NCBI GenBank assembly: GCA_016938135.1
Contig: JAFGVD010000004.1
Span: 1 to 64,000 of the forward strand
DNA: 64,000 nucleotides
Reading direction: 5' to 3'
Source: Coriobacteriia bacterium
Lineage (GTDB): Bacteria > Actinomycetota > Coriobacteriia > Anaerosomatales > Anaerosomataceae
Positions 1 to 64,000 of this stretch are shown piece after piece. A program made the position numbers and the translations under genes. Within the stretch, counting starts at the first letter, position 1; the number at the start of each line of letters is the position of its first letter. The notes beneath the pieces are model-generated. The model worked only from the letters and a program-made list of their open reading frames with translations. It did no database searches and had not been told where the DNA came from.

Positions 1-45
1 CTGGGGGTCAAGGGGTCGCAGGTTCAAATCCTGTCAGCCCGACCA
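1..45 (+). tRNA. tRNA-Pro(GGG), 3' portion only
   Basis: The window opens inside a tRNA. A T-arm (GCAGG, loop TTCAAAT, CCTGT), acceptor 3' strand CAGCCCG, discriminator A and encoded CCA are visible. Counting back from the T-loop places U33 then GGG at positions 34-36, followed by G37, which fits tRNA-Pro(GGG). G72 implies a C1-G72 pair, typical of bacterial tRNA-Pro. The 5' half lies outside the window, so the isotype rests on the counted anticodon. Confidence 0.85.
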
Positions 46-58
46 TTAGAACTTGCAG

Positions 59-100
59 GTGAGAGGCCGTGTTCCGGGAAACCGCGAACCGGCCTCTCAC
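59..100 (+). terminator. Inverted repeat downstream of tRNA-Pro
   Basis: GTGAGAGGCCG and CGGCCTCTCAC form a perfect 11-bp stem around a 20-nt loop, 14 nt after the tRNA CCA. The tail TCGTTTCTC is only moderately T-rich. It is the likely transcription end of the tRNA gene, inferred from position and stem stability. Confidence 0.6.
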
Positions 101-195
101 TCGTTTCTCAGGGGAGTGTAGCAACGCATGCGGCAAACGCATCCTGTTATGGATACGTAGCGGCTTGCGAGGTCGCTTCCGTCACGTGGCCGTAG

Positions 196-306
196 CAGTC
201 GTGCAGGAATCTTCTGGCGAAAGGAACCGCTGACCTGATCGGTGTCGGCCGGGCGATGATCAAAGACCCGGCGTGGGCGATCAAGGCGATCCGGAGTACG
301 TCGTAG
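196..306 (+). pseudogene. Remnant of NADH:flavin oxidoreductase (Old Yellow Enzyme type) C-terminus
   Basis: One frame reads LLAKGTADLIGVGRAMIKDP and runs on through AWAIKAI to a TAG stop. This matches the segment near the C-terminus of Old Yellow Enzyme / 2,4-dienoyl-CoA reductase-type proteins (pattern ADLIGxGRAxxxDPxW). An in-frame TAG at 193-195 precedes it and the rest of the roughly 350-residue barrel is absent. I see no start codon or ribosome site, so this looks like a decayed fragment rather than a gene. The rest of 101-334 holds nothing I recognise. The family call comes from a short motif only. Confidence 0.5.
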
Positions 307-334
307 GTCACAGCTCGCCGGGGGACAGGGAGCG

Positions 335-2152
335 TCAGGAGAGCTTCTCGGACAGATGCACCCAGTGATCTTCAAGGTCGGATATCTGTCGCTCCATGGC
401 CTGGATGCGCTTCTGGACATCTCCCAAAGCCACGTAGTCGGTAGGATCGACGTCGTGCATCTCCTGGCGGATGGCATCGGCCTTCTTGCCCAGCGTGTGC
501 AGCTTGCGTTCTGTGGATGCGATCTCCTTTTTCAGGCTGTGTTCTTCCGCTCCCGACAAGCCCGATCCGCGCCCTTCATCCTGGTCGGAACCTGACCCGC
601 TGGTTTTCTCCCGCTGCTTCTCAGGCTCAACCTGCGTGTCTTCGGCGCTGCGCTCATCTAGAAGCCGCAGGTACTCGTCGATGCCACCCGGGACATGGCG
701 GATCTTCCCGTCGAGCAGGGCGAACTGGTCGTCGGTGACGCGCTCCATCAGGTGCCGATCATGCGTGATCAGCAGCAGCGTGCCGGGCCACGTGTCCAGA
801 AGGCTCTCAACCACGGCGAGCATGTCGATATCCAGGTCGTTGTCCGGCTCGTCCAAGATGAGCACGTTGGGCTTGTCCAGCAAGATGAGCATCAGCTGGA
901 GGCGGCGCTTCTGTCCGCCGGAGAGATCTGACACTGCCGAGGAGAGCTGCGCGGCATCGAATCCAAGGCGTTCCAGGAGCTGTGCCGGCGTCATCTCCTT
1001 GCCATCAAACTCATAGCGCGTGTTGTACCGCGAAAGGACCTCGCGCACGCGGGAGTCGCCCAGCTCGTTCAACTCGCTCAGGTGTTGTGACAGGAAGGCG
1101 AACTTGACGGTCTTGCCGATCTTCACATGACCTGATGTCGGTTGCAGTGAGCCTTTGATGACATTGAGAAGCGTCGTCTTCCCCGACCCGTTCTCACCGA
1201 GGATGCCAAACCTGTCGCCTGGGCCGATAAGCCACGTCAAGTTATCGATGACGGTCTTCTCGCCGAAACTCTCGGTAACGTTCACCAGGTCGATCACTTG
1301 CTTGCCAAGCCGGGACATCGCCGTTCGCCTGAGTTCGAGGGAATCGCGAACGGGCGGTTCGTTATCGATGAGTGCGTGCGCGGCCTCGACGCGGAACTTC
1401 GGTTTGGTGGATCGGGCCTGGGCACCGCGCGAGAGCCATGCAAGCTCCTTGCGCATGATGTTCCTGCGCTTCTGCTCGGCCGTCTTTGCCGCTTCTGCGC
1501 GCTCTACACGTTGGAGCACATATGCCGAGTAGCCGCCGGCGAACTGGTCCACCCGTCCATGGTGGACCTCCCACATCCCAAGGCAGACCTCGTCAAGGAA
1601 CCAGCGGTCATGGGTGACAACAAGCAAGGCGCCTGCCTTCTTCGGCCAGCGGCTCTTGAGGTGGTCGGCTAGCCAGGCGATCGCGTGGACGTCCAGATGG
1701 TTGGTGGGCTCGTCGAGCATGAGCACATCGGACTCCGTGATCAACACACGGGCAAGATCCACGCGACGCCGCTGCCCGCCGGAGAGCTCACTGATCTTGC
1801 CTTCCCATGGAATGTCCGCGATGAGGCCGCGAATGATGCTCCGCGTCTTTGCGTCCGATGCCCACGTGTACTCGGGTACGTCTCCCACCACCGCGTGGGC
1901 GACGGTCTGCGCCGGATCGAGGGTATCGGTCTGCCCGAGCATCTGGATGGTGGTCCCGCCGCGACGGATGATGCGGCCGGTATCAGGTTCCACCGTGCCC
2001 GCGAACAGTGAGAGGAGGGTGGACTTGCCATCGCCGTTCGCACCGATGATGCCGATGCGATCGCCGTCGTCGATTCCAAGAGTCACCGAGTCGAAGACCT
2101 TCTTCGTCGGGTACTCAAGATGGACGTTCTCGGATCCAAGCAGATACGCCAC
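335..2152 (-). CDS. ABC-F family ATPase (Uup/EttA-like)
   Basis: A soluble protein with two ABC nucleotide-binding domains and no membrane segment, as in ribosome-associated ABC-F translation factors. The first domain has Walker A GANGDGKST, signature LSGGQRRR and Walker B LMLDEPTNHLD. The second has GENGSGKTT, LSGGQKRR and LILDEPDNDLD. After a charged linker, the last ~70 residues form a coiled coil like the DNA/RNA-binding tail of Uup. The ORF can start at GTG 2194, but GTG 2152 has GAGG eight bases upstream and begins just before the conserved LLGSENV region, so I prefer it. Its exact subfamily (Uup, EttA or an antibiotic-protection type) is not decidable here. Confidence 0.9.
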   Translation of the reverse strand: MAYLLGSENVHLEYPTKKVFDSVTLGIDDGDRIGIIGANGDGKSTLLSLFAGTVEPDTGRIIRRGGTTIQMLGQTDTLDPAQTVAHAVVGDVPEYTWASDAKTRSIIRGLIADIPWEGKISELSGGQRRRVDLARVLITESDVLMLDEPTNHLDVHAIAWLADHLKSRWPKKAGALLVVTHDRWFLDEVCLGMWEVHHGRVDQFAGGYSAYVLQRVERAEAAKTAEQKRRNIMRKELAWLSRGAQARSTKPKFRVEAAHALIDNEPPVRDSLELRRTAMSRLGKQVIDLVNVTESFGEKTVIDNLTWLIGPGDRFGILGENGSGKTTLLNVIKGSLQPTSGHVKIGKTVKFAFLSQHLSELNELGDSRVREVLSRYNTRYEFDGKEMTPAQLLERLGFDAAQLSSAVSDLSGGQKRRLQLMLILLDKPNVLILDEPDNDLDIDMLAVVESLLDTWPGTLLLITHDRHLMERVTDDQFALLDGKIRHVPGGIDEYLRLLDERSAEDTQVEPEKQREKTSGSGSDQDEGRGSGLSGAEEHSLKKEIASTERKLHTLGKKADAIRQEMHDVDPTDYVALGDVQKRIQAMERQISDLEDHWVHLSEKLS

Positions 2153-2218
2153 TCGGTGAACCTCGATCCTCACAGAGTCGGTGAATACGGACACAGCATC
2201 GCGGGGAGGGGACTCGCG

Positions 2219-3082
2219 CTACCTCTCGGGCCAGACGGCCACTCCCCAGACGGTTCCGGTGTGAGTGGCGATGACCGGACCGGCCTCATACACGACCATC
2301 TGGGAGACGTCCCAGCGCTGCTTGATGCTCTCGGCGATCCGGTCCGCCCGCTCAGCGGTGAGCCCGTGACCTACGGCGAACCTGGCCTTGGTTGCGGTGC
2401 CCATCTGCTTGGTGATCCAGTCCATGGTGTATTCAAGCGCGGCCTTCTCGCCTCTGCTTCTACCGAGAGGAGCGAATGCGCCTTCTCCGTCCACAGTGAG
2501 CGTGATCTTCAGGTTGAGGAGTGAGCCCAGCAGCGATGACACCGCGCCGATCCGCCCGCCCTTGCGCAGATTCTCAAGCGAGTCGACGCCAACGAGCAGC
2601 TTCACTTCCTCACGCATCTTCTCAAGCCGCTGCACGGCCGCTGTCGCGCTCAGCCCCTCCGCTGCCGCTCTGGTCGCATCCATGACCTGCCAGGCAAGCC
2701 CCCACGACAGGTTGCGCGAGTCGAAGACGTGGACTTTGCCCATGAACTGCTCGGCGGCGATACGCGCGGCCTGCACCGTCCCGGACAGCTTGGAGGAGAT
2801 ATGGATCGAGACGACCTCGCTCGCGCTCTCAAGCGCGCGGTTGTAGGCGTCTGTGAATGCGCCCACGCTGGGCTGTGAGGTCGTGGGTAGATCGGCAGCC
2901 GCGTTCATACGCTCGAAGAACTCGGCTTGCGTAAGCGTGCCGTCGACGTACTTCTCGCCGTCGATCTCGAACGTGAGCGGGACTACGGTGATGGCATGCT
3001 CCCCGGCGAGCTGCGGCGTGATGTCAGAGGTGCTGTCAGTGATGACGGCGAATGAACGCCCCGTGGTGGTTCCTGGTCCCAT
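2219..3082 (-). CDS. DegV family fatty-acid-binding protein
   Basis: DegV/FakB-type proteins bind a fatty acid and, where a FakA kinase exists, present it for phosphorylation and phospholipid synthesis. The N-terminus FAVITDSTSDI, the middle TSQPSVGAF and the SSKLSGT segment are family hallmarks, and the ~287-residue length is normal. The ATG at 3082 has GGAG six bases upstream. The earlier ATG at 3094 has its GAGG only one base away, so the later start is favoured. No fakA partner is in the window. The gene is divergent from corA and 66 bp upstream of the ABC-F gene on the same strand. Confidence 0.88.
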   Translation of the reverse strand: MGPGTTTGRSFAVITDSTSDITPQLAGEHAITVVPLTFEIDGEKYVDGTLTQAEFFERMNAAADLPTTSQPSVGAFTDAYNRALESASEVVSIHISSKLSGTVQAARIAAEQFMGKVHVFDSRNLSWGLAWQVMDATRAAAEGLSATAAVQRLEKMREEVKLLVGVDSLENLRKGGRIGAVSSLLGSLLNLKITLTVDGEGAFAPLGRSRGEKAALEYTMDWITKQMGTATKARFAVGHGLTAERADRIAESIKQRWDVSQMVVYEAGPVIATHTGTVWGVAVWPER

Positions 3083-3247
3083 GGCGCTCTCCATCCCTCA
3101 AGCGCGATACGCGCTGATCTGCCGATGAGAGCATCGTACCATCACCACGGTCGGCACTAACGTACGTGGGGTTCGAAAGACCCACCGAAACTCCGTGTCA
3201 TTCGCTATGCTTGAGACCAGCCTGTTCGGTTGACATCGGGGGATGAG

Positions 3248-4192
3248 ATGGCCGAAGTCCTGATTCGATGGTTGTGTGATGGCAAGCTGGAGACCGGCGG
3301 TCTGGATGATCTTGCGGGAGCGTGTCACCAGCCTGTCTGGGTGGATGTGCTGGACGCCGACGAGGCGACATTGAACGCCATCGCCGGGTTTCTGCCACTG
3401 CATCCGCTCGCCATTGAAGACTGTCTCCACTTCCCTCAGCGTCCCAAGCTCGACGTCTATGAGGACTCGACGTTCCTGATCTGGATGCTGCCGTCGCTAC
3501 CCGATGGCACGGGCATCGTCTCCACCGAGCTGGATGTATTCCTTGGGCGGGAGCATCTCATCACGGTGCACAGGGACCGACTGGTCCCGGTCGACAAGGT
3601 GGGCGCTCATGTACAGGAGTATCTTGAGCGAGGAGTCGAGTGGACGCTGCACAGCATCCTGGACCTCATGGTGGATTCCATGTTCCCCCTTGTGGACTCA
3701 CTCGCTGATGACCTGGAGGAGATCGAGGACCTCATGCTGGTGGATGCCGGGAGCGAGCAGCTGGAGCGCCTCTATGGCGCCAAGCGCGCCCTTGTCCAGC
3801 TACACAAGGTGGTAGGACCCGAGCGGGACGCTCTTCGCGGTCTGGCGCGTCTTGAGGCGTTCGTGGCGCCCGATGCCTACATGTACTTCCAGGATATCGG
3901 CGATCACCTTGCGCGAGTTGCTGACTCTGTGGACACCTATCGCGAGGTTGCTTCAGGTACCATGGATATCTACTTATCATCGGTAAGCAATCGCATGAAT
4001 CTGATCATGAAGCAGCTGACCGTGATAGCGACCATCTTTATGCCCTTGACGCTTATCTCGGGTATCTACGGGATGAACTTCCGCTACATGCCCGAGCTGG
4101 AGTGGCGCTTCGGCTACTTCGGTGTTCTGGGCGGCATGTTGGCGATCGTCCTTTGGATGCTGTGGTTCTTCAAGAGGAGGAAATGGTGGTAG
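3248..4192 (+). CDS. corA: CorA-family magnesium/divalent cation transporter
   Basis: Inner-membrane pentameric Mg2+ channel family. The ~314-residue protein has a long acidic cytoplasmic domain, then two C-terminal membrane helices. The signature YGMNF lies at the end of the first helix and the short basic tail ends KRRKWW. The TTG start in the ORF track has no ribosome site. ATG 3248 follows GGGGGA at short spacing and is preferred. Its 3' end overlaps the next gene by 10 bp, so the two are probably co-transcribed. The metal preference (Mg, Co, Ni or Zn) cannot be told from the sequence. Confidence 0.9.
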   Translation: MAEVLIRWLCDGKLETGGLDDLAGACHQPVWVDVLDADEATLNAIAGFLPLHPLAIEDCLHFPQRPKLDVYEDSTFLIWMLPSLPDGTGIVSTELDVFLGREHLITVHRDRLVPVDKVGAHVQEYLERGVEWTLHSILDLMVDSMFPLVDSLADDLEEIEDLMLVDAGSEQLERLYGAKRALVQLHKVVGPERDALRGLARLEAFVAPDAYMYFQDIGDHLARVADSVDTYREVASGTMDIYLSSVSNRMNLIMKQLTVIATIFMPLTLISGIYGMNFRYMPELEWRFGYFGVLGGMLAIVLWMLWFFKRRKWW

Positions 4193-4803
4193 ACACAAGC
4201 AGCAAACCCGGAGCGGTGAGCGAGAGAGAACCATCCGAGGAGGTCGTCCACGAGGGCGTTTACTCCGTGGCGAACCTCATCACGATCCTCAGGCTACTGC
4301 TTGTCCCGTTCTTCTTCTCCGCACTCGTCTCTGAATCGTCCCGCTCGGATGTGATCGCCTTGTTCCTCTACGCCATCGCGGCGTCCACCGACTGGGTCGA
4401 CGGCCAGATCGCGAGGAGGACGAACACAGTCACTCAGTTTGGCAAGATCATCGATCCGTTGGTGGACAGACTGCTGCTCGCTTCGGGTGTGGTGGGGCTC
4501 TACCTGGTCGGCCGGCTTCCGCTGTGGATACCGGTCGTGCTGGTGCTCAGGGACGTGTTCCTTCTCTACGGGTCGTACATATTGGAGCGCAACGGCATAC
4601 GGTTGCCGGTCATCTACATCGGCAAGGCGACAACAGCTGTCTTGCTTGTCGGTTTCACACTGTTGATAGGCGGGGGAGTCTACGACGTCTTGATAGGCGT
4701 CGGAGACTGGTTCGTGTACGTAGGCATGGCGTTGTCGCTGTTCACAGCGGTCATCTACACGTGGCAGGGGAGGCGCGCGCTTATCACCGCACGTACTCAC
4801 TAG
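4183..4803 (+). CDS. CDP-alcohol phosphatidyltransferase (PgsA-like)
   Basis: Membrane enzyme that moves a phosphatidyl group from CDP-diacylglycerol to an alcohol. The complete motif D-x2-DG-x2-AR-x8-G-x3-D-x3-D is present as [10 protein letters not shown] followed by GKIIDPLVD. Several hydrophobic helices follow and the length (~206 aa) is typical. ATG 4183 has a strong AGGAGG just upstream, inside the end of corA. This is the second such enzyme in the window; the gene at the right edge is closer to canonical PgsA. The acceptor alcohol is therefore open (glycerol-3-phosphate, inositol phosphate or other). It heads the DUF881/Sbp neighbourhood, like pgsA2 in mycobacteria. Confidence 0.85.
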
Positions 4804-4819
4804 GGGGAAGGGAGTCTGC

Positions 4820-7321
4820 GTGAAAGCAGTCATCATGGCGGGGGGCGAGGGGACCCGCCTTCGACCGCTCACGAGTATGCGTCCGAAACCGATGGTGCCC
4901 ATAGTCAATCAACCGGTGATGGAGCACATCATCGGTCTGGTGAAGCATCACGGCATGGATGAAGTGGTCGCAACCTTGATGTTCATGCCGCAGGTCATCG
5001 AGGACTACTTCGGCGACGGCGACGAGTGGGGTGTGAAGATCTCCTACGCCATCGAGGAGAGCCCGCTTGGTACGGCGGGTTCGGTGAAGAACGCCGAAGA
5101 AGCCCTCACCGAACCGTTCCTGGTCATCTCGGGTGACGCGCTCACTGACATCGACCTGCGTGAGGTCATCGATTTCCACAACTCTCATGATGGTCCGGTG
5201 ACCATCGCGCTCAAGCGTGTCCCGGACCCTCTTGAGTTCGGGGTGGTCATCACCGACGAGAGCGGTCGCATACAGCGTTTCTTGGAGAAGCCCTCCTGGG
5301 GGCAGGTCTTCAGCGACACCATAAACACAGGCATCTACGTGCTCGATCCCATGATCTTCGAGCACATTCCCTCCGATGAACCCTATGACTTCTCAAGCCA
5401 GCTGTTCCCGGATCTCATGGAGAAGGGCTTCCCGCTCTACGGTTGCGTGGTTGAGGGCTACTGGTGCGATGTCGGCAGTCTTGATTCCTACATGCAGGTG
5501 CACAAGGACATCCTGGACGGCAATGCCATGATCTATGTTCCGGGAGCTAAAGCGCGCAATGATGTGTGGGTGGGTAAGGGCGCGGACGTGGATCCCGGGG
5601 CGCATATCGGCAACAAGGTGGTCATCGGCGCGAACACCAAGGTGCGCCGGGGGGCGGTTCTGGGTGACTACACCATCATCGGCGACAACTGCCTGGTCGG
5701 ATACGATGCCGACCTCGGTCACTCGATCATCTGGAGCGACTCGTTCATCGGCGCCGGTTCGGAACTCAAAGGGACGGTGGTCTGCCGAAGGGCGGATATC
5801 CGCGCTCGCGCCAAGTTGCTGCCCGGTTCGACGATAGGCGACGAGACGATGGTCGGCCATGCGGCCGTGGTGGGCAACGATGTGCAGGTGTATCCCTACA
5901 AGCGCATCGAGTCCGGCGCTACCGTGACGTCCTCGCTCATCTGGGAGAACACCGCTCTCAGGTCGTTGTTCGGTGCCGACGGTGTTTCAGGGCTGGTCAA
6001 CATAGACATCACTCCTGAGCTTGCATTGCGAGTCGCGCAGGCGTTCGGGAGCATTCTGCCCAACCTCGCGCACGTGGTCGTCTCGCGCGATTCAAGCCGT
6101 GCGGCCCGCATGATGAAGCGGGCGTTGGTCGCGGGGCTGAACTCTGCTGGGACCAATGTGCGCGACCTCCGGGTCGCATCGCCGGCGATCACACGCTTCA
6201 CCACACGCGATACGCGCTGCCTCGGGGGAGTGCACGTAGCAGCGTCGCCTGAAGATCCCCAGTCCCTCGAGATCCACTTCTACGACCGGGATGGCATCGA
6301 GCTCGCGCCATGGGTCGAGAAGAAAGTGGAGCGTCTCTACTTCCGCCAGGAGTTCCGCAGGTCGTTCTTCGACGAGGTGGGAGAGATCATGTACCCGCCA
6401 CGTGCGCTCGAGTACTACACAGCAGGCTTGAACGAGGCTCTCCTGCACGATGGTCCTATCTGTAAGAAGTGCACTGTCGTGGTAGATATGGGTCTTTCGG
6501 CAGCATCCTTCGTGCTGCCCGTGGCCGGTGCGACATGGGGGATAGAGGTCATTGCGCTCCGGCCGTTTATCGATACGGAGAAGACGCGGGTGGCCAGCGT
6601 GGAGCGCGACGCTCATATGGGGCAGCTCGTTCGCACAGTGGACATGTTTCAGGCTGACATGGGGCTGTCGATGGACGCGAACGCCGAGCGGGTCACCCTC
6701 GTCACGCCGCGCGGCGTCACCCTCGACAACGACACAGCCCTTCATGCGCTTGTCTGGTTGTGGTGCGAGACTGACAAGAGTTCAGCAGGGATCGCAGTCC
6801 CCCTGACTGCGTCCCGCGTCATCGAGCGGATTGCGGAGAAGACCGGGCGCACGGTGATCCGCACCGGTACGTCTCGGCGTGCCCTCTCAAACGCAGCGCA
6901 TTCGGAGTCGGTCGGTTTCGCCGGTTCAAGGAACGGCGGGTTCATCTTCCCGCGTTTCCTGATCGCGCCGGATGCTCTCATGACTCTGGGAATGCTTGTG
7001 CGTATGCTCACCGAGCTCGACACTGATCTTGATGCTGTGGTCGAGGCGCTGCCTGAGTTCTATCTACGCCATGTTCCGGTTCACTGCCCCTTCGACAAGA
7101 AGGGTGCGGTCATGCGCCGGATGGCGGCGTTGGGAGAGACGCATGAGGTTGAGATGACCGAGGGAGTCCGCGTGCTTGAACCACACGGGTGGGCGCTGGT
7201 CTTACCGCATGCGTCGGACAGTATCGTCAACGTGTATGTCGAGGGAGACAGCGACGCGGCGGCAGATGCGCTTGCAGAGCAGTACTCCGAGTTCGTCCGA
7301 CAAGCGTCGGATGAGGAGTGA
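4820..7321 (+). CDS. Fused sugar nucleotidyltransferase / phosphomannomutase-like protein
   Basis: An 833-residue fusion. Residues 1-230 are a nucleotidyltransferase with [13 protein letters not shown] and the later GDALTDID; 250-370 are hexapeptide repeats of a left-handed beta-helix; from ~380 to the end it resembles a phosphomannomutase/phosphoglucomutase. Expected role: making a nucleotide sugar, probably GDP-mannose, for envelope glycans. In the mutase part the usual TASHNP active-site loop is replaced by VAASPEDPQ, so the phosphoserine and histidine are missing and mutase activity is doubtful. Similar fusions are known in cyanobacteria and actinobacteria. GTG 4820 follows AAGGGAG. It lies 16 bp after the phosphatidyltransferase gene. 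Confidence 0.85.
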
Positions 7322-7328
7322 ACCTAAG

Positions 7329-7354
7329 GTGACACTTCAGCCACAGCGTGTCAC
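7329..7354. terminator. Inverted repeat after the nucleotidyltransferase fusion gene
   Basis: GTGACAC and GTGTCAC form a 7-bp stem with a 12-nt loop, seven bases after the stop codon, followed by TTCTAT. It may be a weak terminator or attenuator between this gene and the DUF881 operon. The sequence TAGAAT 18 bases further on could be a -10 element, but no good -35 is seen. Confidence 0.35.
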
Positions 7355-7420
7355 TTCTATGCTCTGAGCAGGTAGAATGTCCCGAGCAAACCGCCGACTA
7401 CGCACCTGGGGCGCAACGTA

Positions 7421-8155
7421 GTGGAACCAGTCAAACCCGTCAGATTCAGATCGTCTTTGATCATCGTCTTCGGCATTCTTGGACTCATGGTGGCGGTGGC
7501 ATTCAATACGACCCGTCTTACGGCGGCGGACGTCTCTTCGCGCACGGGGGATCTGGCTGCCGTGGTGGCCGAGATGGAAACGCAGCGCGAGGAACTGACC
7601 GTACAGGTGGCCGCGCAGCGTGAGGAGCTTCAGCAACTGGAGCGTTCGGCGGCCACCGCAGCCGGGGAGCAGGAGTCTTTCGGAGCCGAGGTCGAGTTGA
7701 CCCGCGAGTCGGCGGGTCTGACCGATGTGGCCGGTCCCGGCGTTGTTGTGACACTCACGGACGCGAAGGTGGTCCCTCCTGGCGAGGACGGCAATCGCTA
7801 CATAATCCATGATTTCGACATCTCGGCGATGGTCAATGCATTGCTGGCCGGCGGCGCTGAGGCGGTGGATGTCAACGGGCAGCGCGTCGTTGCCACCACT
7901 GCCATCCGATGCGCCGGTACGACCATCCTGGTGAACCAGACCCGACTTGGTGCGCCTTACGTGGTCACGGCGATCGGTGATGCTCAGAAGCTCACCACGG
8001 CCGTCCAGGAGGATCTGGTGGCAGGTGAGCTGCTTGGTGCGTACCGGCTGCAGTACGGACTTGATGTCAAGCTCGAGAAGAAGTCGAACCTTTCGGTTCC
8101 GGCATATACCGGTGGACTTCGACCCCAGTACGTATCGCCAGTGGAAGGGGAGTGA
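7421..8155 (+). CDS. DUF881 family membrane-anchored protein (first copy)
   Basis: A 244-residue protein with a short cytoplasmic N-terminus, one membrane helix (~12-31), a coiled coil rich in Glu/Gln (~45-80) and an extracellular domain of the DUF881 type. Family landmarks are GPGVVVTLTDA, VNALLAGGAEAVDVNGQR and the C-terminal YGLDVK segment. The function of DUF881 proteins is unknown; they almost always flank sbp, as here, and a role in envelope or division-site organisation is inferred only from context. GTG start with a weak ribosome site. The stop is 6 bp from sbp. Confidence 0.88.
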   Translation: MEPVKPVRFRSSLIIVFGILGLMVAVAFNTTRLTAADVSSRTGDLAAVVAEMETQREELTVQVAAQREELQQLERSAATAAGEQESFGAEVELTRESAGLTDVAGPGVVVTLTDAKVVPPGEDGNRYIIHDFDISAMVNALLAGGAEAVDVNGQRVVATTAIRCAGTTILVNQTRLGAPYVVTAIGDAQKLTTAVQEDLVAGELLGAYRLQYGLDVKLEKKSNLSVPAYTGGLRPQYVSPVEGE

Positions 8156-8161
8156 CGGTAA

Positions 8162-8506
8162 GTGTTCGTGCTGATCCTCGCGCTTGCGGTGGGCGTTCTT
8201 GCAGGGCTACTTCTGCGCATCGGAGTGCCTGCGCCGCTCATCACGTATCTTGGCGTGGCCATTCTGGCTGCGTTGGACTCGTGTCTTGGCGGTGTTAGAG
8301 CGGCGCTCGAACGCACCTTCAGCGATAGGGTGTTCGTCTTCGGGTTCATCTCCAACACCTTGATGGCCGCCTTCATCGTTTTTGTCGGTGAGCGGATCGG
8401 AGTGCGGGAGCTCTACTTGGCTGCGGTGGTGGCATTCGGTGTTCGACTGTTCAACAACCTGGGAATCGTTCGTCGTTTGATGTTCCAGCGCAGAGGGTGG
8501 GAGTAG
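8162..8506 (+). CDS. sbp: Small basic protein (Sbp, DUF1290)
   Basis: A 114-residue integral membrane protein with three or four hydrophobic helices, matching the small basic protein family that lies near ftsZ in Bacillus and between two DUF881 genes in actinobacteria. The N-terminus LILALAVGVLAGLLL and the segment TYLGVAILAALDSCLGGVRA are typical. Function is unknown. GTG start, with GGAG nine bases upstream in the end of the preceding gene. Tight spacing on both sides (6 and 3 bp) shows a single operon with both DUF881 genes. Confidence 0.88.
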   Translation: MFVLILALAVGVLAGLLLRIGVPAPLITYLGVAILAALDSCLGGVRAALERTFSDRVFVFGFISNTLMAAFIVFVGERIGVRELYLAAVVAFGVRLFNNLGIVRRLMFQRRGWE

Positions 8507-8509
8507 CCC

Positions 8510-9295
8510 GTGCCGGAGTCCACTCCAAAAGAGAGGATCACCCGCCTGAAAGACGGCTCGATGCGCGTTCTTCGCGAGTCCGAGCAGGCGGTGGAACACC
8601 AGTTCCACGAGGCGCGTCTTCTGGCCAGCCTGGCATTCGCCTTCGTTCTGGTGGGCTTCTTGCTGGTAGCTCAGTGGCGGGGCACGAGCAATGCGAGTGC
8701 AGCGCTTGAGAGTCGCACTGACCAGGAGCTTGCGGCCGTGATACAAGAGCTTGCCGTAGGCAATGAGTCTCTACGTTCGGAGGCGTTGCGCCTTGAGATG
8801 AGTCTTGCCAGAGCCGAGTTGGATGAATCCGGTAGAGCGGACTTGCTGGACAAGGCGAAAGAGGAGTTGCGTGGCGTACGCACGATAGCGGGTCTGGAGG
8901 CTGCGAGCGGCCCCGGGGTCATCGTGCGGCTTGAGGATCCGGAGCGGGTGTTGTTGGCCCAAGACATCGTAGCGTTGGTCAACGAACTGCACTCCGCGGG
9001 TGCCGAGGCGGTCGCGATAGGGCCGATAAGGATCGATGCGCGTTCCGGCGTGACCGATAGTCCCGGAGGCATCAGGGTGGACGGTTCGGTCATCGGTCGT
9101 TCGATCGAGATCGCTGCCATCGGTGGTTCTTCGGATCTAGAACAAGCGCTTGCTCTTCCCGGCGGGATCCGGGCCACGCTCACAGCGTATCCGGGTGTGA
9201 CGATGACGGTGCTGAGTCATTTGGAGTTGGAGGTTCCCGTTGCGGCTCCAAGACCGTACACTCTCGGTGTTCCCATACACGATGACCAGCAGTAG
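8510..9295 (+). CDS. DUF881 family membrane-anchored protein (second copy)
   Basis: Paralogue of the gene before sbp: cytoplasmic N-terminal ~40 residues, one membrane helix (~45-62), coiled coil (~70-125), then the DUF881 domain with GPGVIVRLEDP, VNELHSAGAEAVAIG and the ALALPGGI segment. GTG 8510 follows GGGAG at six bases. The two copies share architecture but differ clearly in sequence, suggesting an old duplication and possibly a heteromeric partner pair. The biochemical role is unknown. Confidence 0.87.
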   Translation: MPESTPKERITRLKDGSMRVLRESEQAVEHQFHEARLLASLAFAFVLVGFLLVAQWRGTSNASAALESRTDQELAAVIQELAVGNESLRSEALRLEMSLARAELDESGRADLLDKAKEELRGVRTIAGLEAASGPGVIVRLEDPERVLLAQDIVALVNELHSAGAEAVAIGPIRIDARSGVTDSPGGIRVDGSVIGRSIEIAAIGGSSDLEQALALPGGIRATLTAYPGVTMTVLSHLELEVPVAAPRPYTLGVPIHDDQQ

Positions 9296-9325
9296 CTGAC
9301 AAGCCAAAGGAACCTAGAGACTCAC

Positions 9326-11173
9326 ATGACTGATATGACCGAATATGAAGATGAACCTGTCACCGCGACTTCGGATGCGAAGCGCCCTGGCCTATGGGCT
9401 CGATTCCGCACGCTGGATCCGAAGCTCCGCTGGAGCATCGTTGTGCTCACTGCAGTGGTGCTGGTGCTCGGCGCGCTCGTGGGTGTCGATATCCTCCTTT
9501 CAGCGGGCAGAGTGCATCCCGGTGTGCGGGTTGGGACCGTCGCCGTTGGCGGCATGACCCAGTCCGAAGCCGCGATCGCTGTTCGCCAGGGGTTCGAACC
9601 ACTCCTCTCTGAGCCAGCGACGCTGACAGTGGGCGACGCTGAGTGGCCTGTGGATGCACAGCGGGTCGGAGCTACGGTAGAGAGCACTAGGGCCGCCGAG
9701 GCTGCCTACGCCATAGGCAGAGGGGACAGCTTCGGTGCCGTGGTCGGAGACAGGCTCAGCGCATGGTTCGGCGATGCGGTCGTGCCGTTGCCGATCACTG
9801 CGGATGATGCGCTTCTCTCGGCGTTCTTCGACGCTGTGAGCGCGACCGTCGCGCAGCCGGCGGTCGATGCCTCTGTCGTGATAGACGGTACGTCGGTGCG
9901 TCTTGAGCCGTCTGCCACCGGTCTGGACATCGACCGTGAGAGCGCGCGGGAGGATCTTCTCGCGATGTTCGCTTCCGAGACGCGGGTGCTGGTGCTTCAG
10001 CTTGAGCCCAGCCTGCCGCGTATCGACGAGGCCGCCGCTCAGCAGGCGCTGGACGACGCCAGGCTCATGGTGGATGGACCGCTCACGCTGACCTATGAGG
10101 ACAGCGAGTGGACAGTGCCTGCCGAGGATATCGGCGAGTGGATCGCCTTCCGCTCGGAGCCCGAGACGGGGACTCCCACTGCGCAGCTGGTCGCCGTCAT
10201 CGCCTCCGAAGACGTCTCTGCCACCGTTCTGCCGATGGTCGCCGATGTCGGTAAGGTAGCGACGAACGCCTCGTTCAAGGCATCTTCCGGCAAAGTGACG
10301 ATCGTCCCGCACCAGGACGGTCTGGCGGTGGACGCTGCCGACCTGGCTACCGAGCTCACGACGCGTCTGACGTGCGGTGAGCGCACGGTCGAGCTCAAGA
10401 TGCACCGGGTGGAGCCGGAGATCACCACAGAAGATGCCGAGGCAATGGGCATCAAAGACAGGCTGTCCACGTTCACCACTGACTACTCGGCATCCAACCT
10501 GCCGCGCGTCAACAACATACACACGCTGACCGACGCGCTCGACGGTACTTTGCTCGCACCCGGGGAGACGTTCTCGTTCAACGGGACCATCGGTGAGCGG
10601 ACCGCCGAGAAGGGCTATCAGGAAGCCAACGCCATCGTCAACGGCAAGCTTGTTCCCCAGCTCGGTGGTGGTATCTGCCAGGTGGGGACGACCATCTTCA
10701 ACACCGTGTTCTTCTCGGGACTGCCCGTGGTGGAGCGGCACAATCACTCGCAGTACATCAGTCACTATCCCACCGGCCGTGACGCAACCGTCTCGTGGGG
10801 CGGGCCGGACTTCAAGTTCAAAAACGACACCGAGAACTGGGTGCTCATCGCTACCTCATACACCAACTCCACGGTCACCATCAGCCTGTATGGCACGGAT
10901 CAGGGTTATGATGTCAGCTACAAGACGGGCGACTGGACCAACATCACACCGTATGCAGTGCGGGAGATAGAGGACGCCTCGATGACTGAAGGCATGAAGG
11001 TCGTCGAGGAACGCGGCGTGACAGGTCGGACCATAACGGTCACGCGCACCGTCACGAAGGACGGCTCGGTTGTCCGGGAGGATAGCTTCAAGTCCGTCTA
11101 CAGAGGGACCGAAGAAGTCATCCGGGTAGGGACCAAACCCGCAACGTCGTCGACGACGACGTCGACGCCGTAG
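9326..11173 (+). CDS. VanW family protein with peptidoglycan-binding-like repeats
   Basis: A 615-residue surface protein. A cytoplasmic N-terminus and one membrane anchor (~37-58) are followed by two repeats like the PG_binding_4 domain, each opening on a GVRVG- or LTYEDSEW-type strand. The VanW domain (~395-525) has ETFSFNGTIGERT, LGGGICQVGTT and HNHSQYISHYP. A short G5-like strand region and a Ser/Thr tail close the protein. VanW was named from a vancomycin-resistance cluster but its reaction is unknown; most copies are housekeeping wall proteins, as is likely here. ATG 9326. It lies 30 bp after the second DUF881 gene. Confidence 0.88.
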   Translation: MTDMTEYEDEPVTATSDAKRPGLWARFRTLDPKLRWSIVVLTAVVLVLGALVGVDILLSAGRVHPGVRVGTVAVGGMTQSEAAIAVRQGFEPLLSEPATLTVGDAEWPVDAQRVGATVESTRAAEAAYAIGRGDSFGAVVGDRLSAWFGDAVVPLPITADDALLSAFFDAVSATVAQPAVDASVVIDGTSVRLEPSATGLDIDRESAREDLLAMFASETRVLVLQLEPSLPRIDEAAAQQALDDARLMVDGPLTLTYEDSEWTVPAEDIGEWIAFRSEPETGTPTAQLVAVIASEDVSATVLPMVADVGKVATNASFKASSGKVTIVPHQDGLAVDAADLATELTTRLTCGERTVELKMHRVEPEITTEDAEAMGIKDRLSTFTTDYSASNLPRVNNIHTLTDALDGTLLAPGETFSFNGTIGERTAEKGYQEANAIVNGKLVPQLGGGICQVGTTIFNTVFFSGLPVVERHNHSQYISHYPTGRDATVSWGGPDFKFKNDTENWVLIATSYTNSTVTISLYGTDQGYDVSYKTGDWTNITPYAVREIEDASMTEGMKVVEERGVTGRTITVTRTVTKDGSVVREDSFKSVYRGTEEVIRVGTKPATSSTTTSTP

Positions 11174-11208
11174 CAAGCGATCCGACTCGATGCAGAAGGG
11201 GGATTTAG

Positions 11209-12513
11209 GTGTTCCAGCCTGAATACGAAGCGATGGAGAGGCAACGGCTGGAGGGGCTTCAGCTCGAACGTCTGAAGACCGCCCTTATTCGCGTGTACGA
11301 GAACGTTCCGATGTATCGCACCAAATACGATGAGGCCGGCTTCGACCCGGCGTCGCTCCAGAGTCTGGCCGACCTCGCGTCTGTGCCCTTCACGATCAAA
11401 GACGACATGCGTGCCTGCTACCCGTACGGGATGTTCGCGGTGCCCATGAAAGACATCGTGAGACTTCACGCCTCATCAGGGACCACAGGACAGGTCACGG
11501 TGGTGGGCTATACCGCGGGGGACATCGACCGTTGGGCCGATCTGATGGCCCGTACGTTTGCGGCCGCTGGGGCTGGTCCGGAGGACATCGTTCAGATCGC
11601 TTACGGCTACGGCCTGTTCACTGGTGGCCTGGGCGCTCACTACGGCTCGGAGCGGCTGGGTTGCTCCACGATCCCCATCTCCGGAGGAAACACCAAACGC
11701 CAGGTGCAGGTCATGAAGGATTTCGGGGTGACCGTCCTTGCAGCGACTCCGTCATACGCGCTGTTGATGGGCGAGACCGCTCTGGAGATGGGCATAGACA
11801 TCCGCGACCTTCCCCTCAAGGCCGGTGTCTTCGGCGCTGAGCCGTGGAGCGAGAACATGCGGCTCCAGCTTGAGGATGTGCTCGGGGTCAAAGCCATCGA
11901 CATCTACGGCCTATCCGAGGTGCTCGGGCCGGGCGTTGCATCAGAGTGTGAGAATCAGCACGGCCTTCATGTGAATGAGGACCACTTCATCGTCGAGATA
12001 GTGGATCCCGCCACGTTGCAGCCTGTCCCGGATGGCGAGACCGGCGAGGTGGTGTTCACCACCATCACCAAAGAGGGTATCCCGGTGATCCGCTACCGGA
12101 CCCGGGACATCTCCCGCATCATCCCCGGCGAGTGCTCCTGCGGGCGCACGTTCCGTCGCATCGAGCGTATCAGCGGTCGTACCGATGACATGCTCATCAT
12201 CCGGGGCGTCAATGTGTTCCCCAGCCAGATCGAGCAGGTGCTCACAGGGATTCCCGGTGTTGCGCCTCACTATCAGGTGGTGCTCACCAAGCGCGGCTCG
12301 CTCGACCACGTGGAGGTCCACGTGGAGGTGGGTGCCGACTTCGCGTTCGATGAGATCAAGGCTCTGGAGCGCCTGCAGAAGCGCGTCAAGGCCGAGATCG
12401 TCTCGGCGCTGGCTATCAGCATCGATGTGAAGCTTGTGGAGCCTAAGTCGATCCAGCGTTCTGAAGGCAAGGCGAAGCGGGTCGTGGACCTGCGAAGCGA
12501 GGGGAGCAAGTAG
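11209..12513 (+). CDS. Phenylacetate-CoA ligase family enzyme (PaaK-type), copy 1
   Basis: AMP-forming acyl/aryl-CoA ligase of 434 residues. ATP-binding loop SSGTTGQ, adenylate motif YGLSEVLGPG, RYRTRD and the C-terminal hinge [18 protein letters not shown] are all present. In anaerobes, such ligases paired with Ior handle phenylacetate, indoleacetate or similar acids. The substrate cannot be read from sequence. GTG start after AGGGGG. An ACT gene follows after 2 bp, the same pairing seen at 30-36 kb. The two PaaK copies are equally long and clearly homologous but divergent. Confidence 0.9.
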   Translation: MFQPEYEAMERQRLEGLQLERLKTALIRVYENVPMYRTKYDEAGFDPASLQSLADLASVPFTIKDDMRACYPYGMFAVPMKDIVRLHASSGTTGQVTVVGYTAGDIDRWADLMARTFAAAGAGPEDIVQIAYGYGLFTGGLGAHYGSERLGCSTIPISGGNTKRQVQVMKDFGVTVLAATPSYALLMGETALEMGIDIRDLPLKAGVFGAEPWSENMRLQLEDVLGVKAIDIYGLSEVLGPGVASECENQHGLHVNEDHFIVEIVDPATLQPVPDGETGEVVFTTITKEGIPVIRYRTRDISRIIPGECSCGRTFRRIERISGRTDDMLIIRGVNVFPSQIEQVLTGIPGVAPHYQVVLTKRGSLDHVEVHVEVGADFAFDEIKALERLQKRVKAEIVSALAISIDVKLVEPKSIQRSEGKAKRVVDLRSEGSK

Positions 12514-12515
12514 CG

Positions 12516-12959
12516 ATGATCAAGCAACTCTCAGTGTTCCTGGAGAACAACCCCGGCCGCCTGGCTCAGCTGACGCGAGCACTAGGGGACGGTGGCATCA
12601 ACATGCGTGCGCTCATGGTGGCAGACACCGCCGAGTACGGAGTGGTCCGCATCCTGTGTGACGAACCGGATCGCGCGGTAGCGGTTCTAGAGGAGGCCGG
12701 GTTCGGTGTGTCGGTGAGTCAGGTCATCGCCGTAGAGGTGCCCGATCGTCCGGGCGGCCTTGCCGACGTCCTGGAGTCGCTTGATGCCGAAGGACTGAAT
12801 GTGGAGTATGCGTACTGCTTCGTCGAGCCTAAGGGCACCGCTGCGGTGGATATCTTCCGCGTTGACGACCCTGCCAGGGCGCAGCAGGCGCTTGAAGCGA
12901 TCGGAGTGCAGGTGGTCTCGGCTACCGGGCTCTACGCGCCGGACGTCGCTTCGGCCTGA
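12516..12959 (+). CDS. ACT domain protein (tandem ACT), copy 1
   Basis: A 147-residue protein made of two ACT repeats, the small ligand-binding fold that senses amino acids. The first opens LSVFLENNPGRLAQLT and the second VEVPDRPGGLADVLE, each with the Gly-rich turn that binds the ligand. There is no catalytic or DNA-binding domain. Proteins like this are regularly encoded beside PaaK-type ligases and Ior in anaerobes, so it may sense the amino acid or acid that the pathway uses. The 3' end overlaps the convergent gene by 28 bp. Strongly similar to the ACT protein at 30153. Confidence 0.88.
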   Translation: MIKQLSVFLENNPGRLAQLTRALGDGGINMRALMVADTAEYGVVRILCDEPDRAVAVLEEAGFGVSVSQVIAVEVPDRPGGLADVLESLDAEGLNVEYAYCFVEPKGTAAVDIFRVDDPARAQQALEAIGVQVVSATGLYAPDVASA

Positions 12960-13780
12960 TCCGCCGCGATCCCCGTCTCGCACGGGTCGTTGGGATGTGC
13001 CGTAGCGGGCGGATCGAGCCTCCGGCTCAGGTCGCACATCGCTTCCGCGTCTTCCGGGAGCGAGAGGACGCGCGCGGTCACGGAAGTGTCCTTTGCCCCG
13101 AGAAGATCCCGGATATTGCCCTGCACCCGGTCGGCGGCTACGTTGGCGCCTTCTTGCGGTGTATGCGGCAATATCAGCATGAACTCGCCGTTACCCAGAT
13201 ACCCCACGTCATCGACCAGTCGTACATCGTTGCGCATGTGGGAGGCGGCCGTTCGCAGCAGGCCGCGCTGACGGCCGGGGCGGAGATCGGCGAACAGCGT
13301 GGGAGACAGGCTCAGCAATACGATAGAGAGCGGTGTGTTGTATCGGCGGAACTCGCTTATGCCGGAACGCAGTGCCTGTCCGCAGAAGACGCTGTTGTAG
13401 ACCTGAGTCGAATCGTCCACCAGGGAGCTGCCCTGTATCCGGGCGAGGAAGTACTTGATGCGCCCGCATACCTCACCACCTACGATGCCGACCACGCCGT
13501 ATGTGACGGTGCGCGTGACGATCATGCCCACGACAGGTGATGTGAGGCCCTGCTCGTTCATCAACGGGATCCGCATGATGACGTACGCCATGGTCGCCAC
13601 CACAGCTGCAGCGAATCCTCCGTTGCGTCCCCAATGAGCCGCAGCGAACAAGACGACGAATATCAGGAACTGGGCGAATACTTCGCGGGGGAGAAACGCG
13701 CTTCCGGGCATGAACATGCTGCCGACGATAACCGCGCCGCCCAGCGCAAGGATGAGCGTTTCGAATCGCGAGTACTTCAC
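12932..13780 (-). CDS. Membrane protein with degenerate GGDEF-like domain
   Basis: A 282-residue protein: three or four membrane helices in the first ~105 residues, then a cytoplasmic domain resembling a diguanylate cyclase. The expected GGDEF loop appears as GNGEF (196-200) within VGYLGNGEFMLILP, so the aspartate needed for metal binding and catalysis is replaced by glycine. The upstream D-x-LTGLYNR region is reduced to DDSTQVYNS. It is therefore probably not an active cyclase; a sensor or scaffold role is possible. GTG 13780 has GGAGG six bases upstream. Transcribed towards the ACT gene with a tail overlap. Confidence 0.7.
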   Translation of the reverse strand: MKYSRFETLILALGGAVIVGSMFMPGSAFLPREVFAQFLIFVVLFAAAHWGRNGGFAAAVVATMAYVIMRIPLMNEQGLTSPVVGMIVTRTVTYGVVGIVGGEVCGRIKYFLARIQGSSLVDDSTQVYNSVFCGQALRSGISEFRRYNTPLSIVLLSLSPTLFADLRPGRQRGLLRTAASHMRNDVRLVDDVGYLGNGEFMLILPHTPQEGANVAADRVQGNIRDLLGAKDTSVTARVLSLPEDAEAMCDLSRRLDPPATAHPNDPCETGIAADQAEATSGA

Positions 13781-13811
13781 TTCGGGCCTCCGTTGGTCGC
13801 GCGCAGGTGGA

Positions 13812-14156
13812 CTACCGTGGATGATTTGGACAGGTGACCTGGTCGATCGTCAGGTCCATTTCAAGTTCTGAGTGATCGAGTGGGCAGTACCGCACTTTGT
13901 CTACATCCCGCGCATAAGGTCGAAGATCGTCAAAAGACGCCGGGTCTGCACCTTCATGGTCGGACCGGTACATGGTTATCGCTGTGGAAAGGGTGCGCTG
14001 GTTTGAGAAGCAGGTGGCTTCTGCAGCGCGTTCCGATGAACCGGAGAAGCTGGCGATGGCGATCAAGGCCAGGATGCCGATGAGTAGGGTGACGAACAGC
14101 AGTTCAACGATGGTGAACCCGTCGTCGGTGCCCTCTCTCTTCCGCATATGTACCAT
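13812..14156 (-). CDS. Type IV prepilin-like protein
   Basis: A ~114-residue protein with a basic leader, the prepilin peptidase motif DDG/FTIVELL (cleavage after Gly, Glu at +5 of the mature protein) and a hydrophobic helix of ~20 residues. The body has two cysteines in the C-terminal part (YCPL, VTCPN) that may form a disulfide. It resembles ComGC/pseudopilin-sized major or minor pilins. No pilus assembly ATPase, platform protein or prepilin peptidase is in the window, so it depends on machinery elsewhere. ATG 14156 has GGAG nine bases upstream; ATG 14165 is too close to it. Confidence 0.8.
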   Translation of the reverse strand: MVHMRKREGTDDGFTIVELLFVTLLIGILALIAIASFSGSSERAAEATCFSNQRTLSTAITMYRSDHEGADPASFDDLRPYARDVDKVRYCPLDHSELEMDLTIDQVTCPNHPR

Positions 14157-14198
14157 CTGCGGCATCTCCCCCTGATGTGTGATCCGCTTTCAGGCTGC

Positions 14199-14204
14199 AT
14201 TATA
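14199..14204 (-). promoter_or_regulatory. Possible -10 element for the prepilin gene
   Basis: On the minus strand TATAAT lies 43 bases before the prepilin start, a perfect -10 hexamer in an otherwise GC-rich region. No good TTGACA is found 16-18 bases upstream, so this is only suggestive. Confidence 0.3.
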
Positions 14205-14325
14205 GCTGAACATCATCTTTAGAACCCTTGTTGTTCGTGTTTGTATTCGGTACGCATTCGGTCGTCCCTGGGCGTTAAAACCTCTACAATGCTGAGAGCA
14301 CGTCCGTCGTCGTCCCGGGACCCAC

Positions 14326-15567
14326 ATGTCGCGCACCTCATCATCCGCATATCGCATAGTCGCACTCGTGTTGATTGCTGCGCTGTGTGCGCCACTGCCC
14401 GCATGGGCCTCCGTGGCCAACACCGATATCATCGGAACCGTCGCGGTAGGGGACTCACCTGAGCTTGCAGCCGCAGCGCCCGACCTGGATATCCCTGCGG
14501 GTGTGCTGCGTACCTTCGATGGGCAGGTCTTGTGGTCTCGCAACGATGACGCTGAGCGCGCGATGGCAAGCACCACTAAGATCATGACCGCAGTCGTGGT
14601 ACTGGAGAATGTCGAGAATCTTGACGAGACAATCGTCGTGCCGGCAAAGGCGGTCCGTATCGGCGAATCGGCGGTAGGGATCCAGGCCGGTGAGCAGCTG
14701 ACCATCCGGGAGCTTCTGGCGGCGATGCTCGTGCATTCCGCTAACGAGGCTGCGATGGCGCTGGCGCTCTACACGGGCAAGACGCTGGAGGGTTTTGCGG
14801 AGTTGATGAACGAGAAGGCCGCGTCTTTAGGTCTTGAACACTCCCATTTCGTGAATCCACACGGGCTTGATGAGTCCGGACACTACACAAGCGCGTCGGA
14901 TCTGGCCACTCTGGCCACATACGCCATGAAGGATCCGGTCTTCAGGGAGATGGTGGGTCTCGAACAGACTCGCATTCCCGGGCCGGACGGGCAGCGCACT
15001 ATCGAGACCTCCAACAAGCTGCTGGGGAGTTACGAAGGTGCGACGGGTATCAAGACCGGCTGGACTGACGATGCGGGATACTGTCTGGTGGCGTCCGCCG
15101 AGCGGGACGGAGTCGAGTTGATCGCGGTCGTGCTGGGTGCAACGAGCGAGAGTGAGCGTTTTGCCGAGGCAAAGCGGTTGCTGGACTGGGGGCTTTCTCA
15201 CTACGGGATGCAGGCGGTCTCCTCGGCGGAAAGCAGCGCGGCACTCGTTCCGGTGAGCGACTATCTTGACCGGACGGTCATGGCTGTGGTGGGTGAGTCT
15301 GTCACGTTGCCGGTGTTCGACCTTGAGGGCGAGATGACCTCGAGCGTGGACGTGGTCTCGGCAGTGGACGCCCCCGTCCGGACCGGCGATCGGCTGGGTA
15401 CGCTCAACATCCGGCAGGGGGAGCGACTGCTCGCTCAGGTGCCGTTGCTAGCGGCTGAGGATGTCGCCGAACCCGACGTCTGGGATAGCATCACTATCTG
15501 GGTCACACGTGCGTGGCGAGGGATCTTCGGCGGACAGAGCCAGGCCTCGCCGGTCACTTACATGTAG
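14326..15567 (+). CDS. D-alanyl-D-alanine carboxypeptidase (PBP5/DacF type)
   Basis: Secreted low-molecular-weight penicillin-binding protein that trims the terminal D-Ala from peptidoglycan stem peptides. A signal peptide (~1-29) precedes the SxxK box STTK (82-85), the SxN box SAN (138-140) and the KTG box (243-245), all in order and spaced as in the S11 peptidase family. A PBP5-type C-terminal beta domain and a final amphipathic stretch (WVTRAWRGIFG) for membrane association follow. Only 18 bp separate it from gcvT, so it may be co-transcribed with the glycine cleavage genes. Confidence 0.92.
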   Translation: MSRTSSSAYRIVALVLIAALCAPLPAWASVANTDIIGTVAVGDSPELAAAAPDLDIPAGVLRTFDGQVLWSRNDDAERAMASTTKIMTAVVVLENVENLDETIVVPAKAVRIGESAVGIQAGEQLTIRELLAAMLVHSANEAAMALALYTGKTLEGFAELMNEKAASLGLEHSHFVNPHGLDESGHYTSASDLATLATYAMKDPVFREMVGLEQTRIPGPDGQRTIETSNKLLGSYEGATGIKTGWTDDAGYCLVASAERDGVELIAVVLGATSESERFAEAKRLLDWGLSHYGMQAVSSAESSAALVPVSDYLDRTVMAVVGESVTLPVFDLEGEMTSSVDVVSAVDAPVRTGDRLGTLNIRQGERLLAQVPLLAAEDVAEPDVWDSITIWVTRAWRGIFGGQSQASPVTYM

Positions 15568-15585
15568 GAGCGGACAGGAGGAACG

Positions 15586-16692
15586 ATGAGCGAGGCAAAA
15601 CGCACGCCGTTGTATGAGGAGCACGTCGCTTTGGGTGCGCGCATGGTTGATTTCGCCGGTTGGGATATGCCGGTTCAGTACGCGGGGATCATCGAGGAGC
15701 ACAAAGCGGTTCGCGAGCGGGTGGGCATCTTTGATGTGTCCCACATGGCTGAGTTCCGCTTCTTCGGGTTTGAAGCCAAAGACGCGCTTCAGCGCATCGT
15801 GGCCAATGACCTTGGCAAGATCGACGAGTTGGGTACCGCGGTGTACACAGTGATGTGCGACGCGGACGGTGGCATCATCGACGACCTTATCGTCTACCAC
15901 ACCGGCGACCTGGAGTACCTGATCATCGCAAACGCCTCCAACCGGGAGACCGACTGGGATTGGATCACCTCGCATCTGCCCGAGCAGGGTGTCGAGGCCG
16001 CCGACGAGTCTGACAGGACCGCGCTCATCGCGATCCAGGGGTCGCTCGCGCTGCGCGTGGTGGGGGAGCTTGCGGGTGAAGACTGGGAACCGCCCGCCCG
16101 CTTCTCCATAGCCGAGGCGGTCCTGGACACCATCCCGGCATTGGTGGCCCGCACCGGCTACACCGGAGAGGACGGTGTCGAGGTGCTTTGCCATGCCTCC
16201 CAGGCGGCAGCACTGTGGCGAGCACTGCTCAGTTTCCCCGAGGTGACGCCGTGCGGGCTTGGTGCCCGAGATACGTTGCGGTTGGAGATGGGCTACGCGC
16301 TCTATGGCTCTGACATGGACCGTGGAGTAGATCCCGTCTCGGCAGGTCTTGGCTGGACTCTCGGCCTATCAAAAGGCGAGTTCATCGGCCGGGAAGCGAT
16401 CGTGCGCATCAAAGAAACAGGCCCTCAGAGCAAGCTTGTCGGCATTACGGTTTCTGAAGGCGTTCCCCGGCACGGTTACAGTGTGTTGCACGAGGGCACG
16501 GAGGTGGGTAAGGTGGCAAGCGGCACGTACTCGCCGACGCTGGAGCATGGGATCGCAACGGCGTATGTGCCGGTCAGTCTGGCTTCACCGGGTACGGAGC
16601 TTCAGATCGCGATACGGCGAAAGACCGTTGCGGCTGTTGTGACACGCCCGCCGTTTGTAAAGACAACGTCGTTGAACGCCTCGGCCTCCTAG
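15586..16692 (+). CDS. gcvT: Glycine cleavage system T protein (aminomethyltransferase)
   Basis: Transfers the methylene group from aminomethyl-lipoyl GcvH to tetrahydrofolate, releasing ammonia. The 368-residue protein has the typical start TPLYEEHVALGARMVDFAGWDMPVQY (quoted in part), the MAEF/NDL segment, and the C-terminal GLGARDTLRLEMGYALYG substrate region. GGAGG lies six bases before ATG. It is the first gene of gcvT-gcvH-gcvPA-gcvPB-lipM. With only 18 bp upstream there is no room for the glycine riboswitch that often precedes this operon. Confidence 0.95.
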   Translation: MSEAKRTPLYEEHVALGARMVDFAGWDMPVQYAGIIEEHKAVRERVGIFDVSHMAEFRFFGFEAKDALQRIVANDLGKIDELGTAVYTVMCDADGGIIDDLIVYHTGDLEYLIIANASNRETDWDWITSHLPEQGVEAADESDRTALIAIQGSLALRVVGELAGEDWEPPARFSIAEAVLDTIPALVARTGYTGEDGVEVLCHASQAAALWRALLSFPEVTPCGLGARDTLRLEMGYALYGSDMDRGVDPVSAGLGWTLGLSKGEFIGREAIVRIKETGPQSKLVGITVSEGVPRHGYSVLHEGTEVGKVASGTYSPTLEHGIATAYVPVSLASPGTELQIAIRRKTVAAVVTRPPFVKTTSLNASAS

Positions 16693-16720
16693 AAGGCGAA
16701 GTGAAAGGAGCGGTTCTGTT

Positions 16721-17104
16721 ATGTATCCCAAGGACCTGAAGTACGATCGCGAGCACGAGTGGGTCAAGGTGGAGGGCGACACCGCCATCCTCGGCATCAG
16801 TCACTTCGCGCAAGACCAGCTGGGCGAGGTCGTCTACGTGGACCTGCCTTCCGTCGGCGACAGCCTGAGCGCCGGCGAGAGCTTCGGCGAGATCGAGTCA
16901 GTGAAGTCCGTGTCCGAGCTGTTCGCGCCGGTGACCGGTGAGATCATCGAGGTCAACGACGGCCTGGGCGACGCGCCCGAGACCGTGAACGAAGACCCGT
17001 ATGGCGAAGGCTGGATGGTCAAGGTCACGATGAGCGACGCCAGTGAGCTGGATGCGCTCATGGATGCTGACAGCTACGAAGCGTTCATCGCCGAGGAAGC
17101 GTAG
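16721..17104 (+). CDS. gcvH: Glycine cleavage system H protein
   Basis: Lipoylated carrier that shuttles the aminomethyl intermediate between P, T and L proteins. The 127-residue protein has the lipoyl domain with Lys62 in ESVKSVSE and the C-terminal GEGWMVKVT motif. It lies 28 bp after gcvT. The reading frame of gcvPA starts just after its stop. The LipM-like gene three genes downstream is the obvious candidate for acylating Lys62. Confidence 0.96.
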   Translation: MYPKDLKYDREHEWVKVEGDTAILGISHFAQDQLGEVVYVDLPSVGDSLSAGESFGEIESVKSVSELFAPVTGEIIEVNDGLGDAPETVNEDPYGEGWMVKVTMSDASELDALMDADSYEAFIAEEA

Positions 17105-17108
17105 AGGC

Positions 17109-18446
17109 ATGCGCTTCATACCCGTCTCATGTACCGAGCGGGATGAGATGCTCGAAACCGTCGGCGCTCAAAGCGCCGACGCTCTTTTCGACGTCATCCC
17201 CGGAAATGTCCGCTTCAGCGACTCGCTAGACATCGCGGGTGGCATGGGGGAGCTTGAGCTCTCTGCGCACCTCGAAGACCTTGCGGGCCGCAACAAACAC
17301 GCGGGCAACCTGGTGTCGTTTCTCGGCGGTGGCTGCTACGACCACTATGTCCCCGCCATGGTCGATGCGGTGCTCTCCAAACCCGAGTTCTTCACTGCGT
17401 ACACGCCGTATCAGCCCGAGGTGAGCCAGGGAACGCTCCAGGCGATCTACGAGTTCCAGACGATGGTCTGCTCGCTGACCGGAATGGATGTAGCCAACGC
17501 GTCGCTCTACGACGGGGCTACCGCGATGGTGGAGGCCGCCTTGATGGCAGCCCGGGTTAAGAAGCGGCGTTCGTTCGTGGTCGCCGGCACCGTACACCCC
17601 GAGTGGCGAGAGACGCTTGCAACCTACTCCCACGCGGGTTCCTACGAGGTCGTGGAGACCCCCGCGAGCGACGGTACGGTCGATCTGTCCGCACTGGCTG
17701 CGTCTGTAGGTGACAGGACCGCTGCGGTACTCGTGAGCTCGCCCAACTTCTACGGCAATATAGAGGATCTGGCAGCTCTCGCTCGCATCGCACATGATGC
17801 TGGGGCGCTGCTGGTCGTCTCAGCCAATCCGATACTGCTGGGAGTGATCGAGGCGCCCGGCGCATACGGCGCAGACATCGTGGTGGGCGAGGGTCAGCCG
17901 CTTGGAAACGTCATGTCGTTCGGCGGTCCCGGGCTGGGTCTGTTCGCCTGTCGTGAGGAGTTCTTGCGTGCCATGCCCGGGCGCATCGTCGGACGTACGA
18001 ACGACGTCGACGGCCGTCCCGGCTTCGTGCTCACGATGGCAACGCGCGAGCAGCACATCCGTCGCCAGAAAGCGACTTCCAACATCTGCAGCAACCACGC
18101 GCTCAACGCTCTTGCGGCCGGCGTCTATCTGGCATCCGTCGGGGCCGCCGGACTTGCGGGCGTCGGCGCCGCATGTATCTCCAAAGCTCACTTCCTGCAG
18201 GAGAGCCTGCTTGCCACCGGCAAGTTCACGTCCCCGTGGGACGCGCCGTTCGGCAATGAGTTCGCCCTGCGATACGAAGGCGATGTCGCCACGTTGCAGT
18301 CCGCGATGCTGGAGCGCGGCTATCTGGCAGGCCTGGATCTTGCGCGCTTCGATGCATCTGACTCCGGGCTGGTCTTGTTCGCGGTCACCGAGAAGCGCAC
18401 CCGCGTTCAGATGGAGCGCTTTGTACAGGAGGTGACGTCCCTATGA
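17109..18446 (+). CDS. gcvPA: Glycine dehydrogenase (decarboxylating) subunit 1
   Basis: N-terminal half of the split P protein; with GcvPB it decarboxylates glycine using pyridoxal phosphate. The start [15 protein letters not shown] and the [14 protein letters not shown] and MANASLYDG-type segments (here [11 protein letters not shown]) are characteristic, and 445 residues is the usual size. The ORF track begins at 17043 inside gcvH, but ATG 17109, four bases after the gcvH stop, matches the family N-terminus. The last four bases overlap gcvPB as ATGA. Confidence 0.95.
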
Positions 18447-19924
18447 GCGAGCGACCCGTACGCGAAGCACTCACCGGCCGCGTCATCTTCGAGATAGGCT
18501 CTCCGGACGCACGCTGCGTCGAGCCGCCGGTCCTCGATGTCCCCATGGCCGACGTCTCCACTGCGCTTGGCGGGCAGGCGCGTAGCAGCACGCCGTTGCT
18601 GCCGCAGGTAGCCGAGGTCGATCTTGCTCGCCACTACGCGCATCTTGCCGAGGCGAATTTCGGCGTGGATAACGGGTTCTACCCTCTGGGAAGCTGCACC
18701 ATGAAGTACAACCCCAAGATCAACGAGTGGGCGTGCAGGCTCCCGGGCTTTGCGGGAACGCATCCGTATCAGCCGACAGAGACCGTGCAGGGCGTCATCG
18801 AACTCATGGTGGGATTGCAAGACGCGCTGGCCGAGGTGGCAGGGCTTCCTGCCGTCACGCTGCAGCCTGCTGCGGGTGCGCACGGCGAGCTGACCGGGCT
18901 TATGTGCATCCGGGCATATCACACAGCGAACGGTGACGCGCGCAAGCGGGTCATCATCCCTGATTCTGCCCACGGCACGAACCCCGCCACTGTCGCCATG
19001 TGCGGCTACGAGGTGACGACGGTCCCCAGTGACGAGTCCGGTGGCGTCGACCTCGATGCGCTCAGGTCCGTTCTGGATACTGATGTTGCCGCTCTCATGC
19101 TCACCAACCCCAATACCCTTGGGTTGTTCGACGAGAACATCCTGGCGATTACCGACGCACTGCACTCGGTGGGAGCGCTTGCGTACTACGACGGTGCGAA
19201 CATGAACGCGGTGATGGGCAAGGCTCGCCCCGGGGACATGGGCTTCGACGTGATGCACTACAACCTGCATAAGACGTTCAGCACTCCACATGGCGGCGGC
19301 GGTCCTGGTTCGGGCGCGGTGGCTGTGCGCGACACGCTGGCTGCCTTCCTGCCGGGTCCCATTGCCGTCCGTGCAGAAGACGGCAGCTTCGAGTTCCACA
19401 CCCCGGAGCAGTCGATAGGCCGGGTACGTTCCTTCCACGGCAACGTCGGCGTGCTCGTCCGTGCGTACGCCTACATCCGCGCTCTGGGCGGCGCCGGTCT
19501 TGAGGAGGCTTCCGAGCAGGCGGTTCTCTCGGCGAACTACATGCAAGAGAAGCTCAAGGTCGCCTATGACCTGCCGCAGGACCGCACGTGCATGCATGAG
19601 TTCGTGCTGTCAGGAAAGCGGCTGCGTAAGGAGTACGGCGTTCGTACCCTCGACGTTGCCAAGCGCCTGCTGGATTACGGCTATCATCCGCCGACGATCT
19701 ACTTCCCGTTGATCGTGGAAGAGGCGATGATGATCGAGCCCACAGAGACGGAGGGCAAGGCCACTTTGGACCGGTTCATCGAGGTCATGCTTCGCATCGC
19801 CGAGGAGGCGAAGAACGATCCTGACCTGTTGCACGGGGCCCCGTATGACACGCCGGTGCGTCGCCTCGATGAGGCGGGTGCTGTCAAGAACCTCGACGTT
19901 GTGTGGAGTCCTGAGGAGGTCTAG
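18443..19924 (+). CDS. gcvPB: Glycine dehydrogenase (decarboxylating) subunit 2
   Basis: C-terminal half of the split P protein and the PLP-binding subunit. The PLP lysine is Lys277 in [25 protein letters not shown] and [10 protein letters not shown] are further landmarks. The 493-residue length is normal. Translational coupling to gcvPA by a 4-bp ATGA overlap supports a stoichiometric heterodimer. A split P protein is the arrangement found in Firmicutes, archaea and Coriobacteriia rather than the single-chain GcvB of mycobacteria. Confidence 0.95.
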
Positions 19925-19942
19925 CCCAGCAGGGCGAGTCAT

Positions 19943-20743
19943 TTGAAGTGGCGACTTATCATCGACGGTCCGGTGGACGGCCTGCGTAACATGGCCATCG
20001 ACCGGGCCGTCTTGCACGCTCATGAGACCGGCGAGGCGCCTCCCACGCTGCGCCTGTATCGATGGCGCGTGCCTACGGTCACTCTGGGCAAGTTCCAGAA
20101 GGCCAGCGACGCCGACCTCGAGCTGTGTGAGCGTCTGGGGATCGACGTGGTTCGGCGGCCTACCGGTGGCCGGGGCGTGCTGCACGACGACGAGGTCACC
20201 TATTCGGTGGTCGCGGGTGTGCGGGAGGGTCTGCCGAGGGGCGTGGCGGCCAGCTACCGGGTGCTCTGCGGCGCGCTGGTGGAGGCCTATCATGACCTGG
20301 GCGTCGATGCGGACCTCACGGCTCGCCCCCGGGGTGAGCGTGCAGCGGGGGCCTGCTATCTACACGCTACGAGCGCTGATCTCTCGCTTGGCGCGGCCAA
20401 GCTCTCCGGTAGCGCGCAAGTCTGGCATCGCGATTCGTGTCTACAGCACGGTTCGTTCGTGCGTACGCGTGACATCAGCCGGGAGGCGCGCGTGTTCAGG
20501 CTGGACGAGGCGGGGGAGGAAGCGCTTGCCGCGCGCACGGTGACGTTTGCCGATGTGCTGGCCGTCTCGCCGGATGATGAGACCATCCGCAAGGCTGTCT
20601 CCGGGGCGTTTGAGAGGGTGGTGGGTATCGAGTTTCAGCCGGGTGTTCTCTCGGAAGCAGAAGCTGCGGCTGTAGAGGACGGCATGGCGCAGTTCCGGAT
20701 CGATGGGTCTACGCCTCGTCAGGTGGGGAAAGAGCCTGGGTAG
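19943..20743 (+). CDS. Lipoyl-attachment enzyme, LipM-like octanoyltransferase or lipoate-protein ligase
   Basis: Member of the BPL/LplA/LipB fold that adds octanoyl or lipoyl groups to GcvH. RRPTGGRGVLHDDEVTYS is the RRxxGGG-type substrate loop and AAKLSGSAQ carries the conserved Lys153. Cys138 in GACYLH occupies the position of the acyl-accepting cysteine of Bacillus LipM, which favours octanoyl-ACP:GcvH transferase over a ligase. TTG start with AGGG eight bases upstream. It is 18 bp after gcvPB, so it is the last gene of the gcv operon. No lipoyl synthase is in the window. Confidence 0.82.
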   Translation: MKWRLIIDGPVDGLRNMAIDRAVLHAHETGEAPPTLRLYRWRVPTVTLGKFQKASDADLELCERLGIDVVRRPTGGRGVLHDDEVTYSVVAGVREGLPRGVAASYRVLCGALVEAYHDLGVDADLTARPRGERAAGACYLHATSADLSLGAAKLSGSAQVWHRDSCLQHGSFVRTRDISREARVFRLDEAGEEALAARTVTFADVLAVSPDDETIRKAVSGAFERVVGIEFQPGVLSEAEAAAVEDGMAQFRIDGSTPRQVGKEPG

Positions 20744-20802
20744 GATCAGTTTTCGACCAGTAAGGATAAGGCCGAGGTCGAGGGGTCTTTGTCCGTGCCG
20801 TC

Positions 20803-20811
20803 TGCTACAAT
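20803..20811 (+). promoter_or_regulatory. Extended -10 promoter element upstream of the RsiG-like gene
   Basis: TGCTACAAT fits an extended -10 (TGn-TATAAT type) 46 bases before the start of the RsiG-like gene, in the only sizeable gap (114 bp) between the gcv operon and the next cluster. No -35 hexamer is convincing, as is usual for extended -10 promoters. Inferred only. Confidence 0.4.
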
Positions 20812-20857
20812 GATGCCGAGCTCGGACAGGCTCGTCACACTGTTTTTTGGAGGGGAA

Positions 20858-21169
20858 ATGGGACCTGATAAGCACGCCTCAGACGATGCTTTGCTGGACC
20901 TTGGAGACAAGACCCCGGACGAACTGCGTGAATTGCTTGATGAGCTTTATGCTGAAGAGCAGCGCACCAGTTATCGTAGGCGTGTCCTTCACGGTAAGAT
21001 CGACATCCTTCGCGCCGAGCTGGTGCGCCGGATGAAGACCCAGCGTGAGGCCGGAGAAGACGTTGTCTCTGCCGGTGACCTGGAACGTCTCATCGACATC
21101 CTGTCAAACGATATGCGCGGTGTTTCGCGGTACGATGTGACCGCTGAAGACAGCAACGACGACGAGTGA
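20858..21169 (+). CDS. RsiG-like protein with a single c-di-GMP-binding-type motif
   Basis: A 103-residue helical protein. Residues 34-49 (EQRTSYRRRVLHGKID) have the spacing E-x3-S-x2-R-x3-[H]-x3-D. Streptomyces RsiG, the anti-sigma factor that holds sigma WhiG when loaded with c-di-GMP, carries E-x3-S-x2-R-x3-Q-x3-D twice; single-motif homologues working as dimers are reported from Rubrobacter. Here there is one copy and Q is replaced by H. The flanking YRRRVLHGKIDILRAEL strongly recalls RsiG. ATG 20858 follows GGAGGGGAA, excluding the longer ORF start. No whiG-like sigma gene is in the window. Neighbours are FHA and MerR regulators. Confidence 0.7.
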   Translation: MGPDKHASDDALLDLGDKTPDELRELLDELYAEEQRTSYRRRVLHGKIDILRAELVRRMKTQREAGEDVVSAGDLERLIDILSNDMRGVSRYDVTAEDSNDDE

Positions 21170-21207
21170 CCTGCGTCCCGGATGACCGGGACCGACAAGG
21201 AGGACCC

Positions 21208-21468
21208 GTGACAACGATTGCCGACAAGATCCAGTCGTTCCTTGACGACCTGGCCATTGACGCCGTTGAAGAGCGAGTAGTGGAGTACGTGATACGAGAG
21301 GTCCACAACGGACGTAAGCTTGCTGAGGCACTGAGCGACCCGTACGTGCGTAACCGCCTTAGCGAAGAGAAGCTCGCACACGTACTCGAGAACCCTGAGA
21401 TAGCCACCGCGCTTGAATCGCAGATCGCACAGTCATTCAAGAAGAAGGAGTTCGGCTTCCTCGACTGA
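21208..21468 (+). CDS. Small conserved helical protein, function unknown
   Basis: An 86-residue, mostly charged protein predicted to be helical, with no membrane segment and no cysteine. The segment VEYVIREVHNGRKLAEALSD and the lysine-rich tail KKKEFGFLD are its most distinctive parts. GTG 21208 has AAGGAGG five bases upstream, which decides the start over the longer ORF. It sits between the RsiG-like and FHA genes with the same orientation and short gaps (38 and 34 bp). I do not recognise the family. Confidence 0.75.
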   Translation: MTTIADKIQSFLDDLAIDAVEERVVEYVIREVHNGRKLAEALSDPYVRNRLSEEKLAHVLENPEIATALESQIAQSFKKKEFGFLD

Positions 21469-21502
21469 GGCCAGGCGATCCCTACCAGCAGGGATGGTGA
21501 GC

Positions 21503-21949
21503 ATGGAGACCTGTCCGTCATGTGAGACACAGCTACCCGAGGGCGCAAAGACATGCCCCGCTTGTGGCTTGCGCGTCGAAGGCTCCACCGCGTCGTTTGC
21601 GCCCGTCAAAGTGGAGGAGCAAGCGCCGCCGGTTGCAGCAGAGCCTTCGGAAGTACCTGTTCTGGTCGTTCATAAGGGTGCGGAGACAGGGGAGCGTTTC
21701 TACCTGGAGGATGGTGCATACACCGTAGGACGCGATCCGGGCAGCGATATCTTCCTGAACGATGTCACCGTCTCGCGAAACCATGCGCGGATCGATGTGA
21801 TCGGTGGCAACGTCACGGTATCGGACGCTGGTTCGCTCAACGGAACGTACGTCAACGACGTGCTTGTTGACTCGGCGCACCTGCTCAGCGGCGATGCCCT
21901 ACAGGTGGGTCGCTTCAAGATGGTGTTCCTCTCGGGAGGTGGCGCCTGA
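21503..21949 (+). CDS. Zinc-ribbon plus FHA domain protein (GarA-like position)
   Basis: A ~148-residue soluble protein. The N-terminus has two CxxC pairs (CPSC, CPAC) making a zinc ribbon; residues ~60-145 are a forkhead-associated domain with GRDPGSDI, VSRNHARI and SLNGTYVN, the phosphothreonine-reading loops. Mycobacterial GarA and corynebacterial OdhI have the same FHA fold and lie beside the same MerR gene, but carry a phosphorylatable TT motif instead of a zinc ribbon. The linker here contains STASF, which might serve as a phosphosite; that is a guess. ATG 21503 or 21494. Overlaps the MerR gene by one base. Confidence 0.87.
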   Translation: METCPSCETQLPEGAKTCPACGLRVEGSTASFAPVKVEEQAPPVAAEPSEVPVLVVHKGAETGERFYLEDGAYTVGRDPGSDIFLNDVTVSRNHARIDVIGGNVTVSDAGSLNGTYVNDVLVDSAHLLSGDALQVGRFKMVFLSGGGA

Positions 21950-22656
21950 TGAATCCTGCCCGTGAGTACATGACGATCGGTGAGGTAGTCGAGCACCTTC
22001 AAGAGACGTTCTCTGACCTCTCTATCTCCAAAGTCCGCTTCCTTGAGGAAGAGGGCCTTGTATCTCCGGATCGTACAGCCGGGGGTTACAGGAAGTTCAG
22101 CCAGGCCGATCTCCAAAGACTCGAACTCGTCCTTAAGCTGCAGAAGGACAACTTCATGCCGCTTGCGGTGATTCGCGAGAAGCTTGCGGAGTACGATCAG
22201 GGGCGTGTGCCTGCAGAGCTGGAGCCCGTCATCGCTCACACTGAGACGATGATGCTGCCCCTGGAGGACGCGCAGACGGTCCCCGTCAGCAAGGCGGCAG
22301 AGAGCCTCGGGTTGACCGAGGTCTTCGTGCGCGAGCTGGCCGAGTTCGGTCTAATCGAGCTGGTGGATGGCGATCACGGCAAGGAGATCCCCGCGGGAGA
22401 CGTGGGTATCGCTCACGCTTGCTGGGACCTGCGCCGATTCGGCGTCGAGCCGCGCCACCTACGGATCTACGAGACCTTCGCCGAGCGCGAAGCGTCGTTC
22501 TTCTCCCAGATACTGATGCCTACGTTCCGGCACCGGACGCCGGAGGCTCGCCAGAAGCTCGTCGAGACCCTTGGTGAGCTCACCAGACTGACGGGAGAGC
22601 TCAAGAAGCATATGCTGCACCGTGCAATTTCCCGCGTGTTCGAGGACGTCGTATAA
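21949..22656 (+). CDS. MerR family transcriptional regulator (FtsR-like)
   Basis: A 235-residue regulator. The N-terminal winged helix (MTIGEVVEHL through ISKVRFLEEEGLVSP and GYRKFS) is MerR-type, followed by a dimer helix and a second ~110-residue domain with no metal-binding cysteines. The architecture and its place after an FHA gene match FtsR of Corynebacterium (Rv1828 in M. tuberculosis), an activator of ftsZ. The start codon overlaps the FHA stop (TGATGA), so both are translated together. The target genes here are unknown. Confidence 0.82.
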   Translation: MNPAREYMTIGEVVEHLQETFSDLSISKVRFLEEEGLVSPDRTAGGYRKFSQADLQRLELVLKLQKDNFMPLAVIREKLAEYDQGRVPAELEPVIAHTETMMLPLEDAQTVPVSKAAESLGLTEVFVRELAEFGLIELVDGDHGKEIPAGDVGIAHACWDLRRFGVEPRHLRIYETFAEREASFFSQILMPTFRHRTPEARQKLVETLGELTRLTGELKKHMLHRAISRVFEDVV

Positions 22657-22661
22657 GAGTC

Positions 22662-23093
22662 ATGTCCGAGGCAACCGAACTGCCTTCAAGTGATCTGCCG
22701 GTCTCGGCCCAGGTGGCGGCGACCTCGTTCGTTCACCCCAGTGAGCGTGTTGCTGCACAGATCCTCGACTTCTATCGGATCAACTGGGAGTACGAGCCTA
22801 CCCGTTTCCCCATCGAATGGGACGGAGACGGCAATGTTATCGCATGGTTCACGCCTGACTTCTATCTCACGGATTTCGAGCTGTACATCGAACTCACGAC
22901 GATGAGTCAGAAGTTGGTCACCAAGAAGAACCGCAAGGTGAGGCGGCTCAAGGAGCTCTATCCGGACGTGAATATCAAGATCTTCTACCAGAAAGATTTC
23001 AGGAAGCTGCTGTTCAAGTTCGGCATTCCGGTAGAGAAGCGTCCTCATAGCGAGGGTGGGGGACTGTCTGCTCGAGAGGTGGACAAGCCATGA
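22662..23093 (+). CDS. Uncharacterised protein, possible PD-(D/E)xK nuclease fold
   Basis: A 143-residue soluble protein. Residues 40-110 show a pattern like the restriction-endonuclease fold: Glu43, then PDFYL (65-69), then YIELTT (75-80) and a basic helix KKNRKVRRLKELYP. In an active enzyme the third motif would be E-x-K; here it is E77-L-T79, with lysines a few residues later that might substitute. The fold assignment is my inference from pattern only. It sits 5 bp after the MerR gene and overlaps hpt by 4 bp (ATGA), so it is firmly within the operon. Confidence 0.6.
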   Translation: MSEATELPSSDLPVSAQVAATSFVHPSERVAAQILDFYRINWEYEPTRFPIEWDGDGNVIAWFTPDFYLTDFELYIELTTMSQKLVTKKNRKVRRLKELYPDVNIKIFYQKDFRKLLFKFGIPVEKRPHSEGGGLSAREVDKP

Positions 23094-23641
23094 GAGGGCG
23101 TACGGCCGTGCTGGCGGATCCGCTGCTGGACAGGATGCTCTTCTCGCCCGACCAGATACTCGACAGGGTTGAGGAGGTGGGTGCTGCCATCACCCGGGAC
23201 TACGATGGTCGTGACCTTGTGCTGTTGACCGTGCTGAGAGGCGGGATATTCTTCCTGGCTGATCTGGCTCGACACATCGATCTTCCCCTGACCATGGACT
23301 TCATGGCGGTCTCGTCGTATGCCGGAGGCGGCGCCGCTGTGCGGATCACCAAAGACCTCGACGATGCTATCGAGGGGCGGCATGTCTTGGTGGTCGAGGA
23401 CATCATCGACACGGGACTGACGCTCAACTATCTGCTGAACGTCCTGCGTCAGAGGCGTCCGGCATCTCTGGAGGTGTGCACCCTGCTCGACAAAGATGCT
23501 CGGCGCATCGCCGATCTACAGGTCGCGTACCGGGGTTTTCGTATCCCGGATCGGTTTGTGGTCGGCTATGGGCTTGACCTTGGTGGTCGCTTCAGGGGAA
23601 TGCCGTTCATCGCCACACTGAGAGACGAGGTGATGGGCTGA
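23090..23641 (+). CDS. hpt: Hypoxanthine phosphoribosyltransferase
   Basis: Purine salvage: hypoxanthine or guanine plus PRPP gives IMP or GMP. The 183-residue protein has the PRPP loop VLVVEDIIDTGLT, the flexible-loop region SSYAGG and the C-terminal DRFVVGYGLD that contacts the base. Start overlaps the preceding gene as ATGA, and its stop overlaps the K+ channel gene by one base. With apt 1 kb downstream and two nucleobase permeases at 39.8-42.5 kb, the cell appears well equipped for base salvage. Confidence 0.95.
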   Translation: MRGRTAVLADPLLDRMLFSPDQILDRVEEVGAAITRDYDGRDLVLLTVLRGGIFFLADLARHIDLPLTMDFMAVSSYAGGGAAVRITKDLDDAIEGRHVLVVEDIIDTGLTLNYLLNVLRQRRPASLEVCTLLDKDARRIADLQVAYRGFRIPDRFVVGYGLDLGGRFRGMPFIATLRDEVMG

Positions 23642-24627
23642 TGCTCGCCCGCATAGTCCGCGCCTTCGTGATCCTGGCTTTCATCCTCATCTTGGGCACC
23701 GTTGGCTATACAGCCATCGAGGGCTGGTCGACCCTGGACTCTCTGTACATGACCGTAATCACCATCGCGACGGTCGGTTTCGCCGAGATCGCCCCGCTCA
23801 GCGCCGGAGGCAAGCTGTTTACCATCGTATTGATATTCCTGGGCGTTGCGGGTTTGGCGTATTCCGTCGGCGCCATCATCGATTTCATGGTCGAAGGACA
23901 TCTTCGCGGCCTTCTGGAGGGACGTCGTATGAACAGGCGCATCAGCGAGCTCAAGGACCACTACATAGTCGTGGGCATCGGTCGTGTCGGTTCAGTGGTC
24001 GCACGTACGCTGGCCTCTGAAGGAGTCGAGTTCCTCGTTCTCGACGTGTGCGAGGAGTGCAAGACCATGGCCGAGGAGGCCGGATGGCTCTATATCCAGG
24101 GAGATGCCACAGACGAGGATGTCTTGCGCCAGGCGGGCGTCATGCGCGCAAAAGGACTTGTGACTGCGCTTGATACGGACGCCGACAACCTGTTCGTATC
24201 GCTCTCGGCACGCACCCTGAATCCCGCACTGTTCATCGTCGCCCGCACATCGCAAGTCGCGTCAGAGGCCAAGCTCCTTCGTTCCGGTGCTGATCGCGTA
24301 CTCACCCCCAACGTAATCGGCGGCAGGCGTATGGCATCGATGGTGCTACATCCGGTCGTCTCGGATTATCTGGATGTTGTCACGCATGGAGACCAGGTGG
24401 AGTACACGCTGGAGTCGATGAAGGTCGACCATGGCTCCGTGCTTGCAGGTCGTTCCATCCGCGACGCGAAGATCCGGGATGAGACCGGTGCCTACATCCT
24501 CGCGGTCGACGGGGTCGAGGGCGGGATGAACACGAACCCCTCGCCGGACACGATACTCGCACCCGGCGACCAGCTGGTGGTGCTGGGCACTCAAGCTCAA
24601 CTGGACAAGCTCACGAAGCTTCTCTAG
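23641..24627 (+). CDS. Two-helix potassium channel with RCK/TrkA-N domain
   Basis: A 328-residue channel: membrane helix (~5-25), pore loop, second helix (~58-85), then an RCK domain (Trk[14 protein letters not shown] nucleotide-binding turn) and a TrkA-C domain at the end. The pore reads TVGFAE rather than the canonical TVGYGD; Phe for Tyr is common, but Ala in the third glycine place is unusual and may affect selectivity. A ligand-gated K+ conductance is expected from the family. Start overlaps the hpt stop. Confidence 0.88.
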
Positions 24628-24628
24628 C

Positions 24629-24648
24629 GGCGCTGGCTCAACAGCGCC
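24629..24648. terminator. Hairpin between the K+ channel gene and apt
   Basis: GGCGCTG and CAGCGCC make a perfect 7-bp stem with a 6-nt loop, two bases after the channel stop codon. No T-run follows, so termination efficiency is uncertain. Confidence 0.4.
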
Positions 24649-24694
24649 ACACGATGTAGTCTTAGCAGGGTTTCGCCGACACAAGGAGGCAGCG

Positions 24695-25210
24695 TTGGAT
24701 CTGGAGCAGTATATACGTGACATCCCCGATTTCCCCAAAGAGGGGATCGTGTTCAAAGACATCACCCCGTTGCTGGCAAGTCCGGACGGGTTTCGTCGTG
24801 CCATAGACACCATCGCCGATGAGTTCGCAGACGCGGGCATCACCAAGGTTCTAGGTGCCGAGGCGCGCGGCTTCATCTTCGGCGGTGCGCTGGCATATCG
24901 CCTGGGTGCCGGGTTCGTCCCTGCACGCAAGCCCGGAAAGCTCCCGGGGAAGACGACGAGCGCCGAGTACGCACTTGAGTACGGGACCGATTCCCTGGAG
25001 ATCCATGAGGATGCCATGGGTCCCAGCGACAGGGTGCTTATCGTAGACGACGTGCTCGCCACCGGCGGGACGGCGGCTGCCAAGGCCAGCCTTGTAAGCT
25101 CCTCAGGAGCCGAGACGATGGGCTTCGCCTTCCTCATCGAGCTGGATTTTCTGTCTGGCCGGGAGAAGCTGGGTGATCGCAAGATCGTGTCTTTGATACA
25201 CGTGGTCTAG
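24695..25210 (+). CDS. apt: Adenine phosphoribosyltransferase
   Basis: Converts adenine and PRPP to AMP. The 171-residue protein has [12 protein letters not shown] at the N-terminus, the AEARGFIFG loop, RKPGKLPG and the PRPP motif [17 protein letters not shown] 24695 is preceded by AAGGAGG five bases away, one of the best ribosome sites in the window. It stands alone behind a hairpin, facing the convergent RlpA-like gene. Confidence 0.95.
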
Positions 25211-25261
25211 GTATCCACAGACAGTCACGAGCGGCCGTTGGAGAGACTCTCTGGCGGCCGC

Positions 25262-26353
25262 TTAGCCGTTGTCGTTGGGTATGACGACCTCTGCCTGAAC
25301 CGTGGAGACACCGGAGAAGCCCAGGGCCGCAGCGGCAGCCTTTGAGAGGTCAAGGTCCCGACCGGCGATGAACGGACCGCGATCGTTGACCACAACGATG
25401 ATCCGCTTCTCTCCACGCGTCAGCGCGAGCACCGTGCCGAATGGGAGCGTGCGGGACGCGCAGGTGAAGTCGTCCTCGTTGAATATCTGTCCGGAAGCGG
25501 TCGGTCGCCCGTCGAACTCGTTGCCGTACCACGAGCATACGGCTGAGAAGGCCGTCCCCGTTGTCCGGTACGTCCTTGGCATGTAGGCCGAGCAGATGAA
25601 TATCCGGTCCGGCAACACAAGGGCCTCAGCTCTTGCGATGCTTGAGCCGTTGGGCACGGAGCTGTTCTTCCAGCGCTCATGTGTCTCGGCATCTTGTTTG
25701 CGCGCCGAGAGCAGCGCTTGTTGTGCCTCCTCGGTCAGCTCGGCGATGAGTCTCTCTTGCTCGGCCAGCATCTGGTCGAGCGCCGTGAGCCGTGACTGCT
25801 GGGCGCCTCGCAGCTCGATGTCCTGCGCCTTCAGGTCGTCCAGAGCGGCAGCCTGATAGCGGGCGTCTGCTGCCGCCAGATTAAGGTCCGCCACTACACG
25901 GCTGTCCTCCTCGGCGATCCTGGAAAGCAGGGAGGCCCGAGCGAACAGGTCGCCTATGGATTCCGCCGAGAACAGAAGGCTGAACGGGTCGACGCTGCCG
26001 CGTTTGTAGACCACGACGATTCGTGCCTCGTAGTTCGCCTGTGCTTCGGCCAAGCGTTCCTCGGCAACATCCAGTTCCTCCCGCTGCGTTCTGATGCGAT
26101 CGCCGGTGACTGCAAGGCGTTCGACCAGCGCAGCGTTCTCGGCCCTCAGTGCCGACGCCTCGGTCTCAATCTCCAGGACGCGAGTAGCTGCGGCATCAAG
26201 TTCGTCATTGATGCCCGCGAGAGCGGCGGTGTCGCCGGCAAACGGGATGTCTACGGATGTCCCGGGCTCGGCGGCCGCGTTGCTTGCGGGTAGGCATGCC
26301 ATCACCAGCGTGGCTGCGACGAGCATCCCTATGAGACGGTTCCCTGCGCGCAT
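25262..26353 (-). CDS. Secreted coiled-coil protein with C-terminal RlpA-like domain
   Basis: A 363-residue exported protein. A signal peptide (~1-28) is followed by a long coiled coil (~35-235), like the N-terminal part of PcsB/CwlO-type wall hydrolases, and then by a double-psi beta-barrel RlpA domain (~265-363) with WYGNEFDGRPTASGQ, TLPFGT and VNDRGPF; the Asp of NDRGPF is the catalytic residue in RlpA lytic transglycosylases. GGAG lies nine bases before ATG. It is divergent from an NlpC/P60 gene with a related coiled coil, suggesting a paired role in wall remodelling. Confidence 0.88.
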   Translation of the reverse strand: MRAGNRLIGMLVAATLVMACLPASNAAAEPGTSVDIPFAGDTAALAGINDELDAAATRVLEIETEASALRAENAALVERLAVTGDRIRTQREELDVAEERLAEAQANYEARIVVVYKRGSVDPFSLLFSAESIGDLFARASLLSRIAEEDSRVVADLNLAAADARYQAAALDDLKAQDIELRGAQQSRLTALDQMLAEQERLIAELTEEAQQALLSARKQDAETHERWKNSSVPNGSSIARAEALVLPDRIFICSAYMPRTYRTTGTAFSAVCSWYGNEFDGRPTASGQIFNEDDFTCASRTLPFGTVLALTRGEKRIIVVVNDRGPFIAGRDLDLSKAAAAALGFSGVSTVQAEVVIPNDNG

Positions 26354-26500
26354 ACCCTACGTCTCCGCCCTGCGCGTGAGTCCACGTTAACCGCGCATCG
26401 TGCGCGCGCGACTCACATACTCTACCAGAACAGCCGATACAAGCCAGTGGAGGGGTGTGCCGGCTGAGGGGGCCGCGTGTGCTATAGTGTGGATGAGCTC

Positions 26501-26516
26501 CGCACTTCACAGTGCG
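26501..26516. other. Small hairpin in the divergent wall-hydrolase intergenic region
   Basis: CGCACT-TCAC-AGTGCG forms a 6-bp stem in the 214-bp gap between the RlpA-like and NlpC/P60 genes, downstream of a TATAGT at 26483 that could be a -10 for the rightward gene. It could be an operator or a leader hairpin. I looked for a c-di-AMP (ydaO) riboswitch, which controls such genes in some actinobacteria, and did not see its conserved blocks. Confidence 0.25.
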
Positions 26517-26567
26517 ACCCATTGACGGCCTCTCGAAGCAGCATTCAGACGTAGCTGGAGGTACCGC

Positions 26568-27689
26568 GTGCGGCAGAGCGTTTTGCAAAGTGGTCGGAAG
26601 ACAGCGATCACGTTCGTTCTCATTCTCGCATTGAGCGCATCCGCGCCCGCTTTTGGCGCGCCCACTAACGCCGAGATCGAGGCCAAGCAGGCCGAGGCAG
26701 AGGCGGCGCAGGCGGCGCGCGACACGATGGCCGCTGAGCTTGAAGTGCGGATCGAGGAGTATAACGCCATCACTGAGGCGCTTGAGCAGACGCGCGCCCA
26801 GATCAAAGAGACCCAGGCCGACCTCGAACTTGCGAGCCTCGAGCTCGAAGAGAGCCAGCTTCGTCTGGCCGAGCGCGCCAACAACATCTATCGCGACGGC
26901 GGGACCGGCATGCTGGAAGTCCTTCTCGGTACCGATTCGTTCGAGGACTTCGTCAGCCGTATCGACCTGCTGAGCCGCATCAACCGGAGTGATGCGCAGA
27001 TCGTAGCCAACGTGAAGGAAGCCAAGGCCCAGGTAGAGGCACTCGAACGCTCGCTTGAGACACGTGAAGCCGAACAGATATCGTTGCGCCAGGACGCGGA
27101 GCAACGTGCGAAGACCATCGAGGCTGACGTCGAGAAGCAGGAGCAGTACATAGCTTCGCTCAGCGCCGAGGTGAAAGAGCTCATAGCTGAAGAAGAGGAG
27201 CGTCAGGCCAAGCTTGCAGCTGAACGTGCCGCGGCTTTGGCTAAGAGCACTGCAAGCAACAGCGGCTCCAGTGGCCGTGCGGCCACCGACCCGGACTCTT
27301 TGGGTGTGGGTCGTTCGGATGTGGTCGCTATTGCGATGCAGTACCTTGGAGTGCCGTATGTGTGGGGCGGCAGTTCCCCCAGCGGTTTCGACTGCTCGGG
27401 GCTGTCCGTCTATGTATACAACCAGGTCGGCGTGTCGTTGCCGCGAACCAGCTACAGTCAGTACAAGGTCGGTCAGCACATCGATGCTGACAGACTCGAT
27501 CTTCTGGCGCCGGGGGACCTGGTCTTCTTCGGTACGGACGGCGACCCGTCACGTGTCCATCACGTAGGCATCTACGTCGGTAGCGGCAACTTCATCCACG
27601 CGCCGCAGACCGGCGATGTCGTGAAGATATCCTCGCTGACGGAGCGTATCGCCAGTCGCGGCGACTACGTGGGTGCCTCGCGTTTCTGA
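26568..27689 (+). CDS. NlpC/P60 peptidoglycan endopeptidase with N-terminal coiled coil
   Basis: A 373-residue secreted enzyme. A signal peptide ends near AFGA (30-31), a coiled coil spans ~32-225, a Ser/Gly-rich linker follows, and the NlpC/P60 papain-like domain covers ~248-373. Catalytic Cys276 is in FDCSG, with His331/332 in HHVGIYVG and His344 in FIHAP completing the triad region. Such enzymes (RipA, CwlO type) cut the D-iGlu-mDAP bond and are normally held inactive by the coiled coil or activated by FtsEX; no ftsEX is in the window. GTG start with GGAGG six bases upstream. Confidence 0.93.
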   Translation: MRQSVLQSGRKTAITFVLILALSASAPAFGAPTNAEIEAKQAEAEAAQAARDTMAAELEVRIEEYNAITEALEQTRAQIKETQADLELASLELEESQLRLAERANNIYRDGGTGMLEVLLGTDSFEDFVSRIDLLSRINRSDAQIVANVKEAKAQVEALERSLETREAEQISLRQDAEQRAKTIEADVEKQEQYIASLSAEVKELIAEEEERQAKLAAERAAALAKSTASNSGSSGRAATDPDSLGVGRSDVVAIAMQYLGVPYVWGGSSPSGFDCSGLSVYVYNQVGVSLPRTSYSQYKVGQHIDADRLDLLAPGDLVFFGTDGDPSRVHHVGIYVGSGNFIHAPQTGDVVKISSLTERIASRGDYVGASRF

Positions 27690-27745
27690 CGTCCTCTCTG
27701 CGCGGCATCGGCCACCCTCTGACCGCCCGAGCGTGCGCCCTGCTG

Positions 27746-27754
27746 TGATATGAT
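27746..27754 (+). promoter_or_regulatory. Extended -10 promoter element upstream of iorA
   Basis: TGATATGAT (TGn then TATGAT) lies 55 bases before the iorA start in a 119-bp gap. It probably drives the ior-liv-paaK transcription unit. No -35 hexamer is apparent. Confidence 0.4.
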
Positions 27755-27808
27755 TCGCCCAATCCGCACGACGCTGTGGAGTGTACCCGTACCCTGTGGA
27801 GGTGCCGC

Positions 27809-29566
27809 TTGTCGCGTACCCTGATGTCAGGCAACGAGGCTGTCGCGCGTGGAGCGTGGGAAGCCGGCGTGGTAGTGGGAGTCGGTTATCCCGGCACCCC
27901 GTCTACCGAGGTCTTAGAGAACCTCGTGGGCTACGAAGGTGTGAACTGTCAGTGGGCTCCCAATGAGAAGGTCGCCGCAGAGGTGGCTGCCGGCGTGAGC
28001 GTTGCGGGCGCGCGAGTGCTCGTGACGATGAAGCACGTCGGCCTCAATGTGGCTGCAGACCCGCTCTTCACCCAGGCGTATGCGGGTGTTGGCGGCGGCT
28101 TGGTCTACCTTGTGGCCGACGACCCTTCGATGCATTCATCACAAAACGAGCAGGATACGCGCAATTACGCGGCTGCTGCGAAGGTGCCGATCTTGGAGCC
28201 GTCCGACAGCGCCGAGGCCCTCGAATTCGTGAAGCGCGCGTTCGAGATATCGGAACACTATGACGTACCGGTGATCGTCCGTACGACCACCCGCATCTCG
28301 CACTCCAAGAGCATGGTCGAGGTGGGGGAGCGCGAAGAACGCGACATACCGGAGTATCACAAGGATGCCGGGCGTTTTGTGATGATGCCTGCCAACGCAC
28401 GTGTCCGTAGGGTCGACCTGGCCCGGCGCCTGAATGAGCTGGAGACATGTGTTGAGTCGTGTCCAGAGAACCGCGTCGAGATGCGCGGTACAGAGCTGGG
28501 CGTCATCACCTCTGGCGTCGCTTACCAATACGTCCGAGAAGCCCTGCCCGATGTTTCGGTGCTGAAGCTGGGCATGACCTTCCCGTTCCCTGAGGCACTT
28601 GTGGGCGAGTTCGCTGCAAAGGTGGAGCGCCTTGCGGTGGTTGAAGAGCTCGACCCGTACCTCATGCTGAGGGTCAAGGCACTCGGGATCGAGGTCATGG
28701 AGACCGGACTTCCTCAGATAGGCGAGTATTCTCCGGGTCTGGTCGCAGCCGCCTTCGGTGCTCCTGAGCCGGAGCTGCGTGAGCCCATCACGGATCTTCC
28801 TCCGCGGCCGCCGTTGATGTGCCCGGGGTGTCCGCACCGCGGCGTGTTCTATGCGCTGCACCGGTTGAAGGCTGTCGTCACCGGTGATATCGGCTGCTAT
28901 ACGCTTGGCGCGCTGCCGCCCCTGCAGGCGGTGGACACCTGCATCTGCATGGGCGCAAGCATGGGCATGGCTCACGGCATGGAGCTTATCGGCTCAGCCG
29001 AGAAGCCCGTGGTGGCAGTGATCGGCGATTCGACGTTCGCGCACAGCGGACTGACGGGTCTGCTCAACATGGTCTACAACGGCAGCAAGGGCACTGTCAT
29101 GATCTTGGACAATCGCACCACTGCGATGACCGGTCATCAAGGCAATCCGGTCTCAGGCGTGACTCTTGCGGGTGATCCTGCACCTGCAGTCGACCTTGAG
29201 GCTCTTGTTCGCGCCATGGGAGTGTCTTCGGTGCGTATGGTGAACCCTCACGATCCCGGTGAGGTCTACCATGTGCTCAAAGAGGAGGTAGCGGCGGAGC
29301 ATCTCAGCGTCATCGTCGCAAAGGCGCCATGTGCGCTTCTCGTCCGAGAAAAGGCCGACCCGTTCGCCGTTGATGAGGATGCGTGCGTCAAGTGCGGACG
29401 TTGCATCAACCTGGGATGTCCTGCGATATCCAAGGACCCTCAAACCTCCAGAGCAGTCATCGACGCCACGATCTGCGTTGGTTGCGGTCTGTGCGTGAAG
29501 GTCTGCAAGTCCGACGCGATCGTGCCCAGCGGAGCAGCGTGTGATATCGGAGGGAGATGGTCATGA
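27809..29566 (+). CDS. iorA: Indolepyruvate ferredoxin oxidoreductase, alpha subunit
   Basis: Catalytic subunit of the thiamine-diphosphate enzyme that oxidises aryl 2-keto acids (from Trp, Phe, Tyr) to acyl-CoA with reduced ferredoxin. It contains the pyruvate-ferredoxin oxidoreductase domain (start MSGNEAVARGA, GYPGTPST), the CPGCPHRG segment, the TPP domain with GDIGCYTLG and GDSTFAHSG, and at the C-terminus two 4Fe-4S motifs (CVKCGRCINLGC; CVGCGLCVKVC). TTG 27809 has GGAGG six bases upstream, better than the longer ORF start. It overlaps iorB by 4 bp. Confidence 0.95.
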   Translation: MSRTLMSGNEAVARGAWEAGVVVGVGYPGTPSTEVLENLVGYEGVNCQWAPNEKVAAEVAAGVSVAGARVLVTMKHVGLNVAADPLFTQAYAGVGGGLVYLVADDPSMHSSQNEQDTRNYAAAAKVPILEPSDSAEALEFVKRAFEISEHYDVPVIVRTTTRISHSKSMVEVGEREERDIPEYHKDAGRFVMMPANARVRRVDLARRLNELETCVESCPENRVEMRGTELGVITSGVAYQYVREALPDVSVLKLGMTFPFPEALVGEFAAKVERLAVVEELDPYLMLRVKALGIEVMETGLPQIGEYSPGLVAAAFGAPEPELREPITDLPPRPPLMCPGCPHRGVFYALHRLKAVVTGDIGCYTLGALPPLQAVDTCICMGASMGMAHGMELIGSAEKPVVAVIGDSTFAHSGLTGLLNMVYNGSKGTVMILDNRTTAMTGHQGNPVSGVTLAGDPAPAVDLEALVRAMGVSSVRMVNPHDPGEVYHVLKEEVAAEHLSVIVAKAPCALLVREKADPFAVDEDACVKCGRCINLGCPAISKDPQTSRAVIDATICVGCGLCVKVCKSDAIVPSGAACDIGGRWS

Positions 29567-30156
29567 GCGACGTGACAACGGTTCTTCTAGCCGGAGTCGG
29601 TGGCCAGGGGACCATTCTCGCCGGTGACGTGCTTGCCAAAGTCGCCGTGGCTGCCGGTCACGATGTGAAGCTTTCCGAGGTCCACGGTATGGCGCAGCGC
29701 GGCGGTTCTGTCGACACGGTTGTGCGCTTCGGTCCGCAGGTGTTCTCCTCGGTGGTAGACCCCGGCACTGTGGATCATCTCATCGCCTTCGAGATCATTG
29801 AGGCCGCCCGCAAGCTTGCTTTCGTGAAGCCGTCGGGCCGTCTGGTGGTCAATAGCCGCAACATCCAGCCTTTGCCGGTGCTCACGGGGACGCTTTCGCC
29901 TCCCGTGGGTCTTATCGCAGCGCTCGACTACGAGAGAGCCGTGTTCCTTGACGCTGAGGAGCTCGCCTGTGAGGCGGGCAGTCCCCGCTCGGCGAATATC
30001 GTGTTGATGGGGGCGGCCTCGGTCGGCCTTCCCTTTGATGAGGAAGCATGGCGCGAGGTCATCTCGGCACGGGTGCCTCCAAAGACCGTGGACGCGAACC
30101 TGAAGGCGTTCGAGCTGGGACGAAACGCGTGTGAGGGAGGGGCGTGCGAGGCATGA
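29563..30156 (+). CDS. iorB: Indolepyruvate oxidoreductase, beta subunit
   Basis: Gamma-type domain of the 2-oxoacid:ferredoxin oxidoreductase family; partner of IorA. GVGGQGTILAGDVLA and KLSEVHGMAQRGGSVDTVVR are the family blocks. The 197-residue length is usual. Start at the ATGA overlap with iorA (29563), which also has GGAGG nine bases upstream; ATG 29557 would have poor spacing. The stop again overlaps the ACT gene as ATGA. Confidence 0.94.
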   Translation: MSDVTTVLLAGVGGQGTILAGDVLAKVAVAAGHDVKLSEVHGMAQRGGSVDTVVRFGPQVFSSVVDPGTVDHLIAFEIIEAARKLAFVKPSGRLVVNSRNIQPLPVLTGTLSPPVGLIAALDYERAVFLDAEELACEAGSPRSANIVLMGAASVGLPFDEEAWREVISARVPPKTVDANLKAFELGRNACEGGACEA

Positions 30157-30584
30157 ACGAGATGAGGGTCAGGCAGCTCTCGGTGTTCATCGAGAACAAG
30201 TCCGGTCGTGTCAGTGAGATTACCGGCCTTCTTGGCGAGGCGGGCGTTAACATCCGCGGATTCTCGGTCTCCGATACTGCGGAGTACGGCATCCTGCGGC
30301 TGATCGTGGACAAGGTCGATCAGGCCAAAGAGGTGCTGAAGTCGGCCGGGTTCACGGTCCGTGAGGACGACGTGATCTGTATAGACCTGCCGGACAAGCC
30401 CGGTGGGCTTGCGGGAGTCCTCAAGATCGTGGCCGAAGCGGGCGTCAACATCGAGTACGTGTACTCGCTGATCGCGACGTACGTCGTGGTGAATGTGGCG
30501 GATGTCGAGCGTGCGGTCCACCTGCTGTCGGACCGTCCGGTGCGTCTGGTCACCCAGGAGGAGATCACGACGGTCCATCTGTAG
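30153..30584 (+). CDS. ACT domain protein (tandem ACT), copy 2
   Basis: Two ACT repeats, ~143 residues: LSVFIENKSGRVSEITG and IDLPDKPGGLAGVLK carry the ligand-binding turns. It closely matches the ACT gene at 12516 in length and sequence. It is coupled to iorB by an ATGA overlap and precedes the liv transporter genes, so a sensor of branched-chain or aromatic amino acids is the natural hypothesis. Alternative starts are GTG 30144 and ATG 30162. Confidence 0.87.
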   Translation: MNEMRVRQLSVFIENKSGRVSEITGLLGEAGVNIRGFSVSDTAEYGILRLIVDKVDQAKEVLKSAGFTVREDDVICIDLPDKPGGLAGVLKIVAEAGVNIEYVYSLIATYVVVNVADVERAVHLLSDRPVRLVTQEEITTVHL

Positions 30585-30655
30585 AGAGTCCATCAGCCTC
30601 CGCGCTTGCATGTGGTGTGGGGGCTTGTACGTTCCCCGGTCTGAAGGAGAGCACC

Positions 30656-31834
30656 ATGGGCAGAAAGGCGCTCGCGATCGCGATGGCGACCGTGCTATGT
30701 GTTGCGGGACTCACGCTTGGAGGGTGTTCGGACGAGAGCAGATCTGACTCATCCGGTCTTGAGCCCTACAAGATAGGCGTCGTCGTTTCACTCACAGGGT
30801 CCTATTCGGGCCTGGGTGTTCCCGAGAAGAAGGCCATCGAGCTGGAAGCCGAACTACTCAATGAGGCGGGGGGCATCAACGGTCGCATGGTCGAGCTGTT
30901 CTTCGAGGACGATGCCACCGACGCTGCCAAAGCGGCTGCGGCGGCGACGAGCCTGATCGAGCGGGAAGGCGTCATAGCCGTCATCGGTGCTACGGGCACC
31001 GGTCAGACGATGGCCATGCGTACCGACATAGACAGGGCGGCCGTACCGCAGGTCTCAATGGCCGGCGGTTCTGTTGTGACCGCAGACTTCGACGAACTGG
31101 TCTTTCAGACGCCCTGGCCCAACCGCGTCGTCGTTCCCTTCACGCTGAACGCCCTGGCGGCCAAAGGCATCACGCGGATCGCTTTGATCAGCGACAGCGG
31201 CGGCTACGGCGCTGACGGGCATGACGTCGTGCTCGCGTCCGCGGCTGCTGCCGGCGTGGAGATCGTGGCCGATGAGACATTCAACCTCGGCGACACAGAC
31301 ATGACCGCCCAGCTCACCAAGATGCGGAGCCAGTCTCCTGACGCGGTCCTGATGTGGACTGCTGGTAGCGAGGCGGCTATCGTCGCCAAGAACATGCAGC
31401 AGCTCGGGTTCGATGTGCCGTTGGTCGGTAGCCCGGGCAACGGTAGGGTGGAGTTCTTGGATGGCGCGGGAAGTGCCGCTGATGGCTTCAGCTTTGCTGC
31501 GGGCAAGATCTTGCTGCCCGAGGCTTACGGAGAGGGGAGCGAGGCCTTCACCGTGGCCACAGAGTTCATCGACCGCTATACCGAGCGGTACGGCACGGCG
31601 CCTGATATCTTCGCTGGTCATGCATACGACGCATTCCTGATCATCGCCGATGCGCTGGGTCGCGTTGATGGCGATGTGACGCCGGCGGCCCTGCGTGACG
31701 CTATCGAGGCTACCGACGGGCTGATCGGTGTGGGCGGTACGTTCAGCTACTCTGCTGACGACCACAACGGCCTGTCAGAAACCGACCTGGTTATGTACCG
31801 GGTCGACGGCGGTCAGTGGGTGCTGGACGAGTGA
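30656..31834 (+). CDS. livK: Branched-chain amino acid ABC transporter, substrate-binding lipoprotein
   Basis: Extracellular binding protein of the Leu/Ile/Val family (periplasmic-binding type I). The signal peptide ends in the lipobox LGGC, so the mature protein is lipid-anchored. IGVVVSLTGSYSGLG starts the mature domain and ATGTGQTMAMR is in the binding cleft. ATG 30656 has AAGGAG six bases upstream; the longer ORF start is not plausible. Ligand specificity is inferred from family and operon only; aromatic acids or amides are alternatives. Confidence 0.9.
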   Translation: MGRKALAIAMATVLCVAGLTLGGCSDESRSDSSGLEPYKIGVVVSLTGSYSGLGVPEKKAIELEAELLNEAGGINGRMVELFFEDDATDAAKAAAAATSLIEREGVIAVIGATGTGQTMAMRTDIDRAAVPQVSMAGGSVVTADFDELVFQTPWPNRVVVPFTLNALAAKGITRIALISDSGGYGADGHDVVLASAAAAGVEIVADETFNLGDTDMTAQLTKMRSQSPDAVLMWTAGSEAAIVAKNMQQLGFDVPLVGSPGNGRVEFLDGAGSAADGFSFAAGKILLPEAYGEGSEAFTVATEFIDRYTERYGTAPDIFAGHAYDAFLIIADALGRVDGDVTPAALRDAIEATDGLIGVGGTFSYSADDHNGLSETDLVMYRVDGGQWVLDE

Positions 31835-31837
31835 CAC

Positions 31838-32716
31838 GTGGGTAGCGCAGAACTCCTGCAATTCGCCGTCGCCGGTCTGAAGAACGGCTCGATCTACGCA
31901 TTGGTCGCGCTGGGCTTCACGCTCGTGTTCGGCTCCACCGGTATCATCAACTTCGCCCAGGGAGAGTTCTTCATGCTGGGCGGGATGCTCGCTGTGTTCT
32001 TCGTCAAACTCGGCCTGCCGCTGCCACTCGCCGTCGTTGCCGGTGTCCTTGCCACGGCGGTGGTAGGTCTCGCGTTCGAGCGCGTCGCCCTGAGGCCGAG
32101 AAGAGACTCCGGACCACTTGCGTTGATTATCATCACCATTGGTGGCTCGATGGTCCTTCGTTCGCTGTCGCGTCACGCCTTCGGCGGCAATGAGCTGTCG
32201 CTCCCTGCGTTCACCGAGGGGGCATCCATAGTCGTGGCCGGCGCCGCAATCGAACGACAGGCACTCTGGGTGTGGGGCCTTACCATCGTCGCGGTGGCGG
32301 GTCTGAGCTGGCTGTACTCCAAGACGAGGTTCGGCCGCTCCATGCGGGCGTGCTCGCTCAGTCATGAGGCGTCACGGCTCATGGGTATCGATACCGCGCG
32401 GATAGTGATGGTGAGCTTCGGGCTTGCTGCGGTACTTGGTGCGCTGGCGGGCGTGGTCGTGGCGCCGCTCACGCAGACCTCGTTCAATGTAGGCGCCCGC
32501 ATAGGTCTCAAAGGCTTTGCAGCAGCCATCCTAGGCGGTCTTGGCAATCCCATCGCAGCAGTGGTGGGCGGCCTGGCACTCGGGCTGGTCGAGAGCATGT
32601 CCATCGCCTTCATCTCGAGCACCTACAAAGATGTTATCGCGCTTGTGTTGCTGCTCGTCGTGTTGTTCGTGCGTCCCGAGGGCATCCTTGGACGAGCCAC
32701 GCGTGAGAAGGTGTGA
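31838..32716 (+). CDS. livH: Branched-chain amino acid ABC transporter permease LivH
   Basis: Inner-membrane permease of ~292 residues with about eight helices. The N-terminal ALVALGFTLVFGSTGIINFAQGEFFMLGG is the classic LivH signature (quoted in pieces: GSTGIINFAQGE). The EAA-like loop lies near GLGNPIAAVVGG. GTG start 3 bp after livK. Overlaps the livM reading frame at its stop. Confidence 0.93.
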   Translation: MGSAELLQFAVAGLKNGSIYALVALGFTLVFGSTGIINFAQGEFFMLGGMLAVFFVKLGLPLPLAVVAGVLATAVVGLAFERVALRPRRDSGPLALIIITIGGSMVLRSLSRHAFGGNELSLPAFTEGASIVVAGAAIERQALWVWGLTIVAVAGLSWLYSKTRFGRSMRACSLSHEASRLMGIDTARIVMVSFGLAAVLGALAGVVVAPLTQTSFNVGARIGLKGFAAAILGGLGNPIAAVVGGLALGLVESMSIAFISSTYKDVIALVLLLVVLFVRPEGILGRATREKV

Positions 32717-32718
32717 CG

Positions 32719-33717
32719 ATGGGGACTGTCGCGCCACGTATCCGCTTCGTGCTTTTCGCTGCGGCATCGGTCGTCATCGCGTCGGTCCCGTTTCTCACCG
32801 ATGATCGCTACCTGCTGAAGATCCTCACGTTTGTGGGGCTCAACGCCATCGTCGTAGCCGGACTTGCGCTTCTTCTCGGGTTCGCCGGACAGATATCCAT
32901 GGGGCACGCGGCGTTTTTCGGCCTTGGCGCGTATACATCGGCATATCTCACCACTGCGCACGAGGTGCCCTGGCTTCTGGCGGTTGCCGCCGGTACCCTG
33001 CTCGCTGCAACCGGCGGCCTGCTCCTGGCGTTGCCCAGCCTTCGCCTCAAGGGCCACTATCTGGCGATGGCCACGCTGGGCTTCAACGAGATAATGAGCG
33101 TGCTGTTCGTGGAGATGCGGGGGATCACGGGCGGTAACGACGGCTTGTCGGGGATCCCGTTCCCCAGCATCGGTTCGTTCGTCATCGATTCTCCGGCGGC
33201 CATCTACATCCTCGTGTGGGCGGTGGCAGCGCTGGCGTTTGTCGGTGCGGCCAACCTGGTCCGTACCCGTCCGGGGCGTGCCATGCGGGCGCTTCATGGC
33301 TCGGAGCTGGGAGCCCTCGCCTCGGGCGTGAACACCGTAGGCCTGAAGGTGCAGGTATTCGCGGTTTCCGCGGCGCTCGCAGGCCTTGCCGGCGCGCTCT
33401 ATGCGCACTCCGTCGGATTCATCTCGCCCAGTCAGTTCTCACTGGAATTCTCGATCCTGCTCGTGGCCATGGTGGTCGTAGGCGGCACGGGATCTTTGAC
33501 CGGGCCGTTCATTGCCGCTGTCGCCCTCACGCTGTTGCAGTATGTCCATGCCCTGATACCCGGACTGAGCAAAGACGCAGCGGCGCTTATCCAAGACTGG
33601 GAGGTCGACATCTCGGGGCTGATCATGATCCTCACGGTGATATTCGTTCCGGGCGGGCTGGCCGCGTTTCTGAAGCGACGTCGCAGTGGCGCTGGAGAAG
33701 AGGGTGAGATCGCATGA
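32719..33717 (+). CDS. livM: Branched-chain amino acid ABC transporter permease LivM
   Basis: Second permease subunit, ~332 residues, about nine helices. GFAGQISMGHAAFFGLGAY and the GGTGSLTGPFIAA segment are family landmarks. ATG 32719 has AAGG seven bases upstream; GTG 32713 (overlapping the livH stop) is possible but badly spaced. Its stop overlaps livG as ATGA. Confidence 0.92.
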   Translation: MGTVAPRIRFVLFAAASVVIASVPFLTDDRYLLKILTFVGLNAIVVAGLALLLGFAGQISMGHAAFFGLGAYTSAYLTTAHEVPWLLAVAAGTLLAATGGLLLALPSLRLKGHYLAMATLGFNEIMSVLFVEMRGITGGNDGLSGIPFPSIGSFVIDSPAAIYILVWAVAALAFVGAANLVRTRPGRAMRALHGSELGALASGVNTVGLKVQVFAVSAALAGLAGALYAHSVGFISPSQFSLEFSILLVAMVVVGGTGSLTGPFIAAVALTLLQYVHALIPGLSKDAAALIQDWEVDISGLIMILTVIFVPGGLAAFLKRRRSGAGEEGEIA

Positions 33718-34484
33718 GTCTTCTGGCGATCAGAGACCTGACACGACGTTTTGGCGGCCTGGTTGCCGTTGATGGCGTGAGCTTCGATGTGCATGAAGGT
33801 ACCATCAAGGCGGTCATCGGACCCAACGGCGCCGGGAAGAGCACGCTGTTCAACCTGATGACGGGCTTTGATCGTCCTGACGCCGGAGCCGTCTCGTTCG
33901 ATGGTCGGGACATCGTAGGTATGCGTCCCCACAAGGTGGTCGCTGCGGGCATCTCCCGGACGTTCCAGAACACGCAGCTGTTCGAGGAGCTCACCGCTCT
34001 GGAGAACGTTCTTGTAGGTATGCACACGAGGCTGCGCACCGGGCTGGTTGGAGGCGCGCTACGCATGCCGTGGACGGTTGCCGAGGAGCGTCGCGCATTG
34101 GAACGCGCTTCGTATCTGTTGCGTCTTGTGGGGGCCGAGCAGTACGCGCAGACCCATGCGGCAGACATCCCGCACGGCATGCGACGCCTGCTTGAGATCG
34201 CACGCGCGCTGGCGGCCGAGCCTCGTTTACTGTTGCTCGACGAGCCGGCGGCCGGCCTCAACAACTTCGAGACGCAGTCGCTCTCCAAGACGCTGTACAA
34301 GATCCGTGACGAGGGCGTGACGCTCGTGGTGGTCGAGCACGATATGGGTCTGGTGATGGAGGTCTCCGAGGAGATCGTGGTCATCGACCAGGGTCGCAAG
34401 ATCGCTGAAGGCCCTCCGCTCCTCATCCAGAAGGACGCCGCTGTCATCGAGGCGTATCTCGGAGAGGAGGGCGCATATGTCTGA
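33714..34484 (+). CDS. livG: Branched-chain amino acid ABC transporter ATPase LivG
   Basis: Cytoplasmic ATPase of 256 residues: Walker A GPNGAGKST, the family segment SRTFQNTQLFEELTALENVLVG (in part), Walker B LLLDEPAAGLN and the switch histidine in VVEHDMGLVM. The signature motif region reads IPHGMRRLLEIARAL, where LSYGxQR is usual, a mild deviation at the C-loop. Coupled to livM by ATGA and overlapping livF by 8 bp. Confidence 0.93.
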   Translation: MSLLAIRDLTRRFGGLVAVDGVSFDVHEGTIKAVIGPNGAGKSTLFNLMTGFDRPDAGAVSFDGRDIVGMRPHKVVAAGISRTFQNTQLFEELTALENVLVGMHTRLRTGLVGGALRMPWTVAEERRALERASYLLRLVGAEQYAQTHAADIPHGMRRLLEIARALAAEPRLLLLDEPAAGLNNFETQSLSKTLYKIRDEGVTLVVVEHDMGLVMEVSEEIVVIDQGRKIAEGPPLLIQKDAAVIEAYLGEEGAYV

Positions 34485-35205
34485 GTCCCTGCTTAAGGTC
34501 GAGGGTCTGTGTGCCGGCTACGGTCGCGTTCCAGTGATCCGTGACGTATCGCTGAGTGTCGCCGCCGGAGAGGTCGTGACGCTCATCGGTGCGAACGGCG
34601 CGGGCAAGTCCACGCTGTTGAAGGCCATCTCGGGGCTCATAAAGCCTACCGCCGGCACGGTGATCTTTGACGGTCTCGACGTGACGGGAACACCGCCTGA
34701 GCGGTTGGTGCGGCAGGGTCTTGCGTTAGTGCCCGAGGGAAGGATGCTCTTCGGGCCCATGAGCGTGCATGAGAACCTGCTGCTTGGCGGTCATACGCAA
34801 ACGCCCGAAGGCGTGCGCGGAGCACTGGAGCGGGTCCATACGCTGTTCCCGGTGCTTGCCGAGAGGAGCTCACAGGCGGCGGCCACGCTCTCCGGCGGCG
34901 AACAGCAGATGTTGGCCGTTGGAAGGGCGTTGATGTCCTCGCCCAGGCTTCTGCTTCTTGATGAGCCGTCCCTGGGGTTGGCGCCCAAGGTGATCGCGGA
35001 CATCTTCGCGGTGCTGGACGGCCTTCGAGCGGAGGGCCTCGCGATCCTGCTCGTCGAGCAGGATGCCAGATTGGCCCTGCGTCACTCGGACAGAGGTCTT
35101 GTCATGCGCGCCGGTCACGTGGCCCTTGAGGGTACCGCTTCTGAGCTTATCAGTAACGACGACATACGCCTGATCTACCTGGGCGCTTGGCACGGAGAGG
35201 AATAG
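34477..35205 (+). CDS. livF: Branched-chain amino acid ABC transporter ATPase LivF
   Basis: Second ATPase, 242 residues. Walker A GANGAGKST, signature LSGGEQQMLAVGRAL, Walker B LLLDEPSLGLAP and VEQDARLAL, with the LivF-typical EGRMLFGPMSVHENLLLGG segment (quoted in part). It completes a full five-gene Liv transporter. Ten bp separate it from paaK copy 2, so the ligase belongs to the same operon. Confidence 0.93.
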   Translation: MSESLLKVEGLCAGYGRVPVIRDVSLSVAAGEVVTLIGANGAGKSTLLKAISGLIKPTAGTVIFDGLDVTGTPPERLVRQGLALVPEGRMLFGPMSVHENLLLGGHTQTPEGVRGALERVHTLFPVLAERSSQAAATLSGGEQQMLAVGRALMSSPRLLLLDEPSLGLAPKVIADIFAVLDGLRAEGLAILLVEQDARLALRHSDRGLVMRAGHVALEGTASELISNDDIRLIYLGAWHGEE

Positions 35206-35214
35206 GGGGTCGGT

Positions 35215-36519
35215 ATGCCGATCTGGAATCCCGAGTACGAGAGCATGGACCGTGAGGCGCTGGCGAAGCTCCAGTTGCGCCGTCTGCAGTCCACCGTGGC
35301 GTGGGTCTATGAGCGTGTCCCGTACTACAAAGAGGTGCTCGACGCTTCCGGCGTCAAGCCAAAAGACATCCGCTCGCTGGCAGATGTCCGCCTGCTGCCG
35401 TTCACGGACAAGACCGCGCTGCGGGACACCTATCCCTATGGGATGTTCGCTGTGGACCTGGAACAGGTCGTGCGTGTCCATAGTTCCTCGGGAACCACCG
35501 GCAAGCCCATCGTGGTGGGCTATACCAAGGGCGACTTGAACACATGGACCGAGCTCACCGCCCGGATCGCTTCGGCAGCGGGAGTCACGTCGAAAGACCG
35601 CGTCCAGCTCGCCTTCTTGTACGGGATGTTCACCGGCGGCTGGGGTATGCACTACGGCATCGAGCGCGTGGGCGCCACGGTGTTCCCGGCCGGTAGCGGC
35701 AACACCGAGCGTCAGCTTCTTATGATGCAAGACTTCGGCACGACGGTGCTGGTGTGCACTCCCAGCTATGCGCTCTACATCGCCGAGGTGGCCGAGAAGA
35801 GCGGGATCGACATAAAGTCGCTGCCGCTTCGCGTGGGATTGTTCGGCGGAGAGCCATCAGGCGAAGGTATGCGCGAGGAGATCGAGAAGCGGCTGGGAAT
35901 TCTTGCCACAGACAACTACGGCCTTTCCGAAGTCATGGGGCCAGGCGTCTCGGGCGAGTGCGAGTATCAGTGCGGCCTGCATATGAACGAGGACCACTTC
36001 CTCTTCGAGGTGGTGGATCCGCAGACCGGCGAGCCTGTCTTGGAAGGGGAGGAGGGGGAGCTCATCATCACTCCTCTCACCAAAGAGGCGTTCCCGGTCC
36101 TGCGTTACCGGACGCACGACCTTACGACCATAGACACCACGGTGTGTGAGTGCGGTCGGACGATGGCGCGCATGCGCAAAGTGCGCGCGCGTACCGATGA
36201 CATGCTCATCATCCGCGGCGTGAATGTGTTCCCAAGCCAGATAGAGGACGTCTTGGTGGCGATCGAGGGTATCGAGCCGCACTATCTCATCATCGTCGAC
36301 CGCAAGGGCTCCATGGATGACCTTGAAGTACAGATAGAGGTCGCCGAGGAGATATTCTCGGATGTAATGGCCGACATGGTCGCGTTCATCAAGCTGGTCA
36401 CAGAGAGGCTCTTCTCGGTGATTGGACTGCATGCGAAGGTCAGATTGGTGGAACCGGGTACCATCGAACGTACGGCGGGCAAAGCTCGCCGCGTCATCGA
36501 CAAGCGTCAGACTGACTGA
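35215..36519 (+). CDS. Phenylacetate-CoA ligase family enzyme (PaaK-type), copy 2
   Basis: 434 residues, same length and layout as copy 1: SSSGTTGKP loop, [16 protein letters not shown] and [18 protein letters not shown]. As last gene of ior-ACT-liv-paaK, it probably interconverts the acyl-CoA made by Ior with the free acid, or activates acids taken up from outside. It is an AMP-type ligase by family, so direct ATP yield is not expected. The variable substrate-pocket stretch ([10 protein letters not shown] against YGLFTGGLG) suggests the two copies differ in substrate. Confidence 0.92.
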
Positions 36520-36546
36520 TGTCGGTCACCTGAAGAGGAGTCGCCC

Positions 36547-37092
36547 GTGCTTTCCGAGACGCACATCTACATCATCGCGGGCGTTGCCAGCATCGCTGCG
36601 GCTGCGGTGATCGCTGTTTTGACCAGGCTCACGTGGAGGCGCAGGGTAAGGCGCTACATCGTCACGCTGGTAGGTGGCCGGGAGACCGTCAGATCGGCGT
36701 TTCAGGGGGTGGGACGGGTATCTGCTGAGCTGGCCCAGGCAAGTGACGGTGAGCTTATCGCGTTTGCGACCGATGTCGACTCTGAGGATCGCCGCATGCT
36801 GGCCGATATCGCGGATCGCATGAGCATCTCATCCGACGAACTTCAGACGATGGCACTGCCCAAGCGACTGTGGCCGGCGGCAGATGCGCTTGCGGACGCA
36901 GCGTCCCTGCTGGGCTCTCAAGCAGCCGCGGTGAGTGGAGGCCAGGGCGTGGAAGTACTTGACGCTCTAGGTGAGATGGACCTGGTGGGAGTGGTATCGT
37001 TACTTGAGGCCGCTGATGCCACTCTTGGCGATATGCGTGAACGCTACGGGGCTTCTGAAGACGCTGTGTATGGCGGCGGGCTTTACATCTAG
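36547..37092 (+). CDS. Single-pass membrane protein of unknown function
   Basis: A 181-residue protein with one N-terminal membrane helix (~7-25), a basic stop-transfer (RLTWRRRVRRY) and a soluble, alanine-rich, mainly helical domain. The segment LPKRLWPAADALADAASLL is distinctive. GTG start after GAAGAGGAG. Followed after 21 bp by the SH3 protein gene. I do not recognise a family. Confidence 0.7.
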   Translation: MLSETHIYIIAGVASIAAAAVIAVLTRLTWRRRVRRYIVTLVGGRETVRSAFQGVGRVSAELAQASDGELIAFATDVDSEDRRMLADIADRMSISSDELQTMALPKRLWPAADALADAASLLGSQAAAVSGGQGVEVLDALGEMDLVGVVSLLEAADATLGDMRERYGASEDAVYGGGLYI

Positions 37093-37113
37093 CGGGTTAC
37101 GGAAGGTGGACCG

Positions 37114-37572
37114 GTGAGAGACGAGCATCCTGGTAACCGTCCGGACATCGCGTCCATCATCGGCATTGCACGCCCTGTGGCTGCGGTGGTGGTGCTCGTT
37201 GTGGTGCTTGTGATGGCTCTTTCGGTAGTGGGACGGTATCGCGATGCTAGGTCGGCGGAGGATGTGCCTGACGCCGCTCCGTCAGTAGAGAGCACGCAAA
37301 GCGTTCCTGCAACGGAGTCCGTTGACTCCACTGCTGTGTCCGAGCCCGAGCCTTCCGCCGAGGAACCGGCCGACGGACAGACGGTCGTGGTCCTTGTAGA
37401 GGGCCTGAACTTGCGCAAAGGACCAGGCACCGACACGGTTGTGATCAAGCGCCTTCCGCTTGACTCTCGATTGACGTTGATCGAAGAGGGTGAAGGCTGG
37501 TACCGCGTTCGTGACAGCGAGGGCGACGAAGGCTGGGTCGCCGCCGGTGGCCAGTACACGAAGACTGAGTAG
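37114..37572 (+). CDS. Membrane-anchored SH3 domain protein
   Basis: A 152-residue protein: one membrane helix (~18-40), an acidic Ser/Pro/Glu linker and a C-terminal bacterial SH3 domain (~90-148) with VEGLNLRKGPGTDT and GEGWYRVRDSEGDEGWV. Such domains bind peptidoglycan or peptides outside the cell. GTG start with AAGG upstream. No catalytic domain is attached, so a wall-binding or scaffold role is inferred. Confidence 0.83.
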   Translation: MRDEHPGNRPDIASIIGIARPVAAVVVLVVVLVMALSVVGRYRDARSAEDVPDAAPSVESTQSVPATESVDSTAVSEPEPSAEEPADGQTVVVLVEGLNLRKGPGTDTVVIKRLPLDSRLTLIEEGEGWYRVRDSEGDEGWVAAGGQYTKTE

Positions 37573-37586
37573 AAGGGGAGCAGGGG

Positions 37587-37892
37587 ATGGCTCGCGTTAT
37601 CGGCAAAGCAGACGATTTCTACCGACTCCGTGTGATGCATGTCGACGAGAGCGACGGCCCCGACCTCGACTGGCGAGACGATATCTTGTATCGCCGCCCG
37701 CCGCGCCAGAGTGTGGACGAGTATGAGCTCTTCCGTGTAGAGGCGGTGCTCATCGACGATGAAGAGGCGCTGACGACCGTCGGTTCGTTCCGCACACAGG
37801 AAGAGGCCTACGCCTTCATCCATACCGTCGAAGAGGATCTGGCCGAGATGACCAAGTCCGAGTTCGAGGATACTTACTTCACCGCCAAGTAG
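37587..37892 (+). CDS. Small conserved protein, function unknown
   Basis: A 101-residue acidic soluble protein with two Tyr/Asp-rich segments (DLDWRDDILYRRPPRQS; EEAYAFIHTVEEDLAEMTKSEF in part). No signal peptide, no metal motif. GGGGAG lies six bases before ATG. It ends the rightward run; its stop overlaps the first direct repeat of the following gap. I cannot assign a family. Confidence 0.72.
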   Translation: MARVIGKADDFYRLRVMHVDESDGPDLDWRDDILYRRPPRQSVDEYELFRVEAVLIDDEEALTTVGSFRTQEEAYAFIHTVEEDLAEMTKSEFEDTYFTAK

Positions 37893-37937
37893 CGCGGGTG
37901 CTTGCTTCACGTCTCGCAAGCGCGGGTGCACGCTTCA
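37892..37937 (+). repeat. Pair of 18-bp imperfect direct repeats
   Basis: GCGCGGGTGCTTGCTTCA (37892-37909) recurs as GCGCGGGTGCACGCTTCA (37920-37937), 16 of 18 identical, 28 bp apart. They open the gap between the rightward small gene and the leftward glycosyltransferase. The purpose is unknown. Confidence 0.6.
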
Positions 37938-38080
37938 GCTAGCATGGTTGCACGCTACTCCTCCCGGTAGCGCAGGCCATTTTCCCAACGAATCCGCTTC
38001 GGCACACCGCGACCCTTCGTTGCGGGGGATAACTATACGAAATTGTTAGATAACATAAGATGTATTATCAGGCGTACAGA

Positions 38081-38113
38081 CTGTGCTTGCGAGAGGACCC
38101 CTCGCAAGCACAG
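38081..38113 (-). terminator. Terminator hairpin of the glycosyltransferase gene
   Basis: CTGTGCTTGCGAG and CTCGCAAGCACAG pair perfectly over 13 bp with a 7-nt loop, three bases beyond the glycosyltransferase stop. It could also serve the rightward genes. The adjoining 38031-38076 is strikingly AT-rich for this genome. Confidence 0.65.
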
Positions 38114-38115
38114 GG

Positions 38116-39573
38116 CTATTCTGCCGAGGCGAGCTGCTCTTGTAGCTGGTGAGAGATGTCTCGTCGCGTAACGACCCAGTCGGTTCGCTTGAGCAGTTGG
38201 TCATACATCGCGACCAATACGATCATGTTCTTGAGCATCACGAATCCGATTACCGTGAGCCCGTATACCAGTCCATACCACCATCGGTATCGTATGTGGG
38301 CATTCTTCATGGCCGATACTGTTGCGAACGGCCCGCTTAGCAGTGTCACCACTGTGCTCAGCAATAGGAACCAGTGTGTGCGGAGCGGGATGTTTCCCTG
38401 GTACAGGTAGAGGCTGATGACCACCGGGAAGATCTGTAGTGTGACCAGCGGGTAGAGTTCGCGGTACAGCAGCATGTAGGTCCAATAGGCCTTCTGCATC
38501 AAGCTAAGGTGTTTTGACGTCCAGAACGCCCGCTGATAGCGGATGCTCACCTGTAGCCATCCTTGGGCCCATCGTTTGCGCTGGCACCAGAAGGAATGGA
38601 ATGTCGTGGGTGCGAGCTCTGTGGATATGATGCTGCGATCATGGACGATCCGGTAGCCGGCCAAAAGTGCTCGGGCCGAAGCATCAATGTCCTCCGTCAT
38701 CATGGATCGGTCGAAGCGGATATCCTTGATGACTTCAGCGCGCCAGTAGCCGTTGGAGCCGCCAAATATCGCCGTGTCAACGGCGATGGAACGGGCAGAG
38801 TGGCTCACGGCGTATATGCACTCGAACTCCACCGCGATCATACGCGTAAGAAAGTTGGTGTCGTGGTTACGAATGACGCTTCGTCCCTGAACCACGTCAT
38901 AGCCGTTGGCCAGCCACCGCCATGCGCGCGCCAGGCAATCGGGACACGGATGGTGGTCGGCATCCAGGATGCAGACCACCTCTCCAGTGGCTATGTCGAG
39001 GGCGGCGTCGACGTTCTCAGCCTTGGATTCGCTGTCGGCGACTCTCAGTAGCGTGAACGCACTGTCTTTCTCGGCGAGAGCACGGAGTTCCGTTTCTACG
39101 GGCAGATCACAGGGCGTGTTGTATGCGAGGATCACTTCCAGGCCGTTTGCGGGCCTTTCAACGGTCTCAAGCAGGTGCGAGACCATCTCGGTGATGATCT
39201 CTCTCTCGTTAGGCAGGAACGCGGCCACGATCAGGGTCGAACGTGGTACAGGTGGTTGCTCTCCTGCCGGTAGACGTCCGCCTGTTGTACCCATAAGGTG
39301 TCTGAACCATCCCACCAGTCCCGATTGGGCTTCACTGGATGCGCGCCTTCTTCCAATGGTCACTGAGGCTTCCCAGATGATGACTAGCGCGGTGAGCAGG
39401 TACACCCCCGCGATTAACAGGTGCAGCCACATCAGTTCATAGCCGAGCACTCTCAGCCGATAGTAGGTCAATGTCGGCAGGCCGATGATGAGAAGATTGG
39501 TGAACAGGATGCGTCCCCATCCGTACTTGGCGCGTCTTATCGGCGCGTCCTGGTGGCGTTCGTCAGCAGTCAT
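38116..39573 (-). CDS. Membrane glycosyltransferase family 2 (cellulose/hyaluronan synthase-like)
   Basis: A 485-residue processive-type glycosyltransferase. Two N-terminal helices, a GT-A domain with AAFLPNE, DADHHP (the DxD region), GGSNGYWRAEV, MTEDID (catalytic base) and QRKRWAQGW (QxxRW), then four or five C-terminal helices. The D, DxD, TED, QxxRW set is that of synthases that extrude a beta-linked polysaccharide. The product is unknown and no PilZ domain or partner genes are present. GGGGGA seven bases before ATG. Flanked by hairpins on both sides and an AT-rich patch, so it looks like an independently acquired unit. Confidence 0.88.
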   Translation of the reverse strand: MTADERHQDAPIRRAKYGWGRILFTNLLIIGLPTLTYYRLRVLGYELMWLHLLIAGVYLLTALVIIWEASVTIGRRRASSEAQSGLVGWFRHLMGTTGGRLPAGEQPPVPRSTLIVAAFLPNEREIITEMVSHLLETVERPANGLEVILAYNTPCDLPVETELRALAEKDSAFTLLRVADSESKAENVDAALDIATGEVVCILDADHHPCPDCLARAWRWLANGYDVVQGRSVIRNHDTNFLTRMIAVEFECIYAVSHSARSIAVDTAIFGGSNGYWRAEVIKDIRFDRSMMTEDIDASARALLAGYRIVHDRSIISTELAPTTFHSFWCQRKRWAQGWLQVSIRYQRAFWTSKHLSLMQKAYWTYMLLYRELYPLVTLQIFPVVISLYLYQGNIPLRTHWFLLLSTVVTLLSGPFATVSAMKNAHIRYRWWYGLVYGLTVIGFVMLKNMIVLVAMYDQLLKRTDWVVTRRDISHQLQEQLASAE

Positions 39574-39682
39574 AGTGCTTCCCCCAGAAGTCTTGCCGCA
39601 GGTACCGTGTGCAGCAGGTTACCATAATCAGCCACTTTGCACGCCACTGCATGTGAGTCTCAAGGACCATGAGGATGAAGCA

Positions 39683-39715
39683 GCCCCGGACCGCGATGTG
39701 GTCGCAGCCCGGGGC
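39683..39715 (-). terminator. Hairpin downstream of the uracil permease gene
   Basis: GCCCCGG and CCGGGGC (39683-39689 and 39709-39715) enclose an inner ACC-GGT pairing with bulges. It lies 43 bp beyond the permease stop on the minus strand, without a clear T-run. Confidence 0.4.
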
Positions 39716-39757
39716 CGTCGTCGATCCGCGGACGTATCCGCGTGAATCACCGTGCGC

Positions 39758-41062
39758 TTATGCTTCGGCAGCTTCTTCCGCAAGGTCTCCGCCGAAGTCC
39801 GCGCCGACCGTCTCGGCCAGTCCTTTGGACTCGCTTGGCAAGACCAGGTTCAAGATGATACCGAGCAGCGTTGCGGCAGCCATGCCAGGAAGCACATAGT
39901 CGCCGATCGGGATGACCGTGCCGGTGCCCTCCATGCCGATGCCGACCACCAGGACGACGCTTGACATGATGAGGTTGCGACTGTGGCTGTAGTCGATGCC
40001 GCTCTCCACCAGAAGGCGAAGACCGGAACTCGCTATGAGACCGAACAGGAGAAGCGAGATGCCGCCCATGACCGGTACCGGGATCGACTGGATGAAGTAC
40101 TTCAGCTTCGGCACGAATCCGCCGATGAAGAACGCCAGTCCGCCGGCCCACCAGAAGACCTGGGTAGCGTAGACCCTCGTGACCGCCATGACGCCGATGT
40201 TCTCGGCATAGGTCGTGGACGGTGTACCACCGACCATGGCGGACAGCGCGGTGGCCAGGCCGTCACCGGCGAGAGACTCAGGCAGCATGGGCGTGAAGTC
40301 TTTGCCGACGATCTCGTTGACCACGAGCAGGTGTCCGATGTGCTCGATGATGACCACGAAGGCTACCGGAGCGATGATGAGTATCGCGCCCAGGTCGAAT
40401 TCGGGGAACGTCAGCGTGGGCAGTCCGATCCACGCAGCGTCTAGGACCGGCTGGAAGTCCACCATACCCATTGGGAACGCGACTGCGTAGCCGACGATGA
40501 TGCCGAGCAGGATCGGTATGGTCGCCCAGAAGCCCTTGAAGAAGCTTGAGAAGATGATGGCGGCCGTCAGCGTGATGAGAGCCAGGATGAGGTTCTTCAT
40601 CACGAACACGTCGCCGGCGCCCTTTGTCGCCATGCTCACCGCTGTCCCGGCGAGGCCGAGACCGATGACGATGACGACCGCACCTACAAGCGCCGGGGGT
40701 AGGACCCGGTTTAGCCACTTGATGCCGAAGCCTTTGATGAATAGCGCCACGACGACGTAGATCAGACCGGCGACGACAAGTCCGCCCAGCGCGGCGGGTA
40801 CGCCTTTTGTCGCAGCTACCGCGATGATCGGGCCTATGAAAGCGAACGAGGAGCCCAGGTAGCTCGGGATCTTGCCACGCGTGAGTATCAGATACAGGAT
40901 GGTGCCCGCTCCCGATGTCATGATAGCGACTGACGGGTCGAGACCAGTGAGCAACGGTACAAGGACAGTGGCTCCGAACATGGCCATCAGGTGCTGGAAT
41001 GCGAGCGGGATGGCCTGTATAAGCGGAAGCTTCTCGTCTGTCTGGATCTCTCTTTGAGCCAT
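39758..41062 (-). CDS. Uracil/xanthine permease (NCS2 family, UraA-like)
   Basis: A 434-residue nucleobase:cation symporter with ~14 helices. QHLMAMFGATVLVPLL, the TTYAENIGVMAVTRVY motif and the conserved Glu in VVIIEHIGHLL are NCS2 landmarks and point to uracil (UraA/PyrP branch) more than xanthine. GGAGG lies four bases before ATG. The azgA-like gene is 39 bp upstream in the same direction, so both permeases probably share one transcript and leader. Confidence 0.9.
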   Translation of the reverse strand: MAQREIQTDEKLPLIQAIPLAFQHLMAMFGATVLVPLLTGLDPSVAIMTSGAGTILYLILTRGKIPSYLGSSFAFIGPIIAVAATKGVPAALGGLVVAGLIYVVVALFIKGFGIKWLNRVLPPALVGAVVIVIGLGLAGTAVSMATKGAGDVFVMKNLILALITLTAAIIFSSFFKGFWATIPILLGIIVGYAVAFPMGMVDFQPVLDAAWIGLPTLTFPEFDLGAILIIAPVAFVVIIEHIGHLLVVNEIVGKDFTPMLPESLAGDGLATALSAMVGGTPSTTYAENIGVMAVTRVYATQVFWWAGGLAFFIGGFVPKLKYFIQSIPVPVMGGISLLLFGLIASSGLRLLVESGIDYSHSRNLIMSSVVLVVGIGMEGTGTVIPIGDYVLPGMAAATLLGIILNLVLPSESKGLAETVGADFGGDLAEEAAEA

Positions 41063-41101
41063 ATCGCCTCCTCTCCTATCTGCAGGGTTGATTTGTCATG
41101 C

Positions 41102-42475
41102 CTACGCGAACAGGGTTGCGAACACGCCGGCAGCGTCAAGGAACGCGATGACGAATGCCGCGCTGATGAAGTACATGAGCGGGTGGATCTCCTTGACCTT
41201 GCCGGTGAACAGCTTGATCAGCGTGTAGCTGATGAAGCCGAAGCCGATGCCGTAGCTGATGTTGTAGGTCAACGGGATGCCCACGATGGTGATGAATGCG
41301 GGGAACGCATCGGCGACCTCATCCCAGGAGATCTCTTTGACGCCCTTCATCATGAAGAAGCCAACGATGATGAGCGCGCCTGCCGTAATCGGGTAGATCG
41401 TGCCGCGGTCCTCGAACATAAGTCCTCCGCCGACCATGGCGATGACAGGAGCAAGGAACGCAGAAAGGGCGAAGAAGATACCTGTGACCACCGAGGTCAT
41501 ACCGGTGCGGCCACCTTCGGCGACGCCGGCTGCGGACTCGACATACGTGGTGATCGAGCTGGCTCCGAACAGACCGCCGGTGACGGCAGCCACAGAGTCT
41601 ACAGCGAGGATCTTCTTGGCGCCCGGAATGGTACCGTCCTCGTTGATGAACTTGGCCTGCTCACCGATGGCCACGACAGTGCCCATGGTGTCGAAGAAGT
41701 CAGTGAGCATGATTGCGAACACTGCCACCAGCAGCGTCGGTGTGAAGATCTGGGCAAGTGCCATACCGCCTTCGACCTGCTGGAACGGAGCGAAGAAGGT
41801 GGAAAAGTCCAGCGTACCGAACACGGCCGTCGGCAGCTCTACAACACCCAGCACGAGCGCTGCAACGGTCGCGACGGCCATACCAAGCAGGATGTCTCCG
41901 CGCACCTTGAACGCCATGAAGATCAGGATGGCGAAAAGACCGATCAACGATACCCATACATATGGCTGCGACAAGTCCCCAAGCTTCACGAGCGTGATGG
42001 GGTCTGGCCCGATAAGGCCGCTCTCGTTCAGGCCGATGGTCGTGATGAACAGACCGATGCCCACGCCGATGGCACGCTTGAGGCTCATGGGGATCGCGTT
42101 CATGACCGCCTCGCGGAATCCTGTCAAGACAAGCACCAGGATGATGAGACCTTCAATGAAGATCACAGACATGCCTACCTGCCACGGAACGTTCGCCTGC
42201 TGGAAACCGATGACCGAGAAGGTCACAACGGCGTTCAGGCCCATGCCTGATGCCAAAGCAAGCGGGCGATTGGCGATAAGACCCATCGCGATACACATGA
42301 GGGCCGCGCCCAGTGCCGTCGCAGTTGCCGCGCCCTCGAAGGGTACGCCTGCAGCCGAGAGGATCCCTGGGTTCACGAAGATGATGTATGCCATGGTCAT
42401 GAACGTCGTGAGTCCTGCGATGATCTCGGTCTTCAGATCCGTTCCACGCTCTTTGAACTTGAAGAACTGTTCCAT
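41102..42475 (-). CDS. Purine permease (NCS2 family, AzgA/PbuG-like)
   Basis: A 457-residue adenine/guanine/hypoxanthine permease with ~13 helices. MEQFFKFKERGTDLKTE and TTFMTMAYIIFVNPGIL are hallmarks of the AzgA branch, and SSITTYVESAAGVAEGGRTG contains the substrate-site motif. AAAGGA nine bases before ATG. It complements hpt and apt in base salvage. Preceded by a strongly structured 5' leader (see 42517-42600). Confidence 0.92.
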   Translation of the reverse strand: MEQFFKFKERGTDLKTEIIAGLTTFMTMAYIIFVNPGILSAAGVPFEGAATATALGAALMCIAMGLIANRPLALASGMGLNAVVTFSVIGFQQANVPWQVGMSVIFIEGLIILVLVLTGFREAVMNAIPMSLKRAIGVGIGLFITTIGLNESGLIGPDPITLVKLGDLSQPYVWVSLIGLFAILIFMAFKVRGDILLGMAVATVAALVLGVVELPTAVFGTLDFSTFFAPFQQVEGGMALAQIFTPTLLVAVFAIMLTDFFDTMGTVVAIGEQAKFINEDGTIPGAKKILAVDSVAAVTGGLFGASSITTYVESAAGVAEGGRTGMTSVVTGIFFALSAFLAPVIAMVGGGLMFEDRGTIYPITAGALIIVGFFMMKGVKEISWDEVADAFPAFITIVGIPLTYNISYGIGFGFISYTLIKLFTGKVKEIHPLMYFISAAFVIAFLDAAGVFATLFA

Positions 42476-42516
42476 CTCACCATGTCCTTTCGCTGTAGTC
42501 CTTGCGGGTTATTGCC

Positions 42517-42600
42517 GGTCGATGCCGGCCGTCGCACGGATCCCTCCGATCCAGACGACGCTACCTGAGGGGGCATCCCCCCTTTCGTCGGCTATCGACC
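42517..42600 (-). promoter_or_regulatory. Candidate structured RNA leader of the permease operon
   Basis: On the minus strand an outer stem GGTCGAT/ATCGACC (42594-42600 with 42517-42523) encloses a GACGA/TCGTC stem holding an AGGGGG-GATG-CCCCCT hairpin, plus a GGATC-GGAGG-GATCC hairpin: a multibranched element ending 41 bases before the permease start. An alternative GCCGG-CATCGA-CCGGC hairpin at its 3' side competes with the outer stem, which would suit a switch. It does not match the purine, PRPP or guanidine riboswitch patterns I know. Function inferred. Confidence 0.45.
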
Positions 42601-42634
42601 GCGTATGTGTTATGTAAAGTAACGCCTCCGGTGA

Positions 42635-43075
42635 TCATGTCTGCTCGTCCGTCCAGACCGGGCCGAGATACTGTGCGGGCGTCCTGAAGCCGGATGAGAT
42701 CGCTGCCAGCAGGTCCACTGCAATCGGTGGGCGCAGGTCAAGGTTGAGGATTTCTGCGGGCTCGATCAGTTCGACGCCTTCGATAGAGGGGTCCAGTGGG
42801 CTTCGAAGCAGTGCGCCGCCTGTCATCTCGGAATGGAATGTGATGTTGACGAGGTGCCTGTGGCCATCGGGCGCGATGGTGTCGTTGATGAAGAGTGGTT
42901 CCCCTATCACACACTCGAGGCCGGTCTCTTCCAAGACCTCGCGGCGGAGTGCTTGTTCGAGTGTCTCACCGTGGTCGACTCCACCTCCGGGAAGCAGGTA
43001 GTAAGGCTCTCCACTCATGCGTTGTCGCACGAGCAGAAGCCTGCTTCCGACGAGAATGACCGCCGCTACGCGCAC
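42635..43075 (-). CDS. NUDIX hydrolase
   Basis: Hydrolyses a nucleoside diphosphate linked to another moiety; exact substrate unknown. The full Nudix box G-x5-E-x7-REUxEExGU reads GVDHGETLEQALRREVLEETGL within GGGVDHGE. VRVAAVILVG begins the fold. The ORF can extend to 43162 inside dut, but GTG 43075 lies ten bases after the dut stop and fits the domain start; no strong ribosome site decides it. Next to dut, a role in cleaning the nucleotide pool is plausible. Confidence 0.82.
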   Translation of the reverse strand: MRVAAVILVGSRLLLVRQRMSGEPYYLLPGGGVDHGETLEQALRREVLEETGLECVIGEPLFINDTIAPDGHRHLVNITFHSEMTGGALLRSPLDPSIEGVELIEPAEILNLDLRPPIAVDLLAAISSGFRTPAQYLGPVWTDEQT

Positions 43076-43085
43076 GCGCGGGCCG

Positions 43086-43517
43086 TCAGACGCCGGTGCT
43101 ACCAAAGCCGCCCTCCCCTCGGACTGTTTCATCCAATTCGGAGACTTCAACGAGTTGGGCACATGTGACCTGCTGTATGACGAGTTGGGCGATCTTGTCG
43201 CCGCGACAGATAATGATGGGAGTGTCAGGATCGAGGTTTATGGCGATTACTTTGATCTCACCGCGATAGTGGCTGTCGATGAGGCCGGGCGTGTTCACGA
43301 GGCTGAGGCCCTGCTTGATGGCAAGACCGCTCCTGGGCTGCACGAATCCCGCATGCCCCTCGGGGATGGCGACCGCAATGCCGGTAGGCACGAGTGCGCG
43401 ACTGAACGGTTCCAACGTCACGTCTTCGGCGGCGAACAGATCCAGTCCGGCATCGCCCTCGTGTGCATAGCGCGGAAGCGGAAGTCCTGTGTCCAGTCGC
43501 TTGATCTGCAGTCGCAT
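43086..43517 (-). CDS. dut: dUTP diphosphatase
   Basis: Splits dUTP to dUMP and pyrophosphate, preventing uracil in DNA and feeding dTMP synthesis. The 143-residue trimeric-type protein shows motif 1 [10 protein letters not shown], motif 2 PRSGLA, motif 3 [11 protein letters not shown], motif 4 RGDKIAQLV and the C-terminal arm [12 protein letters not shown] 43517 has GAGAGG five bases upstream; the longer ORF is not supported. It is 10 bp from nrdG, grouping dUTP control with ribonucleotide reduction. Confidence 0.95.
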
Positions 43518-43527
43518 GCGGTCCTCT

Positions 43528-44256
43528 CTAGGCTCCTCGAACAATGGTGGGCAGGTGTTCAGCGCAACGATCCGCCGCATCGTGCAACAGATCCGGCGAG
43601 AAAGGCGCCACGATCCCCGCACGGGGGTCCAGTGTCGTATCCGGGACGAACTGTTGGATCGCATACAGAGCGCCGCCGCTCAGTGTCTTAGCAAGCCTGG
43701 GAAGGTCATCGATGGTGACCGCACCCGGGTACGCAGTGGTGCGGAACTCATGCGGTACTCCACAACGGCGGAGCAGAGCGATTGTCCGCTCGACACGCAT
43801 CGCACTCCCCGGACGTCCCACGAGGTCGTCGTAGCGATCGAATGTGGTCTTGATGTCGAGTGCCACATAGGAAATAAGACCCATGGCCAGCAGGGTCTCG
43901 AGCGTATCCGGGTTGGTGCCATTGGTGTCGAGCTTGATCTCGTAGCCAAGGCGTATCAGTGAATGAAGTAGCGGGATGATGGCCGGGTCGTCGGTCGGTT
44001 CGCCGCCAGTGACCACTACGCCGTCAAGCCAGGCACGTTTGTCTTGAAGGTGCTGTTCCAGCTGCGACCACTCGGTGTCAGCAGAGCCTGCCGATATGAG
44101 TGATGGGTTGTGGCAAAACGGGCACCGTAACGAGCATCCCGCAAGAAAGACGGTCGAGGTCAGGCGACCCGGCCAGTCGATCATGCCGGCCGGCATCCAG
44201 CCTGCGATGCGGGTGCTGGGAGCCGAGGTTGTTGCTCTGAGTGCCGGGGATGTCAT
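43528..44256 (-). CDS. nrdG: Anaerobic ribonucleotide reductase activating protein (radical SAM)
   Basis: Makes the glycyl radical on NrdD using S-adenosylmethionine and a 4Fe-4S cluster. The cluster motif C-x3-C-x2-C is CSLRCPFC in [15 protein letters not shown], and GGEPT follows ~40 residues later. ATG 44256 starts just after the redoxin stop; the 300-residue ORF extension overlaps that gene and is rejected. At ~242 residues it is longer than E. coli NrdG (154) and is the PFL-activase-like form common in anaerobes. Confidence 0.9.
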
Positions 44257-44260
44257 CGAT

Positions 44261-44506
44261 CTAGTTTGCAAGGACGGTATGGAGAGCTGCGCTGGTAGGC
44301 GCTTCTCCGCGCCATGCCGCGACCTCGTGTCCGAGGGAGTCAAAAACCAGCACCGAAGGTGTGGCAAGGACTCCGTGGAAGGAGGCTTCAGCGAGTCCAT
44401 CGATGGAGTCAACGTCATATACCGAGACATTCAAGAGCCCCTCACAGGCTCTTTTTGCTGCAGGACACCGGGGGCAGTCCTCTTTCACGAACAGCTTCAC
44501 TTCCAT
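44261..44506 (-). CDS. Glutaredoxin/thioredoxin-like redoxin
   Basis: An 81-residue thioredoxin-fold protein: beta strand VKLFVKED, active site CPRC (11-14), then the cis-proline segment GVLATPSVLVFDS. It is like NrdH-type redoxins. GGGAG lies five bases before ATG 44506. Placed between nrdD and nrdG, it may supply electrons to the anaerobic reductase instead of formate; this is inference from position and family. Confidence 0.85.
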   Translation of the reverse strand: MEVKLFVKEDCPRCPAAKRACEGLLNVSVYDVDSIDGLAEASFHGVLATPSVLVFDSLGHEVAAWRGEAPTSAALHTVLAN

Positions 44507-44535
44507 TGTCACTCCCTCGTGCGTCCGGTCGTCTA

Positions 44536-46680
44536 TTACGATGCTTGCTGGCCAGGTACAGGTGATGAGGTGCCCAGATCCGTGCGCACGCGGTCGTAGA
44601 GCTCGCCGACCTTGCTGCGATTCCACGTCTGGACCTTGCTGAAGTAGCCCACGATACGCGTAACGCCGTACACTTCCATTGAGCCGCAGAGCGGACACTG
44701 TGCCTTCAGTCCCCTACTGGTACGGCGGCACGATTCGCATACTGTGAACTCCGGACTGAACGCTATCTGGGAGCACTGGGTGTTATGGAAGGTCTTGACC
44801 ACGAAGGACTCGATCGCCTTGGGGTCGGGTTCGCTCTCTCCAAGCCACACGTGTACGATGGCGCCTGCTTCGATCAGTGGATGGAAGCGGGACTGGTCTT
44901 GTACTCGCGTGATGTAGTCTATGGGCGCATCCGCCGCCATGTGAATCGAGTTCGTGTAGTAGTAGTTGCCGCTTGTGACATCGCCTTTGACGACTTCACT
45001 CGTCAACTGCGGCCAGTACTTCATGTCCAACTTGGCCAGGCGATAGCCCGCTGATTCCGCCGGGCTTTCTTCAAGGACCATGTTGATGTTGTAGCGCTTG
45101 GAGAGCTCCCGGCACTTGAGGCTCATGGCGGATATGACCCTCAGGCCGAACCTGAGAGCGTCTTCACCTTCATGGAGCTGCCGACCGGTGTGCACCTGGA
45201 CCAGTTCGTTGAGTCCGATCAGTCCGGCCAGGTATGTCAGTCTGTCCATATTGAGATACGGCTGACCATCCAGTGTTTGAGTCAGTAGTCCGAGCGGACC
45301 TTCGGAACCAAGATCCATCAGCTCCTTGATGAACTCGCGCTTCTGTACGTGTGCTTTGGCAACCAATTCCAGTGCCTTGTTGAGCTCCATGAACAGTGCC
45401 TGGTCGTTACCTTGCGCCTTGTACGCGATACGCGGGAGGTTGATGGTGACGTTCTGGAGCGCGGAGAAGCGCATCCGTTCAGGTGTCTTCGTTTCTCCGA
45501 GCTGCTCCTCGCTCAACTTCAACTTGAGCCTGCAGCACTGGGACACCGTGACCTCGTCACCGCGGTCGAAGACGAAGTATGTAATCCCTTGTTTTGACGC
45601 GACCGTACAGGCAAGCTCCATGAACTCTTCGTGGCCTGCCGTGTTGAAGAAGTCCTGGTTGATGTGAAGAAGCGGCTTGGGGAATACGAAAGTCTTCCCA
45701 TGAGCGTCGCCACGCATGTACACGTTGAACATCGCGCGGACGAAAGCCTGAGCTTCTTTCTCGTACTCTTTGTAGGTCTTGCCCGTGTATTCGCCACCGG
45801 GGCCGATCGCTGGTGTGTCTGCGAAGTGACGCGGAACGTTGTAGTAGAGATTGAAGTCTGTGAACACGACCTGGCTGCCGCGGGCTCCGGCCAGCTGATT
45901 GAATTCGAAGATGAGCATCTGCGCGAGCTGGTCGATCTCGTCCTCGGTCTTGCCCACAAGGTAGGGCGCGAAGAAGACGTTCACAGCCTCCCATCCCACC
46001 GCTCCCGCATAGTGTGCCTGCAGCGCAGCAGCCATCTTGACCATATGGCCGATAAGGACCTCGGGATGCTTGGCCGGTTTTGAGACTGACGTGATATTCG
46101 GGAGATTGAGCCCGTACTTCTTGATGTACTCAAGCGAGTGGCCGCCGCAGTAAGGACGGATGATGAAACCAAGATCGTGAAGATGGAGGTCGCCAACGTA
46201 ATGGGCTTCGGCGACATCTTCGCTGAACACTCTGCGCAGTGCGAACTCCTTCAAGATCGTCTCGGCGATGGTCAGGTTGATCGACTCAGGGTTGTGAGTG
46301 GTGTTGCTGTTCTCCTTGTTGGCGTTGGTGATGATCTGCTCGACATCCCACATCGGCAGCCCGAGCTGGCTGTGTCGCTGGTGCATGACCGTCAGCCCAC
46401 GCTCGAGGAACTCAAGGTCGACGAGCTCACGGATAATGGCCGTGGTCACCGTCATGAGGTTGCTGCGCTCGATGCGGTCCTCGACCGCCGCAGCGATCTC
46501 TTCTGCAAGCGTGGCCTCTGTGCCGGCCTCCTTGATCAAGGAATCGACGATCTTGACCCGATCCCAGGTGTCGATCTCCTGGCGGGAGTTTGTGGAGACG
46601 AGCAGTGCGATGTCGGTGCTGTCCGCTTGCCCGGCGGACTGGGACGGCTTGATCACATTCACGACACGTTCAAGAACCAT
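44536..46680 (-). CDS. nrdD: Anaerobic ribonucleoside-triphosphate reductase (class III)
   Basis: Oxygen-sensitive glycyl-radical enzyme reducing NTPs to dNTPs. Domains of the 714 residues: an ATP-cone (~30-115), the ten-stranded barrel, a CC-containing loop SQCCRLKL, a C-terminal zinc site (CESC ... CPLC) and the glycyl-radical site RIVGYFS near residue 685. It lies between nrdR (83 bp upstream) and the redoxin gene (29 bp downstream), giving an nrdR-nrdD-grx-nrdG-dut order. Presence of this enzyme argues for an anaerobic lifestyle. Confidence 0.95.
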   Translation of the reverse strand: MVLERVVNVIKPSQSAGQADSTDIALLVSTNSRQEIDTWDRVKIVDSLIKEAGTEATLAEEIAAAVEDRIERSNLMTVTTAIIRELVDLEFLERGLTVMHQRHSQLGLPMWDVEQIITNANKENSNTTHNPESINLTIAETILKEFALRRVFSEDVAEAHYVGDLHLHDLGFIIRPYCGGHSLEYIKKYGLNLPNITSVSKPAKHPEVLIGHMVKMAAALQAHYAGAVGWEAVNVFFAPYLVGKTEDEIDQLAQMLIFEFNQLAGARGSQVVFTDFNLYYNVPRHFADTPAIGPGGEYTGKTYKEYEKEAQAFVRAMFNVYMRGDAHGKTFVFPKPLLHINQDFFNTAGHEEFMELACTVASKQGITYFVFDRGDEVTVSQCCRLKLKLSEEQLGETKTPERMRFSALQNVTINLPRIAYKAQGNDQALFMELNKALELVAKAHVQKREFIKELMDLGSEGPLGLLTQTLDGQPYLNMDRLTYLAGLIGLNELVQVHTGRQLHEGEDALRFGLRVISAMSLKCRELSKRYNINMVLEESPAESAGYRLAKLDMKYWPQLTSEVVKGDVTSGNYYYTNSIHMAADAPIDYITRVQDQSRFHPLIEAGAIVHVWLGESEPDPKAIESFVVKTFHNTQCSQIAFSPEFTVCESCRRTSRGLKAQCPLCGSMEVYGVTRIVGYFSKVQTWNRSKVGELYDRVRTDLGTSSPVPGQQAS

Positions 46681-46763
46681 TCCGATGCACCTCGTTCACT
46701 CTGCTGTCAGCACGTACTCACGGACTTCACACCGTCATTGCGGGTCGTAGGGCAAGTCCCTGT

Positions 46764-47210
46764 CTATCCGAGCTTCTTGAGCTCTGATGTGAATTCGTCC
46801 AGGTCTGTGAACTCTTTGTAGACCGAGGCGAATCGGATATAGGCGACCTTATCGAGTTCAAGAAGACGGCGAAGCACAAGGTCACCAAGCTGCTTGGCCG
46901 GAATCTCGTAGTGGAACGTGTTGTGAAGCTCCGTTTCGATGTCGTCTATGAGTTCTTCAAGCTCAGCCGTCGTGACCGGTCTCTTAGCGGTTGCCACCAC
47001 AAGCCCGCGCAGTAGCTTGCCTCGGTCGAAAGGCTCGCTTCTCTGGTCTTTCTTGACCACCATGAGGGGCATCTCTTCACGCCGCTCATAGGTGGTGAAC
47101 CGTTGGGTGCACTCCAGGCACTCACGCCTGCGTCGAATCGCATCCTGGGACTCGGAAACACGTGAATCGACGACCTTGGTCTCATCGTGACCACAAAATG
47201 GACACCGCAT
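46764..47210 (-). CDS. nrdR: Transcriptional repressor NrdR
   Basis: ATP/dATP-sensing repressor of ribonucleotide reductase genes. The 148-residue protein has the zinc ribbon MRCPFCGHDETKV ... CLECTQRFTTYER and an ATP-cone (~46-136). Length and sequence are standard. It probably controls the downstream nrdD operon and itself; see the tandem sites at 47223-47259. Confidence 0.96.
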   Translation of the reverse strand: MRCPFCGHDETKVVDSRVSESQDAIRRRRECLECTQRFTTYERREEMPLMVVKKDQRSEPFDRGKLLRGLVVATAKRPVTTAELEELIDDIETELHNTFHYEIPAKQLGDLVLRRLLELDKVAYIRFASVYKEFTDLDEFTSELKKLG

Positions 47211-47222
47211 GGCGATACCCCC

Positions 47223-47259
47223 ACATCTAGGCTCTAAAGCAGCCTAGCACACAACATCT
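47223..47259 (-). promoter_or_regulatory. Candidate nrdR promoter with tandem operator-like sites
   Basis: ACATCT occurs twice 31 bp apart (47223 and 47254), each followed by a GG-containing segment, a spacing of about three helical turns as in paired NrdR boxes. Between them lies the inverted repeat CTAGGCT-N7-AGCCTAG (47227-47247). On the minus strand TTGTCT-N18-TAGGCT could be the nrdR promoter, with TAGGCT inside the repeat. The boxes are not close copies of the published NrdR consensus. Confidence 0.35.
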
Positions 47260-47283
47260 GGGGCAGACAACGGGAGGATTATG

Positions 47284-47652
47284 CTAGTTCTGGGCCAAAG
47301 TAGTACCACTGTGAGAGTCCGACGGGATGATCAGGAGTTGTCCGGTCACCACCCCGCCGTTCGTCACGCCATTCATGCGACGTATCAGCGACACGTTCTC
47401 CGCAGTGCTCATTCCGGCAACAGGGTTGGATGCAGCGATCTCCCAGAGTGTGTCTGACTCGCCGACTTTCACGGTGATGCTGTCTTGTGGAATGGAGCGA
47501 TCGTGCAACAGAGATGGTCCCACCGCCGCGGCAAGGAGCGTCACTGCGAACAACACGAGGATCCCTATCTCGACCGGAGTGAAGTGGGTCGAACCGGGCT
47601 TCGCCGGACGGGCACGACGCCTGGCGTGTTCAATGGTGAGTGTGTTGTGCAT
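47284..47652 (-). CDS. LysM domain membrane protein, YneA-like SOS cell-division inhibitor
   Basis: A ~122-residue protein: short basic cytoplasmic N-terminus, one membrane helix (~30-47) and an extracellular LysM domain (ITVKVGESDTLWEIA to LLIIPSD). Bacillus YneA has the same size and layout, is encoded divergently from lexA and blocks division during the SOS response. The identical placement and the LexA boxes between the genes support that role. ATG 47652 has GGAGG ten bases upstream; the ORF start at 47715 lies within the operator region. Confidence 0.82.
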   Translation of the reverse strand: MHNTLTIEHARRRARPAKPGSTHFTPVEIGILVLFAVTLLAAAVGPSLLHDRSIPQDSITVKVGESDTLWEIAASNPVAGMSTAENVSLIRRMNGVTNGGVVTGQLLIIPSDSHSGTTLAQN

Positions 47653-47721
47653 GTGAATCGTTCCTCCCTGGACCATTCCGACTGGCAGGAGCACCTTATC
47701 GGTCAGGTCTGACATTCACAG

Positions 47722-47735
47722 CGAACAGGTGTTCT
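47722..47735. promoter_or_regulatory. LexA box 1 (lexA/yneA intergenic)
   Basis: CGAACAGGTGTTCT matches the Gram-positive SOS box CGAAC-N4-GTTYG/C. It lies about 70 bp upstream of the yneA-like start. Confidence 0.85.
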
Positions 47736-47741
47736 GTACGT

Positions 47742-47771
47742 ATTCTAAAGCGAACATGTGTTCGTATGCAA
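47742..47771 (-). promoter_or_regulatory. Candidate promoter of the yneA-like gene
   Basis: On the minus strand TTGCAT-N18-TAGAAT; the spacer contains LexA box 2, so bound LexA would occlude RNA polymerase. Inferred from hexamer match and geometry. Confidence 0.45.
47751..47764. promoter_or_regulatory. LexA box 2 (lexA/yneA intergenic)
   Basis: CGAACATGTGTTCG, a perfect palindromic SOS box, starting 29 bp after box 1 and placed inside the inferred yneA promoter spacer. Confidence 0.92.
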
Positions 47772-47780
47772 GCCGCAACA

Positions 47781-47794
47781 CGAACGTCTGTTTG
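47781..47794. promoter_or_regulatory. LexA box 3 (lexA/yneA intergenic)
   Basis: CGAACGTCTGTTTG fits the SOS box with a slightly weaker right half. It starts 30 bp after box 2 and 77 bp before the lexA start. A fourth, weaker copy CGAACACGCTTTCG is at 47828-47841. Confidence 0.75.
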
Positions 47795-47857
47795 CGTGAC
47801 CTTCCGGGGTGGCGTACACTGGCCACACGAACACGCTTTCGGTGCAGGGGGTCTGTG

Positions 47858-48481
47858 ATGGTGTACAAACGAGAGCTGACGAAGCGTCAGCAAGAGATCC
47901 TCGATTACATCCGATCCGAGATTCATCGGCGTGGATTCCCGCCGTCTGTCAGAGAGATCGGCGAGGCTGTCGGACTCTCCTCTTCCTCCACCGTGCACTC
48001 GCACCTAGCGGCATTGGAGAAGAAGGGCTTCATCCGAAGAGATCCCAGCAAGCCGCGTGCGCTGGAGGTCCTAGACTACCGGGATACGCAGCGTGCGGTG
48101 GACCTGGGTTCAGTACAGGCGGTACCGGTATTGGGCCAGGTGGCCGCGGGCTCTCCTATCCTCGCAGCCGAGAACATCGAGTCTACGATGTCGCTCCCAA
48201 CGGAGCTGGCCGGCGAGCAGACTTTCATACTGAGAGTCAAAGGTGAGAGCATGATCGAGGCCGGCATACTGGACGGTGATTTCGTTGTGGTCAGGCAGCA
48301 GTCCACGGCCACCAACGGCGATATCGTGGTTGCGATGCTGGACGACTCCGCCACAGTCAAGCGGTTCTTCAAGGAGTCCGACCGTGTGCGCCTACAGCCT
48401 GAGAACTCCTCGATGGAGCCTATCTTCAGCAGGGATGTCACCATCCTGGGCAAGGTCGTCGCCCTCTTCCGCCGCGTCTAG
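47858..48481 (+). CDS. lexA: SOS repressor LexA
   Basis: Represses DNA-damage genes until RecA filaments trigger its self-cleavage. The 207-residue protein has the N-terminal winged helix ([25 protein letters not shown]), the cleavage site Ala97-Gly98 in QVAAGSP, catalytic Ser131 in GESM and Lys168 in ATVKRFF. ATG 47858 matches the family start [11 protein letters not shown]; the longer ORF runs through the operators and is rejected. Autoregulated by the LexA boxes upstream. Confidence 0.96.
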
Positions 48482-49794
48482 TCGGCCTCATGCTTCTGTG
48501 TGAACTCTGAGAACGAGCTTGCGTGAGCCACAGGGACGCGCACGATAAGGTGCGTCCCTGTCTCTGTGTGCTCTTCTGAGACGATATACGCCTCTTCATG
48601 GGCAAGACGCACCAGGTCGCCGCGCGTGTACGGTATCAAGACGTCCAGCGTCTGGTCGCCCTGGGCCGCTTCGACCGAGATCCTGTCGAGAAGGTCTTCC
48701 AGGCCAAGCCTGCGCGCACCCGACACGAACACCGCACCGGGAGCGAGGCGTTCGAGCTGTGCGCGCTCCCCTTCTTCCACGAGGTCGATCTTGTTGTACA
48801 CGAGCATCTGAGGTGTCTTGGCTGCGCCCAACTCGCCGAGCACCTCGGATACCGCGGCCATCTGCGCCTTCGCCATAGGGTGAGAGGTGTCGATGACATG
48901 CAGCAGCAGATCGGCCTCCCGCACCTCATCAAGAGTCGACTTGAACGCCTCGACGAGCGAGTGTGGGAGCTTGTTGATGAACCCGACAGTGTCTGTCAGC
49001 GTGATGATCCGACCTTCGGGCAGCTCGAGCTGCCTTGTGGTGGCATCGAGGGTGGCGAACAGCTTGTCTTGCACAAGGGCGTCGGACCCTGTCAGCGCGT
49101 TGAGCAACGTGGACTTACCGGCGTTAGTGTAGCCGACGAGCGCCACTCGGTAGATGCCGGAGCGGTGGCGGGCACCACGCTGTGTCTCGCGCGCAGCGGC
49201 GACGTTCTTCAGCTCTCGGCGGACTTCCTGGATGCGCCGTCGGGCAAGCCGCCGGTCGGTCTCTAGCTGCGTCTCACCAGGACCGCGGGTACCGATGCCG
49301 AGAGCACCGCCGGAAGCCGCCGCAGCCTGGCCGAAGTGACGCCACAGTCCTCGCAGCCTGGGGAGCAGGTACTCCATCTGCGCAAGCTCCACTTGCAGGC
49401 GACCTTCACGGCTTTTCGCATGCAGCGCGAAGATGTCGAGGATGAGCGCCGTGCGGTCCAGAACCTTCACATCCGGGATGAGGCCCTCGATATTGGCCTG
49501 TTGTGATGGCGACAGGTCGTCGTCGAACACGACCAGTGTCGCCTGGGTCTGTCCTACCAGGTGCGCGATCTCCTCGGCCTTGCCCGCGCCTATGAAAGTA
49601 CGCGGGTTAGGCCGATCGAGCCGCTGGGTCACCTCGCCCACGACCGTGGCACCGGCCGTGTCGACGAGGCGACCCAGCTCGGCCATGTCCTCTTCAAGTG
49701 GCCAACCGCGTTGGTCACGATCCACTCCCACGAGGATGGCCCTGTCAGCGAAGTCGTGAACGACCTCGTAAGGCTTCGTTCTGGATTGCGTCAT
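48478..49794 (-). CDS. hflX: GTPase HflX
   Basis: Ribosome-associated GTPase that splits stalled 70S ribosomes after stress. The 438-residue protein has the HflX N-terminal domain ([21 protein letters not shown]), a coiled-coil linker with [12 protein letters not shown], and the G domain: GYTNAGKST (G1), DTVGFI (G3), NKID (G4). It converges on lexA with a 4-bp tail overlap. Confidence 0.95.
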
Positions 49795-49815
49795 CCGAGT
49801 AGGTGCCGGCTTTCT

Positions 49816-50973
49816 CTACAGAGTGTTCTTGATGCGCTCGATCGCCTCTTCAAGACGGTCGTCAGGGGTAGACAGCGAGATGCGGACGTAGCCCTCGCCC
49901 GACGGTCCGTATGCGTTACCGGGAGCGACGATGACGTTGGCTTCCTCGAGTATCTTCGTGGCGAACTCCGCAGATGTGTATCCCTCCGGCACCTTGGCCC
50001 ATACGTAGATGGTTCCTTTGGGAGTGGCGGCCTCGATACCGATCTTGCCCAGCGCGTCGATGACGATATCGCGACGACGCTGGTACATGGCGTTGAGCTC
50101 AGCCACGGAATCTTGCGGGCCGAGAAGGGCCTCGATGGCTGCATCCTGCACGGCGGTGAACACGCCGGAGTCGATGTTGCTCTTGACGGTGCCAAGGGCT
50201 TTGATCGCGGTAGCATTGCCCACGGCGAACGCTACACGCCAGCCGGTCATGTTGTATGCCTTGGAGCAGCTGAACAGCTCGATGGCCACGTCCTTGGCAC
50301 CGGGACGCTCAAGGAAGCTCGGCGCCTTGTAGCCGTCGAAGCCGATCTCTGAGTATGCGTTGTCGTGGATGATGAGCAGGTCGTGCTTCTTGGCGAATGC
50401 GATCGCCTTGTCGAAGTACTCGGGCGGCGCAATGGCCGAGGTGGGGTTGTTGGGATAGCTGAGGAACATCATCTTCGCCTTGGCGAGGACGTCGGCTGGC
50501 GTGGACTCGAAGTCCGCGAGGAACTTGTTCTCCTCGTTCATCGGCATGAAGTGTGTCTTGCCGCCGGATAGAATGCCGCCGGTGTGATACACGGGGTAAC
50601 CGCAGCCCGGTACCAGCGTGTACTCGCCCGGGTCCACGAACGCCAGGAATACGTGCGCGATACCCTCTTTGCTACCGATCATAGCAAGCGTTTCGGTGTC
50701 GGGATCCACATCCACATCGAAGCGGTTCTTCATCCACTGCGACGCGGCGTCACGGTAACGCTTGGCGCCGTAGTAGCTGGGATACTGGTGGTTTTTGGGG
50801 TTACGGATGGCCTTGGCCATCGCGTCGACGATATGCTCCGGAGTGGGCGTGTCGGGATCACCGATACCGAGTGAGATGACATCGATACCCTGAGCCTGCT
50901 TCGCCTCCTTCTTCCGGTCGATCTCTGCAAACAAATACGGCGGAAGTTCGGCGATGCGCTGAGCGGTCCTCAC
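49816..50973 (-). CDS. dapL: LL-diaminopimelate aminotransferase
   Basis: PLP enzyme that converts tetrahydrodipicolinate directly to LL-diaminopimelate, bypassing the succinylase or acetylase steps. In the 385-residue protein, DVISLGIGDPDTPTP, YPNNPTSA and the PLP-lysine motif SCSKAYNMTGWR are the DapL/MalY-like landmarks. The adjacent dapF, which epimerises the product, makes DapL much more likely than another class I aminotransferase. GTG start. It supplies meso-DAP for the wall and lysine. Confidence 0.88.
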   Translation of the reverse strand: MRTAQRIAELPPYLFAEIDRKKEAKQAQGIDVISLGIGDPDTPTPEHIVDAMAKAIRNPKNHQYPSYYGAKRYRDAASQWMKNRFDVDVDPDTETLAMIGSKEGIAHVFLAFVDPGEYTLVPGCGYPVYHTGGILSGGKTHFMPMNEENKFLADFESTPADVLAKAKMMFLSYPNNPTSAIAPPEYFDKAIAFAKKHDLLIIHDNAYSEIGFDGYKAPSFLERPGAKDVAIELFSCSKAYNMTGWRVAFAVGNATAIKALGTVKSNIDSGVFTAVQDAAIEALLGPQDSVAELNAMYQRRRDIVIDALGKIGIEAATPKGTIYVWAKVPEGYTSAEFATKILEEANVIVAPGNAYGPSGEGYVRISLSTPDDRLEEAIERIKNTL

Positions 50974-51072
50974 AGTGAATCCATCCCTTTCATGATCCGT
51001 CCGGAGACAAGCATGTTCGCCAGCCAGCGGCTGACGTTCGAAACATGGTAGCAGAAGCGGTTGGCGTGTGTG

Positions 51073-51951
51073 TCACAGGTCGGCGTCGTCGTCCTCCTCG
51101 GGGATGACGATCGTGCCCGAGAAGACCTCGGACGCCGAGCCGGTCATGTAGACATGATCGTCTTCATGCCAGCGGATGAAGAGCTCTCCGCCAGGCAACT
51201 CAATGGTCGCGTGACGTCCCGTGAAACACGAAAGCGTCCCTGCCACGAGCGTGGCACACGCGCCGGTGCCACATGCGAGGGTCTCCCCTACGCCGCGCTC
51301 CCAAACACGCAAGCTGATGGTCTCGTTATCAATCAACTGTGCGAACTCGACGTTGGTACCCTTGGGGAAGTAGTCGCTCTGCTCGATGAAGGATCCCACG
51401 GTCTCGACCGGAGCTTCGTTCACATCGTCCACCCAGATGATCGCGTGAGGGTTGCCCATCGAGACTCCGGTGACGGCGAACGTCCCGTACGGCGTCTCCA
51501 CGGGGCACTGGTAGACCTGTGTGCCGTCAAAGGTCGACGGCAGCTTCGCCGGGTCGAGCTCCGGTATGCCCATGTCCACGGTGGCGGTATGAAGCGAGCT
51601 ATCGTAGTCTCGCGTGAAGGTGACCGGCTTGAGTCCTCCCAGCGTCTCTATCACCAGCGATTCCGTGCCGGCCGCGATGAGACTATGATCCACGAGGTAC
51701 TTCGCGAAGCAGCGCGCACCGTTGCCGCACATCTCGGCGAGTGAGCCATCCGCGTTGAAGTAGTGCATGTAGTAGTCCGCACCCGGGTCTTGGGCAGGAC
51801 GCACAAGGATGACACCGTCGCCACCTATCCCGAAGTGGCGATCGCACAGCCAGGCGACCGCTTCCGGAGCCAGGTCGAGCGTGCTGTCGAGGTCTTCGAT
51901 GAACACGAAGTCGTTTCCCAGGCCATTCATCTTGGTGAACGTGAGTTCCAC
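51073..51951 (-). CDS. dapF: Diaminopimelate epimerase
   Basis: Interconverts LL- and meso-diaminopimelate with two cysteines. Both are present: EMCGNGARC (first) and ACGTGACA (second), 292 residues, start FTKMNGLGNDFV typical. GTG start with GAGAGG seven bases upstream. Works with DapL encoded next downstream. Confidence 0.96.
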   Translation of the reverse strand: MELTFTKMNGLGNDFVFIEDLDSTLDLAPEAVAWLCDRHFGIGGDGVILVRPAQDPGADYYMHYFNADGSLAEMCGNGARCFAKYLVDHSLIAAGTESLVIETLGGLKPVTFTRDYDSSLHTATVDMGIPELDPAKLPSTFDGTQVYQCPVETPYGTFAVTGVSMGNPHAIIWVDDVNEAPVETVGSFIEQSDYFPKGTNVEFAQLIDNETISLRVWERGVGETLACGTGACATLVAGTLSCFTGRHATIELPGGELFIRWHEDDHVYMTGSASEVFSGTIVIPEEDDDADL

Positions 51952-51962
51952 AGAAGATCCTC

Positions 51963-52922
51963 TCAGTCGTCGCTCTCGGCGGGCAAGATCGGTTCGCTAG
52001 ATTCTAGCAACTCCAGGACCCGGGCGGTTGCCTGTTCAGGTGACAGCTCGGTCACGTCAAGCCACACGACCCTCGGATCCGATCGGAACCAGCTCAGCTG
52101 ACGCTTTGCGTATCGACGTGTCGCCTGCTTGATCGCCAGTACCGCCTCTGCCAGATCCGCACCCTGTTCAAGCACGGGGATTATTTCTTTGTACCCTATG
52201 GCCTGCGCGGCGGTCATCGCATCCCTGTACCCTTCGGCAAGCAGCCCGCGGATCTCGGTAAGCAGTCCTTGCTGGAGCATCGCATCGATTCGCGCCTCGA
52301 TACGAGCGTACAACGCGCTTCTCTCCATGGTGAGGCCGATGAGGACCGTGGGGTACACCGTGGTGCGCTCGCTGAACCCTGCTGCCTGCTCCGCGTACGA
52401 TGTCCCCTCGTCAGCCATCTCCAGCGCGCGGACGACGCGCCTGATGTTGTTCGGGTGGATGAGATTTGCCGAGACGGGATCGCGGTCGGCAAGGAGCTCA
52501 TGCAACGCGGCGGCGCCAAGGTCGGCCGCGAGCTCTTCGTAGTGCCTCCTGAGCGGTGTGGCCAGGTCTCCCGAAGGAAAGCGCATGTCATCCAGAGCAG
52601 CCCGTATGTAGAGGCCCGTGCCGCCCACCATGACCGGGACCTTATGGCGTCCGGCGATCATGTCGATAGCTGCCCGCGCGTCACGTTGGTAGAGGGCCGC
52701 CGAGTAGGGCGTGCCCGGTTCCATCAGATCCAGGCAATGGTATGGGACTCTCCGTTCTTCCGCAGGTGTTTTTGCCGTGCCGATGTCCATGCCACGGTAG
52801 ATCTGCATCGAGTCGGCGCTGATGATCTCGCCCCCCAACGCGTGAGCCACTGCGTCACCGACCGCCGACTTACCCACGGCAGTGGGACCAACGATGGCTA
52901 TGACTGTAGGGAGTCCGGTCAT
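51963..52922 (-). CDS. miaA: tRNA dimethylallyltransferase
   Basis: Adds a dimethylallyl group to A37 of tRNAs reading UNN codons. The 319-residue protein has the P-loop GPTAVGKSA, the ISADSMQIYRGMDIGTAK segment (quoted in part) and VGGTGLYIRA. It is 3 bp after the MEMO-AMMECR1 gene, and miaB, whose product methylthiolates the same base, lies upstream in the same run. Confidence 0.95.
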   Translation of the reverse strand: MTGLPTVIAIVGPTAVGKSAVGDAVAHALGGEIISADSMQIYRGMDIGTAKTPAEERRVPYHCLDLMEPGTPYSAALYQRDARAAIDMIAGRHKVPVMVGGTGLYIRAALDDMRFPSGDLATPLRRHYEELAADLGAAALHELLADRDPVSANLIHPNNIRRVVRALEMADEGTSYAEQAAGFSERTTVYPTVLIGLTMERSALYARIEARIDAMLQQGLLTEIRGLLAEGYRDAMTAAQAIGYKEIIPVLEQGADLAEAVLAIKQATRRYAKRQLSWFRSDPRVVWLDVTELSPEQATARVLELLESSEPILPAESDD

Positions 52923-52925
52923 GCG

Positions 52926-54299
52926 CTATTGGTAGCGGTCTACTCGGAAGCGTTCGAGTGTGACGCGCTCATGGGGGTCTATGCCCGCCTTCCGCATGGC
53001 TATCAAGACCTGTTCTTCTGCGCTATCGACTCCCGCAAGATCGGGCAGTAGCAGGCCGCGGCGCCAGTCAGCGCTCACGATCACGCCGAAGTCGCGGGGG
53101 TTCAGCTCCGCCATCGTGGCAGGTTCCGGTTCGTGGAGTATGTCGACTGACACCTCGAGTGAGCCGAGCTCCTCGGGAGTCAGCGCCGGGAATCGAGGGT
53201 CTGCAGTGGCAGCCTGTATCGCGTTGTGGACGATCTCATCGGCAAGGGTCTTCTGAGTAGGCGAGATAGTCCCTATGCAACCGCGCAGGCCGTCCCTGTC
53301 ATGCAGGCTCACGAACGCGCCAGCCTCTGAGGCGAGCAATCCTTCGGTATAGGTCTCGTTGATCACCCGACGCTGCCGGACATAGGCGTCTATCGCCCTT
53401 CGTGCCAGCGCAACAGGCTCGGATTCGTCTTGACCCGGTTGTCCGCCCTTCTGACCCGCTGATGGAGTCATCGCCCGGTCGAGCCTGGTCGTCGAACCGG
53501 CAATCGCGGTGACATAACCCACACCCCAGGGACCTTCGTAGGCAAGCAGGCGTGTCTCGGCATCGGTGTCTTCAAGGAAACCGCCGAGTGTGATGAACGA
53601 TCTAAGGCCGCACTCCCCCGCCGCGTCGACCAGCCTGGGATCCAGATGCTCGAGCGCACGGTAGTCACCCTGTGAAACGTGCGCTGCCACCTGCTTGTCG
53701 AACTCCGCACCGAGCGGGTCATAACCAGCCGGGGCTCCCGGGAGGAGTCGATGGCTGCAATCCCCGCTGGCGATGAAGGCGACGCGTCTGCCCAGGTGAT
53801 CTGCTGCACGTCGTATCGCAGCACCGAACTCCCGATGTACCGAGTTGGGCAGCGAAGAGAGCGAGACCTCGACCACGGGCCACCTGCCCGCCCTGTCGAT
53901 GAAGCTCAAGGGAACGACGGCGGCATGGTCCAGCATGCCGGAAGGAAGCTGCAGATGGCTGTGCCTGAGAGATGTCGGTATGCCGGTGGCCCGTGCTTCC
54001 TCGAAGATGGCCACGGCAAGACCGGGATCACCGGAAGAGGAGATGTGCGGCCCTGCTGCACCGAACTGCCCTAAGTCACCCTGAACCGACTCCGAATCAT
54101 CGATGAGGAAGCTATCGGCGACCACAGGGGCATGAGGGGACATCAAAACGATGGTGTTGGGACCGAACTCGCCAACAAGCCGCGCCGCCACATGCATGGC
54201 TCGGATGGAGTCGTCCACGAACTCTACATCGCGTCCACCGACCTCGGACACCATGATAGGCGGATGGGGCGCGATGATGCCGATGACGTCTGTGGCCAT
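52926..54299 (-). CDS. MEMO-like / AMMECR1 fusion (AmmeMemoRadiSam system proteins B and A)
   Basis: A 457-residue fusion. Residues ~1-265 resemble the LigB/MEMO1 class III extradiol dioxygenase fold (IIAPHPPIMV, MSPHAPV, ASGDCSHRL with potential metal histidines). Residues ~285-457 are an AMMECR1 domain with the invariant LRGCIGT. These two domains and a radical SAM enzyme form the AmmeMemoRadiSam set of unknown function; the third member is absent from the window. ATG 54299 follows AGGTGA at five bases and is preferred to 54332. Confidence 0.87.
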   Translation of the reverse strand: MATDVIGIIAPHPPIMVSEVGGRDVEFVDDSIRAMHVAARLVGEFGPNTIVLMSPHAPVVADSFLIDDSESVQGDLGQFGAAGPHISSSGDPGLAVAIFEEARATGIPTSLRHSHLQLPSGMLDHAAVVPLSFIDRAGRWPVVEVSLSSLPNSVHREFGAAIRRAADHLGRRVAFIASGDCSHRLLPGAPAGYDPLGAEFDKQVAAHVSQGDYRALEHLDPRLVDAAGECGLRSFITLGGFLEDTDAETRLLAYEGPWGVGYVTAIAGSTTRLDRAMTPSAGQKGGQPGQDESEPVALARRAIDAYVRQRRVINETYTEGLLASEAGAFVSLHDRDGLRGCIGTISPTQKTLADEIVHNAIQAATADPRFPALTPEELGSLEVSVDILHEPEPATMAELNPRDFGVIVSADWRRGLLLPDLAGVDSAEEQVLIAMRKAGIDPHERVTLERFRVDRYQ

Positions 54300-54374
54300 C
54301 GAAATCACCTCTCCTAGCGGTATGCCCGACAAGACAGGAGAGGAAACGCACGACTACGGGTGCAAAATCCCCTC

Positions 54375-55694
54375 TTAACTGACAGGATACCCCAGGAGGA
54401 ACCAGGTTTGGGCTTCCTGGATATGGACGTCCAAGAACTTCCCGGGCTCGACGTCCGATGTTCCCGTAGCGGGGATGTGCACTACCTTGTTCGACTCGGT
54501 ACGACCCGTGAGCATGGACGAGTCGCGTTTCGAATGTCCCGTGATGAGGATTCGCTGGGTGGTCCCCAGAAGGTCCCTGTGACCGGCGGCGGCCGAGGAC
54601 TGGACGACTTCGATGAGCCGATCGAATCGCTCCTGTGAGATGGCCCGGGGAACCGCCCCCGGCAGCGATGCGGCGGGCGTTCCTTCCCTCGGCGAGTATA
54701 TGAACGTGAAAGACTGGTGGTAGCCGACCTGTTTGAACAGGTCGAGCGTGTCTTCGAAGTCCTCTTCCGTCTCCCCGGGGAAGCCGACGATGACATCGGT
54801 CGAAAGAGCGAGGCCCGGGATGGCGGTCCTCAGCCTCGACACGAGGTCGAGATAGTGCTCGCGTGTGTAGACGCGGTTCATTGCGGCAAGCGTTCGGTTC
54901 GAGCCGGATTGCACGGGCAGATGCAAGTAGTTGCAGACCTCGGGGGTCTCGGCCATAGCCCGGATGGTGTCGTCGGATAGGTCCTTGGGGTGGCTCGTAG
55001 CGAAGCGGATCCGCTGGACGCCGGTGGTAGCCACGGCACGCAGGACGTCCGCGAACCGGGGAGCGCCGTATAGGTCACGACCGTAGCTGTTTACGTTCTG
55101 GCCGAGAAGAGTGATCTCCACTACTCCGTCGTCCACAAGGGCCTGTGCTTCAGCCACTACGTCCTCGATCGGGCGGCTCCGCTCCCGGCCTCGAACGTAG
55201 GGCACGATGCAGTACGTGCAGAAGTTGTCGCAGCCAACGGTGATCGACAACCATGCGTGCCACGAGTGTTCGCGGCGGGAAGGGAGATCGCTTGCGAAGG
55301 TGTGTCCCTCGTCAAGGATCTGGACACCCGATCTCCCCTGCCTCGCAGCCTCAAGCAGCTCAGGCAGGGCCTCTATGTTATGCGTGCCGAATACCACATC
55401 CACGTGGGGCAGCTGCTTCTGAAGCAAGGCACCGTCTCGCTGACCGATGCATCCGCCTACGGCAATCAGCACCTCTGGCCTGCCACCGGTCTTGATGGCT
55501 TTGAGGGAGGCTACCTGCCCGTAAAGGCGCTCATCGGCGTTCTCCCGGACGCAGCACGTGTTGAAGACGATAACGTCTGCCTCTTCCGGAGACCGCGCAG
55601 CGGTCATCCCGTCGGCCTCGAGAAGTCCGGCGATCCGTTCAGAGTCGTGTTTGTTCATCTGACACCCGAAGGTGCGTACGAAGTAGGTGCTCAT
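54375..55694 (-). CDS. miaB: tRNA-2-methylthio-N6-dimethylallyladenosine synthase
   Basis: Radical SAM methylthiotransferase acting on the base made by MiaA. The N-terminal UPF0004 domain has FGCQMNKHDSE and CCVRENA, the radical SAM motif is CDNFCTYC, and a C-terminal TRAM domain follows (residues ~375-439). 439 residues, normal length. The start MSTYFVRTFGCQMN is typical of MiaB rather than MtaB or RimO. Confidence 0.95.
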   Translation of the reverse strand: MSTYFVRTFGCQMNKHDSERIAGLLEADGMTAARSPEEADVIVFNTCCVRENADERLYGQVASLKAIKTGGRPEVLIAVGGCIGQRDGALLQKQLPHVDVVFGTHNIEALPELLEAARQGRSGVQILDEGHTFASDLPSRREHSWHAWLSITVGCDNFCTYCIVPYVRGRERSRPIEDVVAEAQALVDDGVVEITLLGQNVNSYGRDLYGAPRFADVLRAVATTGVQRIRFATSHPKDLSDDTIRAMAETPEVCNYLHLPVQSGSNRTLAAMNRVYTREHYLDLVSRLRTAIPGLALSTDVIVGFPGETEEDFEDTLDLFKQVGYHQSFTFIYSPREGTPAASLPGAVPRAISQERFDRLIEVVQSSAAAGHRDLLGTTQRILITGHSKRDSSMLTGRTESNKVVHIPATGTSDVEPGKFLDVHIQEAQTWFLLGYPVS

Positions 55695-55700
55695 GGCGCG

Positions 55701-56537
55701 CTAGTGTAGCACGGAGCGTGCCGCGTCGCCTGCAGCCGCCACAAGACGGTGGAACACCTCATCGGGGACATCGCCGGCGCCTAGTGGCAGACCCGCCATC
55801 TCGGGACCGTGGAAGTCCGAACCACCCGTCACGAGTAGTCCGCTCTCCTCGGCGATCCGTTGATAGTGCTCACGTTGCGCGGGAGTGTGTTCGGCATGCA
55901 GAGCCTCAAGGCCGTCGATCCCGTTGGCGACGAACAGGCCGAGGTACTCGTCTACCCCGCTGATGCCAGGATGTGCCACGACGGCTAGTCCGCCGGCATC
56001 GTGGATGGCTGAGATGATCGTCGCCGTATCCACCCGGGGTTTCGGCACGAAGTATGGTGCGAGGCGACCCACGAAGTGGGAGAACGCTCCTTCGAGGTCG
56101 GGTGCGTGGCCGGAGCGTACAAGCGCTGCTGCGATATGAGCGCGTCCCACAGCGCCTCCGTCGACCGCCAGAATCACGTCATTGAAGTCGATGAGGAATC
56201 CATCGGCAGCAAGGCGCTCGACCATCTCTTTTGCCCGCAGCAGTCTGGACTCACGTAGGGACTCGAGCATGTCCAGCAGAGTGCCGTCGCGGTGATCGAT
56301 GAAATAGCCAAGAACGTGGATGCTTGTATCGCCTTCCATAGCGGAGAACTCCACCCCGGGAACGACAGGGATGTTGTTGCGTCGGCCGGCGAGCAAGGCT
56401 TGATCAACGCCCTCGACGCTGTCGTGATCGCAGATCGCAACAGCGTTCAGGTGGAGAGACGCCGCCATGCTCACAACGGCAGATGCGGAGAGAGTGCCGT
56501 CAGAGGCGAGCGAATGGGTGTGAAGATCGACGGCCAT
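55701..56537 (-). CDS. PHP domain metal-dependent phosphoesterase
   Basis: A 278-residue PHP protein of the YciV/TrpH (RnaAM-like) type: motif 1 VDLHTHSLASDGT, motif 2 CDHDSVEG, motif 3 PGVEFSA, later AHPG and GSDFHG supply the metal ligands. Relatives hydrolyse 3',5'-bisphosphonucleotides or trim RNA 5' ends. ATG 56537 has GAGG five bases upstream; the longer ORF is unsupported. It starts 7 bp after spoVS. Confidence 0.9.
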   Translation of the reverse strand: MAVDLHTHSLASDGTLSASAVVSMAASLHLNAVAICDHDSVEGVDQALLAGRRNNIPVVPGVEFSAMEGDTSIHVLGYFIDHRDGTLLDMLESLRESRLLRAKEMVERLAADGFLIDFNDVILAVDGGAVGRAHIAAALVRSGHAPDLEGAFSHFVGRLAPYFVPKPRVDTATIISAIHDAGGLAVVAHPGISGVDEYLGLFVANGIDGLEALHAEHTPAQREHYQRIAEESGLLVTGGSDFHGPEMAGLPLGAGDVPDEVFHRLVAAAGDAARSVLH

Positions 56538-56544
56538 AGCGGCC

Positions 56545-56820
56545 TCAGCCGTGGTGCATCGGGCGAGGCTCGACGAGAAGCCTGATAGCGGTCCGCTCTT
56601 CACCATTGATCTCGATGTCAGCGAATGCCGGTGCACAGACAAGGTCTACTCCAGTGGGAGCGACGAATCCGCGCGCGATGGCTATCGCTTTGACCGCCTG
56701 GTTGAGTGCACCAGCGCCCACCGTCTGGATCTCAACGGCGCCTTCTTCACGGATGACGCCCGCAAGCGCGCCTGCTACGGAGTTGGGGCTGGACTTGCTC
56801 GAGACCTTGAGGACTTCCAC
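56545..56820 (-). CDS. spoVS: Stage V sporulation protein S homologue
   Basis: A ~91-residue protein almost identical in pattern to SpoVS: VLKVSSKSSPNSVAGALAG, GAGALNQAVKAIAIARGF and LVCAPAFADIEI (each in part). It belongs to the Alba-like fold and in Bacillus affects sporulation, but is widespread in non-sporulating bacteria. GTG 56820 has GGAG six bases upstream. As in Bacillus it lies close to rny, implying an old linkage. No other sporulation gene is in the window. Confidence 0.93.
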   Translation of the reverse strand: MEVLKVSSKSSPNSVAGALAGVIREEGAVEIQTVGAGALNQAVKAIAIARGFVAPTGVDLVCAPAFADIEINGEERTAIRLLVEPRPMHHG

Positions 56821-56967
56821 TTGTCTCTCCTGTGCTACGGAAGAAAGCATGATTCTGCTACTTCGTTACGACTTCAAGTCTGCTGCGAAGATCTGCTGTC
56901 TGCAAAGTATTGGAGAAGAGCGCTACCGAATCAGTATAACGCACGATGCGTTTGTGGTCACCGAGGC

Positions 56968-58044
56968 TCATTCGTCCTTGTCTACCGCGAAGCGTACCCG
57001 GATCTCATCCGCGCCTATGGAGATCTTGGGCTCCCCCCGGAGGTTGAGGTAGTAGCGTTCGGCGAGCGTGTCGAAGGCCCGTTCGAGCTCGTGTTTGAAC
57101 GAAGCCAGGTCCGTGTGGTGTATGCGCAGGGAGCGACGATCCCGATAGATGTCGGGTTCACTGGCGGCCGGCCGGTCGTCTTCGGCCATTACTTCAGCCA
57201 GAACGGGCTCCAGCACGGGAAGCTCTCCCCCGATGATCCGGTGAGCCGTCCTCTCTGAGACGGGTAGTCCGATCTTCTCGGCGGTCTCCACCAGCTCCAG
57301 AGCGTCCGAGCAAGCCGCCGGACGGTGCCACACGGTCATCTTGCTGAGATCGTCGCAAAACATCAGGTCGGCGGTGTCAAGATGACAGCGGGCGACCTCA
57401 TGCAGCGTGGACAGAACCTCTGTGGGCGAGCCCAGATACACTTCGAGTTCAGGATGCTCGCACGCGAATTCGACCACCCGACGGATGATGTTGTGCGGTC
57501 CGCGCGCCACGGCCAACTGTCCGCTTTCTGTTCTTTCGACAGTAGGCCACGTTGACTGGTCTGCGCGTTCGGAGAGCTCTGTCGTGTCTGCCACCACAGT
57601 CATGGCAGCGCCCTTGTGCACGTCGGATGAAGCGATCTGCGCTACAGCGACATTGGAACGGACCGAGAACAGCGCCATACCCCGTCCATGGACCCCCCAA
57701 CGGTCCATGACCATGGTCTCAAGCTTAGAGGTGACGCGCGGCTCGAAGATGGCCTCATGCAGGTGGGCAGGGACTCCCACGCCGTCGTCGATGATGGTGA
57801 TCGTCCGCAGCTCGCCTTCACGTGCGGAAGACACGAATATCCGCTGTGCATGTGCGTCACGGGAGTTGCGGAGCAGTTCGACGATCACATCTTCAACGCT
57901 GCGTATGTCGTGTTTTGCCTGGCGGCGTTCCGCCTCGGCTATCCGCAGACGGACGAAACCGTCGCCAAGGCTCTCTTCGACCCTCAGGAATGCTTCGCCG
58001 GAGACGGTGGATACGAAATCGATGAGTGCGTCGTTATCTGGCAT
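56968..58044 (-). CDS. MutL-like GHKL ATPase domain protein, function unknown
   Basis: A 358-residue soluble protein whose first ~130 residues follow the MutL/Hsp90/histidine-kinase ATPase fold: N-box ELLRNSRDA (56-64), G1 box DDGVGVP (86-92), TSK (105-107) and a G2-like GVHGRGMALFSV (117-128). Spacing and wording resemble MutL (ExxENSxDA, DNGxGI, TSK, GFRGEAL). The rest has no MutL dimerisation/endonuclease motif, HAMP, phospho-acceptor histidine or receiver domain that I can see. It lies between spoVS and rny, 116 bp after the rny stop. Confidence 0.75.
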   Translation of the reverse strand: MPDNDALIDFVSTVSGEAFLRVEESLGDGFVRLRIAEAERRQAKHDIRSVEDVIVELLRNSRDAHAQRIFVSSAREGELRTITIIDDGVGVPAHLHEAIFEPRVTSKLETMVMDRWGVHGRGMALFSVRSNVAVAQIASSDVHKGAAMTVVADTTELSERADQSTWPTVERTESGQLAVARGPHNIIRRVVEFACEHPELEVYLGSPTEVLSTLHEVARCHLDTADLMFCDDLSKMTVWHRPAACSDALELVETAEKIGLPVSERTAHRIIGGELPVLEPVLAEVMAEDDRPAASEPDIYRDRRSLRIHHTDLASFKHELERAFDTLAERYYLNLRGEPKISIGADEIRVRFAVDKDE

Positions 58045-58077
58045 GCTCCCAGTGTACCCGCCCTGTTGTGTGCCGAA

Positions 58078-58113
58078 AAGGAGAAGAGCCGCGGAAACGC
58101 GGCCCTTCTCCTT
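58078..58113 (-). terminator. Strong terminator downstream of rny
   Basis: AAGGAGAAG-A-GCCGCG-GAAA-CGCGGC-C-CTTCTCCTT: a 16-bp stem with one mismatch and a tetraloop. In the minus direction it is followed by TTTTCGG, a rho-independent layout. It separates rny from the GHKL ATPase gene. Confidence 0.8.
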
Positions 58114-58160
58114 ATTGAGACCCAGAACTCACCGGGTCACTCACCAGTTCGAGTCCGTTG

Positions 58161-59693
58161 TTACTTCGCGTAGTCGATCGCACGGCTTTCGCGGATGACC
58201 ATGACCTTGATCTGACCGGGGTACTGCAGCTCCCCTTCGATCTGCTTGGCGATGTCTCTTGCAAGCACCACCGAGTCAGCGTCGCTGATGTCATCAGGTT
58301 TGACCATGATGCGGATCTCGCGGCCGGCCTGCATCGCGTAGGATTTCTCTACACCCTTGTGCGACTCGGCAAGTGCTTCGAGTTTTTCGAGTCGCTTGAT
58401 GTAGCTCTCGAGGGTCTCTCGGCGAGCACCCGGACGAGATGCCGAGATGGCGTCTGCGGCCTGTACGATGACCGCTTCAACCGTGGTCGCTTCAACGTCG
58501 CCGTGGTGGGCCTCGATGCAATGCAGGATCTCTTTTGACTCACCCAGTCTGCGGGCAAGATCAGCACCGATGACAGCGTGCGGTCCTTCGATCTCGTGAT
58601 CGATCGCCTTGCCAAGGTCGTGAAGGAGCCCGGCTCGCTTGGCAAGCTTGACGTCCACGCCCAGTTCGGCCGCCATGACACCGGCGAGATACGAGACCTC
58701 GAGGGAGTGCTTCAGGACGTTCTGGCCGTACGAGGTACGGAAGCGTAGACGACCGAGCGTACGAACGATGTCGGTATGGAGACCGTGAATGCCAGTGTCG
58801 AACACCGCCTGTTCGCCAGCCTCGTGGATCTGCTGGTCTACGAGCGTCTTCGCCTTCTCGTACATCTCCTCGATACGCGCCGGATGGATGCGTCCGTCAG
58901 CGATGAGCGTCTCAAGCGTGATGCGGCCGATCTCGCGTCGCACCGGGTCGAAGCTTGAGAGGATGACCGCTTCAGGAGTGTCATCGATGATGAGGTTGAT
59001 GCCGGTGAGCTGCTCGAAAGCCCTGATGTTGCGACCTTCGCGACCGATGATACGACCCTTGAGGTCATCGCTCGGGATATGTACCACAGACACCGTCGAC
59101 TCAGCTGTGTGATCTGCAGCGACACGCTGGATGGCGATACCGACGATATTGCGTGCCTTGCGGTCCGCCTCTTCACGGGCGCGGGTCTCTGTCTCTCGGA
59201 TGATGACAGCGGCGTCGTGAGTGACGTCCTCCCGAACACGATCGAGCAGCACGGAGCGGGCTTCGTCGGAGGTCAGTCCGGCGAGAGCTTCAAGCCGCGA
59301 CTTCTCTTCTGCCACAGCCTCTTCCAGCTCTTTCTCACGCTTGACGACCTGACCAGCTTGACTTGCCAGCTGATGCTCTCGCTTGTCCAATGAGTCGCCC
59401 CTGCGTTCCAGGGATTCCTCGCGCTGCATCAGGCGGTTCTCCAGAGTGGTCAATTCCTTGCGGCGTTCTTTGATATCCTCGTCGGCCTCGGCCTTCATGT
59501 GGAAGATCTCGTCTTTGGCTTCGAGGAGCATCTCTCGTTTGGAAGTCTCGGCGGCCTTCTCGGCATCCGAGATCAGACGTTCAGCCGACTCGCGTGAGCG
59601 ATTGACCTTGTCTGTGACGAAGAAGCGATGCAAAACGAAACCGATGACGGCGCCGAGGACGAGCGAGCCTATGACGTACAACATGTTATCCAA
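58161..59693 (-). CDS. rny: Ribonuclease Y
   Basis: Membrane-anchored endoribonuclease that starts mRNA decay. One N-terminal helix, a long coiled coil (to ~190), a KH domain (SDDLKGRIIGREGRNIRA, in part) and an HD domain with HDLGKAID. About 510 residues. TTG 59693 has GGGAGGGG seven bases upstream; the ORF start at 59726 and ATG 59684 are weaker. It has a terminator downstream and a 406-bp gap upstream. Confidence 0.94.
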   Translation of the reverse strand: MDNMLYVIGSLVLGAVIGFVLHRFFVTDKVNRSRESAERLISDAEKAAETSKREMLLEAKDEIFHMKAEADEDIKERRKELTTLENRLMQREESLERRGDSLDKREHQLASQAGQVVKREKELEEAVAEEKSRLEALAGLTSDEARSVLLDRVREDVTHDAAVIIRETETRAREEADRKARNIVGIAIQRVAADHTAESTVSVVHIPSDDLKGRIIGREGRNIRAFEQLTGINLIIDDTPEAVILSSFDPVRREIGRITLETLIADGRIHPARIEEMYEKAKTLVDQQIHEAGEQAVFDTGIHGLHTDIVRTLGRLRFRTSYGQNVLKHSLEVSYLAGVMAAELGVDVKLAKRAGLLHDLGKAIDHEIEGPHAVIGADLARRLGESKEILHCIEAHHGDVEATTVEAVIVQAADAISASRPGARRETLESYIKRLEKLEALAESHKGVEKSYAMQAGREIRIMVKPDDISDADSVVLARDIAKQIEGELQYPGQIKVMVIRESRAIDYAK

Positions 59694-60099
59694 CGCGCGT
59701 CCCCTCCCTTCTGAAAGGAAGAACATCTACTACTGACTGTGAGGAGCGCACCGGCTTTGATGCCGGCGGGTGTCTTCCACCTTCGAGACGCACGGCGCTC
59801 GAGAAACACGAGTCCGAATCAGTCTTTCAAGAACACAGAACCGGGCGTCTCGGCGCCCGGCAACTCCGATTCAAACTGCATGAGCACGGGAGACGTGCAT
59901 ATACGACTAAAAGCGGAACTCAACGTCCCGCGACATGTAGGTCGGTTCCCATAATCACGCACATCGGCGATGAAGATCAGAATACGCCGTATGAATCGCA
60001 TTTGCCGCTTGTCATCGTATCCGTCCGAACGAGCGTTCGTCAAGCGGGAGCGGCGCATCACAGGTGCGCAAAACCGCATATCAGGAGGGTATTTGTGCG
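59694..60099. other. 406-bp gap between recX and rny
   Basis: No convincing gene. The ORF 59819-60289 (minus) runs antisense or out of frame into recX and has Arg/Ser-rich composition typical of a shadow. The only structure is the hairpin at 59841-59860. The gap probably holds the rny promoter and the 3' end of the recA-recX transcript; I see no clear promoter hexamers. Confidence 0.4.
59841..59860 (-). terminator. Hairpin in the recX-rny gap
   Basis: CCGGGCG-TCTCGG-CGCCCGG is a perfect 7-bp stem. In the minus direction it is followed by TTCTGTGTTCTTG, moderately T-rich. It may end the recA-recX transcript, though it is 240 bp beyond recX, or act in the rny leader. Confidence 0.45.
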
Positions 60100-60741
60100 T
60101 TAGAGAGTATCCGCGTCCGATGGTGTGTCCATGTCGCCGAGAGCAGCAGCTGCGGCATCGAAGCAGATCCGGGGAGGAAACCCTCGTCGCGCCAGCCGTG
60201 CCGCCAGCTTGCGCGTGTCTCCTCCGGGACGTGCCCAGTGGGACGCCATGGCCAGTGCCCGGTCGTACTCCCCGGACTCGGGACAACATGCGTCCAGTGC
60301 TTCTTGCACAAGCGTTTCGTCGACCCCACGACGTACCATCTCGGTACGGGCGCGCGACCTGCCGTATCGGCGACCGTCGATCAGCGTGCGTGCCAGGATC
60401 TCCGCATAACGAGCGTCATCGACCAGCCCTATACGCATCAGTGCTGCCACGGTGTCCTGAGCGAGTCGATCCGGGTATCCGTCTGCGACGAGCTTGTCGC
60501 GCAGCTCTTCGGAACCGTGCTCGCGATAGCCGAGCAGTCGAAGGGCGCGTTCCCTGGCAGCGGCGGGCTCTGCGGCAGCGATCGCCAGTTCAGTGGCGTG
60601 TAGGTCTACCTCGTCGCCGGCAGCGAGGCCCAACTCTCGGACCACGACCAGAGACGTCATCCTCCACTCTTCGTCATCGATGATGATCGACCGTCGCTTC
60701 GAGCCGCGAAAGGCGGCTCGAAGCGCAGTGATGCGTGCCAT
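60100..60741 (-). CDS. recX: Regulatory protein RecX
   Basis: Modulates RecA filaments. The ~213-residue helical protein has RecX tandem repeats: ALRLLGYREHGSEELRDKL (in part), GLVDDARYAEILARTLID and an RGFPPRICFDAA end. Only 2 bp separate it from the recA stop, so the two are co-transcribed and both SOS-controlled by the box before recA. Confidence 0.92.
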   Translation of the reverse strand: MARITALRAAFRGSKRRSIIIDDEEWRMTSLVVVRELGLAAGDEVDLHATELAIAAAEPAAARERALRLLGYREHGSEELRDKLVADGYPDRLAQDTVAALMRIGLVDDARYAEILARTLIDGRRYGRSRARTEMVRRGVDETLVQEALDACCPESGEYDRALAMASHWARPGGDTRKLAARLARRGFPPRICFDAAAAALGDMDTPSDADTL

Positions 60742-60743
60742 CG

Positions 60744-61769
60744 CTACTCCGGGCTCCCGTCTTCGGAGACGGTAGCGGGAATCAGACCGAGACGCTCGCG
60801 AATCATGCGCTCGACGGTGTCTCGAATGTCAGTGTGCTCCCGCAGGTACTCTTTTGCAGCCTCGCGGCCCTGTCCCAGTCTGTCCTCACCGTACGTGTAC
60901 CAGGCGCCGGACTTCTGAACGATCCCCTCTTCGACGCCAAGATCGAGCAGACTGCCTTCTTTGGAGATGCCAAGCCCGTACATGATGTCGAACTCAGCCT
61001 GTCTGAACGGCGCCGCAAGCTTGTTCTTGACGACTTTGGCGCGCACGCGGTTGCCTACGATGTCGGTGCCCTGTTTGATCGAGTCGATCCGGCGGATGTC
61101 GATGCGGATGGAGGCGTAGAACTTCAGCGCCCGACCGCCGGATGTGGTCTCCGGGCTGCCGAACATGACGCCGATCTTTTCGCGAAGCTGGTTTATGAAG
61201 ATGCATGTCGTGTTCGACTTGCTGAGCGAGCCCGCGAGCTTTCTCATCGCCTGGCTCATGAGTCGTGCCTGAAGACCGACGGTGACGTCGCCCATCTCGC
61301 CCTCGAGTTCAGCTCGAGGCACCAGTGCAGCGACGGAGTCGACCACGACGACGTCGATGGCACCCGAGCGTACTAGCATGTCTGTGATCTCAAGAGCTTG
61401 CTCGCCTGTGTCAGGCTGTGAGATGAGGATGTCATCGATATCGACCCCGAGCCGTGCCGCGTATGTAGGATCGAGAGCGTGCTCGACGTCGATGAAGGCG
61501 GCGACGCCCCCCATCGCCTGGGCTTCCGCGATTATCTGCAGCGCAAGCGTCGTCTTACCGGACGACTCAGGGCCGTATACCTCGACGATCCTGCCGCGCG
61601 GCACGCCGCCTATCCCGAGTGCTGCATCCAGCGACAGCGCGCCGGTCGGAATCGCCGGGATCTTGACCATACTGTCATGCTCGCCGAGACGCATGAGCGA
61701 TCCCTTGCCGAACTTGCGGTCGATCTGCTCACGCGTAAGGTCTAGGACCTTCTCTTTGTCTTTCTGCAT
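60744..61769 (-). CDS. recA: Recombinase RecA
   Basis: DNA strand exchange and LexA co-protease. The 341-residue protein has Walker [10 protein letters not shown], the [21 protein letters not shown] loop 2 (in part), and an acidic-basic C-terminus. ATG 61769 has GGAG nine bases upstream and matches the family start; the longer ORF (to 61847) covers the promoter and SOS box. No intein. Confidence 0.97.
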
Positions 61770-61818
61770 GAAAACTCGCTCCTTTTCCCGTGCGGGCGAC
61801 CCCTGAAAGGCTGCATCG

Positions 61819-61847
61819 AACGTACACGAACACGTGTTCGGTGTCAA
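61819..61847 (-). promoter_or_regulatory. recA promoter
   Basis: On the minus strand TTGACA (61842-61847), a 17-bp spacer and TACGTT (61819-61824). The -35 is a perfect consensus and abuts the thpR stop codon. The spacer contains the LexA box. Confidence 0.65.
61827..61840. promoter_or_regulatory. LexA box upstream of recA
   Basis: CGAACACGTGTTCG, a perfect palindrome of the SOS box, exactly between the -35 and -10 hexamers of the recA promoter. Bound LexA would block polymerase. Confidence 0.92.
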
Positions 61848-62435
61848 TCAATCCGCAAGGGGTGCGAAGAGGCGTTCTTCGTAGACCGGACCTTGCGGAG
61901 TCAACGTGCTCGTGTACAAGGTAACCCCTCGCACTGACATCCGTTTCAGGCGGTCCTCTGCAGCGAAGAACACATGCTGCCCAACGTCGAGCATCTCGAA
62001 GGGCACGCGCTGTGGATTCCGTGATCTCACGAGTGTTATGTGTGGCTTGAACGACCGTGTCTCGGCAGGGAACCCCATCTCTACCAGAGCGGCGTCAACG
62101 GTGTTGGCGAGCTCGATCGTGGCCGCGCTCCCCTCTTCGATGCCGGTCCAGAGCATGGTGGCTGATCGTGGACGGGGAACCGCGCTGATGTCGCCAATGC
62201 GTACCTGGAAGCTTCGCATGGTGGATGCTGCGGTAATGAGCGTCTCATCGACCTGTGTCATCAGTCCCTCAGGTACCTGACCCAGGAACTTCACCGTGAT
62301 GTGCAGGTTCTCCTCGGCTACCCACTTCTCGTCACGCCACTCGGGCGTGCTCGCCTGCATCGCCTGTTGTGCCGAGCGGACCGTCTGCCTGGTCACGACG
62401 GGGAGCGCGATCCCGATGAATGTACGCAGGTACAT
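61848..62435 (-). CDS. thpR: RNA 2',3'-cyclic phosphodiesterase
   Basis: 2H phosphoesterase family (ThpR, formerly 2'-5' RNA ligase LigT). Two HxT motifs, HITVKFLG and HITLVRS, place the catalytic histidines; MYLRTFIGIALP is a typical start. 195 residues. It lies between cinA (6 bp upstream) and recA and is probably read with cinA. Its biological substrate is unclear in bacteria. Confidence 0.92.
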   Translation of the reverse strand: MYLRTFIGIALPVVTRQTVRSAQQAMQASTPEWRDEKWVAEENLHITVKFLGQVPEGLMTQVDETLITAASTMRSFQVRIGDISAVPRPRSATMLWTGIEEGSAATIELANTVDAALVEMGFPAETRSFKPHITLVRSRNPQRVPFEMLDVGQHVFFAAEDRLKRMSVRGVTLYTSTLTPQGPVYEERLFAPLAD

Positions 62436-62441
62436 GTCTCT

Positions 62442-63677
62442 TCAGCTCCCCTGCATCTCCCGACGCATGGCATCAAGCGCTTCCACAGTCGCACGGATGC
62501 GCACGCCTTCACGGTCGCCGAACAAGGAGCGTTGCCATGTCCTCACCCGATCCTCGCGGGCTAGCCCGAACCAGACCGTGCCTACAGGTTTGTCGGCGGT
62601 CCCTCCGCCGGGTCCCGCGATGCCGGTGATCGACACCGCGATGTCCGCTTGCAGGCTGTCGGCAACGCCCTGCGCCATCTCGGCGGCTGTCTGGGAGCTC
62701 ACAGCACCGTACGCGGCCAGCGTTTCTTCGGCCACGCCCAGCGTGGAGGTCTTGACCGTATCGGAGTATGCGACGATGCCGCCCGTGAACACCGCCGAGG
62801 AGCCCGGGATGTCGGTAAGGGCGGCAGCGACTCTTCCGCCCGTACACGATTCGGCGACCGCAAGTCTCAGCCCGACCTCGTGTGCACGGCGGACCACGAC
62901 CTGGGCGAGCGTAGAGCCGTCACGGGAGTAGCAGTCCTCGCCAAGCGCCTCCAGCGCCGCATCGGCTGCGCCTGCCACGCCTGCCTCCCCTGCCCCGTCG
63001 TCGAAGATCACGATCTCGATGTCAGCCGGCGAGGCCAGGATGGTGAGTTCCACCCCCGGGTGAGATTCGAGCGCTCGCTGTACACGCATCTGGGCGTCGG
63101 ACTCGGTGAGCCCGGTGCAGCGGAGTCTGGCGGGCGCCACGGCCTGTGAGGACGTGGCAAGCAGCGTGGCAAGCAGCGTGGCCAGCATCGGTCGCATCTC
63201 GGCGGGTGGGCCGGGTAGCAGCACGAGGTGGCCCATGGGTGTGGGGACCGTCTGTCCCGGAGCGGTGCCCAGCGTGGGCACGACCACCGTGGCGCCTTCC
63301 AACACGTCCGCCTGCGTGAAGAGCTGGCGTCGTGCGTCCGGGTCGCGGTGTCTGGATGTGAACGTCTGTAGTCTTCGCTCGGTCTCAGGGTCACGCGACA
63401 TCGAGACTCCAAGCGCGTCAGCGGCCGCCTCACGGGTTATGTCGTCGTGAGTGGGTCCTAGACCTCCGGTGACCACAACGAGGCTACAGGCGCCTGTGAG
63501 ACGCCGTAGAGTGGCCGAGATGAGCGTCGCGTCATCCGCAACGCGAACCATCTCGGCGACACGAAAGCCTGCGCCGAGAAGCGCGGCGGCTATCTCGGCG
63601 GTGTTGGTGTCCGTTCGCAGGCCGGTGACAAGCTCCGTGCCCACGCCGACCACGGCCGCGAGCGGACGGTCGCTCAT
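62442..63677 (-). CDS. cinA: CinA family nicotinamide-nucleotide amidohydrolase / competence-damage protein
   Basis: Two-domain CinA of ~411 residues. The N-terminal molybdopterin-binding-like (COG1058) domain has GTELVTGLRTDTN, VVTGGLGPTHDDITREA and LLPGPPAEMRPM. The C-terminal PncC-type deamidase domain has AESCTGGRVA, TGGIVAYS and TGIAGPGGGT. ATG 63677 has AGGA seven bases upstream; the ORF start at 63995 runs through pgsA and is rejected. A 12-bp tandem repeat at 63154-63189 codes for LLATLLAT. It overlaps pgsA by 4 bp. Confidence 0.93.
   Translation of the reverse strand: MSDRPLAAVVGVGTELVTGLRTDTNTAEIAAALLGAGFRVAEMVRVADDATLISATLRRLTGACSLVVVTGGLGPTHDDITREAAADALGVSMSRDPETERRLQTFTSRHRDPDARRQLFTQADVLEGATVVVPTLGTAPGQTVPTPMGHLVLLPGPPAEMRPMLATLLATLLATSSQAVAPARLRCTGLTESDAQMRVQRALESHPGVELTILASPADIEIVIFDDGAGEAGVAGAADAALEALGEDCYSRDGSTLAQVVVRRAHEVGLRLAVAESCTGGRVAAALTDIPGSSAVFTGGIVAYSDTVKTSTLGVAEETLAAYGAVSSQTAAEMAQGVADSLQADIAVSITGIAGPGGGTADKPVGTVWFGLAREDRVRTWQRSLFGDREGVRIRATVEALDAMRREMQGS
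63154..63189. repeat. 12-bp tandem repeat inside cinA
   Basis: GTGGCAAGCAGC twice in tandem and a third degenerate copy GTGGCCAGCATC. It keeps frame and adds a repeated Leu-Leu-Ala-Thr in the protein. Likely prone to in-frame length change by slippage. Confidence 0.8.
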
Positions 63678-64000
63678 TGTTGCTTCCTGGTCCAGGGTCC
63701 GGTGATGATGTTCCGTGCGTGATAGAAGTAGTCCGCCATCGAGAGCAGCGTGGCGATCACGGCGGCGCCCATCACGACCCACGTGATGATGGTGAACGTC
63801 GCGCCGAATCCTGACCCACCGACCGTGTCCAGGAGTGGGCTGCCCATCACGATGAAGCCGACGATAGCGAGGATCTGCAGGATCGTTTTGATCTTCCCGT
63901 AGGATGACGCCGCGATGACCTTGCCCTCGGCGACCGCGACCATTCGCAAGCCGGATACGATCAGCTCCCGGCTGATGATGACCAGAGCGATCCACGAAGG
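63674..64000 (-). CDS. pgsA: CDP-diacylglycerol-glycerol-3-phosphate 3-phosphatidyltransferase, partial
   Basis: C-terminal 108 residues; the start is beyond the window. The segment SRELIVSGLRMVAV followed by GKVIAASSYGKIKT is the diagnostic middle of PgsA (REfxVSGLR...GKxKT), then two membrane helices and a short basic tail. The ORF track shows only the internal Met start at 63949, but the frame is open to the window edge. pgsA-cinA-recA linkage is seen in Bacillus also. The stop overlaps the cinA start as ATGA. Confidence 0.9.
   Translation of the reverse strand, partial: PSWIALVIISRELIVSGLRMVAVAEGKVIAASSYGKIKTILQILAIVGFIVMGSPLLDTVGGSGFGATFTIITWVVMGAAVIATLLSMADYFYHARNIITGPWTRKQQ

What the first reader, a model, noticed from the sequence alone, without database searches (positions are those of the whole stretch)
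20858..21169. Single-motif RsiG-type candidate c-di-GMP anti-sigma factor outside Streptomyces
Residues 34-49 have exactly the spacing E-x3-S-x2-R-x3-H-x3-D, with the Q of the Streptomyces RsiG c-di-GMP motif replaced by H. Only one motif is present, as described for Rubrobacter RsiG, where dimers bind the nucleotide. If real, this extends the switch to an anaerobic, presumably non-filamentous actinobacterial lineage, where it cannot control aerial hyphae. It heads an operon with FHA and FtsR-like regulators, hinting at a division or envelope role.
Basis: partly seen in the sequence, partly recalled or inferred. Interest (0 to 1): 0.68.

Follow-up and report, generated by a model that had tools for sequence, protein, structure and literature searches.

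The report
Single-motif RsiG anti-sigma; pilus control inferred
The gene encodes a small RsiG-type protein, predicted to use the signal molecule c-di-GMP to hold back the sigma factor WhiG, and in these anaerobic, non-filamentous bacteria of the class Coriobacteriia the sigma factor most likely switches on type IV pili rather than spores or flagella.

Summary
ORF 20858-21169 (103 aa) carries one exact E-x3-S-x2-R-x3-H-x3-D motif, the only such motif in the window's reading frames, and is a real RsiG family member (Pfam PF22802 63.8 bits, cut-off 27; significant matches to solved RsiG of Rubrobacter and Streptomyces). The five motif residues are invariant in 45 aligned relatives. Histidine instead of glutamine is not a deviation: it is known in functional RsiGs (PMC8325347). 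The genome encodes the partner (NCBIfam WhiG equivalog, 372 bits, with the K-G-R residues that touch c-di-GMP) and at least seven intact diguanylate cyclase domains. RsiG is present in 65 of 69 genomes of the order (Anaerosomatales/OPB41), a lineage the published survey does not mention, and none of these genomes has flagellin. Instead, a near-perfect WhiG-type promoter (TAAAG-N14/15-GCCGATA) lies 70-109 bp upstream of the type IV pilin gene in 55 of 60 genomes examined; its boxes are about 90% identical, spacer and flanks about 30%. So the switch most likely controls type IV pili, as proposed for Rubrobacter. c-di-GMP binding and WhiG inhibition remain untested. New member of a known kind.

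The parts
20858..21169 (+). rsiG: single-motif RsiG anti-sigma factor, 103 aa
   Evidence: PF22802 63.8 bits; PDB 7lq4/6pfj by phmmer and profile; PF22802 match in all 45 aligned members
20957..21004 (+). c-di-GMP motif E34-x3-S38-x2-R41-x3-H45-x3-D49
   Evidence: direct reading; E34, S38, R41, H45, D49 invariant in 45 sequences; inside the predicted helix 20-65
21208..21468 (+). small conserved protein of unknown function, about 86 aa, next gene in the apparent operon
   Evidence: no Pfam/NCBIfam family; found downstream of rsiG in nearly all Coriobacteriia/Aquicultor loci, not found in Thermoleophilia-type loci
21491..21949 (+). zinc-ribbon + FHA protein (OdhI/GarA-like)
   Evidence: PF00498 63.8 bits; NF041660 OdhI 112.7 bits, below its cut-off of 200; syntenic in 66 loci
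21949..22656 (+). FtsR-type MerR regulator
   Evidence: NF050798 FtsR 209.8 bits, cut-off 150; syntenic in 66 loci

Best explanation
The protein is a single-motif RsiG that acts as a c-di-GMP-armed anti-sigma factor for the WhiG encoded elsewhere in the same genome (G000:C2:58845-59522). Two RsiG chains pair as an antiparallel coiled coil, hold a c-di-GMP dimer with the E34/S38/R41/H45/D49 residues of each chain, and in that state clamp WhiG. When c-di-GMP falls, WhiG is released and transcribes from TAAAG-N14/15-GCCGATA promoters, chiefly the major type IV pilin gene between pilC and the prepilin peptidase gene, so the switch sets type IV pilus production. Shown here: family membership, motif conservation, presence of a WhiG with the c-di-GMP-contacting residues, cyclases, co-occurrence with WhiG across the phylum, and conserved WhiG-type promoters at the pilin gene. 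Inferred from the solved Rubrobacter homologue: dimer, nucleotide binding, WhiG inhibition. Inferred from sequence only: that these promoters are used, by WhiG, in this organism.
For: RsiG profile and PDB matches. Motif invariant in 45 relatives. WhiG: TIGR02479 288.6 bits, NCBIfam WhiG equivalog NF004935 372.5 bits, cut-off 343; 317 bits to S. venezuelae WhiG against 178 to FliA of 6pmi; K57/G61/R62, which contact c-di-GMP (PMC8325347), are kept (KYVAGR), whereas that FliA has RHEALR. Fourteen GGDEF matches, at least seven with an intact GG[DE]EF loop. Of 397 phylum genomes 234 have both RsiG and FliA/WhiG, 14 and 28 only one, 121 neither. Exact promoter pattern: 39 matches in 69 genomes of the order against 4 for the reversed pattern. 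The only match with at most one mismatch in the window's genome is 93 bp upstream of pilA in a pilB-pilT-pilC-pilA-pilD...pilM-N-O cluster. Of 60 pilin genes 47 score 10 or 11 of 11 and 8 score 9 (shuffles: 0.8% at 10 or more). Boxes 89-91% identical, spacer and flanks 30-34%, and the fifth -35 base, not used in scoring, is G in 55 of 55. No flagellin in 69 genomes. Cultured members of the order are non-motile, non-sporing rods covered in pili-like appendages (PMC9686372).
Against: No binding or transcription data for this protein or, in the papers found, any Coriobacteriia homologue. The AlphaFold model is of the monomer only (mean pLDDT 74, tails disordered) and its Foldseek search found nothing significant, as expected for a lone helix. 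Five of 60 pilin genes lack the promoter (in some of these the best pilin match may not be the orthologue). No WhiG-type promoter was found upstream of rsiG (best scores 9 or less) or whiG. Genomes with WhiG but no RsiG exist, and one of them (G091) also has a WhiG-type promoter at a pilin gene, so the pilin link belongs to WhiG and RsiG's part in it is inferred.
Confidence: 0.8

Rival explanations
1. RsiG controls division or envelope genes: its co-transcription with the FHA protein and FtsR reflects its function, and WhiG targets are elsewhere.
For: rsiG-FHA-ftsR adjacency is kept in all 66 usable loci, across Coriobacteriia, Aquicultor, Solincola and Solirubrobacterales records; FtsR-type match of the regulator.
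Against: No WhiG-type promoter in front of the operon. The best and most conserved WhiG-type promoters in the order are at the pilin gene. Conserved adjacency of a lone regulator does not show shared function.
Confidence: 0.08
2. WhiG in this order is held mainly by another anti-sigma factor, a small FlgM-like protein encoded at the head of a second pilB operon, and RsiG is secondary or has drifted.
For: An 87-aa ORF at L191:13510-13773(-), with a homologue in L210, lies under WhiG-type promoters (9 of 11 and 11 of 11) and gives weak FlgM matches of 13.2 and 14.4 bits.
Against: FlgM scores are far below the cut-off of 25 and may be chance. The c-di-GMP motif of RsiG is fully conserved, which argues against drift, and RsiG-WhiG co-occurrence is strong.
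Confidence: 0.06
3. The ORF is a chance coiled-coil with a fortuitous motif.
For: The motif is short and lies in a charged helix.
Against: Profile and PDB matches, 65 of 69 genomes of the order, invariant motif, conserved synteny.
Confidence: 0.01

Closest known systems
Rubrobacter radiotolerans RsiG (PDB 7lq2, 7lq3, 7lq4; PMC8325347)
   Same: One c-di-GMP motif on one long helix, small protein, WhiG in the genome, WhiG-type promoters in the type IV pilus cluster.
   Different: H in place of Q; different class (Coriobacteriia, anaerobic); the pilin promoter is here shown conserved through a whole order; c-di-GMP binding and dimer not tested.
Conexibacter woesei RsiG (PMC8325347)
   Same: Single motif with H at the fourth position; that protein binds c-di-GMP (Kd 25 uM alone, 1.7 uM with WhiG).
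   Different: Thermoleophilia; no regulon reported in the paper.
Streptomyces venezuelae RsiG (PDB 6pfj, 6pfv)
   Same: Homologous helix and motif; its WhiG partner matches the window genome's WhiG with 317 bits.
   Different: Twin-motif monomer that controls sporulation; the window protein has one motif and its cultured relatives are unicellular non-spore-formers.

Membership tests
RsiG (PF22802) | Match to the family profile above the curated cut-off | tested here: met
   63.8 bits, cut-off 27
RsiG (PF22802) | E(X)3S(X)2R(X)3[Q/H](X)3D motif on a long helix | tested here: met
   Residues 34-49; invariant in 45 sequences; predicted helix 20-65 with pLDDT about 90 around the motif
RsiG (PF22802) | WhiG-type sigma factor in the same genome | tested here: met
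   NF004935 WhiG 372.5 bits, cut-off 343; KYVAGR c-di-GMP contact residues kept
RsiG (PF22802) | Binds c-di-GMP | not testable with these tools
   Motif residues present; diguanylate cyclases in genome; binding needs an assay
RsiG (PF22802) | c-di-GMP-dependent binding and inhibition of WhiG | not testable with these tools
   Only co-occurrence: 234 of 248 RsiG genomes in the phylum sample have FliA/WhiG
Single-motif (homodimeric) RsiG subfamily | One motif, no second helix equivalent to alpha5 | tested here: met
   103 aa, one motif, one profile match
Single-motif (homodimeric) RsiG subfamily | Antiparallel homodimer | tested here: inconclusive
   Monomer model only: one long helix and a short C-terminal helix, pTM 0.54; no significant Foldseek match
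WhiG/FliA pilus regulon as in Rubrobacter | TAAA-GCCGATAA promoters in the type IV pilus cluster | tested here: met
   11/11 site upstream of pilA and a 10/11 site upstream of a minor pilin; conserved in 55 of 60 genomes
WhiG/FliA pilus regulon as in Rubrobacter | Mapped transcription starts at these promoters | not testable with these tools
   No transcript data

The most novel reading that the evidence does not exclude
[quoted passage not shown] A FlgM-like protein at the head of a second pilB operon may be a further check on WhiG in these flagella-less bacteria.
Probability: 0.3. Interest if true: 0.66.

Novelty: new member of a known kind. Interest (0 to 1): 0.5.

Why it matters
The published survey found single-motif RsiG only in Rubrobacteria and Thermoleophilia and tied it to pili in Rubrobacter alone. 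Here it is near-universal in an order of Coriobacteriia, with a pilin promoter conserved across the order. That strengthens pilus control as the older function and sporulation control as a later use. It also gives a concrete candidate for how Parvivirga hydrogeniphila forms pili-like appendages only on insoluble iron (PMC9686372), and a short list of genes to test.

Tried and rejected
Flagellar role of the FliA-family sigma factor: rejected for this order, no flagellin N-terminal domain in 69 genomes (control genomes rang). Division or envelope role through FtsR: no WhiG-type promoter at the operon. Second RsiG copy or hidden second motif: none. Two-mismatch promoter scan of the own genome: 57 matches against 35 for the reversed pattern, too noisy to name targets beyond the best one. 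Strict promoter-plus-pilin pattern over 397 phylum genomes: 4 hits only, two of them in the own family, one convincing elsewhere (G091), one doubtful (G002), so the pattern is too strict to test other classes. Foldseek of the monomer model: nothing significant, uninformative for a lone helix. Some other exact promoter matches in the order lie before a 5TM-LYT histidine kinase (L200), a CheB methylesterase (L215) and a cNMP-binding protein (L216); seen once each and not claimed as regulon.

Full report
The ORF at 20858-21169 on the + strand starts with ATG and encodes 103 residues. Its residues 34-49, EQRTSYRRRVLHGKID, fit E-x3-S-x2-R-x3-H-x3-D exactly; no other open segment of 60 residues or more in the window has the motif. 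The protein matches Pfam PF22802 (RsiG-like) with 63.8 bits against a cut-off of 27. By sequence it finds solved RsiG chains of Rubrobacter (7lq4) and Streptomyces (6pfj) with E-values near 1e-8, and the family profile finds only those, at about 1e-14. The five motif residues are invariant in 45 aligned relatives.

Schumacher and colleagues (PMC8325347) report that histidine is frequent at this place in motif 1 and that Conexibacter RsiG, which has it, binds c-di-GMP. They found single-motif RsiG in two Rubrobacter and three Thermoleophilia species only, showed that the Rubrobacter protein works as a homodimer, and linked the switch to type IV pili in Rubrobacter. Their main text has no occurrence of Coriobacter-, FHA, FtsR or synten-, and a search for papers holding at least two of RsiG, WhiG and Coriobacteriia found none that holds RsiG together with Coriobacteriia.

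The window's genome carries no name. Relatives found by the RsiG sequence are Coriobacteriia and Anaerosomatales records. I therefore place the window in the order Anaerosomatales (lineage OPB41) of the class Coriobacteriia; this is inference. RsiG is found in 65 of 69 genomes of the order, while the other Coriobacteriia families in the phylum sample show neither RsiG nor FliA/WhiG. RsiG appears in 248 of 397 sampled genomes of the phylum, so the family itself is widespread.

The partner is present. The sigma factor at G000:C2:58845-59522 scores 288.6 bits with TIGR02479 and 372.5 bits with the NCBIfam WhiG equivalog (cut-off 343). It is much closer to S. venezuelae WhiG (317 bits) than to the FliA of 6pmi (178 bits), and it keeps the K, G and R (KYVAGR) that contact c-di-GMP in the solved complexes, where that FliA reads RHEALR. 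Fourteen GGDEF matches, at least seven with an intact GG[DE]EF loop, show that c-di-GMP can probably be made. Across the phylum sample 234 genomes have both RsiG and FliA/WhiG, 14 only RsiG, 28 only the sigma factor and 121 neither (lists copied by hand; genomes are related, so the Fisher value of 3e-57 overstates independence).

What the switch controls was tested with the flagellar/WhiG promoter consensus used by the published work. In the order, TAAA-N15-GCCGATA occurs exactly 39 times in 69 genomes against 4 for the reversed pattern. About twenty of these matches lie roughly 80-110 bp upstream of a type IV pilin gene (MRMFKKEEGFTLVELMVV...). In the window's genome the only match with at most one mismatch is 93 bp upstream of this pilin, between pilC and the pilin gene in a pilB-pilT-pilC-pilA-prepilin peptidase-minor pilin-pilM-pilN-pilO cluster on contig C44; a second site (10 of 11) lies 68 bp upstream of a minor pilin in the same cluster. 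Upstream of the best pilin match in 60 genomes, 24 sites score 11 of 11, 23 score 10 and 8 score 9, all 55 at 70-109 bp from the start; the reversed pattern never exceeds 9 and shuffles reach 10 or more in 0.8%. The boxes are 89-91% identical between genomes while the spacer and flanks are 30-34%, and the fifth -35 base, which was not scored, is G in all 55. The 450 bp upstream of rsiG, used as another control, give no score above 9. None of the 69 genomes has a flagellin match. The cultured members of the order are non-motile, non-spore-forming rods with pili-like appendages, which in Parvivirga hydrogeniphila appear on ferrihydrite but not on Fe(III)-citrate (PMC9686372).

Upstream in Coriobacteriia and several others lies the glycine-cleavage cluster. 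This supports common descent of single-motif RsiG in one old gene block. It does not by itself support a division role.

Best explanation: a single-motif RsiG that, as a c-di-GMP-bound dimer, restrains WhiG and thereby type IV pilin transcription. Shown: family, motif, partner, cyclases, promoters. Inferred by homology: dimer, binding, inhibition. The AlphaFold model (mean pLDDT 74) shows one long helix, residues 20-65, and a short one, 72-87, compatible with but not proof of the dimer; Foldseek found nothing significant. Since one genome without RsiG (G091) also has a WhiG-type promoter at a pilin gene, the pilus link belongs to WhiG first, and RsiG's hand on it rests on homology. The finding is a new member of a known kind; its value lies in the new lineage and in an order-wide conserved target promoter.

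Noticed in passing
L191:13510-13773(-) (G000 contig C11) and L210:1231-1485(-): An 87-aa ORF with weak FlgM (anti-sigma-28) matches (13.2 and 14.4 bits, cut-off 25) heads a second pilB operon, under WhiG-type promoters (9 of 11 and 11 of 11), in genomes without flagellin.
   Followed up: partly
window 12932-14165(-): A GGDEF-domain protein (28.8 bits, GGDEF loop not found) next to a pseudopilin-like gene, about 7 kb from rsiG; a pilin-like match about 7 kb from rsiG recurs in many genomes of the order.
   Followed up: partly
L288 (genome G091): A genome with WhiG but no RsiG match has an exact WhiG-type promoter upstream of a type IV pilin gene; several genomes of its family (f24) show the same WhiG-plus, RsiG-minus pattern.
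   Followed up: partly
window 21208-21468(+) and 22662-23093(+): Two small proteins without a convincing family in Pfam or NCBIfam are kept next to rsiG-FHA-ftsR through the order.
   Followed up: no
genomes G063 and G112: Five and six RsiG profile matches in one genome, far more than the usual one or two; possible expansion of the family.
   Followed up: no
L103:4779-5057(+): One RsiG relative (64% identity) in which the exact motif was not found; mutation, variant or sequence error not checked.
   Followed up: no
L189:12285-13961(-): The pilus extension ATPase PilB of the WhiG-linked cluster has an MshEN domain (73.5 bits), a domain known to bind c-di-GMP in some proteins, so c-di-GMP might act on these pili at two levels.
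   Followed up: no
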